From contig JADFMY010000023.1 of assembly GCA_022563685.1 (NCBI GenBank), positions 1 through 33,830 on the forward strand: a stretch of DNA of 33,830 nucleotides, in the 5' to 3' direction. A program made the position numbers and the translations under genes. Shown here piece after piece: positions 1 to 33,830 of the stretch (its first letter is position 1; every line of letters starts with the position of its first letter). The DNA comes from Pseudomonadota bacterium. GTDB taxonomy: Bacteria > Pseudomonadota > Gammaproteobacteria > GCA-001735895. The notes under the pieces are model-generated. The model ran no database searches, was not told where the DNA came from, and worked only from the letters and a program-made list of their open reading frames with translations.

Positions 1-99
1 ACTGCCTTGCCAGGAATTTTCCCAAAAACCGCCCTAGAGGTCGTTTCTATTAATGGCGAAAGAGTCGCTATCCTCCTCAACTTTCCCCCGCAAAATTAA
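1..99 (+). CDS. Possible 3' end of a gene entering from the left
   Basis: Frame 1 is open from the window edge to a TAA stop at 97-99 and gives 32 residues ending in LLNFPPQN. The composition looks protein-like (ALEVVSINGERVAILLNF), but the stretch is too short to assign to a family. It would converge on the minus-strand gene ending at 194. It may equally be chance coding potential. If the adjacent DnaE-like tail marks a rearrangement or assembly junction, this fragment would belong to the same foreign segment. Confidence 0.25.
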   Translation, partial: TALPGIFPKTALEVVSINGERVAILLNFPPQN

Positions 100-114
100 A
101 ACCCGCCCTGGAGG
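24..114. repeat. Imperfect 17-bp direct repeat
   Basis: AAAAACCGCCCTAGAGG at 24-40 recurs with two mismatches as AAAACCCGCCCTGGAGG at 98-114. It lies just downstream of the truncated minus-strand gene. No function is evident, and a chance match is possible. Confidence 0.35.
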
Positions 115-193
115 AAATCGAGACAATAATCAGAGAGTTTAGAAAACAGTGACGCAGAGACCAAAACGGCCTTAGCCGCCAAACCGCGCCGCC

Positions 194-688
194 TCACTCA
201 AAGCGGATGCAATCCTCCCCTAAAACCGCTTCAACCTCCTCGATGACCGCGTCAGACGGCGATACTTTCATTTCAGATTCAACCGTCCTTATTTTCTTTT
301 TGCCGTCGGGAAAAATAAAATGCAGGACCAGTTGGTTCGACCCCTTATGTCCGGCAAGAATGTCTCTGATCTCGACAAGAGTGTTCCTCTCAAGCCCCGG
401 CGTCCTTATTTGAATATGCAGTTTTCCCTTCCAGTTAGCCTGGGTGAACTGGTTCGGTCCAACCCAGCCGCCCTGGCCGTGACGCAGTGGGTAATTCAAT
501 CCCAGGGCGTTCTGATTTTTTTTGGGTCCACCATTGGGGCTGTCCGCAGGCCAGCGATATACCTTATAGCCGCAGGCGACGATGCAGTAATCGCAACAGG
601 TCGTGATTACATCGGCGTTTGGCGGTGGCAGGGGTACCTGGTCTTCTGGTATGTATATTGGCTTGGAGTCAGATGCTTTGTTTGACAT
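194..688 (-). CDS. IdrA/AioA-like N-terminus fused to a DnaE-like C-terminal tail
   Basis: This 164-residue protein appears to be a chimera. Residues 18-84 match the start of the molybdopterin subunit of arsenite oxidase (AioA) and iodate reductase (IdrA): a PLPP lead-in, a C32-x2-C35-x3-C39 cluster motif followed by GYKVYRWP, then NALGLNYP and WVGPNQ. Family members run to roughly 800-950 residues, and all Mo-cofactor-binding parts are absent here. From about residue 87 (KLHIQIRTPG, DILAGHKG, LVLHF, VSPSDAVIEEVEAVLG) it instead resembles the extreme C-terminus of DNA polymerase III alpha. The junction is near 425-435. The ATG at 688 is preceded by GAGGGG eight bases upstream and lies 13 bp after the Rieske gene, so it is the last gene of that operon. 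It is not expected to be catalytic. An assembly chimera is a real alternative. Confidence 0.7.
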   Translation of the reverse strand: MSNKASDSKPIYIPEDQVPLPPPNADVITTCCDYCIVACGYKVYRWPADSPNGGPKKNQNALGLNYPLRHGQGGWVGPNQFTQANWKGKLHIQIRTPGLERNTLVEIRDILAGHKGSNQLVLHFIFPDGKKKIRTVESEMKVSPSDAVIEEVEAVLGEDCIRFE

Positions 689-701
689 TTCAGTACCCCT
701 C

Positions 702-1262
702 TTAGGCTTTCAAATTATCGTAGCGTCCGTAGATCAGACCCAACATGCCGACTGCATAGATATCGTCGCCATCCAGCTCCATCAGTACCTGGGGCAGGCT
801 CTCAGTAGCGTGGCCACTGATAATCATGCCGTGTCGTGTAAGATCGAACGTGGTCTGGTGCAGGGGACACATGCCAAGAACGCTGTGCTCCGGCTTAAAG
901 ACCCCTTTCAAATCTCCGCCCATATGGGTGCAAACGGTATTGAAGGCGACCACATCCTCCCCCGGGCCGAGGCCACCGCCGCCCTTTTCGATCAACTTCA
1001 CCAGCATGGAGCCGGAATTGCCACCCTTGTCCGGATAATTGAATGTTACCGGCACCCCGGTTTTAAGCTGGCTCAGTTTCCCGATCAGCATGCGGGGATA
1101 ACGAGCCACTGTCGCCGCTATCGCTCTGCCTTCGAATCCAGGGATGTTGGAGAGCAGAACGGTACCCACTACTGTGGCGGTACTGCGGAACAGAAACGCC
1201 CGGCGGGTCATTAAGCAACCGCCTTTGCGGTTGTATTTATCTTTAATTTTTTGCTTGAGCAT
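702..1262 (-). CDS. Tat-exported Rieske subunit, AioB/IdrB-like
   Basis: This is the small [2Fe-2S] subunit of an arsenite-oxidase or iodate-reductase-type enzyme, which passes electrons between the molybdenum subunit and periplasmic carriers. In 186 residues it shows a twin-arginine leader (TRRAFLF, residues 19-25) with a hydrophobic stretch. The Rieske ligands are C111-T-H113 and C132-P-L-H135. The C-terminal signature (ATESLPQVL, LGLIYGRYDNL) is close to the end of AioB. Each binding loop lacks the extra cysteine that forms the disulfide of classical Rieske proteins (CTHMGG and CPLH). I chose the ATG at 1262 because AGGAGAG lies about nine bases upstream; a TTG at 1289 would overlap the preceding gene. 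It sits between the di-haem peroxidase gene and the truncated catalytic subunit. Confidence 0.85.
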   Translation of the reverse strand: MLKQKIKDKYNRKGGCLMTRRAFLFRSTATVVGTVLLSNIPGFEGRAIAATVARYPRMLIGKLSQLKTGVPVTFNYPDKGGNSGSMLVKLIEKGGGGLGPGEDVVAFNTVCTHMGGDLKGVFKPEHSVLGMCPLHQTTFDLTRHGMIISGHATESLPQVLMELDGDDIYAVGMLGLIYGRYDNLKA

Positions 1263-1275
1263 GTGAATTCTCTCC

Positions 1276-2517
1276 TCAGTTCTTTCCAATCGAGTTCAGG
1301 TAGATATCCATCCCGATGCGTTTCGCCTGGGCCTGGGTGAGGGTCGGAACATCCGGCATCACACCGTAGGAGGGCACTTCCGGGACCGCCATCTTGATCT
1401 CTTCGCCGCTGATCTCTTCCAGAAAGACCACCAGGGCCTCCTTTTCTTCATCGCTGAGATCCAGAGGTTTGAGAATAGGCGTTTTGTTGTTGTAGCCGTG
1501 GGTACCGTCGGTAAACTCGTTGTCCCCACCACCTTCGTTGTAAAAGTCGATGACTTCTTCCAGGGTGAAGAACTGCCCGGCGTGCATGTAGGGCGCGGTG
1601 TAAATAAGATAACGCAACGGCTGGGTGCGGAACTTGCCGGCATCCTTCAGGCGCTTGCTGGTGTAATACAGGCCAGCATCGTCTTTCCATTCACGATAGT
1701 ACTTCTCATATACGCCCTTGGCGTAGTTCTCCCAGCGGTAGGATATGGTGTTGAGGCCCATCTCTTCGAACTCGATTGGGCGGGGCGTGCCGAGGTTGTA
1801 GTACTTCTCGTCGGAAAGCATGGGTCCGTTGTGGCATTCGATGCAGTTGGCCTTGCCGGTGAAAAGCTTCATGCCCTTGACCGCTGTTTCCGAGAGTGCG
1901 CTCTTGTCACCGTTGAGATAGCGGTCCAGAGGGCTGTCTTTCTGGGTCAGCGCACCTCGTTCGAAAGTGGCTATCAGCATCCAGGCATCTCCCAGCATCG
2001 GCAGGTCGGTCCCCATGATCTCCTTGAATTTCTCGACATAGTAAGGAGTCTGGCGCAACCTAGCCTCCATCACATCGTTTTCTCCATTTCCGGCCAACGC
2101 GCCCTTGTTAGCCGCCGGCGCCTGTTTCTCCAGGCTGCCGACACTGCCCTCCCAGAACAGCTTGCCCAGGTAGGCAGTGTTCACCGCAGTGTGGGTGTTG
2201 CGCCAGTGCACCGTACCGGGATAACCGCGGGAAATCGGGTCGTTAAACCCCCACCCCTGTTTCGGGTCGTGGCAGTCGCCGCAACTCAAAGAGGCATCGC
2301 CGGTAAGCTTGGGATCGAAAAACAGCAGCTTGCCCAGTTCGACCTTGGCCGCGGTGATGGGGTTGTCCGGCGGCGCCGGGATCGGCATTGGCAGCGGGGC
2401 CAGGGCCGGATCGGTATCCGGATCCCCTTCAGCCAGAACCTTGCCAGCCCCCGAAGCCACTAACAGGCAGGCAAACGGGATCGATAATATGGCCAGTCTC
2501 TTTCTAGTCTGTTTCAT
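1276..2517 (-). CDS. Di-haem cytochrome c peroxidase family protein (IdrP-like, second copy)
   Basis: This is a periplasmic di-haem protein of the CcpA/MauG family. Such proteins reduce hydrogen peroxide or, in iodate reductase, are proposed to deal with reduced iodine intermediates. The 413 residues begin with a signal peptide (residues 1-29). Haem sites are C79-G-D-C82-H83 and C225-I-E-C228-H229, and the conserved PYMHAGQFFTLEEVIDFYNEGGG block lies near the C-terminus. The ATG at 2517 is preferred because GGAG sits seven bases upstream; a GTG at 2529 is possible. Only 17 bp separate it from the preceding peroxidase gene, so the two are co-transcribed. The two proteins are clearly homologous but well diverged. 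This one has a Pro-rich linker after the signal peptide (PLPMPIPAPP) that its neighbour lacks. Confidence 0.85.
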   Translation of the reverse strand: MKQTRKRLAILSIPFACLLVASGAGKVLAEGDPDTDPALAPLPMPIPAPPDNPITAAKVELGKLLFFDPKLTGDASLSCGDCHDPKQGWGFNDPISRGYPGTVHWRNTHTAVNTAYLGKLFWEGSVGSLEKQAPAANKGALAGNGENDVMEARLRQTPYYVEKFKEIMGTDLPMLGDAWMLIATFERGALTQKDSPLDRYLNGDKSALSETAVKGMKLFTGKANCIECHNGPMLSDEKYYNLGTPRPIEFEEMGLNTISYRWENYAKGVYEKYYREWKDDAGLYYTSKRLKDAGKFRTQPLRYLIYTAPYMHAGQFFTLEEVIDFYNEGGGDNEFTDGTHGYNNKTPILKPLDLSDEEKEALVVFLEEISGEEIKMAVPEVPSYGVMPDVPTLTQAQAKRIGMDIYLNSIGKN

Positions 2518-2534
2518 CATTTTCTCCACTGCAC

Positions 2535-3722
2535 TTAGTTATGTGCTTCAAGCCAGTTCGGGATGGGCTCGTATTCCTGAGAAATCTTTATTTTCTCAAC
2601 CGTCACCGGTGTGGTGCTGCTCAGGCTTTCGAGAAAAGCCACGAGATCTTTCTGCTCTTGTGCGCCGAGTCCGAGCGGCTGCAATACGTCGGCGAGCGGA
2701 TCGTCCTTGCCGCCGCCCTGGTTGTAGAACTCCACCACGTCCTCCAGCGAGGTCAGCAGGCCATTGTGCATGTAGGGCGCGGTATATTTGAGTTCACGCA
2801 GGGTCGGCGTAATGAATTTGCCTACATCGGCGTAACGTTTGCTGACAAAGAAGAATCCAACGTCACGCCGCCAGTTTTCCGCATTGGGCACACCGTGATT
2901 AGTCAAGACTGCGCGGTAGGCGATATGACGCAGCGGGTCCTTGAAGACGTCCATATTCTCCGGCATTCCCGTATTGTGGGGCTCACCGTCAGAAAAGTAG
3001 GGGCCGTTATGGCAATTGATGCAACCTGCTTTACCTTCAAACAGGGTTTGCCCTTTTTTTGCTGCGTCGGATAGACTTCCGTTATCGAACGGCGCATCTT
3101 TGGAGACCAGGGTTTCAACAAAAGCCACCAGTGCCTTGCGTCCCTTGCCGGAACTGCATTCACCGTTGAAGTTTTCCTGACACATCTCGACGTAGACTGC
3201 ATCTTGCTTCATGCGCTCATGCATGAGCCGCATGTCCAGATTCAACATCATGGTCTCGGTGATCTGGTCGCGTATCACATCGTTCATATTGGCGCCAATG
3301 TGGCCATCCCAGCCCCATCCCACCTCGGCAAAGTCAGCCTTGTAGACCGAATTCAGCAGCGTGGGCGCATTGCGAAAGTGGCGCGTACCGGGGTAAGCGT
3401 CGGACAGGGCCATGGGCTTGCCTTCCTTGCCCACCTGCCGGGTAAAACCCTGGGCAGGATCATGACAGGTAGCGCAGCTGATGGCGCCGTCACCCGACAT
3501 GCGGGCGTCAAAGAACAGGCGCTTGCCCATCTCCACCAGAGACGCCCTGGGCGCCTTTCTCGCCGGCAGGGGTCCAATTGCGGCAAGCTGAGTCTCCGCT
3601 GCCTGAACCGTTTGTTGGGCTACACCTGTAATACTGTCCAGATAACCTCCGAAAACCACGGCTATGGCTGTGGATATCAAAATTGGGCGCCATAGGGATT
3701 TTGGCTTTTGTTGAATACTCAT
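2535..3722 (-). CDS. Di-haem cytochrome c peroxidase family protein (IdrP-like, first copy)
   Basis: This is the first of two tandem di-haem peroxidase-family proteins in the operon. The 395 residues start with a signal anchor or signal peptide (hydrophobic residues about 13-30). Haem sites are C83-A-T-C86-H87 and C234-I-N-C237-H238, and the family block YMHNGLLTSLEDVVEFYNQGGG follows near the C-terminus. The ATG at 3722 follows GGAGG; a TTG three bases earlier is equally readable. Two adjacent di-haem peroxidases beside AioA/AioB-like subunits is the arrangement described for iodate reductase. In arsenite oxidase operons a small mono-haem cytochrome is usual instead. Which copy corresponds to IdrP1 and which to IdrP2 cannot be decided by eye. 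Confidence 0.85.
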   Translation of the reverse strand: MSIQQKPKSLWRPILISTAIAVVFGGYLDSITGVAQQTVQAAETQLAAIGPLPARKAPRASLVEMGKRLFFDARMSGDGAISCATCHDPAQGFTRQVGKEGKPMALSDAYPGTRHFRNAPTLLNSVYKADFAEVGWGWDGHIGANMNDVIRDQITETMMLNLDMRLMHERMKQDAVYVEMCQENFNGECSSGKGRKALVAFVETLVSKDAPFDNGSLSDAAKKGQTLFEGKAGCINCHNGPYFSDGEPHNTGMPENMDVFKDPLRHIAYRAVLTNHGVPNAENWRRDVGFFFVSKRYADVGKFITPTLRELKYTAPYMHNGLLTSLEDVVEFYNQGGGKDDPLADVLQPLGLGAQEQKDLVAFLESLSSTTPVTVEKIKISQEYEPIPNWLEAHN

Positions 3723-3744
3723 CAACTGTCCTCCAGGTTGAGTA

Positions 3745-4530
3745 TCACTTTACGGAAAAAGTGAAGTTTGCTTCCGCCGTGCCTTTTGCCGACACAGTCA
3801 GTTTGGTTTTCTGAATTCCGAGGCGTGGATGCCAGACCGAGACTGTATATTCCCCCGGGGGAACATCGTCGAGGGTGTAAGTCCCGTCCTCGTTTACCAC
3901 GACGGCATAGGGATTTTTCGGCGCCATGATGAAACCAAACATGAAATTGTGGGCCTCGCAGTTTATGGAGATAAACGGAGAGCGCCTGGGCTTCAGCTTT
4001 TTGTTGATGTCCCCGGGTTCGGGCTGGCCGAAGTTGAACAGGGTTCTTTTGACAACCCGCCCTTTTTCCACACCGATCATCTCGCGAGTATTGATATTGT
4101 GCAGCACCGAATCCGGATCACTGTGGCGAATAATAATGGGGCCTGGTTTGACCACCTGCGCCCAGGGCCGGAAGCGGCAGCCCTTTTGCAGGATTACGTA
4201 GTTACCGCCTTCTGGCGCGGTCCATTTTTTCCCTTTGGCTATTTTTTCGATGAAAACGAATGCATCGCGTAGCGCCCCGTCCTTGACATCTACCCATACA
4301 ACCTCACGATAACCCGTGCCGTCTTCATCGCAAACTTCGGGATTCTTGGAGATGGTAATCTTCTCTACCGCGTCTATAGGCAGCGCTCCCTCAAAGGTGA
4401 GTTTGCCGCTGATTGAACCACCATCGGGCACTGTTCCTTCCACATAGGCCGCAGCAAGACCAGCGGTCGGTAAAATTGACCACAGGATTGTTCCGACCAT
4501 CAGGGTACGCCAGGGTGTACTGATTTTCAT
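3745..4530 (-). CDS. Secreted cupredoxin-like protein with carboxypeptidase-regulatory-like tail
   Basis: This is a 261-residue exported protein and the first gene of the operon. It has a signal peptide (residues 1-28, ending GLAAA). Its fold resembles the methylamine-utilisation/plastocyanin-like proteins. Candidate type 1 copper ligands are H144 (SVLHNINT) and C191-x2-H194-x2-M197 (CEAHNFM), the same C-x2-H-x2-M spacing as the CxVHPWM motif of that group. A small beta-sandwich follows (residues 205-261, GTYTLDDVPPGEYTVSVWHPRLG). GGAGG lies ten bases before the ATG. The likely role is a periplasmic electron carrier for the downstream haem and Rieske proteins, which is an inference from position. 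I do not recall it as a standard member of iodate reductase clusters. Confidence 0.75.
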   Translation of the reverse strand: MKISTPWRTLMVGTILWSILPTAGLAAAYVEGTVPDGGSISGKLTFEGALPIDAVEKITISKNPEVCDEDGTGYREVVWVDVKDGALRDAFVFIEKIAKGKKWTAPEGGNYVILQKGCRFRPWAQVVKPGPIIIRHSDPDSVLHNINTREMIGVEKGRVVKRTLFNFGQPEPGDINKKLKPRRSPFISINCEAHNFMFGFIMAPKNPYAVVVNEDGTYTLDDVPPGEYTVSVWHPRLGIQKTKLTVSAKGTAEANFTFSVK

Positions 4531-5192
4531 GCGCCGTGCCTCCTTAACAATTTATTTTTTGTTTGTTATTACTATTTATTATTCTTGAATCTTTTGATAC
4601 ACGCTTACGGGCGTTCACGTATCTTGCTTAACTAGAGCTTTATACATCCGTAGCGAGTAGACACGCCCACTTTTTACACTTTTTATGAAGTGGAAGCATA
4701 TAGCGCGCCACTTTATGTGATTTAATAAAAAACGTTAATAATCAATTAGATAGAACAGATAGTTAAAAAAACAATGAATATTTAAAGAGAAGTTCTTAGA
4801 ACAGGTTGTTCAATGTTTGGGGAATTCTTTGAACAGGTTGTTCAATTTTGAGGAATTCTTTGAACAGATTGTTGGATCGCATCAAATATCGGTCCACGCG
4901 CAGCGGAGACGGTAGCGAACTACAGGAGGCAAGTCATTCTGATTATTTTTATTGTTGATTTTACGCCGTATTTTTCCGATATCAGCACAAAAAACGAGGC
5001 AAATCCTGTTTATTAACCCTGGTATTTAGCGAAATGGGCTTTATTTTTTACTATACTTACTGTTGGGTAATCAACGCGAAGATGGATATAGTGTATCCAA
5101 ACTATTTATGAGAAGTTCACAAATCGGCAAACTTAAGGAAGGCCGGATTTCTACACATTTAATCCCTAATCGAAAAAAAATCTGGGTAAAAA
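4531..5192. other. AT-rich divergent intergenic region
   Basis: These 662 bp separate the minus-strand cupredoxin operon from the plus-strand ppk2-ppk1 genes. The region is A/T-rich, with long runs around 4545-4585 and 4725-4790, and has no convincing ORF. The notable content is the GAACA-N3-TGTTC array at 4753-4874, described separately. I could not place a promoter with confidence on either strand. Confidence 0.7.
4753..4874. promoter_or_regulatory. Phased array of GAACA-N3-TGTTC operator-like sites
   Basis: A perfect inverted repeat GAACAggtTGTTC occurs at 4799-4811 and again at 4831-4843. A degenerate copy (GAACAgatTGTTg) is at 4862-4874, and a half-site with partial second arm (GAACAgatAGTT) is at 4753. 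The full units are direct repeats of 31-32 bp, each also sharing GGAATTCTTT, so the sites lie about three helical turns apart on one face. The first site overlaps a second palindrome, GTTCTtAGAAC, at 4792-4802. This pattern suits cooperative binding of a dimeric regulator controlling one or both flanking operons. The regulator is unknown. Confidence 0.65.
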
Positions 5193-5981
5193 TTGAAAAA
5201 GAAAACTAAGATCAAAAACAAAGACTACGAAAAAGAATTAGCCAGTCTTCAGATCGAGCTGGTCAAGCTGCAGGAGTGGATCAAGGAGAAGGGTTTAAAG
5301 GTCGTTTGCCTCTTCGAAGGCCGTGACGCCGCCGGTAAGGGGGGCGTGATCAAGCGTATTACTCAAAGTCTCAATCCGCGGATCTGCCGGGTAGTTGCAC
5401 TCGGCACACCCACCGAACGTGAAAAAACCCAGTGGTATTTTCAACGCTATGTAGCGCATCTGCCAGCAGCCGGCGAAATGGTATTGTTTGATCGCAGTTG
5501 GTATAACCGGGCAGGGGTGGAAAGAGTGATGAAGTTTTGCAGCGAAGACGAATATAGAGAATTCCTGCGCAGCTGTCCGGAATTCGAGCGCATGCTGGTT
5601 CGTTCCGGAATTTTACTCATCAAGTACTGGTTCTCGGTGAGCGACGATGAACAGGAACGGCGTTTTCAAGACCGCATAAAAGACCCGACTAAACGCTGGA
5701 AATTGAGCCCAATGGATCTGGAGTCACGCAAACTTTGGGTGGAGTATTCCAGAGCAAAGGATGATAATTTTGCGCATACCAATATCAAACAGGCACCCTG
5801 GTTCGTGGTGAATGCGGATATTAAAAAGCATGCCCGGCTCAATTGCATCAAACACCTGCTGAGCATGATTCCTTACGAAGATTTGACGCCGGAACCGATT
5901 AAACTAGCACCACGACAAAAAGCTAAAGGATACGTGCGGCCGCCTATTGGCGATCAAACCTTTATACCAGAACATCATTAA
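5193..5981 (+). CDS. ppk2: Polyphosphate kinase 2
   Basis: PPK2 transfers phosphate between polyphosphate and nucleotides, usually regenerating GDP/ADP to GTP/ATP. The 262-residue length fits the single-domain class. Visible motifs are the Walker A loop at residues 43-51 (GRDAAGKGG), the Walker B/lid segment FDRSWYNRAGVE with D100, and the C-terminal SPMDLESRKLWVEYSRAKDD and PWFVVNADIKKHARLN blocks. The start is TTG at 5193: an in-frame TAA lies six bases upstream and there is no early ATG. The ribosome binding site is weak (GGG at 5184-5186), which suggests low or regulated translation. ppk1 follows after 27 bp, so the pair probably forms an operon. Confidence 0.9.
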   Translation: MKKKTKIKNKDYEKELASLQIELVKLQEWIKEKGLKVVCLFEGRDAAGKGGVIKRITQSLNPRICRVVALGTPTEREKTQWYFQRYVAHLPAAGEMVLFDRSWYNRAGVERVMKFCSEDEYREFLRSCPEFERMLVRSGILLIKYWFSVSDDEQERRFQDRIKDPTKRWKLSPMDLESRKLWVEYSRAKDDNFAHTNIKQAPWFVVNADIKKHARLNCIKHLLSMIPYEDLTPEPIKLAPRQKAKGYVRPPIGDQTFIPEHH

Positions 5982-6008
5982 TCATTACGGATAAAAAAAG
6001 CACTATAT

Positions 6009-8231
6009 ATGGCTAAAGCTACCAATACCCAGGAACTGCTTGCAGTAGTCACCGATAAGGTTGACGCGCAGCCCGACACCAAAACAGAAAATCAGGATAA
6101 ACCCGTCGAGCCAGAATTCGATCTCGATTCCCCCGAATTCTTTCTGAATCGAGAGTTAACCTGGCTGGAATTTAATCGTCGGGTATTGCACGAAGCACAG
6201 GATGAACGGACACCGTTGTTAGAGCGGTTCAAGTTCGTGGGCATAGTCAGCTCAAACCTCGACGAATTTTTTATGAAACGGATTGGCGGCCTGAAGCAAC
6301 AGGTGGGCGCCGGTGTCATGGACTTGACCGTGGACGGACGCAGACCAGCGGAACAAATAGAAGAATCCTGCCAGAAGGTACGAGAGATCGAAGCGCAAAA
6401 GGATAAGCTCGTCCCGCAACTCATTGAATTGCTGGCAAAAGAAGAGATTCAACTCACCACTTACGACGCACTGGACGACAGGGATAAAGAAACCATTCGG
6501 GATTACTACTTCGAGAATATATATCCGCTAGTGACACCGCAAGCAGTTGATTCAGCGCATCCTTTTCCTTTTATCTCCAACCTTTCTCTTAATCTGCTGG
6601 TGAGCTTGCGTCACCGTGATGGTGAAGAGGAACTTCGAGCACGGGTGAAAGTACCCACTGGTCCGGGCATTCCGCGCTTCCTGCAAGTACCGGGGTCGAA
6701 CAGGTTCGTACCGCTGGAAAATGTGATGTCTAATAACCTCGATCTGTTGTTTCCGAAAATGCAAATCGATGCATGTGAATTGTTTCATGTGACGCGCAAC
6801 GCAAATACCGCCCGTGCCGAAGATAGTGCCGATGACTTACTGGCCATAATTGAGTCCGAAGTACGCCATCGAAAGTTTGCACAGATTGTCCGTGTGGTTG
6901 TTCAGCACGATATGGATTCATTCCGTAGAGGCATGCTGGCCGCCGAGTTAGGCCTGGAAGATGCCGATGTGTTCGAGACCAGGGGTCTGATGGCGACCCG
7001 CGATCTAGTCGGTTTCAGCGAGCTGGAATTTCCTGCTTTGCACGATCCGCCTCATCACCCTATCGACCATCCCAAGCTGGTACATATGCCCAATATTTTT
7101 CACGCGGTGCGGGACAATGGCTCGATTCTGCTGCAACACCCATATGAATCATTTAGCACCTCAGTAGAGCGGTTTCTCAGAGAAGCCAGTGAGGACCCGA
7201 AGGTACGCGCTATAAAAATGACGCTTTACCGGACTTCGGGCGATACTAAAGTGGTCGATTATCTGATCGATGCGGCGCAAAATGGTAAGCAGGTAGCCGT
7301 GGTGGTAGAACTGAAAGCGCGGTTTGATGAGGCCGCTAATATTCGTTGGTCAAGTCGGATGGAAGAAGCCGGTATTCATGTTACCTATGGCGTGATGGAT
7401 CTTAAGACTCATTGCAAGGTTATACTCGTAGTGCGCAACGACTACGACGGACTACGCCGATATGGTCATATCGGTACCGGAAATTACCACGCCGGAAACG
7501 CACGCGTGTATACCGATCTGGGACTGCTGACATGCGACCAAATCATTGGCCAGGACTTGACCGAGTTATTTAATTACCTGACTACGGGGTACACGCCAAA
7601 GCGAGATTACCGCAAGATTCTGCCTGCGCCCAAGCTGTTGAAGCGATCGTTGCTTGCCAAAATTCAGCGCGAGATCGATCAACATAGCAAAGAATCTCCC
7701 GGTTTAATCCAGTTCAAGATCAACGCACTCGAAGACGAAGATATCACCAAAGCGCTTTATCGGGCGTCTCAGGCGGGCGTGAAAATTGATCTGGTCGTGC
7801 GTGACACCTGTCGCCTGCGCCCCGGCATTCCGAAACTATCCGATAACATACGGGTCATCAGTGTGATCGGCCGATTCCTGGAACACAGTCGTATCTATTA
7901 TTTCAAAAACCAGGGTAACCCCGAGTACTACATCGGGTCCGCCGACGCAATGAAACGCAATCTGGAGAACCGGGTTGAAGTTCTGGTTCCCGTGGAAGAC
8001 TCTGATCTACAGGCCGGGCTTCGAGCCATTCTCGACACCCTTCTATCGGACTCGCACGGTGCGTGGCAAATGAATGCCGACGGCTCCTATGTGCGACTGG
8101 AAGGAAAAGACTCGACGGTAACGAGCAGCCAACAGGCATTGATACAACAGGCAGCCGATCGTTTACGCGAAGCTACCCGGCTCAAACGACGTAAACCTCA
8201 GGGTGCGCGGCGAAGAAATATTCGTCACTAA
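6009..8231 (+). CDS. ppk1: Polyphosphate kinase 1
   Basis: PPK1 is the membrane-associated enzyme that makes polyphosphate from ATP. At 740 residues it is longer than E. coli Ppk (about 690) because of a poorly conserved N-terminal extension of some 38 residues before FFLNRELTWLEFNRRVL. The catalytic phospholipase-D-like domains are intact. The autophosphorylated histidine is H494 in GTGNYHAGNARVYTDLGL, and the second conserved histidine is H626 in FLEHSRIYYF. The C-terminus is basic (LKRRKPQGARRR). Encoding it directly after ppk2 couples polyphosphate synthesis and reuse. E. coli pairs ppk with ppx instead. Confidence 0.95.
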   Translation: MAKATNTQELLAVVTDKVDAQPDTKTENQDKPVEPEFDLDSPEFFLNRELTWLEFNRRVLHEAQDERTPLLERFKFVGIVSSNLDEFFMKRIGGLKQQVGAGVMDLTVDGRRPAEQIEESCQKVREIEAQKDKLVPQLIELLAKEEIQLTTYDALDDRDKETIRDYYFENIYPLVTPQAVDSAHPFPFISNLSLNLLVSLRHRDGEEELRARVKVPTGPGIPRFLQVPGSNRFVPLENVMSNNLDLLFPKMQIDACELFHVTRNANTARAEDSADDLLAIIESEVRHRKFAQIVRVVVQHDMDSFRRGMLAAELGLEDADVFETRGLMATRDLVGFSELEFPALHDPPHHPIDHPKLVHMPNIFHAVRDNGSILLQHPYESFSTSVERFLREASEDPKVRAIKMTLYRTSGDTKVVDYLIDAAQNGKQVAVVVELKARFDEAANIRWSSRMEEAGIHVTYGVMDLKTHCKVILVVRNDYDGLRRYGHIGTGNYHAGNARVYTDLGLLTCDQIIGQDLTELFNYLTTGYTPKRDYRKILPAPKLLKRSLLAKIQREIDQHSKESPGLIQFKINALEDEDITKALYRASQAGVKIDLVVRDTCRLRPGIPKLSDNIRVISVIGRFLEHSRIYYFKNQGNPEYYIGSADAMKRNLENRVEVLVPVEDSDLQAGLRAILDTLLSDSHGAWQMNADGSYVRLEGKDSTVTSSQQALIQQAADRLREATRLKRRKPQGARRRNIRH

Positions 8232-8346
8232 TCGGGGTAAAGCACTCTCACTGATCCGAATAAATAAAGCGTTTATCGTATCCTAATTGCTTTGACATGT
8301 ATTTGCCGTACCAATAACATAATCCGAATTTTTCAGGGGACCAGAC

Positions 8347-9339
8347 ATGCCTGACCATTTCCAGGGCTACCAGATCAACAAAACCGATGCAGGACAGACT
8401 TGCGAGCTGAAGCAACTCAGCGACGACGACCTGATGGAAGGCGACGTAACGATTCAGGTCGAATACTCAAGCTTGAATTACAAGGATGGCCTGGCCCTGA
8501 CCGGAAAGTCCTCGGTAGTACGAAAATTTCCCCTCACGCCTGGCGTCGATTTTTCCGGAACTGTCATCAGCTCAGAGCATAGCGGCTTCAAAGCAGGGGA
8601 TCGGGTCGTCCTGAATGGTTTCGGCGTGGGTGAAGTGCATTCCGGCGGTTATGCGCAAAAAGCGCGTGTTAAGGGTGACTGGCTGGTACATCTACCCGAC
8701 GGGATCGATTCGCGCCAGGCGATGGCGATAGGTACCGCAGGTTTTACGGCGATGCTATGCGTGACAGTGCTCGAAAACCATGGCATCCAGCCTGAAAGTG
8801 GTGACCTGCTGGTCACAGGTGCATCTGGTGGTGTGGGCAGCGTGGCGGTTGCGATATTGAATAAACTAGGGTTTCGCGTCGTGGCTATTACGGGGCGCAT
8901 GGAAGAAAAGGATTATTTGCAAGGCCTCGGGGCTGCCGATGTGCTCGATCGTAAGGATTTTTCCGCAAAGGCCAGACCCCTGTACAAGGAGCTGTGGGCA
9001 GGCGCGGTGGATGTAGCCGGCGGCAATACACTCGCGAACGTCTTGAGCCAGATTAAATATGGCGGTGCAGTTGCAGCCTGTGGGCTGGCCGAATCGATAG
9101 ATTTACCTGCCTCTGTGGCGCCATTTATTCTACGCGGGGTGACTTTATATGGTATCGATTCAGTGATGGCACCGTTGGAGAAACGCGATGCAGCCTGGAA
9201 ACGGCTGGCACAGGACCTCGACATGAACCTGCTGGAAGATCTTTCGTTTGATCTGGATTTTAACGACTTACCCAGGGCTGCGGAGGACATACTCGCAGGC
9301 AAGATCCGGGGCCGTGCGATAGTCAAGATACCCGCCTGA
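8347..9339 (+). CDS. acuI: Acrylyl-CoA reductase, AcuI/YhdH family
   Basis: This is a zinc-independent MDR-superfamily oxidoreductase that reduces acrylyl-CoA to propionyl-CoA with NADPH. It detoxifies acrylate and serves as a step in DMSP or 3-hydroxypropionate breakdown. The 330-residue length is exact for the family. The N-terminal catalytic domain carries SLNYKDGLALTG and PGVDFSGTV. The Rossmann fold begins with VTGASGGVGSVAVA at about residues 156-169, and the C-terminus (AAEDILAGKIRGRAIVKI) is typical. AGGGGACC precedes the ATG. AcuI homologues are widespread, so the gene alone does not prove DMSP use. The DmdA-like gene 10 kb away makes it more likely. Confidence 0.88.
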   Translation: MPDHFQGYQINKTDAGQTCELKQLSDDDLMEGDVTIQVEYSSLNYKDGLALTGKSSVVRKFPLTPGVDFSGTVISSEHSGFKAGDRVVLNGFGVGEVHSGGYAQKARVKGDWLVHLPDGIDSRQAMAIGTAGFTAMLCVTVLENHGIQPESGDLLVTGASGGVGSVAVAILNKLGFRVVAITGRMEEKDYLQGLGAADVLDRKDFSAKARPLYKELWAGAVDVAGGNTLANVLSQIKYGGAVAACGLAESIDLPASVAPFILRGVTLYGIDSVMAPLEKRDAAWKRLAQDLDMNLLEDLSFDLDFNDLPRAAEDILAGKIRGRAIVKIPA

Positions 9340-9397
9340 TTTCACGACAAATGACTTAATTGTACAATAATTGTGCCGATAGTCCTTCGAGTAATCT

Positions 9398-10300
9398 ATG
9401 GAGCGTAATTATACCTTCGGCGTATCGCTGGTTATCACCGGGGGCGTATTCCTGAGTCTGTCTGGCATATTCCTGCGCAATATCGAATCGGCAACGGGAT
9501 GGCAGATTCTGTTTTATCGTGGCCTGTCTTTTTCGGTGATGCTTTTTCTGATTCTGCTGGTCAAATATCGCGGCGAAACCCTTGCCGCGTTTAGGGCGAT
9601 AGGCAAACCTGGATTATGGGCTGCGGTGATACTAGGGCTAGGCTCGCTTTGCTACATATTCGCCATACTGATGACAACCGTCGCCAACGCCTTGTTCATC
9701 ATTGGCGCATCGCCGCTGGCCGCTGCGTTTGTAGGGTGGCTATTCCTGCGCGAAAAGACTTCGAAATTTGGTATCGCGGCAATGCTGGTTTCGTTGATCG
9801 GCATCGGCTTCATGTTTGCCGATGGTTTAATCGAAGGTCGATGGCAGGGCAATGTTGCCGCATTAGGGGTAGTGGTATCGTTTGTCATTTTTTTACTGAT
9901 CGTGCGAAATCGGCGACACATCGATATGTTACCGGCTACCTGCCTGAGCGGTCTGGTAATGGGCGGTGTTGCTTGGATTTTCGCCGGTAATCTGATCGTG
10001 TCGAATCACGACCTGGTGATTGCCCTGTCGATGGGTTGTATTCAGTTTGGCGTCGGTTTTATATGCTTTACCGTTGCGACCAGATATATTATGGCTTCCG
10101 AAGTGGCGCTATTTGCGCTGACCGAATCGCTACTGGGTCCTATCTGGGTGTGGATTGGCGTTGGTGAACAGCCGAGCCTGCTCACCCTGGTTGGCAGTGG
10201 CATCGTACTGGTATGTGTCAGTTCCTATTGTATTGTCGGTATCCGGCAGGAGCGACGCAGAATCAGGCTTGAATCGGTCAAAGTTCAGCCCGGAGGTTAG
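9398..10300 (+). CDS. EamA/DMT-family membrane transporter
   Basis: This is a 300-residue integral membrane protein with about ten hydrophobic helices in two similar halves, the architecture of the drug/metabolite transporter (RhaT/YdcZ-like EamA) superfamily. Each half carries the characteristic GxxP-like and R-x-E/ASE-V motifs (for example YIMASEVALFALTESLLGPIWVWI near residues 228-251). The substrate cannot be read from sequence; relatives export amino acids, purines or other metabolites. It starts 58 bp after acuI on the same strand and converges on ppnN with a 20-bp gap. The C-terminus is short, basic and cytosolic (RQERRRIRLESVKV). Confidence 0.85.
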   Translation: MERNYTFGVSLVITGGVFLSLSGIFLRNIESATGWQILFYRGLSFSVMLFLILLVKYRGETLAAFRAIGKPGLWAAVILGLGSLCYIFAILMTTVANALFIIGASPLAAAFVGWLFLREKTSKFGIAAMLVSLIGIGFMFADGLIEGRWQGNVAALGVVVSFVIFLLIVRNRRHIDMLPATCLSGLVMGGVAWIFAGNLIVSNHDLVIALSMGCIQFGVGFICFTVATRYIMASEVALFALTESLLGPIWVWIGVGEQPSLLTLVGSGIVLVCVSSYCIVGIRQERRRIRLESVKVQPGG

Positions 10301-10320
10301 TTTGCCTGGGGAGTCCCTGA

Positions 10321-11697
10321 TCAATCATTGATGAGACGATAACAGGGTGCGTATCTTGTGCCGGGCGCCTTCATTCTTTTCTGCTGCACAAATGCTCCGA
10401 GTAGTTCATTGATCGAGCCCATAATTTTTGCTTCTCCTTTAATTTCGTAAGGGCCGTATTGTTCGACCAGGCGAATACCCTGATCCTTGACATTGCCCGC
10501 GACAATAGATGAAAAGGCTCGCCGCAAGTTTGCAGCTAACTGGTGGCGCGGCAAACTACTGTCGAGTCGGAGCTGCGCCACATTTTCGTGGGTAGGATTG
10601 AATGGTTGCTGGAACTCGGAGTCAATTTTCAGCATCCAGTTATAGTAGTAGGCGTCGTTGTTTTGGCGTCTGAAGTTGCGTACGGTTTCAATTCCTGCAC
10701 CTATTTCGCGCGCGGCCCTGTCGGGTTCACCGATAATGATTTGGTAAAGCTTCTGGGTTTCCCGACCCAGGGTCAATTGAATGAACCGATCGATTTGATC
10801 GAAATAATTCCTGGAGCATTCGGGGCCCGTCAATATAAGTGGAAACGGGATGCCGCTGTTGGCCGGGTTGAGTAACACGCCGAGGAAAAAAAGAATTTCT
10901 TCGGTAGTACCAACCCCCCCGGGGAATACGATAATACCGTGTCCGGTCCGCACAAATCCCTCCAGGCGTTTTTCAATATCGGGCATGATCACCAGTTCGT
11001 TAACAATCGGATTGGGTGACTCAGCGGCAATGATTCCAGGTTCGGTTATGCCGATATATCGACCATTGTATATACGTTGTTTGGCGTGGCCGATGGTGGC
11101 GCCTTTCATCGGTCCCTTCATGGCGCCAGGCCCACATCCCGTACAAATATCCAGACCACGCAAACCCAGTTGGTAACCGACTTCCTTGGTGTAGTCATAC
11201 TCTTTACGGCTAATCGAGTGACCGCCCCAACAGACGACCAGATTGGGTTCGGTCTCCGGTAACAGGACCTTGGCGTTTCGGAGAATATGAAATACTGCAT
11301 TGGTAATACCGTCAGAGCTATTTAGGTCGAAATTCTGATTGGTATCAATCTGGTTTCTAATAAATACGACGTCGCGCAATACTGAAAATAACTGTTCCTG
11401 AATGCCTGTAATTACCTGACCATCGACATAAGCGCTGGTTGGCGCATTTTCGAATTCGAGCTTAATGCCCCGCTCCTGTGGTACGACCCGAATATTAAAA
11501 TCCTGGTATTGTTCGAGTACCTTTTTACTGTCATCGAGGGTACTGCCGACGTTTAGTACAGCGAGAGAGCAACGCCGAAAGATATCGTAGCTGCCATCGT
11601 GTTCGCTACTTTGTTTGAGTTCGTTGACCTCGACTTGAGACAGAATTTCCATCTGTCCATGGGGCGTAATGCGGGTTGTTTCCGTGTTATTATTCAT
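10321..11697 (-). CDS. ppnN: Pyrimidine/purine nucleotide 5'-monophosphate nucleosidase
   Basis: This protein resembles E. coli PpnN (YgdH), a cytosolic enzyme that hydrolyses the N-glycosidic bond of nucleoside monophosphates and responds to (p)ppGpp. The 458 residues are within a few of the E. coli length. There is an N-terminal family-specific domain (residues about 1-130), a central LOG/lysine-decarboxylase-like Rossmann domain with the PGGVGTTEE motif at about 257-268, and a C-terminal domain ending RYAPCYRLIND. Its gene is divergent from the unknown gene at 11781. Older databases label such proteins lysine decarboxylase, which is not correct for this family. Confidence 0.9.
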   Translation of the reverse strand: MNNNTETTRITPHGQMEILSQVEVNELKQSSEHDGSYDIFRRCSLAVLNVGSTLDDSKKVLEQYQDFNIRVVPQERGIKLEFENAPTSAYVDGQVITGIQEQLFSVLRDVVFIRNQIDTNQNFDLNSSDGITNAVFHILRNAKVLLPETEPNLVVCWGGHSISRKEYDYTKEVGYQLGLRGLDICTGCGPGAMKGPMKGATIGHAKQRIYNGRYIGITEPGIIAAESPNPIVNELVIMPDIEKRLEGFVRTGHGIIVFPGGVGTTEEILFFLGVLLNPANSGIPFPLILTGPECSRNYFDQIDRFIQLTLGRETQKLYQIIIGEPDRAAREIGAGIETVRNFRRQNNDAYYYNWMLKIDSEFQQPFNPTHENVAQLRLDSSLPRHQLAANLRRAFSSIVAGNVKDQGIRLVEQYGPYEIKGEAKIMGSINELLGAFVQQKRMKAPGTRYAPCYRLIND

Positions 11698-11780
11698 AAT
11701 AGAATTTTACTTGATCGGGTAATGCTTTAACCCAGTGCTGATGAAAGTATAGTGCAGGTATTACACAGGGGTATCATGAC

Positions 11781-12392
11781 ATGAGTGACGAATTATTCGA
11801 AGTGGCTTTTTCAGGGCAGATAGTCGACGGTACGAATCCAGAGGAAGTGAAGACCAGGATCCGTAAAATGTTCAAAGCGGATGATGCCAAAATAGCGACG
11901 TTATTTTCCGGAAATCGGGTCATTATCAAAAAGAATATCGACCAGTTAACGGCGACTAAATACAAGGCCGCACTTTTTCAAGCTGGTGCTGTATGTGAAA
12001 TTATTTCAATGTCTGCCGGGGGTGCTGCTGCCAGTCCCGCACCAGCACAACAAGCGGGGGAGGTACCAGCTTCACCATCGGCACAAAAATCAGAGCCAGC
12101 TCCCGCCCCGACAGAAACCCCCGACGTCTCCATTGAAACCGGTGACTGGGGCGAAGTAGAGCCACCGCCACAGGTTGATCCACTCGGTATTACTGGCGAT
12201 CAGATCGAAGATCTGGATGCGACAGTCGCACCTGTGGGTAGCGCGGTACTGGATAAAATCGAGGAAATGCCCGAACCACAGTTCGACCTGTCGGAATTCG
12301 ATATCGCACCTGTGGGTAGTGATCTCGGCAGCGCCAAAAAAGAGCCCGACCCGCCGCCGCCGGATACCACCGGCATCACCATGGCCGACTAG
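11781..12392 (+). CDS. Unknown acidic, Pro/Ala-rich protein with conserved N-terminal domain
   Basis: I do not recognise a characterised family. Residues 5-77 form a compact alpha/beta-looking domain (LFEVAFSGQIVDGTNPEEVKTR, then KMFKADDAKIATLFSGNRVIIKKNID, then ATKYKAALFQAGAVCEI). Similar N-termini occur in uncharacterised gammaproteobacterial proteins. From about residue 80 the chain becomes a low-complexity Ala/Pro/Glu linker. Two short repeats then appear, ATVAPVGSAVL and FDIAPVGSDLG, in an acidic tail ending PPPPDTTGITMAD. There is no signal peptide or membrane helix. The gene lies alone between divergent ppnN and nudC. A role as a scaffold or binding protein is only a guess. Confidence 0.65.
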   Translation: MSDELFEVAFSGQIVDGTNPEEVKTRIRKMFKADDAKIATLFSGNRVIIKKNIDQLTATKYKAALFQAGAVCEIISMSAGGAAASPAPAQQAGEVPASPSAQKSEPAPAPTETPDVSIETGDWGEVEPPPQVDPLGITGDQIEDLDATVAPVGSAVLDKIEEMPEPQFDLSEFDIAPVGSDLGSAKKEPDPPPPDTTGITMAD

Positions 12393-12553
12393 CTGAAAAA
12401 ACTTCAGGCGGCGCGGGAACAACTTCGTTGGCCCGAAGATCGAACAAGCAATAGCTTCTGCATTACTTGCATACATCACATCCAGGTGAATAAGGGAATG
12501 ATGCCCGTAGTAACTGCGTCCCCTTCACACAATATACGTGCCAGGACCAATCT

Positions 12554-13528
12554 TTGAATAATCAAGCTTCAATACATTACGGCGGGCTGGAACTCAAGCG
12601 TGAAAGCGAGGCTCGAAAAGACCCGGAATGGATTCAACAACAATGGGATCGATCCGAATGTCGCGTGCTGTTGTTGCACAAGGATCGGAATTTGATGCAT
12701 TGGCAACGAGAGCACGATTCTTCTCCAGTTGCTGTTAGTCAGCTGCGTGCAGAGATCGATAATCTGCTCGAACCAGCGCATGAAATCGTCTTCCTCGGCC
12801 TCGAAAATGAGTCGCCACTATTTGCAGCAGATGTAACCCATAGTAACGCTGAGCAATTCGATATCCTTGTCGGGGCGTACGAGTTTATCGATTTGCGCGA
12901 AGCAGGGTGGTTGTTGAGCGCACAGGAAGCAGCATTACTGGCTTACGCCAGGGGGTTGTTGTACTGGCATCGACACAGTGGATATTGCAGCACCTGCGGC
13001 AGCCCGACGCAAAGCCGCCATGGTGGACACTTGCGCCTGTGCAGCAACGAACAATGCGAGCGCATGATCTTCCCGCGTACCGACCCGGCGGTAATCATGT
13101 TGGTAGAGCATCGTCCAGCCTCGGGCCCGGCAAAATGCCTGCTCGCACGTAATGCACGTTTCGGGGCGCGCATGATGTCAACCCTGGCAGGATTTGTCGA
13201 TCCTTCCGAAAGTCTCGAAGACACAGTCATTCGGGAGGTCTACGAAGAAACCGGAATCCGAGTTGACCAGGTGAGTTACCAGGCCTCTCAGCCCTGGCCG
13301 TTTCCATCGTCCATCATGCTGGGCTTTCGAGCACGAGCGATCGATACCGATATCCGGATCGATGGGGACGAAATTAAAGAAGCGCAGTGGTTTAGCGCCA
13401 ATGAATTAAAAGAGTTTGGTGAATGGGGAGATGACCAAGACGGCTACTGTCTGCCGAGAAGGGATTCAATCGCACGCTTTTTGATCGAATCCTGGATCGT
13501 CGATACAACGAATTATGGTGACAGTTAA
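12554..13528 (+). CDS. nudC: NAD(+) diphosphatase / NADH pyrophosphatase
   Basis: NudC cleaves NAD(H) to NMN(H) and AMP and removes NAD caps from RNA. The 324 residues show an N-terminal domain, a zinc ribbon (C145, C148, C163, C168), the Nudix box from G213 to I235 with REVYEETGI, and the NudC-specific SQPWPFPSS at 245-253. It starts with TTG; AGGA at 12543-12546 is correctly spaced and no upstream ATG is in frame. It is longer than the E. coli enzyme (257) mainly through the N-terminal domain, as in many proteobacteria. Its 3' end contains one arm of a perfect inverted repeat shared with the convergent carbonic anhydrase gene. Confidence 0.92.
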   Translation: MNNQASIHYGGLELKRESEARKDPEWIQQQWDRSECRVLLLHKDRNLMHWQREHDSSPVAVSQLRAEIDNLLEPAHEIVFLGLENESPLFAADVTHSNAEQFDILVGAYEFIDLREAGWLLSAQEAALLAYARGLLYWHRHSGYCSTCGSPTQSRHGGHLRLCSNEQCERMIFPRTDPAVIMLVEHRPASGPAKCLLARNARFGARMMSTLAGFVDPSESLEDTVIREVYEETGIRVDQVSYQASQPWPFPSSIMLGFRARAIDTDIRIDGDEIKEAQWFSANELKEFGEWGDDQDGYCLPRRDSIARFLIESWIVDTTNYGDS

Positions 13529-13564
13529 CTTATCTCCGCCCTATTAATTGTGTTAACTGTCACC
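13517..13564. terminator. 13-bp perfect inverted repeat spanning both stop codons
   Basis: GGTGACAGTTAAC at 13517-13529 is repeated in reverse complement at 13552-13564, with a 22-bp spacer. The left arm encodes the last residues and TAA of nudC; the right arm encodes the last codon and TGA of the carbonic anhydrase gene on the other strand. A hairpin could form on both transcripts, so a bidirectional 3'-end or terminator structure is plausible, though there is no U-tract. Confidence 0.55.
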
Positions 13565-14171
13565 TTAAATTAGCATCGCTTGATGTCACACAGGAATCCA
13601 AATCTTTTAGAATCCCATTTTCGATGTTATAGATCCATCCGTGAACGGAGAGCTCAACCCCCTGTTTCCAGGCGTTTTGTACAATAGTCGTGTTACAAAT
13701 ATTGGTTACCTGTTCTTTTACGTTTAGCTCACAGAGTAAATCTAACTTTTCATCCTGTTCCAGTCCTTCAAATTTTTCAGCATTGAAACGAATAACATCC
13801 TTAACATGGCGCAGCCAATTATCGATAAGGCCATGCTCTCGATCGTCCATAGCCGCCTTGATACCGCCGCACCCATAATGACCGCAAATTATAATATGCT
13901 TAACCTTGAGAACCTCGACTGCGAACTGTATGACGGAAAGACAATTTAAGTCTGTATGGACAACGACATTTGCAATGTTGCGATGTACGAATACTTCACC
14001 AGGAGGCAGATTTACTATTTGGTTCGCAGGCACCCGGCTATCTGAACAGCCGATCCACAGATACTCGGGAGCCTGTTGCCTGGATAATCGTGTGAAAAAC
14101 TCCGGGTCTTTTTCCTTGATTGAAGTTGCCCAGGCCAAATTCCTGTCAAAAAGATACTTTAGTGTTTTCAA
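13560..14171 (-). CDS. can: Beta-class carbonic anhydrase
   Basis: This zinc enzyme interconverts CO2 and bicarbonate in the cytosol, supplying bicarbonate for carboxylations. Its 203 residues are close to E. coli Can (220). The zinc ligands C42, H98 and C101 and the catalytic D44-R46 pair are visible in CSDSRVPANQ and ICGHYGCGGI. It converges on nudC with no spare sequence: the stop codon sits inside the shared inverted repeat. No operon partner is evident. Confidence 0.93.
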   Translation of the reverse strand: MKTLKYLFDRNLAWATSIKEKDPEFFTRLSRQQAPEYLWIGCSDSRVPANQIVNLPPGEVFVHRNIANVVVHTDLNCLSVIQFAVEVLKVKHIIICGHYGCGGIKAAMDDREHGLIDNWLRHVKDVIRFNAEKFEGLEQDEKLDLLCELNVKEQVTNICNTTIVQNAWKQGVELSVHGWIYNIENGILKDLDSCVTSSDANLR

Positions 14172-14238
14172 AGCTTAAATTATCCTCATAACTTTCTGTT
14201 TGTATAATAATGGCATCTATTGAACCCTGTGAGTCGCC

Positions 14239-17200
14239 TTAGACCATCCCCGTCTTCGAACCGGCAAGCTCCGCCATTTCGAGTTCCGAATCGTCCACCT
14301 CCAGGTACCGATCCCTGGCAAAAAAGGTATACATTACCGGCAACACGAACAGCGTAAACAGGGTTCCGATAGCGAAACCTGAAACGATGGTGATACCGAT
14401 CGCCTGTCGGCTCGCGGCGCCCGCACCGCTGGCGATTACCAGAGGCATGATGCCGAGGATGGTGGAAAAAGAGGTCATCAGTATTGGGCGCAGGCGAACC
14501 GACGATGCCTTGATCACAGCTTCGACAGGCGTTAGTTTTTCCTTTAACTGGTACTCATTGGCAAATTCGACGATCAGGATACCGTGTTTACTGATCAGGC
14601 CGATCAGGGTGATCAGCCCGACCTGGCTATAGATATTCATTGACACCTGCCATAAAAACATCGGTATCAGTGCGCCAAACATGGCCAGTGGTACCGTGGT
14701 GAGGATGATAAACGGGTCGCGAAAACTCTCATACAGGGCGGCCAGAATCAGGAATACGACGACGATAGCAAACACAAAGGTCAATGCGAGCACCGAGCCT
14801 TCCTGAACCAACTGGCGGGACTGGCCCTGATAATCGAAGGTATAGCCGGCGGGTGCAACCTGTTCGGTAATGTCGCGTAAGGTCTGCAATGCCTGACCGA
14901 GCGGTACGCCAGGAAGTGCATCTATCCTGGCTGAATTCTGTTGCTGAAATTGCACCAGTTCGGTTGGAACCGAGGTGTACTCGATATCGACCAGTGCGGA
15001 AAGGCTGATTTGATCTCCACGGTCCGAATAGACGTAGTACTGGCTGATAATATCGGCGTTTTGACGCCCTTCGCGGCGTGCCTGCGGAATGATTTTGTAA
15101 CTACGACCGGCCAGGTTGAATCGGCTCACATAGCCCTCGGCCAGGATAGCGCCGAGCGTTTGGCCAATTTTGCGCATCGAAATACCCATCGCATCGGCGC
15201 GCTCGCGATCGATGGTGATGCGGATTTCGGGTTTGCTGAAACTGAAATCACTCTTGATAAAGAAAAACTGACCAGACTCCCTGGCTTTGGCTAGAACCTG
15301 TTGCACGACACCATAGAGGCGCTCGTAGTTCTGTTGAGTTTTTAAAATGAATTCTACCGGGGTGTTGCCGCTCGCGCCGGGTAAAGATGGGGGATTAAAC
15401 GCAAAACTTTCCAGTCCCGGTTGCTGGTCGAGTTGCTTCTGGATCACCGGGATCAGGTCATTAGACGACAGGCTGCGTTCTTCCCAGGGCTTTAGCCGCA
15501 TACCGGAAAATGAAACGGTCGGGCCGGCGAAGCCATTGGCCATGAACGACGAATGGTATTCATCCTCAAATTCGCGATAGATATCGATATAGGGCACGGT
15601 ATATTTGTTCAAATAATCGATGCTGGTGTGGTCGGGGGCTTTCGAAAAAACGAAAATGACGCCCTGGTCTTCCTCGGGTGCAAGTTCGTACTGGATAAAT
15701 TGAAACATTGCCACCTGCATCGCCAGGATAAACACGACAAAAATCACCGTCACCGAGCGGGTGCGCAGGGATTCCGCCAGGAAGGTTTCGTAGCGGTGCT
15801 GGCAGCGTTTGAATACGGCGGTAATAAAGCGCGCGTAGGCGTTATTCGCTACCGTGGGTTTCAGAATTCGCGAACACATCATTGGCGACAGAGTCAGGGC
15901 GATGATAGTCGAGATAATAATCGTACCGACCAGCGTAAATGCAAACTCCTTGAATAATACCCCGGTTAAACCACCCAATAGTCCGATCGGGGCGTAAACA
16001 ACTACCAGCACAATGGAGGTGGTGATTACCGGTTTGGCGATTTCGCGCGCACCTACCAGTGCTGCCCGAAACGGACGTAGTCCCTCGCCGATATGACGAT
16101 AAATATTCTCAACCACCAGAATGGCATCGTCGACCAGCATGCCAATAGCCATCACCATTGCGAGCAGGGTCAGCAGGTTGATCGAAAAAGACATCATCTG
16201 CATGAAAAACAACACACCGATGATCGACAGTGGAATCGTCACCAGTGGCACCAGGGTGGAACGGAACGAACCCAGAAACAGGAAAATGACCAGGATCACG
16301 ATCACCGACGCCTGCAGCAGGGTGATGATCACTTCGTTGATCGAAGCCTGGATAAATTCGGTTGAGTCGTAGACGATGGCTGTATTGAGACCGGGCGGAA
16401 ACGACTTCTTCAGCTTTTCCAGTTCGGCGGTAACAAGCTTGATCGTGGTCAATGGGTTGCCATCGGTGGCGCCCAGTATGCCGATGTAAATCGAAGGAAC
16501 ACCGTCGAACATGACCAGGCTGTCGTAGTTCTCTGCACCGAGTTCCACTTCTGCGACATCGCCGAGTCGTACCGCGTTGGCGCCTTCCTCACGAATAATA
16601 AAACGCTTGAATACTTCGGGGTCGCTGGTATCGGTGACTGCGTTGACATTGGTTTGCACCAGCTTGCCGCGCGTTTGACCCGCGGCTGACTGGTAATTGT
16701 CGGCATCGATAGCGTCGACGATATCCGCTGCTGATACTCTCAGCGCCGCCATGCGAATCGGATCCATCCAGATACGCATCGAGTAGGTCTTGCCACCGAG
16801 TATCTGCGCCTGCGCGACTCCTTTTACAGTCGAAAGTGCAGGTTGTATGGTACGGAGCAAATAGTCGGTGACTTCGACATCGGACAGGGTGTCGCTATAA
16901 AAGCCGTAATAGGCCAGCGCAAAACCCTCGGCCGCGGTTTTGGCGATCACCGGGTCCTCGGATTCAACCGGCAATTCGCCCCTTATCGACGCGACCTTGG
17001 TACTCACCTCGGTGAGTGCATCGTCTGCGTCGACCCCGAGTTTCATGTGGACTTCGACGGTCGATACGCTATTCCTGCTACTGGAACGAACAAAGTCGAT
17101 GCCGGAGGTGCTCGAAACAACCTGTTGAACAGGCGTGCTGATAAAGCCCTGGATCAGTTCGGCGCTGGCGCCTGGGTAGGCCGTGGTGATGGTGATTACC

Positions 17201-17325
17201 GATGTTTCCAGTTCAGGGTATTGTCGAACAGGGGTGTCGAAAAAGGCCTGAATCCCCAGTAGCACTATCATCACGCTGACGACCAGTGCCAGCACGGGTC
17301 TTTTGATAAAGAAATCGGTCAGCAT
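14239..17325 (-). CDS. RND-family efflux pump inner-membrane transporter (HAE1/AcrB type)
   Basis: This is a proton-driven tripartite efflux transporter of 1028 residues, full length for the hydrophobe/amphiphile family. TM1 starts at residue 7 (FIKRPVLALVVSVMIVLLG). The proton-relay aspartates are D399 and D400 in GMLVDDAILVVEN on TM4, and the second-half motif GLISKHGILIVEFANE is present, with large periplasmic loops after TM1 and TM7. The adaptor gene lies eight bases upstream, but no outer-membrane channel gene is in the window, so the pump probably borrows a TolC-like channel. The substrate is not predictable. No regulator gene is adjacent. Confidence 0.92.
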   Translation of the reverse strand: MLTDFFIKRPVLALVVSVMIVLLGIQAFFDTPVRQYPELETSVITITTAYPGASAELIQGFISTPVQQVVSSTSGIDFVRSSSRNSVSTVEVHMKLGVDADDALTEVSTKVASIRGELPVESEDPVIAKTAAEGFALAYYGFYSDTLSDVEVTDYLLRTIQPALSTVKGVAQAQILGGKTYSMRIWMDPIRMAALRVSAADIVDAIDADNYQSAAGQTRGKLVQTNVNAVTDTSDPEVFKRFIIREEGANAVRLGDVAEVELGAENYDSLVMFDGVPSIYIGILGATDGNPLTTIKLVTAELEKLKKSFPPGLNTAIVYDSTEFIQASINEVIITLLQASVIVILVIFLFLGSFRSTLVPLVTIPLSIIGVLFFMQMMSFSINLLTLLAMVMAIGMLVDDAILVVENIYRHIGEGLRPFRAALVGAREIAKPVITTSIVLVVVYAPIGLLGGLTGVLFKEFAFTLVGTIIISTIIALTLSPMMCSRILKPTVANNAYARFITAVFKRCQHRYETFLAESLRTRSVTVIFVVFILAMQVAMFQFIQYELAPEEDQGVIFVFSKAPDHTSIDYLNKYTVPYIDIYREFEDEYHSSFMANGFAGPTVSFSGMRLKPWEERSLSSNDLIPVIQKQLDQQPGLESFAFNPPSLPGASGNTPVEFILKTQQNYERLYGVVQQVLAKARESGQFFFIKSDFSFSKPEIRITIDRERADAMGISMRKIGQTLGAILAEGYVSRFNLAGRSYKIIPQARREGRQNADIISQYYVYSDRGDQISLSALVDIEYTSVPTELVQFQQQNSARIDALPGVPLGQALQTLRDITEQVAPAGYTFDYQGQSRQLVQEGSVLALTFVFAIVVVFLILAALYESFRDPFIILTTVPLAMFGALIPMFLWQVSMNIYSQVGLITLIGLISKHGILIVEFANEYQLKEKLTPVEAVIKASSVRLRPILMTSFSTILGIMPLVIASGAGAASRQAIGITIVSGFAIGTLFTLFVLPVMYTFFARDRYLEVDDSELEMAELAGSKTGMV

Positions 17326-17333
17326 GGTCGGTG

Positions 17334-18509
17334 TTACTGCGCGGCCGTGGTTGGTCGGTTGTATTCAGGCACATCGTCGACGATGGTAACCTTGAGGCTG
17401 GGGTAAAGTTTCAGTTGACCGGCGGTCACGATTAAATCGCCGGCCTTAATCCCCGCGGTGATCCCAACCATGCCGTCGACTCGATAGGCAACCTTAACCT
17501 GGCGGGCAGCCAAAATATAAGCCGGGTTCGAATCAGTATCGGTGGCCCCGGTTTTTTCCAGCACGTAAACCGCTTCGCCATAGATATTATAAAATATCGA
17601 GGTCTCGGGAACGGTTAATACCGGGACCTTTCGATTGCCAGTCACTTCCATTTCAGCAAACATGCCGGGCGCCAGTTTACCCTGCTTATTGTCGACCTCG
17701 GCCCTGATGCTGACATTGCGGGTGTTTTCGTCAAGCATCGGGTTCCAGGCTTTAACCTGGGCGCTAAATTGTAGATCAGGATAGGATCGAACCTTGAAAT
17801 CGATCGACTGTCCCACCGCGAGATCCTTGAAATTGCTTTCCGGTAAGGTGAAATCGAGCAATAGCCTGTAGACAGATTGTAACGTGACAATCGGCGTACC
17901 CGGAGTTATATATTCGCCGACATCGACCTGGCGAATGCCCAGTTTTCCGGAAAACGGCGCGCTGATGCTTTTCTTTGCCAGCGCAGCCTCGGCGATACCA
18001 ATTTGAGAACGCGCGATATTCACCAGTGCTGCCTGTGTATCCAGGACATTACTGGTGACGAAGTCCTTGTCCTTGAGTTTCAATAGACGCTCATTCTGGC
18101 TGTTATCGGCTTCAAATTTCGCCTTTGCCGACGCCAGGCGGGCCAGTTCAGAGCGATTATCGAGTTCAACCAGCAGGGTACCCGCTTCGACTTCCTGCCC
18201 CGATTCAAAATAGATCGATTTCACCACGCCCGGCACTTCGCTCGCGATATCGACGCCCTGGTAAGCGTTCAGAGTACCAATTGCCTTGATGCGTTTGTTC
18301 CATTGCGCCGCTTCCGCCCTGGCCACGACAACGCTGATCGGTGGCGGAACCGCGCTATTCTGCGCTCCCATTTCCTGAATTTGCAGGAACTTTTTATAAG
18401 CCAGTGCACCGGTCATCGCCAGGCCGAGTAATACGACCAGAAAGATTCGTAAATATAGCCGTGGCTTCCTGGTGGCGCTATGTTCGGGTTGAGACACTAT
18501 ATTCCCCAT
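17334..18509 (-). CDS. RND efflux periplasmic adaptor (membrane fusion protein)
   Basis: This 391-residue HlyD/AcrA-type adaptor links the RND pump to an outer-membrane channel. It has an uncleaved-looking N-terminal anchor (LRIFLVVLLGLAMTGALAY, residues about 21-39) rather than a lipobox. A barrel-sandwich half follows (GVVKSIYFESGQEVEAGTLLVELDN), then a short alpha-hairpin, the second lipoyl half (ISAPFSGKLGIRQVDVGEYITPGTPIVTL), and beta-barrel and membrane-proximal domains. It is the first gene of a two-gene operon with the RND transporter, with an eight-base gap. Confidence 0.92.
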   Translation of the reverse strand: MGNIVSQPEHSATRKPRLYLRIFLVVLLGLAMTGALAYKKFLQIQEMGAQNSAVPPPISVVVARAEAAQWNKRIKAIGTLNAYQGVDIASEVPGVVKSIYFESGQEVEAGTLLVELDNRSELARLASAKAKFEADNSQNERLLKLKDKDFVTSNVLDTQAALVNIARSQIGIAEAALAKKSISAPFSGKLGIRQVDVGEYITPGTPIVTLQSVYRLLLDFTLPESNFKDLAVGQSIDFKVRSYPDLQFSAQVKAWNPMLDENTRNVSIRAEVDNKQGKLAPGMFAEMEVTGNRKVPVLTVPETSIFYNIYGEAVYVLEKTGATDTDSNPAYILAARQVKVAYRVDGMVGITAGIKAGDLIVTAGQLKLYPSLKVTIVDDVPEYNRPTTAAQ

Positions 18510-18655
18510 GTGTTTATCGCGTGATCACGCTGGTTGGACAAACCGGCGTAGAGGGCTATCCGCGCAGTTTAATCCGACAGGGTAAATTAATCAGCCGAAT
18601 CACAGATATAAATGGTGGGCTTTGAATAAATTTAAAGTTGGGGAGATGTGAATTG

Positions 18656-19522
18656 TTATGTAGATACCCGCTCTGCAATCGCCAGGATGCGGTGCATCTC
18701 GCGCAGCACAGGTTTTTCGATCAGCTTGCCATCGACAACCACAAGCCCGGTATCGGCCTCCTCGAACGCCTGCAATAGTCTTTTGGCGTGGGCAACCGCG
18801 GCTTCATCGGGGGTGAAAACCCCGTTGAGAATCGGGATTTGTTTGGGGTGGATCGAACCCTTGCCACTGAATCCCAGATCCCGCGCAAGGCGGGCTTCGC
18901 GTTCCATTCCCCCGGGATCTTGCAGATCCAGATAGGGGACATCGATGGCATCGATCCCCGCACTGGCTGCCGCATGAACGACGCGCGAACGGGCATAGAG
19001 CAGGGACTCCCACGAATTCTTGCAACGCAGTTCGGCGGCCATATCGACTCCCCCGAAAAAGAGTGCATCGATGCGCGAGCTGGCTCCTGCGATATCGTGC
19101 GCGGCTTCGAGTCCGGCGTTGGTCTCGATAATGATGTGCAGACGAGTGTCGAGACCGCGCTCGGTCAAAATGTCATCGAGCAGGACGACCTCGTCCGGTG
19201 ACATCACCTTCGGCAACATCAGGGCGGGCGGTGGGGTATCGGTAGCGAGCACTGCCTGTAAGTCGGCAATACCGAAGGCGGATCGGAGGCAGTTGATGCG
19301 CACTATACGTTCAATGCCATCATCGGCCTGGGGTGTCTCGAAAATCCGCAGCGCGTTTACCCGTGCCGCATCCTTGTCTTTCGGCGCAATACCGTCCTCG
19401 AGTTCAATGCAGACAATATCGGCACCCGAAGCGAGTGCTTTGGGAAACATTTCGGGCTTCAAACCAGGTGAAAAGATAAAACTGCGCCGCGGACGGACCG
19501 CGGATTCAGTAGTCGTTGTCAT
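18656..19522 (-). CDS. CitE-like CoA-ester lyase (HpcH/HpaI family)
   Basis: This 288-residue TIM-barrel protein is of the citrate lyase beta-subunit-like family, which includes malyl-CoA and beta-methylmalyl-CoA lyases and citramalyl-CoA lyase. Seen here are the N-terminal RSFIFSPG, the metal-site segment ADIVCIELEDGIAPKDKD, the catalytic ESD-type region around IIETNAGLEAAHDIA, and GKGSIHPKQIPILN near the C-terminus. The substrate cannot be fixed by eye. It lies 68 bp downstream of the DmdA-like gene on the same strand, so the two may be co-expressed, and a role in DMSP-derived or C2/C3 acyl-CoA metabolism is possible. It has no citrate lyase alpha or gamma partners, which argues against citrate fermentation. 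Confidence 0.83.
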   Translation of the reverse strand: MTTTTESAVRPRRSFIFSPGLKPEMFPKALASGADIVCIELEDGIAPKDKDAARVNALRIFETPQADDGIERIVRINCLRSAFGIADLQAVLATDTPPPALMLPKVMSPDEVVLLDDILTERGLDTRLHIIIETNAGLEAAHDIAGASSRIDALFFGGVDMAAELRCKNSWESLLYARSRVVHAAASAGIDAIDVPYLDLQDPGGMEREARLARDLGFSGKGSIHPKQIPILNGVFTPDEAAVAHAKRLLQAFEEADTGLVVVDGKLIEKPVLREMHRILAIAERVST

Positions 19523-19590
19523 AGCCTTCTCACTTTTTAGCGTATTTCAAAATTGTCCGTGGAATGGGCCAGGCCCACGACCACAAACGA

Positions 19591-20697
19591 TCAGTTCCAG
19601 AATTCATCCCGTACGCGGGCCTCGCGCGTACCTTCAGGTGTATCTACTACCAGGCGGGTACCGGGTTCCCAATCGTCTTTATTCACCATGCCAATCGCGA
19701 CATTGGTGTGGAAATCAGGAGACCATACCGCCGATGAAATATACCCGGCGGACTCGCCGGATTGATTCTTCAATGGCCAGAGCTGTGGCGCCACCGAAAG
19801 GGGGTCGCCGTCGATCTCAACAGGCCGGATTTGCCGGGAGGGGTTTTGTTTGCCCAGCAGGGCGCCGTGACCAAGACAGCCGGTGGCCGTGTCCATATTG
19901 CAGTATTTACCCAGGCCAACCTCAAACGGTGTGTGGTCCAGGGTGATGTCATTGCCATAGGACAGCAGCCCACTCTCGATCCGTTCGATCAGATTCGGGC
20001 AGCCCGCGTGCACGTCCAGATCCGCACCCGCTTCGAACAGCGTGTCCCACAGAGCTTCTCCATTTTCAAATCCAACCAGGTAAATTTCGAATCCACCCTG
20101 TAAGGACCAGCCAGAGCGGGCGATGATCATCTCCTGGCCCTGAAAAATAATGGGTTTGTGGCGGAAGAACCGGGTATCCACGATTTCCTGGCCGAAAACT
20201 CGGCGGATCAGTTCGTCAGCTTTGGGCCCCTGAACGGCCAGCGGAGACACATCGGGCTCGAACACTTTCACCTCCAGGCCGAAGCCGTTCGCCAGGCCCT
20301 TGAAGTAATAGAGCATATCGGAATCGGCCAGCGATACCCAGTAGCGATCCTCGGCGAGCTTGTTGAGCACCGGGTCGTTCAGCATCGCACCTTGCGCATC
20401 GACCATGGGGATGTAATAACATTGGTCGTCTTCCATTTTCGCCAGGTCACGCGGCGTGGTCATCTGTACCAGCCGTTGTGCATCGGGACCGATGATTTCC
20501 ACCTGCTTTTGGCAGGTAACATCCCATACCTGCACGGCGGATTTCAGGTGGGCGTAATCTGCTTCTATCGAGTGATAAGCCGTTGCCAGTATCGTGTGGT
20601 TGTAAATGTTATAGGATTTCGCTCCTGCCGCCTCGACCCGGCGGGAGAATGGCGTGCGGCGCAGACGGCTTGAGAAGGAAATCAGGGGCTGGGACAT
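19591..20697 (-). CDS. dmdA: Dimethylsulfoniopropionate demethylase (DmdA-like)
   Basis: DmdA transfers a methyl group from DMSP to tetrahydrofolate, giving methylmercaptopropionate, and belongs to the GcvT aminomethyltransferase fold. The 368-residue length matches DmdA. Several stretches are close to my recollection of SAR11-type DmdA: the N-terminal TPFSRRVEAAG, VQVWDVTCQKQVEI, INDPVLNKLAEDRYWVSLADSD with MLND, ARSGWSLQGGFEIYL, and GCPNLIERIESGLLSYGND. Other GcvT-like proteins share the fold, so the substrate needs a tree. The CitE-like gene follows after 68 bp. The ATG at 20697 is preceded by CGGGGCTCC-like sequence rather than a strong ribosome binding site. Confidence 0.78.
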   Translation of the reverse strand: MSQPLISFSSRLRRTPFSRRVEAAGAKSYNIYNHTILATAYHSIEADYAHLKSAVQVWDVTCQKQVEIIGPDAQRLVQMTTPRDLAKMEDDQCYYIPMVDAQGAMLNDPVLNKLAEDRYWVSLADSDMLYYFKGLANGFGLEVKVFEPDVSPLAVQGPKADELIRRVFGQEIVDTRFFRHKPIIFQGQEMIIARSGWSLQGGFEIYLVGFENGEALWDTLFEAGADLDVHAGCPNLIERIESGLLSYGNDITLDHTPFEVGLGKYCNMDTATGCLGHGALLGKQNPSRQIRPVEIDGDPLSVAPQLWPLKNQSGESAGYISSAVWSPDFHTNVAIGMVNKDDWEPGTRLVVDTPEGTREARVRDEFWN

Positions 20698-21036
20698 AGA
20701 ACGGGGCTCCGCGAAAATGAGTAACTAAGTATTAGAGAGTTGAGACGCACCGGTTCCGGGAATAATCCAGGGCGGCCGTCAATAAATGTATAGCGTCAGG
20801 GTGGTATTAAGAATATAACCTTTAATTATAATCAAATTCAAGGCCGAGGCGTCCTGAGGGGCGGAGATGCCCCTGAGCTGAAATTATAGTCTCAATTTCA
20901 CTAGTGTCCGGGATAATTTCAATCTTATCAATTAGACCAGTAGGTTGGGGTGAGGGACGAACCCCAACATATTGATTCGGATTAGTCATGTTGGGCTTCG
21001 CAGGCTCAGCCCAACCTACAGTAGTGTCTCAATTCC
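20698..21036. other. Intergenic region rich in short palindromes
   Basis: These 339 bp lie upstream of the DmdA-like gene and downstream of the small RcnB/CigR-like gene, both on the minus strand. No ORF is convincing. The region holds a hairpin AGGGGC-N6-GCCCCT at 20857-20874 and a nested palindromic element at 20940-21019. The dmdA promoter presumably lies near 20720-20830 but was not identified. Confidence 0.6.
20940..21019. repeat. Nested GTAGGTTGGG palindromic element (REP-like)
   Basis: The outer arms GTAGGTTGGG (20940-20949) and CCCAACCTAC (21010-21019) are perfect 10-bp inverted repeats. Inside them are two smaller hairpins, GTTGGGGT/ACCCCAAC (20944-20968) and GTTGGGCT/AGCCCAAC (20990-21015). 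Such GTTGGGC...GCCCAAC units are common interspersed elements in proteobacterial intergenic DNA. A relation to RAYT-mobilised REP elements is possible. Confidence 0.65.
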
Positions 21037-21348
21037 TTAATTTAATATCTCGGCTATTTCCCTGGTCGCCTGGTACAGTCTTATTAACTTTCCTTCGACA
21101 CGAAGCGTCAGTAAACCATGTTTATCGACTGGCACCACGATATCGCCATGACTGTAAACATGGGCATCGAGTATGCTTCCCCTGATTAATTTCATTTGCC
21201 ATCCTGGCGGGAGTGGTTTACCTCTTTCCAGGTTTTTTTGCAATCCGTAGGGAAATATTTTGGACTTGTTTTTTTCTTTTCCTGCAAACACGGGACTGGC
21301 AATTAAGCCAGTGACTATTAACGAAATAAGCAGATTATTTATATTCAT
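21037..21348 (-). CDS. Small secreted RcnB/CigR-like protein
   Basis: This is a 103-residue exported protein with a clear signal peptide (residues 1-22, ending SPVFA). The mature part contains GLQKNLERGKPLPPGWQMKLIRG, a pattern recalling the LPPGWxxKL motif of RcnB/CigR-family periplasmic proteins. This is followed by a beta-rich stretch (DIVVPVDKHGLLTLRVEGKLIRLY). The function is unknown; relatives are linked to metal or virulence regulation in some species. It stands alone on the minus strand, divergent from the TlpA operon that starts 165 bp away. Confidence 0.65.
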   Translation of the reverse strand: MNINNLLISLIVTGLIASPVFAGKEKNKSKIFPYGLQKNLERGKPLPPGWQMKLIRGSILDAHVYSHGDIVVPVDKHGLLTLRVEGKLIRLYQATREIAEILN

Positions 21349-21513
21349 CTCATATGTTCCATAAGCGATGATTCGAGTATAGACACTGTAAATGCCTTAT
21401 CAACGTAAAGATTTAAATTTTATTTTTCAAATAAATGGGGCCACCTCTGTAATTAATCGAAAATCTGGAATCGAATGCAATAAAATGGGTCATACCAATT
21501 AGCAGGAGTAACT

Positions 21514-22005
21514 ATGAAATTGGTGCGGTATATCTTTATTGTTTTGCTAGTCGGGTTGAGCGGGATTTCAGTTGCTGAAATTACCGATGCGCCCAACTTT
21601 AGCTTACCTACCCAGGATGGTGAAATTAACCTCCAAGATCTTCGTGGTAAGGTGGTATATCTCGATTTTTGGGCCTCATGGTGCAAACCCTGTATTAAAT
21701 CATTTCCCTGGATGTATTATTTAAAAGCGACTTACCAGGATCAGGGTTTCGAAATAATCGCGGTTAATCTTGATACCGAAAAAAGTTTGGCCGAGGACTT
21801 CCTGAATAGAGTTGATATCAATTTTATTATTGCGTTCGATCCGGTGGGAAAAACGGCAGAAGCCTATCAGTTGCGCGGAATGCCAAGCACCTATTTTATT
21901 GGACGTGATGGCCGAATCTATGCATCACATATCGGTTTTCGAGATAAGGATAAGCCGAAGCTGGAACAGGCCGTTAAACTTTTGCTAGGGAAGCCTCAGC
22001 AATGA
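21514..22005 (+). CDS. TlpA-like periplasmic thioredoxin
   Basis: This is a periplasmic thiol-disulfide oxidoreductase of the TlpA/ResA family, 163 residues. It has a signal peptide (residues 1-21, ending SVAE), an active site WASWC57-K-P-C60, and the cis-proline loop GMPSTYFIG. TlpA-like proteins keep cysteines reduced on exported apoproteins. Here the obvious client is the next gene product, a lipoprotein ending in Cys-Gly-Cys-Asn. AGGAG lies upstream of the ATG (21504-21508). It is the first of four same-strand genes with DUF4266, DUF3570 and ApbE products. Confidence 0.9.
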   Translation: MKLVRYIFIVLLVGLSGISVAEITDAPNFSLPTQDGEINLQDLRGKVVYLDFWASWCKPCIKSFPWMYYLKATYQDQGFEIIAVNLDTEKSLAEDFLNRVDINFIIAFDPVGKTAEAYQLRGMPSTYFIGRDGRIYASHIGFRDKDKPKLEQAVKLLLGKPQQ

Positions 22006-22040
22006 TCAGTGAATCCTTTAGTCCCAGGAGAAATAAACCA

Positions 22041-22253
22041 ATGCGGGTGATGTTTATCATGCTTATGGCGGTCACCATTTCCGCATGTTCTTCCATGGGA
22101 ATTCAGCCCTGGGAGCGCGATTTGCTGGCGAAAGATTCCATGCAACTGGTTCCAGATTACCTGGACAACTTTATAGATGAGCATATTTATTTTAGTAAAG
22201 AAGCCAGCAGCGGTGGCCAGGGTGTTGGCGGAGGCGGTTGCGGTTGCAATTAA
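22041..22253 (+). CDS. DUF4266 small lipoprotein with Cys-Gly-Cys tail
   Basis: This is a 70-residue lipoprotein precursor. The lipobox is TISAC (residues 12-16), so the mature protein begins at C16. The conserved IQPWERDLLAKDSMQL block follows, and the C-terminus is glycine-rich, ending GGGGCGCN. I chose the ATG at 22041 because AGGAG is about ten bases upstream and the signal sequence begins there; an in-frame ATG at 22002 would add 13 non-conserved residues. The length, lipobox and tail match what I know as DUF4266, a family with no established function. It overlaps the start of the DUF3570 gene, implying translational coupling. Confidence 0.8.
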   Translation: MRVMFIMLMAVTISACSSMGIQPWERDLLAKDSMQLVPDYLDNFIDEHIYFSKEASSGGQGVGGGGCGCN

Positions 22254-23557
22254 AGAATATAAAAACCCGCATGAGCCTTGCGACCTGCACCCTGTTGCAA
22301 ATTGCAGGACCCGTTGCTCAGGCTGTCGAATCCGAGTGGGAAGTCGATAGCGCAATCCTGATTTATAGTGAAAGCGGTAGCCGCGTAACTGCAATAGAAC
22401 CAGCAGTATACGCCGGGCGCGATCTAGGTGACGATCAGCGAATTAGCCTGAGACTGGTGGTCGATTCCCTCACGGGTGCGACACCCAATGGCGCACATGC
22501 ATCGTCGGTGGCTCAAACATTTACCACACCGTCGGGGCAAAGCTCCTATACAACAGCCGCTGGAGATACACCCCTGGACGATTCTTTTTTCGATACCCGC
22601 GTTGCCTTTGGTGCAGACTGGGAAGTGGGTATCGATCGCATGTCACGGATCACCTGGGGAGGCAATTTGTCGAAGGAGTTCGATTACCTGTCGCTCGGTA
22701 TCAGTGCCACTTATGCGCGGGACTATGATGACCGCAATACAACTTTGACCGTCGGCGTGGCGTTTAATAACGATAGAATTTCACCTGAAGGTGATATTCC
22801 GTCTACTCTCAAGCCTATGGTCACACCAGGGGTTGCTCTTAACCGGGAAGGCGGCGCCGATCGCAAAATAATTACCGATTTCCTGATTGGCGTCACCCAG
22901 GTAATTAGCCGACAAACCATCGTTCAATTGAATTATGGTTTCGGCCAGACAGATGGATACCAGAATGACCCATACAAAATAGTCAGTGTAATCGATCCGG
23001 TGACTGGATTGCCGGCGACTGCTACGGGTTCTTCCTTCTTCGACACTGCCCTAACTGGTAATTTGCCATACCTGTACGAAAGCCGCCCCGAAACCCGTGA
23101 GCGGCATGTGCTTTTTTTTAAGGCAGTACATCACTTTGAAAAAGACGTTATTCACGTTTCGTACCGCTATTACCAGGACGACTGGGAGGTGACTTCACAT
23201 ACCTTTGATTTAAGGTATCGTTATGAAATGGACAGGGGTTATTTGCAACCACATATTCGCTACTATCAACAGGATGCAGCGGAATTCTATACCCATAACC
23301 TCGAGCTCGGCACAGACGTAGAAGCGACTAGCGGAGTCGTATCGACAGCCTTTGCCAGTAGCGACTATCGACTGGCTGAGTCTGAAACGCTCACGTTTGG
23401 TTTAAAGTACGGATTGCCACTTGAAAAAAACAGCGAAATTTCGATGCGGGTTGAATCGATAACGCAGACGGTTGACGATGGTTTAGTGCCGATCGGCGAA
23501 GAGACCCCCGACCTGGATGCGATCCTATTACAGGTTAATTATTCGCTGCTCTGGTAG
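22238..23557 (+). CDS. DUF3570 outer-membrane beta-barrel protein with a flavinylation-like motif
   Basis: This is a protein of about 439 residues. It has a signal peptide (residues about 1-29, ending VAQA), alternating amphipathic beta-strands throughout, and a C-terminal aromatic residue (VNYSLLW), all typical of an outer-membrane barrel. Near the N-terminus is D76-S-L-T79-G-A-T82 followed by PNGA, which fits the D-x2-[ST]-G-A-[ST] sequence recognised by ApbE flavin transferases. ApbE is encoded two genes after DUF4266. The TTG at 22238 gives the best positively charged n-region; an ATG at 22271 is an alternative. It overlaps the DUF4266 gene by 16 bases. The function is not established for the family. 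Confidence 0.78.
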   Translation: MRLQLKNIKTRMSLATCTLLQIAGPVAQAVESEWEVDSAILIYSESGSRVTAIEPAVYAGRDLGDDQRISLRLVVDSLTGATPNGAHASSVAQTFTTPSGQSSYTTAAGDTPLDDSFFDTRVAFGADWEVGIDRMSRITWGGNLSKEFDYLSLGISATYARDYDDRNTTLTVGVAFNNDRISPEGDIPSTLKPMVTPGVALNREGGADRKIITDFLIGVTQVISRQTIVQLNYGFGQTDGYQNDPYKIVSVIDPVTGLPATATGSSFFDTALTGNLPYLYESRPETRERHVLFFKAVHHFEKDVIHVSYRYYQDDWEVTSHTFDLRYRYEMDRGYLQPHIRYYQQDAAEFYTHNLELGTDVEATSGVVSTAFASSDYRLAESETLTFGLKYGLPLEKNSEISMRVESITQTVDDGLVPIGEETPDLDAILLQVNYSLLW

Positions 23558-23652
23558 CGGGCATCGCAATAATGCACTAATTTTCGAGTTGTACTGGTGA
23601 CCAACCAGCTTTCACAATAGCCAATTACAGTGTTTTCAACGATGCTTTTCAT

Positions 23653-24534
23653 ATGACCGATTTTCAGTTAAGCAGGGAGCCGGGTAACTGGCGGGGCAGA
23701 TTTACCGCGATGGCAAGCCCCTGTGAAGTATTGATGGAAGTCGACGATCACTCGATGGCCGAAAAGATCCTGGCCGCAGTGTCGAACGAGGCGCTGCGCA
23801 TCGAACATAAATTCAGCCGTTATCGTAATGACAATATCGTATCCAGAATTAATAATGCTGCTGGAAAGCCAGTCACGGTCGACAATGAAACTGCGAGACT
23901 GATCGATTTTGCCGACGAGCTTTACCGGTTGAGCGAAGGATTGTTTGATATTACCTCGGGTGTATTCAGGAAAGTATGGTGTTTTGATGGCAGCGATCGT
24001 ATCCCGAAGCGAACGGCTGTCTCCAGCTTACTTGCTCGTGTCGGTTGGCAAAAGGTTAAATGGAATGCCAATGAACTTTTGCTGAAGCCAGGCATGGAAA
24101 TTGACCTGGGTGGCCTAGGTAAAGAGTATGCAGTCGATCGATGCGTACAGTTAGTTCGGGAGCTGACAGATGCCAGTGTACTGGTTAACTTTGGGGGAGA
24201 CCTGGCTACCACCTGCGAAAGACGCGACCAGGGTTTTTGGTCAGTCGGGCGCCTGATTACAGGTAAAGAGCAGGCTGTTAGCCTGTTCCAGTTATACCGC
24301 GGCGCCATAGCCACCAGTGGCGACGCTAACCGCTACCTGTTAAAAAACGGTGTCCGCTACAGCCACGTAATTAACCCCAAAAATGGATGGCCAGTACCCG
24401 GCGCACCACACACAGTCAGTGTCGCGTCGCCTACCTGTACCGAAGCAGGAGGCTTATCGACCCTGGCGATGTTGCAAGGTAGCCAGGCGGAAGCATTTTT
24501 AAAACTTCAGGCGGTCGAATACTGGCTCGATTAG
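23653..24534 (+). CDS. apbE: ApbE-family FAD:protein FMN transferase
   Basis: ApbE attaches FMN from FAD to a Thr/Ser of target proteins. The 293 residues show the family blocks: FTAMASPCEVLMEV (18-30), DLGGLGKEYAVD (151-162), VNFGGDL (178-183), GAIATSGDANRY (217-228) and SHVINPKNGWPV (237-248). Two points are unusual. No signal peptide or lipobox is seen, although most proteobacterial ApbE proteins act in the periplasm. The usual metal-binding DPxTG is replaced by N241-P-K-N244-G. It follows the DUF3570 gene by 95 bp and converges on the proV-like gene, overlapping its stop by four bases. Confidence 0.88.
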   Translation: MTDFQLSREPGNWRGRFTAMASPCEVLMEVDDHSMAEKILAAVSNEALRIEHKFSRYRNDNIVSRINNAAGKPVTVDNETARLIDFADELYRLSEGLFDITSGVFRKVWCFDGSDRIPKRTAVSSLLARVGWQKVKWNANELLLKPGMEIDLGGLGKEYAVDRCVQLVRELTDASVLVNFGGDLATTCERRDQGFWSVGRLITGKEQAVSLFQLYRGAIATSGDANRYLLKNGVRYSHVINPKNGWPVPGAPHTVSVASPTCTEAGGLSTLAMLQGSQAEAFLKLQAVEYWLD

Positions 24535-25559
24535 CGGCTATTCATTGCCTTCAAAATTATCGATTGATCGATTTCACCAACTAGCTGATTGTCGTCGTCC
24601 AGCACCTTGATCGGAGTGCTCGATTCGCAGGCGATATCGATCAGCGATTCCAGCTTGTCATGTACGTTACACTCTGGCCCGCCGTTCCTTTTAGTGGCTT
24701 CCGAGGCTTCTCGCATAACCTTGCCAACGCTGAGTACCTTGTAACGCGGTACGTCTTCGGTGAAGTCGCGTACATAATCGTCGACCGGGTTTGCAACCAG
24801 TTCTTCGGGCGTGCCGATTTGCGAGATCACACCATCTTTCATAATTGCAATGCGATCGCCCATCTTGATCGCTTCGAGGAAATCGTGGGTGATGAAGATC
24901 ATGGTCTTGCGAACTCGGTTTTGAATATCGATCAGTTCATCCTGCATTTCGCGGCGGATCAGGGGGTCGAGTGCGCTAAAAGGTTCGTCAAAAATCAGTA
25001 TCTCAGGATCGACCGCCATCGCTCGGGCCAGCCCTACACGCTGCTGCATCCCGCCGGAAAGTTCGCGTGGATAATGATTTGCCCAACCATGCAGGCCTAC
25101 CATTTCAAGAACTTCCGTGGCTTTGGCCATGCGTGCTTTCTTATCCTCACCACGGATTTCGAGGCCGAAGGAAATATTGTCGATTACTTTACGATGTGGG
25201 AACAGGCCAAAATGCTGGAAAACCATGCTCATGCGAAAGCGACGCAACTCGATGAGCTGGGCATCGTTGTAGGCCATGATGTCTTCGCCGTCGATATGCA
25301 TTTCACCGGCGGTTGGGTTGATCAGGCGTGATATACAACGAACCAGGGTCGATTTGCCACTGCCTGACAGTCCCATGACCACGAAAGTTTCACCTTCCTT
25401 GATTTCGAAAGAGACATCTTTGACTGCAATCACATGCCCGGTTTGTTCCTGGACTTCGTCGCGTGACAATGATCGGTCGATTGTTTCCAGCGTCCGCTGC
25501 GGGTAGGTACCAAAAATCTTCCAGATGTTTTTGCACTCAATTTTGGGAGATTCAGACAT
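24531..25559 (-). CDS. proV: Glycine-betaine-type ABC transporter ATP-binding subunit (ProV-like)
   Basis: This is the energy subunit of a quaternary-amine uptake transporter. The 342 residues contain the family's N-terminal extension ([15 protein letters not shown]), Walker A at 63-71 (GLSGSGKST), the signature LSGGMQQR at about 174, Walker B ([13 protein letters not shown]) and a single degenerate CBS-like C-terminal region (residues about 265-342). E. coli ProV has 400 residues with two CBS domains, which sense ionic strength, so this one is shortened. It is transcribed divergently from the permease gene, 151 bp away, rather than in the usual V-W-X order. Betaine, proline betaine, choline or DMSP are possible substrates. 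Confidence 0.9.
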
Positions 25560-25710
25560 GTAACACTTTTTAAGATTGCCGGGTCAGGCCGGTATCTTAG
25601 CCCGAACCCGAACAGGCTGTAAATGTAAACAATATGAAGTAGCCATGTTCTGTTGCAGGCTTTATCAATGAGCGATAAGCTAGCGCGTTTTATTATCCAG
25701 ATCAGATTAT

Positions 25711-27843
25711 ATGAGCGCTATCATCGAGAGCCAACCCCAACCAGGCTGGTTGAGCAATCTCTGGGAAAAACATCGGGGTTGGATGATCGCCACCGCTTTG
25801 CTGGGTATTTCATTGATGGTCTGGAAGATTCAGGGCGGTGAAACCATATTTCCCGAAAGCTGGATCGAATCTTTTCCCTTCGCCGATAAAGTTAACGAAT
25901 TTGACCGTTGGATGCGGCCACACGTCCAACCCACAACCCGGCTCATTGCTTCCGGTGTGATATGGCTTTACGAGGCGATGAGCGAATTCCTGATATTTAC
26001 CCCGTGGCAGATCGTGGTTGTTATCCTGATATTGCCGGCATTCGCCTATGGGGGGTTACGTCTTGGATTGCTCGCTATCCTGACGGTGAGTACCTGGCTT
26101 ATTCTCGACTTCTGGGAAGAATCGATGGAAACGCTGAGCCTGATGGGCATCTCCATCCTGATATCTGTAATACTTGGCGTGGCGCTCGGTATCGCCATTT
26201 CGCAAAGTGATCGGCTCGAGGCTATGGTCAAACCTGTACTCGATACCATGCAGACTTTGCCAGCATTCGTATACCTGATTCCTGCGCTTTACCTGTTTGG
26301 CATCGGTCCACCCGGCGCCATTCTGGCAACGTTTATTTACGCCTTACCACCGGTGGTGCGGCTTACCAATCTTGGAATTCGCCAGGTCCCGGCAGGTATT
26401 GATGAGGCGGCAACCTCGTTTGGCGCAACCCGGTTTCAATCATTAATCAAGGTCAAGATTCCAATTGCGATGCCGTCGATAAAACTCGGGGTTAATCAAA
26501 CCGTTATGATGGCGCTCGCACTCGTGGTGCTGGCGACCTTCATCGGTTCCCCGGGCCTGGGTGATATCGTCTATAAGGGTCTGGTGCGGCTCAATGTAGG
26601 CAAGGCGCTCGAAGGGGGGCTCGCGATCGTGTTGATGGCGATTATTCTCGACCGTGTCACCTATGCGATGGGGCGTGTAGAACAGACTAGCAGCAGCCGG
26701 CACGACCACAAATTCCGCCTGTTCCCGCAAGGCCTGGAAAATATAAAGCCGGTGTTATTTCTCGAATACGGTATCGACTGGGTGTGGCGACAGGTTGCGA
26801 GGCTTGGCACGGTGGTCGCCTTGATGGTGACACTGGCTGTTTGTAAGCTGGTTGGAATTTTGAATTCAGATTTTGCCGTAAAATTACGTGAAACCATGCT
26901 GGCGAGAAGCTTTTTGATCGCGAGCCTGGTTCTAATTGCTGTGTTGATGTTGCTGGAATCTTACAGCGAATTGTATGGGGACTTTCCGCGCGAATGGGAA
27001 TACAGGTTCCGCACCCCGGTCAATCAATTCATGGACGAATTGATTACCAATGATCTGTTTTACAGCATTACCCAGGGGATTAAAAAAACGCTATGGTTTG
27101 GGCTGATCAATCCGCTGAATGTTTTTCTAAAGGGATTGCCCTGGTGGTATACCACGCTGGTTTTTACCGCCGGCGCCTATTTGTTTAGCGGCCGCAGATT
27201 TGCGATCGTAACCCTGATCGGCATGGTGTTTATCGGCGCCGCCGACCTCTGGATATTTGGCATGATTACACTGTCAACCGTCGTGATATCTGTGTTTATC
27301 TGTTTTATTTTCGGGGTGCCACTTGGGATACTTGCTGCCTATAATCGCACCGCCGATGTCCTGATGAAACCGGTACTCGACACGATGCAAACGATGCCGA
27401 TATTCGTTTACCTGGTGCCGGTGATCATGTTTTTTCAGGGCGGTCAGGTGTCGGCGGTTATCGCAACGGTTATTTATGCAATGCCACCGATCGTACGTTG
27501 TACCACCTTAGGTATTCGTGAATTACCCACGGAAATAAACGAGGTTTCAGATTCGTTTGGCGCCAGTACGTTTCAAACCCTGACCAAGGTTAAAATACCA
27601 ATGGCGATTCCGTCCATCATGCTTGGAGTCAATCAGGGCATCATGATGGCGTTGGCGATGGAGGTGGTGACTCCGTTGATCGGTGGTAAAGGGCTTGGTT
27701 TAATTGTATTCGATGGCATGAATCGCGCCGACATCGGTATCTCTTTGCAAGCTGGATTAGGTATTGTACTGCTGGCCATTATCCTCGACCGTTTGTCGCA
27801 GGCCTGGACTAAAACCCAACGCGAAGCCATGGGTCTCAATTGA
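25711..27843 (+). CDS. proW: Tandem-duplicated betaine-type ABC permease (ProW-ProW)
   Basis: This 710-residue membrane protein has two complete binding-protein-dependent permease domains in one chain. Each domain carries the same block order: LMKPVLDTMQT(L/M)P, IYA(L/M)PP(V/I)VR, LGIR(Q/E)(V/L)P, SFGA(T/S), KVKIP(I/M)A(M/I)PSI and GVNQ. They lie at about residues 165-300 and 540-690. In E. coli two ProW copies form a homodimer; here the dimer is encoded as one polypeptide whose halves have diverged. The first half keeps ALALVVLATFIGSPGLGD, and the second has ALAMEVVTPLIGGKGLG. The substrate-binding protein gene follows after 111 bp. Confidence 0.9.
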   Translation: MSAIIESQPQPGWLSNLWEKHRGWMIATALLGISLMVWKIQGGETIFPESWIESFPFADKVNEFDRWMRPHVQPTTRLIASGVIWLYEAMSEFLIFTPWQIVVVILILPAFAYGGLRLGLLAILTVSTWLILDFWEESMETLSLMGISILISVILGVALGIAISQSDRLEAMVKPVLDTMQTLPAFVYLIPALYLFGIGPPGAILATFIYALPPVVRLTNLGIRQVPAGIDEAATSFGATRFQSLIKVKIPIAMPSIKLGVNQTVMMALALVVLATFIGSPGLGDIVYKGLVRLNVGKALEGGLAIVLMAIILDRVTYAMGRVEQTSSSRHDHKFRLFPQGLENIKPVLFLEYGIDWVWRQVARLGTVVALMVTLAVCKLVGILNSDFAVKLRETMLARSFLIASLVLIAVLMLLESYSELYGDFPREWEYRFRTPVNQFMDELITNDLFYSITQGIKKTLWFGLINPLNVFLKGLPWWYTTLVFTAGAYLFSGRRFAIVTLIGMVFIGAADLWIFGMITLSTVVISVFICFIFGVPLGILAAYNRTADVLMKPVLDTMQTMPIFVYLVPVIMFFQGGQVSAVIATVIYAMPPIVRCTTLGIRELPTEINEVSDSFGASTFQTLTKVKIPMAIPSIMLGVNQGIMMALAMEVVTPLIGGKGLGLIVFDGMNRADIGISLQAGLGIVLLAIILDRLSQAWTKTQREAMGLN

Positions 27844-27954
27844 CCTCAAAGCGATCGAAATTTAAATCGACAAGGCTGAAGTCAGGCGGTATTATCGCGT
27901 GTTCCGCCTACACTAAAGTGGAAAATAAAAAACTGAAGAGAGAGGAAATTTAAC

Positions 27955-28905
27955 ATGTCTTTAAAAATAAAAGCAGCGCTGGCATCTGTAGTACTGGCGC
28001 TGAGCATTGGTTCAGTGCCTTCTGCACAGGCCGCCAAAAGCTTAACCACCCCTGATATGGACTGGACAGGTGGCGTGGTTACCTGCCGCGTATTGCAATA
28101 CATCATGGAAAATGAAATGGGTTACAAGATCAAAACGGTAACCATGCCCATGGGCCCTGGTGTTTGGGAAGCGGTGCGAGCTGGCGACCTCGATTATTTC
28201 TGTGAAATGTGGCCTTCTTATAACCCAATCAAGGATAAGTATCTCAGTATTCACGGTGGCGATGGGTCGGTTATCCATCTCGGGGATACCGGGATCGTCG
28301 GTAACAGTGGTTACTTCGTGCCGCGCTACATGCTCGAAGGTGATGCAGCTCGCGGAATCAAGGCGTCCGCACCTGCTCTTAAATCGTACAAGGATTTAAA
28401 TCAATACAAGGATTTATTCAAGAGTATGGAGTCGGGCAATAGGGGTAATTTGTATGGTTGTCCGATCGCGGCATGGATATGTGGAGATCAAGAGCGCCTC
28501 GATAAGCTTGGGGTCGATTTTTACGCGCAGTCACTCGGGTCTGAAACCGCGCACTTTGTTGAAATCCAGGCGAAATTCAAGCGTGGCGAGCCTTTCGTGG
28601 CCTACTTCTGGGCGCCGCACTGGATACACGCCGCCCTCGATCTAGTTGAAATTGAACTGCCCGAGTACGACGAATCAAAATGGCCAGTTACCGACTGGGC
28701 AAAGGATGTTACCATTAATATCGGAAATCCGAGTCTGGAAAAAGAACATCCTCAAATCGCGCAGTTGATCAGGAATCAGCATCTGACCAATGATCAGCAG
28801 GCGGGAATGATTTACGAAATTGACGTCAATAAACGCGAAGTCGATGAAGTCGTCGAAGAATGGATGAAAGCGAACGAGGATATCTGGAAAAAATGGCTGC
28901 CATAG
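27955..28905 (+). CDS. proX: Betaine-type ABC transporter substrate-binding protein (ProX/OpuAC)
   Basis: This 316-residue periplasmic binding protein has a signal peptide (residues 1-27, ending SAQA). The mature sequence has the OpuAC-type pattern with aromatic residues spread for a quaternary-amine cage (MDWTGGVV near the start, YFCEMWPSYNP, and EPFVAYFWAPHWIHAALDL in the middle). Which osmolyte it binds cannot be read directly. The nearby DMSP demethylase makes DMSP as plausible as glycine betaine. AGAGAGGAAATTT precedes the ATG, and a strong terminator follows. Confidence 0.9.
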   Translation: MSLKIKAALASVVLALSIGSVPSAQAAKSLTTPDMDWTGGVVTCRVLQYIMENEMGYKIKTVTMPMGPGVWEAVRAGDLDYFCEMWPSYNPIKDKYLSIHGGDGSVIHLGDTGIVGNSGYFVPRYMLEGDAARGIKASAPALKSYKDLNQYKDLFKSMESGNRGNLYGCPIAAWICGDQERLDKLGVDFYAQSLGSETAHFVEIQAKFKRGEPFVAYFWAPHWIHAALDLVEIELPEYDESKWPVTDWAKDVTINIGNPSLEKEHPQIAQLIRNQHLTNDQQAGMIYEIDVNKREVDEVVEEWMKANEDIWKKWLP

Positions 28906-28929
28906 GCTGGAAGTAAAATCGAAACAGGA

Positions 28930-28959
28930 AACAGGCTCCCATGCGGAGCCTGTTTTTTT
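28930..28959 (+). terminator. Rho-independent terminator of the betaine-transport operon
   Basis: A perfect 10-bp stem AACAGGCTCC/GGAGCCTGTT with a 5-base loop runs from 28930 to 28954 and is followed by a run of Ts. It lies 25 bases after the substrate-binding protein stop codon. Confidence 0.93.
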
Positions 28960-28980
28960 GTTGGGAACTTCTGAATAATT

Positions 28981-29115
28981 CATCCGTGAATTCTCAGAGG
29001 ACGACAAACGAAAAGTGTCATTTTCGTTTGTCTCACAAAATCAATGCCTTAGCGGCACTGATTTTGGCAGCACATCCGTGTACTGTAGGAAGGCCTGAAT
29101 AAATCAGACCTTCCT
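28981..29115. repeat. Cluster of three tandem hairpins
   Basis: Three separate inverted repeats follow each other in 113 bp. GACAAACGAAAA with its exact complement lies at 29003-29032 (12-bp stem, 6-base loop). AAAATCAATGCC against GGCACTGATTTT lies at 29037-29065 (one mismatch). AGGAAGG-C-CTGA against TCAG-A-CCTTCCT lies at 29087-29115 (one mismatch). The octamer CATCCGTG occurs at 28981 and again at 29073, bracketing the first two. No ORF is present. It resembles an interspersed intergenic repeat or a composite of degraded 3' structures. Confidence 0.65.
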
Positions 29116-29425
29116 TAGAATTTTTCAGAAATGTCCGACAGCATTCGAATCATGGGTGCTATGTATTCGGTGTCCCAGGCCTCTGCGTTTTCGAGCACCG
29201 AAAAGAAGGCACAGACAGTGCCAGTTTCCAGATTCATATCCATGACTTGCTGTAGAGTTGCCTTTGCATAACCGCTACCGATTTCGGGCAGGTAATGCCA
29301 TAGCGATTAATCCGGTGCAGGTTCTGGAATCCGTGACGACGATATTCGGGGGTGTTCCACCGGGCCTTATTATCCGCCAGGATTGCCAGGTCCGGGTTAG
29401 GGTATGAATCGGGAGATTGTTGCAT
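29115..29425 (-). pseudogene. Serine hydrolase (beta-lactamase-like) remnant with two internal deletions
   Basis: Three pieces of one family are stitched together. The first is an N-terminal piece from ATG 29425 (NKARWNTPEYRRHGFQNLHRINRYG). A one-frame shift near 29300 leads to a mid-protein piece (WHYLPEIGSGYAKATLQQVMDM, 29300 to about 29235). This joins a C-terminal piece (NLETGTVCAFFSVLENAEAW, ending SDISEKF and TAA at 29115-29117). The order and wording recall 6-aminohexanoate-hydrolase-like serine hydrolases of 350-450 residues, so most of the gene, including the catalytic SxxK region, has been lost. The ATG overlaps the upstream hspQ stop as TAATG, implying former translational coupling. 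Confidence 0.6.
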
Positions 29426-29720
29426 TAGTTAACTTTTTCATCGTTGATATACCGTCCATTGCGGCATTCGGTAAAAAACTGCTCGGTCATGGGATGAATG
29501 ATTTTCTTGCCACTCAAATCTGGCTCCAGGTTTTGTTCTGCCACATAGGTTGAGTTTGTAGCTTCGTGTACTAGCACGTGATACCAGGGCTCATTCTTCG
29601 GTGGCCTGCTACGAGCAACCGTTTCGTACCATTCGTCAGTCAGTTGAAAATGCGGATCGATATCGACGGTGGTAATAGATACGGGGTATCTCGATTAATC
29701 GTCTGGAATTTGCCTGACAT
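29425..29720 (-). pseudogene. hspQ: hspQ with a frameshift near its start
   Basis: The reading frame ending at TAA 29425-29427 gives VDIDPHFQLTDEWYETVARS, RPPKNEPWYHVLVHEA, YVAEQNLEPD and HPMTEQFFTECRNGRYI. This is a good match to the HspQ (YccV) haemimethylated-DNA-binding/heat-shock family. Upstream, that frame meets a TAA near 29697. A proper start exists in another frame: ATG at 29720 (MSGKFQ) with AAGGA about ten bases before it. Roughly 15-20 bases expected between KFQ and the VDIDP motif seem to be missing, so the gene is probably broken. A sequencing or assembly error is the alternative. Confidence 0.68.
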
Positions 29721-29822
29721 GGCGACTTTGATCCTTATATTGTTGCTATAGCCGTATTATACCGGCTGCACCGGTTAAATCCGACAGACTCCTAGCGGCC
29801 AGAATGACAGAATTTTCTTTTT

Positions 29823-31913
29823 TCACACCACCCGAAACTTGATTCGAAACTCTACCCCTGGGTCGCGATTCACCACATCCACTTCACCCTCCATGCCCAC
29901 CGTTAGTTGATGCACCAGCGCGAGGCCTATGCCGGTGCCGACGGTTTCACGTGTGAGCTCGTTTTCACTGCGGTAAAACAGTTTGAAAATCTTCTTCATC
30001 TGGTTTTTTGCGATACCCGGGCCGAAGTCTCGAATACTGAATTGCACCCATTGATCCTGTAATAACACAGCGCCAAACTGCACCCGTTTTATCTCGGCCT
30101 CGGCTGAAAACTTGATCGCATTGTCCACCAGATTGATCATGATCTGGGTAATCCAGTCCGGATCCAGGTTTAACTTCGAAGCATTGACGGACTCACCGAT
30201 ATCCAGCTCAAGCTCGAAACCGGCGTGCTCGAGTTGAGATTCGAGTTTGGGGCGTAATTCTTTTACCAACGCATCGAAGCTGACGATTTCGCATTTTGGT
30301 TTTTGCTCGTTACGCGACATGCGCGCCAGGTGCAATACATTGTTGATCAGCCGCGACAGTCGCTCGCTCTCGTTAAAAATAAAGTCGTAATACGATTTTT
30401 TACGCGCCTCGTCGACCCAGCCTTCACGCAGCATTTCACCGTACATGCGAATCGAAGTCAGCGGTGTTTTCAATTCGTGACTGACCGCCGATACAAAGTC
30501 CTGTTGCTGCCGAGCGAGTGCGATCTGCCGGGCGCCAAGGCGATATAATAAAATAAATCCCCCCACCAGCACGAGCGCCAGGATCAGTGCGGCCCAGACA
30601 ATAACCTGGCCACCGGCGCCGACCTGTAATCGCGCCAGACTGAATATCAACTCGATATCGCTGAATGGAACTACCAGCCGGGTCTGGTATAACAACTCCT
30701 TTCCCCGATTCGGCACTGCTGAACTGTAGTCACTCGCACTCGCATCGTGTACGGTCAAAACGCTCCCCTGGTAGGCCACCACCAGGTCGCTGATCGATGC
30801 CAGTGCCGACTGGCGAAACGCCGGTTCAACCAGGTTTTCGATAAACCCCTTTGGGTCGAGCAACAATCCCTGTACATAGCGCTCCTGGTTACGCCACACC
30901 CTGCGAAACAAAACGAAGTGTCCACTGTCGAGCAGGCTCAGCTCAAACGGACCCACTTCGCTTTCGAAGGTGCGGATCCTGATCACTGCCTGACGATCGG
31001 CAGGCGATAACGGCGCGTCTAACGCTTCATCGTCGGACAGAGTAATCGCGTCCAGATCGGTAGCAAACCCGGATGCCGGCAGGATTTCGGCTAATATGGC
31101 GGTTTCCTTGCGTATCTTTCTATCGGCTCTTGACTGCTTTTCTTCCTGCACTTTTGCGCGCAATGCCGGCATTGCCTTTTGAAAGTTTTGTTCCAGTTTC
31201 AAATCCACTACCCGTCCTGATGCGCTCGCTGATTCAGGCTTAAGGCTGTCCTTCCTGCTCCTGCTTTTAAGCTCGTCGAACACCATCTGCCCCTGCACGC
31301 TGGATTCGAGGCTTTCGGCTGGCGCGCGCAACAGTCGTGCTGGCTCTTCGGCGGAGATTTCACCTTCTTGCTGCTCCAGCAATCCCAGTTTGAGTGACTG
31401 TGACTGTGGCGGTAGCGACGATGCCAGCACGTCCGCGCTGGTATGGGCTTTTTTCACCAGGCGATTTCGACTCAGGATATCGCGAAGAACGTGTTCCTTT
31501 GCCTCACGCTGGCGTAACTCATTGGCCGAAATACCGTAGCTCGACGCATTCGCTTTCGGTACTGTCGGGGTTTGAAGCTGACCCTGCGCATCAACCTGAA
31601 AATACCCGATCAAACCGGGAATATCCGATTTGAGCGGAAATTTCGACAGGGGTGAAGGTTGCAGGAATGTCGAGCCATCGCCGCCCGTCACATTGAGAAA
31701 TTCATATTCGGCAAAGGATCGATTTTCTTCGCGCGCCATGAGCTCGGCGAAACGGGCATCGATGCGTAGCGTCAGTTCTCTGGCCAACTGCTGGTGCTGG
31801 TAAAAGGCTTCCCATTTCAACTGCCCATAAGCCTGATAAACCAGGATCGCACTCGGAAACGCGAGCGCAACAAACAGGATAAACAACAGTATTTTAAGGC
31901 GGCGAATATTCAT
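29823..31913 (-). CDS. Membrane sensor histidine kinase with large periplasmic domain
   Basis: This is a 696-residue sensor kinase, partner of the response regulator encoded immediately upstream (TGA directly followed by ATG). TM1 is at residues about 7-26 and TM2 at about 436-458 (VIVWAALILALVLVGGFILL), leaving some 400 residues outside. The outer region has a low-complexity, basic/acidic middle (residues about 150-290) that matches no sensor domain I know. The kinase core is standard: H479 in VSHELKTPL, the N-box NLVDNAIKFS, DFGPGIA, and GTGIGLALVHQL. There is no HAMP domain between TM2 and HisKA. The signal is unknown; the divergent PspA-like gene suggests envelope stress. Confidence 0.88.
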   Translation of the reverse strand: MNIRRLKILLFILFVALAFPSAILVYQAYGQLKWEAFYQHQQLARELTLRIDARFAELMAREENRSFAEYEFLNVTGGDGSTFLQPSPLSKFPLKSDIPGLIGYFQVDAQGQLQTPTVPKANASSYGISANELRQREAKEHVLRDILSRNRLVKKAHTSADVLASSLPPQSQSLKLGLLEQQEGEISAEEPARLLRAPAESLESSVQGQMVFDELKSRSRKDSLKPESASASGRVVDLKLEQNFQKAMPALRAKVQEEKQSRADRKIRKETAILAEILPASGFATDLDAITLSDDEALDAPLSPADRQAVIRIRTFESEVGPFELSLLDSGHFVLFRRVWRNQERYVQGLLLDPKGFIENLVEPAFRQSALASISDLVVAYQGSVLTVHDASASDYSSAVPNRGKELLYQTRLVVPFSDIELIFSLARLQVGAGGQVIVWAALILALVLVGGFILLYRLGARQIALARQQQDFVSAVSHELKTPLTSIRMYGEMLREGWVDEARKKSYYDFIFNESERLSRLINNVLHLARMSRNEQKPKCEIVSFDALVKELRPKLESQLEHAGFELELDIGESVNASKLNLDPDWITQIMINLVDNAIKFSAEAEIKRVQFGAVLLQDQWVQFSIRDFGPGIAKNQMKKIFKLFYRSENELTRETVGTGIGLALVHQLTVGMEGEVDVVNRDPGVEFRIKFRVV

Positions 31914-32642
31914 TCACGCAGACTCACCATCCGCTGACTTATCGCTTTCAACCATCAACCGGTAGCCCGCTCCGCGCACGGTAACGATCGCTTGTGGATT
32001 AGACGCATCGCGTTCAATCTTGCGGCGTAACTTGGCGATGTGTATATCGACGGTACGGGTTTCGATTTCCATCTGGCTCGCATATCCCCAAACCTTGACC
32101 AATAGTTCTTCCCGCGATACGGGCCGCTCGGACTGACTACTGAGATACTGTAAGACATCCATTTCCCTGCGGGTGAAAACCACGTCTGCTCCAGCGCATA
32201 AATTCTGTGTATCGATCACCAGGCCATTACAAAGACGGATTTCTGCATCCAGCTCGTCCCCGATCCTGGCGCGACGCAGCACTGCCTGTACGCGCAATAC
32301 CAGTTGCGCGACCGAAAAGGGCTTGGATACATAGTCGTCGGCCCCCAGGGTCAAACCCTGTACGATATCTTCGTCGCTGGTCCTGGCGGTGAGCATGATT
32401 ACAGGCTGATGCCGATCCTGCTGGCGTATGCGCTCACAAATTTCGAATCCGTTCATGCCGGGCAGCATCACGTCGAGCAAAATCATGTCAAACAGACCGC
32501 TCAGGGCCTTGCGCAAACCTTCCTCACCGCGTTCGGCAAATTCGACCTCGTAACCGTGATAAACAAACACATCGACCAGGCCGGTGCGAATCGCTACCTC
32601 GTCCTCGACTATTAATATCTGCGGTTTTCTGGCCATGGGCAA
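31914..32642 (-). CDS. OmpR-family response regulator
   Basis: This is a 242-residue two-domain response regulator. The receiver domain has D57 as the phosphorylation site (ILLDVMLPG), the acidic pair E13-D14, T in MLTART and K in VSKPF. The C-terminal winged helix (RREMDVLQYLSSQSERPVSREELLVKVWGY, TVDIHIAKLRRKIE, TVRGAGYRL) is of the OmpR/PhoB type. The start may be M1 or M3 (ATG at 32642 or 32636). It is the first gene of the two-component operon. A direct repeat in the upstream region (32667-32685) is a good candidate for its own binding site. Confidence 0.92.
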   Translation of the reverse strand: MPMARKPQILIVEDEVAIRTGLVDVFVYHGYEVEFAERGEEGLRKALSGLFDMILLDVMLPGMNGFEICERIRQQDRHQPVIMLTARTSDEDIVQGLTLGADDYVSKPFSVAQLVLRVQAVLRRARIGDELDAEIRLCNGLVIDTQNLCAGADVVFTRREMDVLQYLSSQSERPVSREELLVKVWGYASQMEIETRTVDIHIAKLRRKIERDASNPQAIVTVRGAGYRLMVESDKSADGESA

Positions 32643-32666
32643 AGCCTAACATCCCTTGATTCCCCG

Positions 32667-32685
32667 TTTGTAAATTATTTGTAAA
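32667..32685. promoter_or_regulatory. TTTGTAAA direct repeat, candidate OmpR-type operator
   Basis: TTTGTAAA at 32667-32674 recurs exactly at 32678-32685, an 11-bp period, i.e. one helical turn. OmpR/PhoB-family regulators bind such tandem half-sites. The site lies in the 140-bp divergent region between the response regulator gene and the PspA-like gene and could control both. Confidence 0.6.
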
Positions 32686-32782
32686 CCCTCAGCCGCAGGT
32701 TTTACCCGATCCTGCCTACTAGGTCCGCGCCAGTTTCCTAGAATCTATACCTGTTTCAAACAACCCACAAGAGGTAAACCTC

Positions 32783-33310
32783 ATGGCATTAATCACCCGT
32801 TTATCCCGCCTGTTTCAGGCGGACTTTCACGCAGTGCTGGACCGCATCGAAGAACCCGATATTCAGCTTAAGCAAGCGATTCGGGAGATGCAGTTCGAAC
32901 TGCAACAGGACCAACAACGCCTGGCCCTGCTGCAACACGAGGCCGAAGCCCTGGCTGACCTGGCGGCGCAAACAGAACAGCAACTCGACGAGTTCGACGA
33001 CGAACTGGATATCTGTTTCAGCGCCAAAAAAGATAACCTCGCCCGCGACTTGATCAGGCGCAAGCTCGAAGCCGAGCGGCAACTGCATACCACAGAGCAG
33101 CAGGGCAAGGCGAATCAAACTTCGCTGAAAAACCTGCAACAGCGCATCGGTGAAAATCACCAGGCGCTGGACAACATGAAGCAAAAGCTGGACCTGCTCG
33201 CCGAAAACGCCGATCGCTCGACTCAGACTCATTATGCAAGTGCCGGCGTTCGCAGCGAAGAAATCGAAATCGCGTTTTTACGCGAAAAGCAAAAGAGGGC
33301 TGCATCATGA
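32783..33310 (+). CDS. PspA/IM30-like coiled-coil protein
   Basis: This is a 175-residue, almost entirely alpha-helical protein with heptad-rich stretches of Gln, Glu and Leu. The N-terminal amphipathic segment (ITRLSRLFQADFHAVLDRIEEPDIQLKQAIREM) matches the start of PspA/IM30/Vipp1 proteins, which form membrane-remodelling assemblies under envelope stress. It is shorter than E. coli PspA (222), lacking the C-terminal helices. There is no signal peptide. AAGAGGT precedes the ATG. The stop overlaps the next gene as ATGA. Divergence from a two-component system suggests control by that system rather than by PspF/sigma-54. Confidence 0.8.
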   Translation: MALITRLSRLFQADFHAVLDRIEEPDIQLKQAIREMQFELQQDQQRLALLQHEAEALADLAAQTEQQLDEFDDELDICFSAKKDNLARDLIRRKLEAERQLHTTEQQGKANQTSLKNLQQRIGENHQALDNMKQKLDLLAENADRSTQTHYASAGVRSEEIEIAFLREKQKRAAS

Positions 33311-33830
33311 ACAAGCCAGGCATACTCGAAGGCACAGGGGTCGCTATGATCGCAAGCCTTGCCAGTGGCGTGCTGGGCGCGCTGCTACCCTTGCTGGTCT
33401 CACAGGCGACAAGCGCACGAATCCTGCTCGCGTCACTGGCGCTCGCATACCTGATATTCCTGTTGAAGCGCACTCGTGAGCGCAGCGGACGTATCGTCGT
33501 GATGGCCTCCTGGTTAATCGTAACCTCAAGCGTCTGGATGCTCGATTCTTCGCTGCTCTGGTTTGTCCTCAGCCAGGCCGTTACGATCTGGATCTTTCGC
33601 TCGCTCTATTTTCATGCGTCAGTGCTACCTGCCCTGTTCGATCTTGGACTGATCGCTTTCGGCTTAACGGCGGGCGCCTGGGCGATATTGCAAACCGGCA
33701 GCGTGGTCATGGCCACCTGGTGTTTTTTCTTAACCCAGTCGCTGTTCGGCCTGATTCCCGGCTTCGCTGGTTCCGATCACAGTCCTGGCGATATCAAAGC
33801 GCACCCGCAGGATCGCTTTCAATCCCCCCA
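33307..33830 (+). CDS. Multi-pass membrane protein, truncated by the window end
   Basis: The reading frame is open from ATG 33307 to the window edge (174 codons). It shows about five hydrophobic segments (for example ILEGTGVAMIASLASGVLGA, ILLASLALAYLIFLL and VVMASWLIVTSSVWML) with short polar loops, then a soluble stretch starting GFAGSDHSPGD. I do not recognise a named family. The four-base overlap with the PspA-like gene implies translational coupling, so a joint role in envelope maintenance is likely. The C-terminal part is not visible. Confidence 0.75.
   Translation, partial: MNKPGILEGTGVAMIASLASGVLGALLPLLVSQATSARILLASLALAYLIFLLKRTRERSGRIVVMASWLIVTSSVWMLDSSLLWFVLSQAVTIWIFRSLYFHASVLPALFDLGLIAFGLTAGAWAILQTGSVVMATWCFFLTQSLFGLIPGFAGSDHSPGDIKAHPQDRFQSP

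Follow-up and report, generated by a model that had tools for sequence, protein, structure and literature searches.

What does an outer-membrane barrel do in one operon with a flavin transferase, a periplasmic thioredoxin, and a small lipoprotein ending in cysteines? Four open reading frames (ORFs) on the + strand at 21514-24534 of the window (the whole 33,830-nucleotide stretch of DNA analyzed here) encode such a set (Table 1). Pfam searches of the window ORFs returned AhpC-TSA/Redoxin (1.3e-22), DUF4266 (6.3e-21), DUF3570 (3.3e-112), and ApbE (1.6e-61), with the DUF3570, DUF4266, and ApbE domains that share the cluster all well above the Pfam cut-offs. These ORFs and scores confirm the same-strand, four-gene arrangement proposed in a first-pass annotation, and the DUF4266 product ends in C-G-C-N as claimed there.

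Table 1. Features of the four-gene cluster, in window coordinates.
Feature	Position	Strand	Basis and remarks
TlpA/ResA-like periplasmic thioredoxin, 163 aa	21514..22005	+	Pfam; N-terminal signal peptide by eye; W-A-S-W-C57-K-P-C60
DUF4266 lipoprotein; lipidated Cys29 at 22086-22088	22002..22253	+	Pfam; ATG 22041 may be the real start
DUF4266 tail G-G-G-C-G-C-N	22230..22250	+	Invariant in aligned rows
DUF3570, predicted 16-strand outer-membrane barrel; mature part taken from 22325	22238..23557	+	Pfam, AlphaFold
Predicted flavinylation site D-S-L-T-G-A-T, acceptor Thr	22463..22483	+	Conservation and structure model
ApbE flavin transferase without signal peptide, 293 aa	23653..24534	+	Pfam; hydropathy rule

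A cluster type of DUF3570, DUF4266, thioredoxin-like, and ApbE genes, together with the CXC tail of DUF4266, has been described, and in the parts of that account covered here the thioredoxin-like family is named as PF13899 (Meheust et al. 2021; PMC8238504). A thioredoxin-like protein is also present in the window cluster, with AhpC-TSA and Redoxin as its best families. In E. coli, C. luteolum DUF3570 acquired flavin through its cognate ApbE, an effect abolished by mutating both motifs, but the physiological role of the system was termed uncertain (PMC8238504). The earlier statement that no function is established for either DUF therefore holds for physiology and not for flavinylation. Similarly, the idea of a flavinylated barrel with a Cys-tailed DUF4266 and a thioredoxin partner is published rather than novel, and the barrel fold is now modeled. 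The window shares families, motif, and CXC tail with this DsbD-type system. It differs in that no DsbD adjoins the cluster and in that two motifs are named in the published system, whereas the window barrel has the first [ST]GA[ST] site and reads T-P-S-G-Q-S at the place of the second. Since the two motifs are described as conserved and not as a condition of membership, the window is still assigned to the system; DsbD is itself optional, 316 clusters without it having been counted (PMC8238504). On sequence grounds, the operon thus belongs to a type that was already partly described. The parts of the account covered here mention neither a barrel fold nor a DUF3570-linked ApbE without a signal peptide. 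What is added here, by computation, is the conservation of the site, the fold and side of the barrel, the missing ApbE signal peptide, and the invariance of the CXC tail.

The proposed motif D76-S-L-T79-G-A-T82, counted from TTG 22238, is present in the barrel. Relatives begin with M-Q-L-K, which lines up with TTG 22244, and a GGAGG lies 9 bases before this codon; it is therefore a likelier start than TTG 22238, and the numbering D74/T80 is more likely than D76/T82. Related loci were taken as the best 80 of at least 555 confirmed places, a set that therefore leans to near relatives and includes culturable marine genera such as Colwellia and Marinobacter. For the A2 alignment, barrels more than 85% alike were dropped and 15 of the 16 further rows listed were brought in. 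Among 90 aligned DUF3570 rows, the Asp (90/90), the Gly (89/90), and the Ser/Thr acceptor (90/90) are conserved. In the 81 aligned barrels from the best 80 of at least 555 loci, window included, the strict motif occurs in 70 (once in 69, twice in 1) and is missing from 11, and GSS, GST, or GNS replaces GA[ST] in 11. The motif is thus conserved, and the first of the two refutations named in the first-pass annotation does not apply. As a measure of chance, shuffling the mature barrel 20000 times produced D..[ST]GA[ST] in 118 cases, and the pattern occurs in 2 of 798 other open frames of at least 200 aa from the same best 80 loci. SGPS or TGPS is found in the barrels of two loci (L242 and L246) despite an adjacent ApbE. 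Moreover, the Asp and the A-S of the motif are kept at loci that lack its Gly and an adjacent ApbE, which points to a possible structural role for some of its residues.

AlphaFold predicted DUF3570 as a 16-strand barrel (pLDDT 95.8) in which the strand count is even and the short turns share a side with the N- and C-termini; its identification as an outer-membrane beta-barrel is well supported by this model, which puts the predicted flavin site where strand 3 ends on the outer side. No solved structure related by sequence to DUF3570 or DUF4266 was found at E 0.1. DUF3570 matched no phage, and the plasmids with a match were three large Vibrio replicons (23% identity).

Flavinylation of exported proteins by ApbE is generally discussed as extracytosolic, requiring FAD there. 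The window ApbE carries the conserved family motifs and is predicted to be a flavin transferase; by a hydropathy rule, used here throughout in place of SignalP, it has neither signal peptide nor lipobox. By the same rule, none of the 64 ApbEs beside DUF3570 in the best 80 of at least 555 loci has a signal peptide, nor do those of the class A loci L235, L241, and L254 (class A and B being over and under 250 bits with the DUF3570 profile built here). Other sets of DUF3570-linked ApbEs agree, with one clear exception (L203), where a signal-peptide ApbE lies beside a DUF3570 whose barrel lacks the GA motif. Two further candidate signal peptides were rejected: in L124 most of the hydrophobic stretch falls within the DUF3570 gene, and in L133 no start codon comes before it. 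In L191, a signal-like stretch arises only from the TTG at the very start of the frame, and inner TTGs give none. The ApbE table took in ORFs of at least 230 aa after removal of near-identical copies, and in the tree, built without L160, L181, L169, and L186, the DUF3570-adjacent ApbEs grouped in a single clade separate from the secreted ones. Together with the missing signal peptide, this separation suggests that the flavin is probably attached to DUF3570 in the cytosol before export. As to whether ApbE could reach the site, which the first-pass annotation had raised, the position at the outer end of the barrel and the lack of a signal peptide make the action of a periplasmic ApbE on the finished barrel unlikely, and modification before export is the better reading. 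A cytosolic ApbE of Klebsiella pneumoniae likewise has no signal peptide and works in the cytosol, but, in the parts of that report covered here, its substrate is a soluble fumarate reductase that stays there, (PMC12052999), whereas DUF3570 is marked for export and has the fold of an outer-membrane protein.

Alternatively, flavin could be added to the chain in the periplasm, ahead of insertion by BAM, through a secreted enzyme or through the cluster ApbE exported by another route. The genome encodes a second ApbE, on contig 80, with a signal-peptide-like N-terminus, and at L203 a distant DUF3570 has a secreted ApbE as its neighbor. The sole ApbE found in genome G483, whose barrel has DSLTGSS, is also of the secreted type. 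As far as the covered parts of these accounts go, most ApbEs are apparently secreted (PMC12052999), and the cloning of the C. luteolum pair resembled an approach that used a signal-peptide-truncated apbE (PMC8238504); a signal peptide may therefore be present on the C. luteolum ApbE. However, the operon ApbE and the barrel-adjacent ApbE of most relatives sampled have none, and when ApbE is not adjacent the same signal-peptide-less clade is still found in 11 of 13 genomes; loading in the periplasm is therefore considered unlikely.

That the cluster ApbE serves DUF3570 at all is supported by co-occurrence, a check that the earlier proposal had suggested. Of 298 genomes, a number that excludes the window's own, 10 contain both, 19 contain DUF3570, and 15 contain an ApbE of this type (hypergeometric p 1.8e-10, without correction for kinship), and ApbE lies beside the barrel in 64 of 77 loci with room for it among the best 80 of at least 555. 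A simple joint gain and loss of motif and ApbE was rejected as a mere tendency, with 24 motif-bearing barrels lacking an adjacent ApbE and 7 loci showing the reverse. The co-occurrence and the C. luteolum experiment (PMC8238504) both speak against a purely structural barrel motif and a cytosolic ApbE acting on an unrelated cytosolic substrate. This reading is very improbable, even though 5 of the 16 genomes with an A3-profile ApbE have no DUF3570 and, in 3 of these 5, the ApbE has a small EF-hand protein carrying [ST]GAS as its neighbor.

In DUF4266 rows from the best 80 of at least 555 loci, the lipidated Cys (79/79) and the G-G-G-C-G-C-N tail (79/79) are invariant, and 55 residues separate the lipid Cys from the C-terminal end in 72 of 79; the A4 alignment included 70 of 77 listed sequences. 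The C-x-C end was also found in 143 of 143 entries of a 153-locus table, a count that favors kept tails because the DUF4266 profile includes the tail. Conservation of the Cys tail, proposed for checking earlier, is thus borne out. The 153-locus table omits copies, DUF3570 ORFs under 330 aa, and loci with fewer than 1100 bases downstream and no ApbE; L261 is among the loci outside it. In the window, GGAGG at 22230-22234 in the tail codons is also well placed as a ribosome-binding site for DUF3570. Conservation of GGGCGCN merely for that purpose was rejected because CGCN is kept in 13 loci where the DUF3570 frame starts after DUF4266. Residues 49-55 of the lipid-anchored form have pLDDT under 50, with no structure predicted, and DUF4266 folded alone reached an uninformative pLDDT of 59.

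Conservation is stricter in the tail than in the flavin motif, and 13 of 27 diverged (class B) loci (11 in the 153-locus table, 2 in another set) have neither strict motif nor adjacent ApbE and still keep the C-x-C. The thiol tail and barrel may therefore be the core, with TlpA, the CXC lipoprotein, and the barrel performing thiol or metal chemistry (for example, copper or disulfide handling) at the outer membrane and the flavin as an accessory. Since class A keeps the motif in nearly every barrel, mostly with an adjacent ApbE, this is possible but rather less probable than a flavin-centered function.

Altogether, a probability of roughly 0.5 is given to the operon producing a covalent outer-membrane flavoprotein, loaded by ApbE before export and served by a relay from TlpA through DUF4266 to the flavin. 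While the DUF3570 precursor is still unfolded in the cytosol, ApbE would use FAD to load FMN onto its acceptor Thr. The modified chain would then pass through Sec and be folded by BAM, giving a 16-strand barrel whose FMN sits where strand 3 ends on the outer side. On the periplasmic side, TlpA would be reduced by DsbD, encoded elsewhere in the genome, and would in turn reduce the C-G-C end of DUF4266 and keep it reduced; the flexible tail would hand electrons to the barrel flavin, which would reduce something at or beyond the cell surface. We infer the order of flavinylation and export, the route from TlpA to flavin, its direction, and the acceptor. W..WC..C is present in 60 of 65 TlpA neighbors in the best 80 of at least 555 loci; L065 has WCVPC without the first W, L109 is divergent, and L099, L102, and L130 are cut or masked. 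No DsbD lies within the window, and thus none in the cluster; DsbD is on contig 158 of the same genome, with a shorter match on contig 138. Two-component genes lie near the operon in part of the relatives (labels by eye), and no recurring wider neighbor of the related loci names an electron acceptor.

In known systems, TlpA/ResA-like proteins and DsbD are reductants, and DsbD lies in the flank of 11 of the best 80 of at least 555 loci. Both points argue against inward or local electron use, in which the system would work as a thiol oxidase or consume peroxide, its flavin oxidizing the CXC tail and handing the electrons on to oxygen or peroxide. That is improbable, although nothing in the operon fixes the direction and the covered parts of the published account allow reversed flow in principle (PMC8238504). 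With direction and acceptor conjectural, the operon is likely to serve as an outer-membrane electron relay that uses no haem and draws on DsbD and TlpA. In porin-cytochrome conduits such as MtrAB, electrons cross the outer membrane inside a barrel; the window operon has the idea of barrel electron transfer in common with them but has no haem protein, with a flavin and a thiol tail instead. The complete picture, a flavoprotein finished in the cytosol, threaded through Sec with its FMN, and acting as a haem-free barrel relay into which the C-G-C-N tail reaches as an electron arm, is more tentative and, taken whole, less likely than not. If the transferase stays inside while its product goes to the outer membrane, the need for extracytosolic FAD would be removed, and a widespread system would offer a rare example of an outer-membrane barrel that leaves the cytosol already carrying its cofactor. 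The operon type, published but so far unexplained, thereby becomes testable as to the compartment in which flavin is added, the side that the flavin faces, and the CXC tail as its partner.

The first-pass annotation had placed four genes of an operon on one strand, and open reading frames and Pfam matches bear out both the genes and their positions. The tlpA-like, DUF4266, DUF3570 and apbE genes are closely packed, and the barrel gene overlaps the DUF4266 gene; its true start is probably TTG 22244, judging by alignment with the M-Q-L-K start of relatives. By appearance, the neighbours scanned on either side do not look related to the operon. A small, apparently exported protein without a Pfam match is encoded divergently to it. 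AcuI and the GcvT-type protein may point to a link with DMSP breakdown.

Features of the window and of relative loci (L numbers)
Feature	Sequence	Position	Strand	Basis
tlpA-like	window	21514-22005	+	ORF + Pfam
DUF4266	window	22002-22253, or from ATG 22041	+	ORF + Pfam
DUF3570 barrel gene	window	22238-23557	+	ORF + Pfam
apbE	window	23653-24534	+	ORF + Pfam
GcvT-type protein (upstream neighbour)	window	19591-20697		scanned
HpcH/HpaI lyase (upstream neighbour)	window			scanned
ABC transporter genes with betaine/choline-type binding protein (downstream neighbours)	window			scanned
Small exported protein (apparent)	window	21037-21348	-	no Pfam match
Acrylyl-CoA reductase AcuI	window	8347-9339		above NCBIfam cut-off
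MauG/MbnH-like di-haem protein	window	2535-3725	-	under curated cut-offs
Class B TlpA-DUF4266-DUF3570 set	L202	911-2877		
Secreted-type ApbE	L202	13204-14244		
EF-hand protein beside ApbE	L222	2487-2909	-	
EF-hand protein beside ApbE	L227	981-1448	+	
EF-hand protein beside ApbE	L231	1073-1465	+	

Meheust et al. 2021 (PMC8238504) report gene clusters in which ApbE and DUF3570 occur with DUF4266 and a thioredoxin-like protein, DsbD being present in some and absent from others; the paper also names the C-terminal CXC of DUF4266 as conserved and describes two conserved [ST]GA[ST] motifs in ApbE-associated DUF3570. A C. luteolum DUF3570 was flavinylated in E. coli by its cognate ApbE, and flavinylation was abolished when both sites were changed (PMC8238504). 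Because cluster type, CXC, motifs and flavinylation are all in that paper, the central idea of the first-pass annotation, a flavinylated DUF3570 with a Cys-tailed lipoprotein and a thioredoxin-like partner, was already published, and its claim to novelty falls. The window operon is real, conserved and functional-looking, and of a published kind. In the literature searched, DUF3570 and DUF4266 were each named only in PMC8238504, whose main text lacks the word "barrel" and uses "outer membrane" once, for siderophore transporters. The 2024 follow-up (PMC11334425) mentions the outer membrane among locations of flavinylation substrates, and a term search of its text did not return DUF3570. No flavinylated outer-membrane barrel was recognised in the titles and abstracts of the literature searched.

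Relatives were found with the pattern YR[YFL][YMF]xDDWx[VI], and the best 80 of 555 confirmed were kept; this sample leans to near relatives and, since the pattern comes from another part of DUF3570, was not selected for the flavin motif. Across these 80 and the window, the motif D, the G and an S or T acceptor are each present in 81/81 barrels, and the strict form D..[ST]GA[ST] in 70; conservation, put forward for checking at the outset, also holds in a broader 90-row alignment (D and acceptor S/T 90, G 89). A second strict motif occurs in 1/81, the window reading T-P-S-G-Q-S at that place. In a different set, two loci (L018, L025) have N instead of D, and ApbE is next to neither. The DUF4266 tail is conserved too, with G-G-G-C-G-C-N invariant in 79/79 rows along with the lipid Cys, W, L, M, H, S-K-E and G-G. 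From lipid Cys to the end, exactly 55 residues are found in 72/79, and no confident fold is predicted for DUF4266 alone, confidence being lowest in the tail. The fixed length, flexibility and invariant end suggest an arm reaching a fixed place.

Co-occurrence, another point raised earlier, was also found. Among the best 80 of 555 relatives, DUF4266 is present in 78 loci, a TlpA match in 67 and ApbE in 64; downstream room exists in 77 loci, and 64 of these have the ApbE. In a pattern-independent sample of 57 relatives, with 38 DUF3570 matches scoring 150 bits or more, ApbE lies directly downstream in 25, a contig edge intervenes in 4, and 9 have no such ApbE. In a phylum survey of 299 genomes, DUF3570 was detected in 20 and ApbE (A3 profile, E 1e-60) in 16. 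The two occur together in 11, or in 10 once the window's own genome is set aside (hypergeometric p 1.8e-10 for the 10, kinship ignored). Three of the five genomes that have an A3-profile ApbE and lack DUF3570 encode, next to that ApbE, a small EF-hand protein carrying [ST]GAS near its N-terminus, a candidate new flavinylation substrate. In genome G020 (locus L202), a class B set, its DUF3570 scoring below 250 bits with our profile, lies about 10 kb from a secreted-type ApbE, a spacing similar to that in several other relatives. Two-component-like genes adjoin the operon in some relatives only (L060-L139, best 80 of 555), in either orientation; by eye, 24/31 histidine kinase-like and 18/23 OmpR-type regulator-like entries lie within 1.5 kb.

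Of 27 diverged DUF3570 loci, 13 lack both the strict motif and a neighbouring ApbE. In the G494 phylum, ten loci (L236, L259-L267) carry D-A-I-T-[TSA]-A-S or a near-identical sequence at the motif or second-copy place; no ApbE was seen in their flanks, that of L261 being too short to tell, and their DUF4266 tails read C-A-C-N or C-A-C-K. L237, from a different genome, keeps S-G-A-S without D and the tail C-G-C-N. As motif-less loci retain the CXC, lipoprotein tail and barrel remain together without the motif. This suggests either that thiol tail and barrel are the core, to which flavin was added, or that flavin was lost in this branch, ApbE having been sought in the flanks of these loci.

The window ApbE starts 19 residues ahead of its conserved core (M-A-S-P-C-E) and lacks a hydrophobic stretch. 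Judged by hydropathy, 69/72 ApbEs adjoining class A DUF3570 (above 250 bits) lack a signal peptide, and 39/51 unlinked ones have it; once start codons inside the barrel gene are discounted, none of 64 linked loci offers a possible one. In a maximum likelihood tree of 121 ApbEs, one branch (support 100/100, length 1.88) separates 82 sequences from 39. The larger side holds 72 linked class A ApbEs, 9 unlinked ones that lack a signal peptide and a single linked class B one; the smaller side holds 37 unlinked ones that have a signal peptide, 1 unlinked one that lacks it and 1 that is linked to class B. Whole-genome search of 13 genomes with a barrel and without adjacent ApbE located the window-type clade elsewhere in 11, two of which have it next to a further DUF3570. 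G483 yielded a secreted-type ApbE alone, and the sole match in G491 is cut at the contig start. In the G494 phylum (Krumholzibacteriota) and three genomes, ApbE is present in 22/22 full-length class A loci, 18 of them new, and none shows a signal peptide. By eye, 11/12 class B loci with ApbE lack a signal-peptide-like N-terminus, the exception being L203. A signal peptide may be present on the C. luteolum ApbE with which flavinylation was demonstrated.

The site of flavin loading is the new and best-supported step of the proposed mechanism. An ApbE that stays cytosolic could contact the barrel only before export, and the flavin would be attached in the cytosol. Sec passage of an FMN-sized side group is plausible. 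On coexpression, the C. luteolum DUF3570 was mostly in the pellet and was purified in denatured form (PMC8238504), which fits an unfolded substrate. Electrons would pass from DsbD through TlpA and DUF4266 to FMN, the same idea as the electron proposal of Meheust et al. 2021 (PMC8238504) in more specific form. According to a 2025 review (PMC12052999), bacterial and archaeal ApbEs seem mostly secreted, and cytosolic ones exist whose substrate is a soluble fumarate reductase. An apparently cytosolic flavin transferase serving an outer-membrane barrel would be the surprising part for a specialist.
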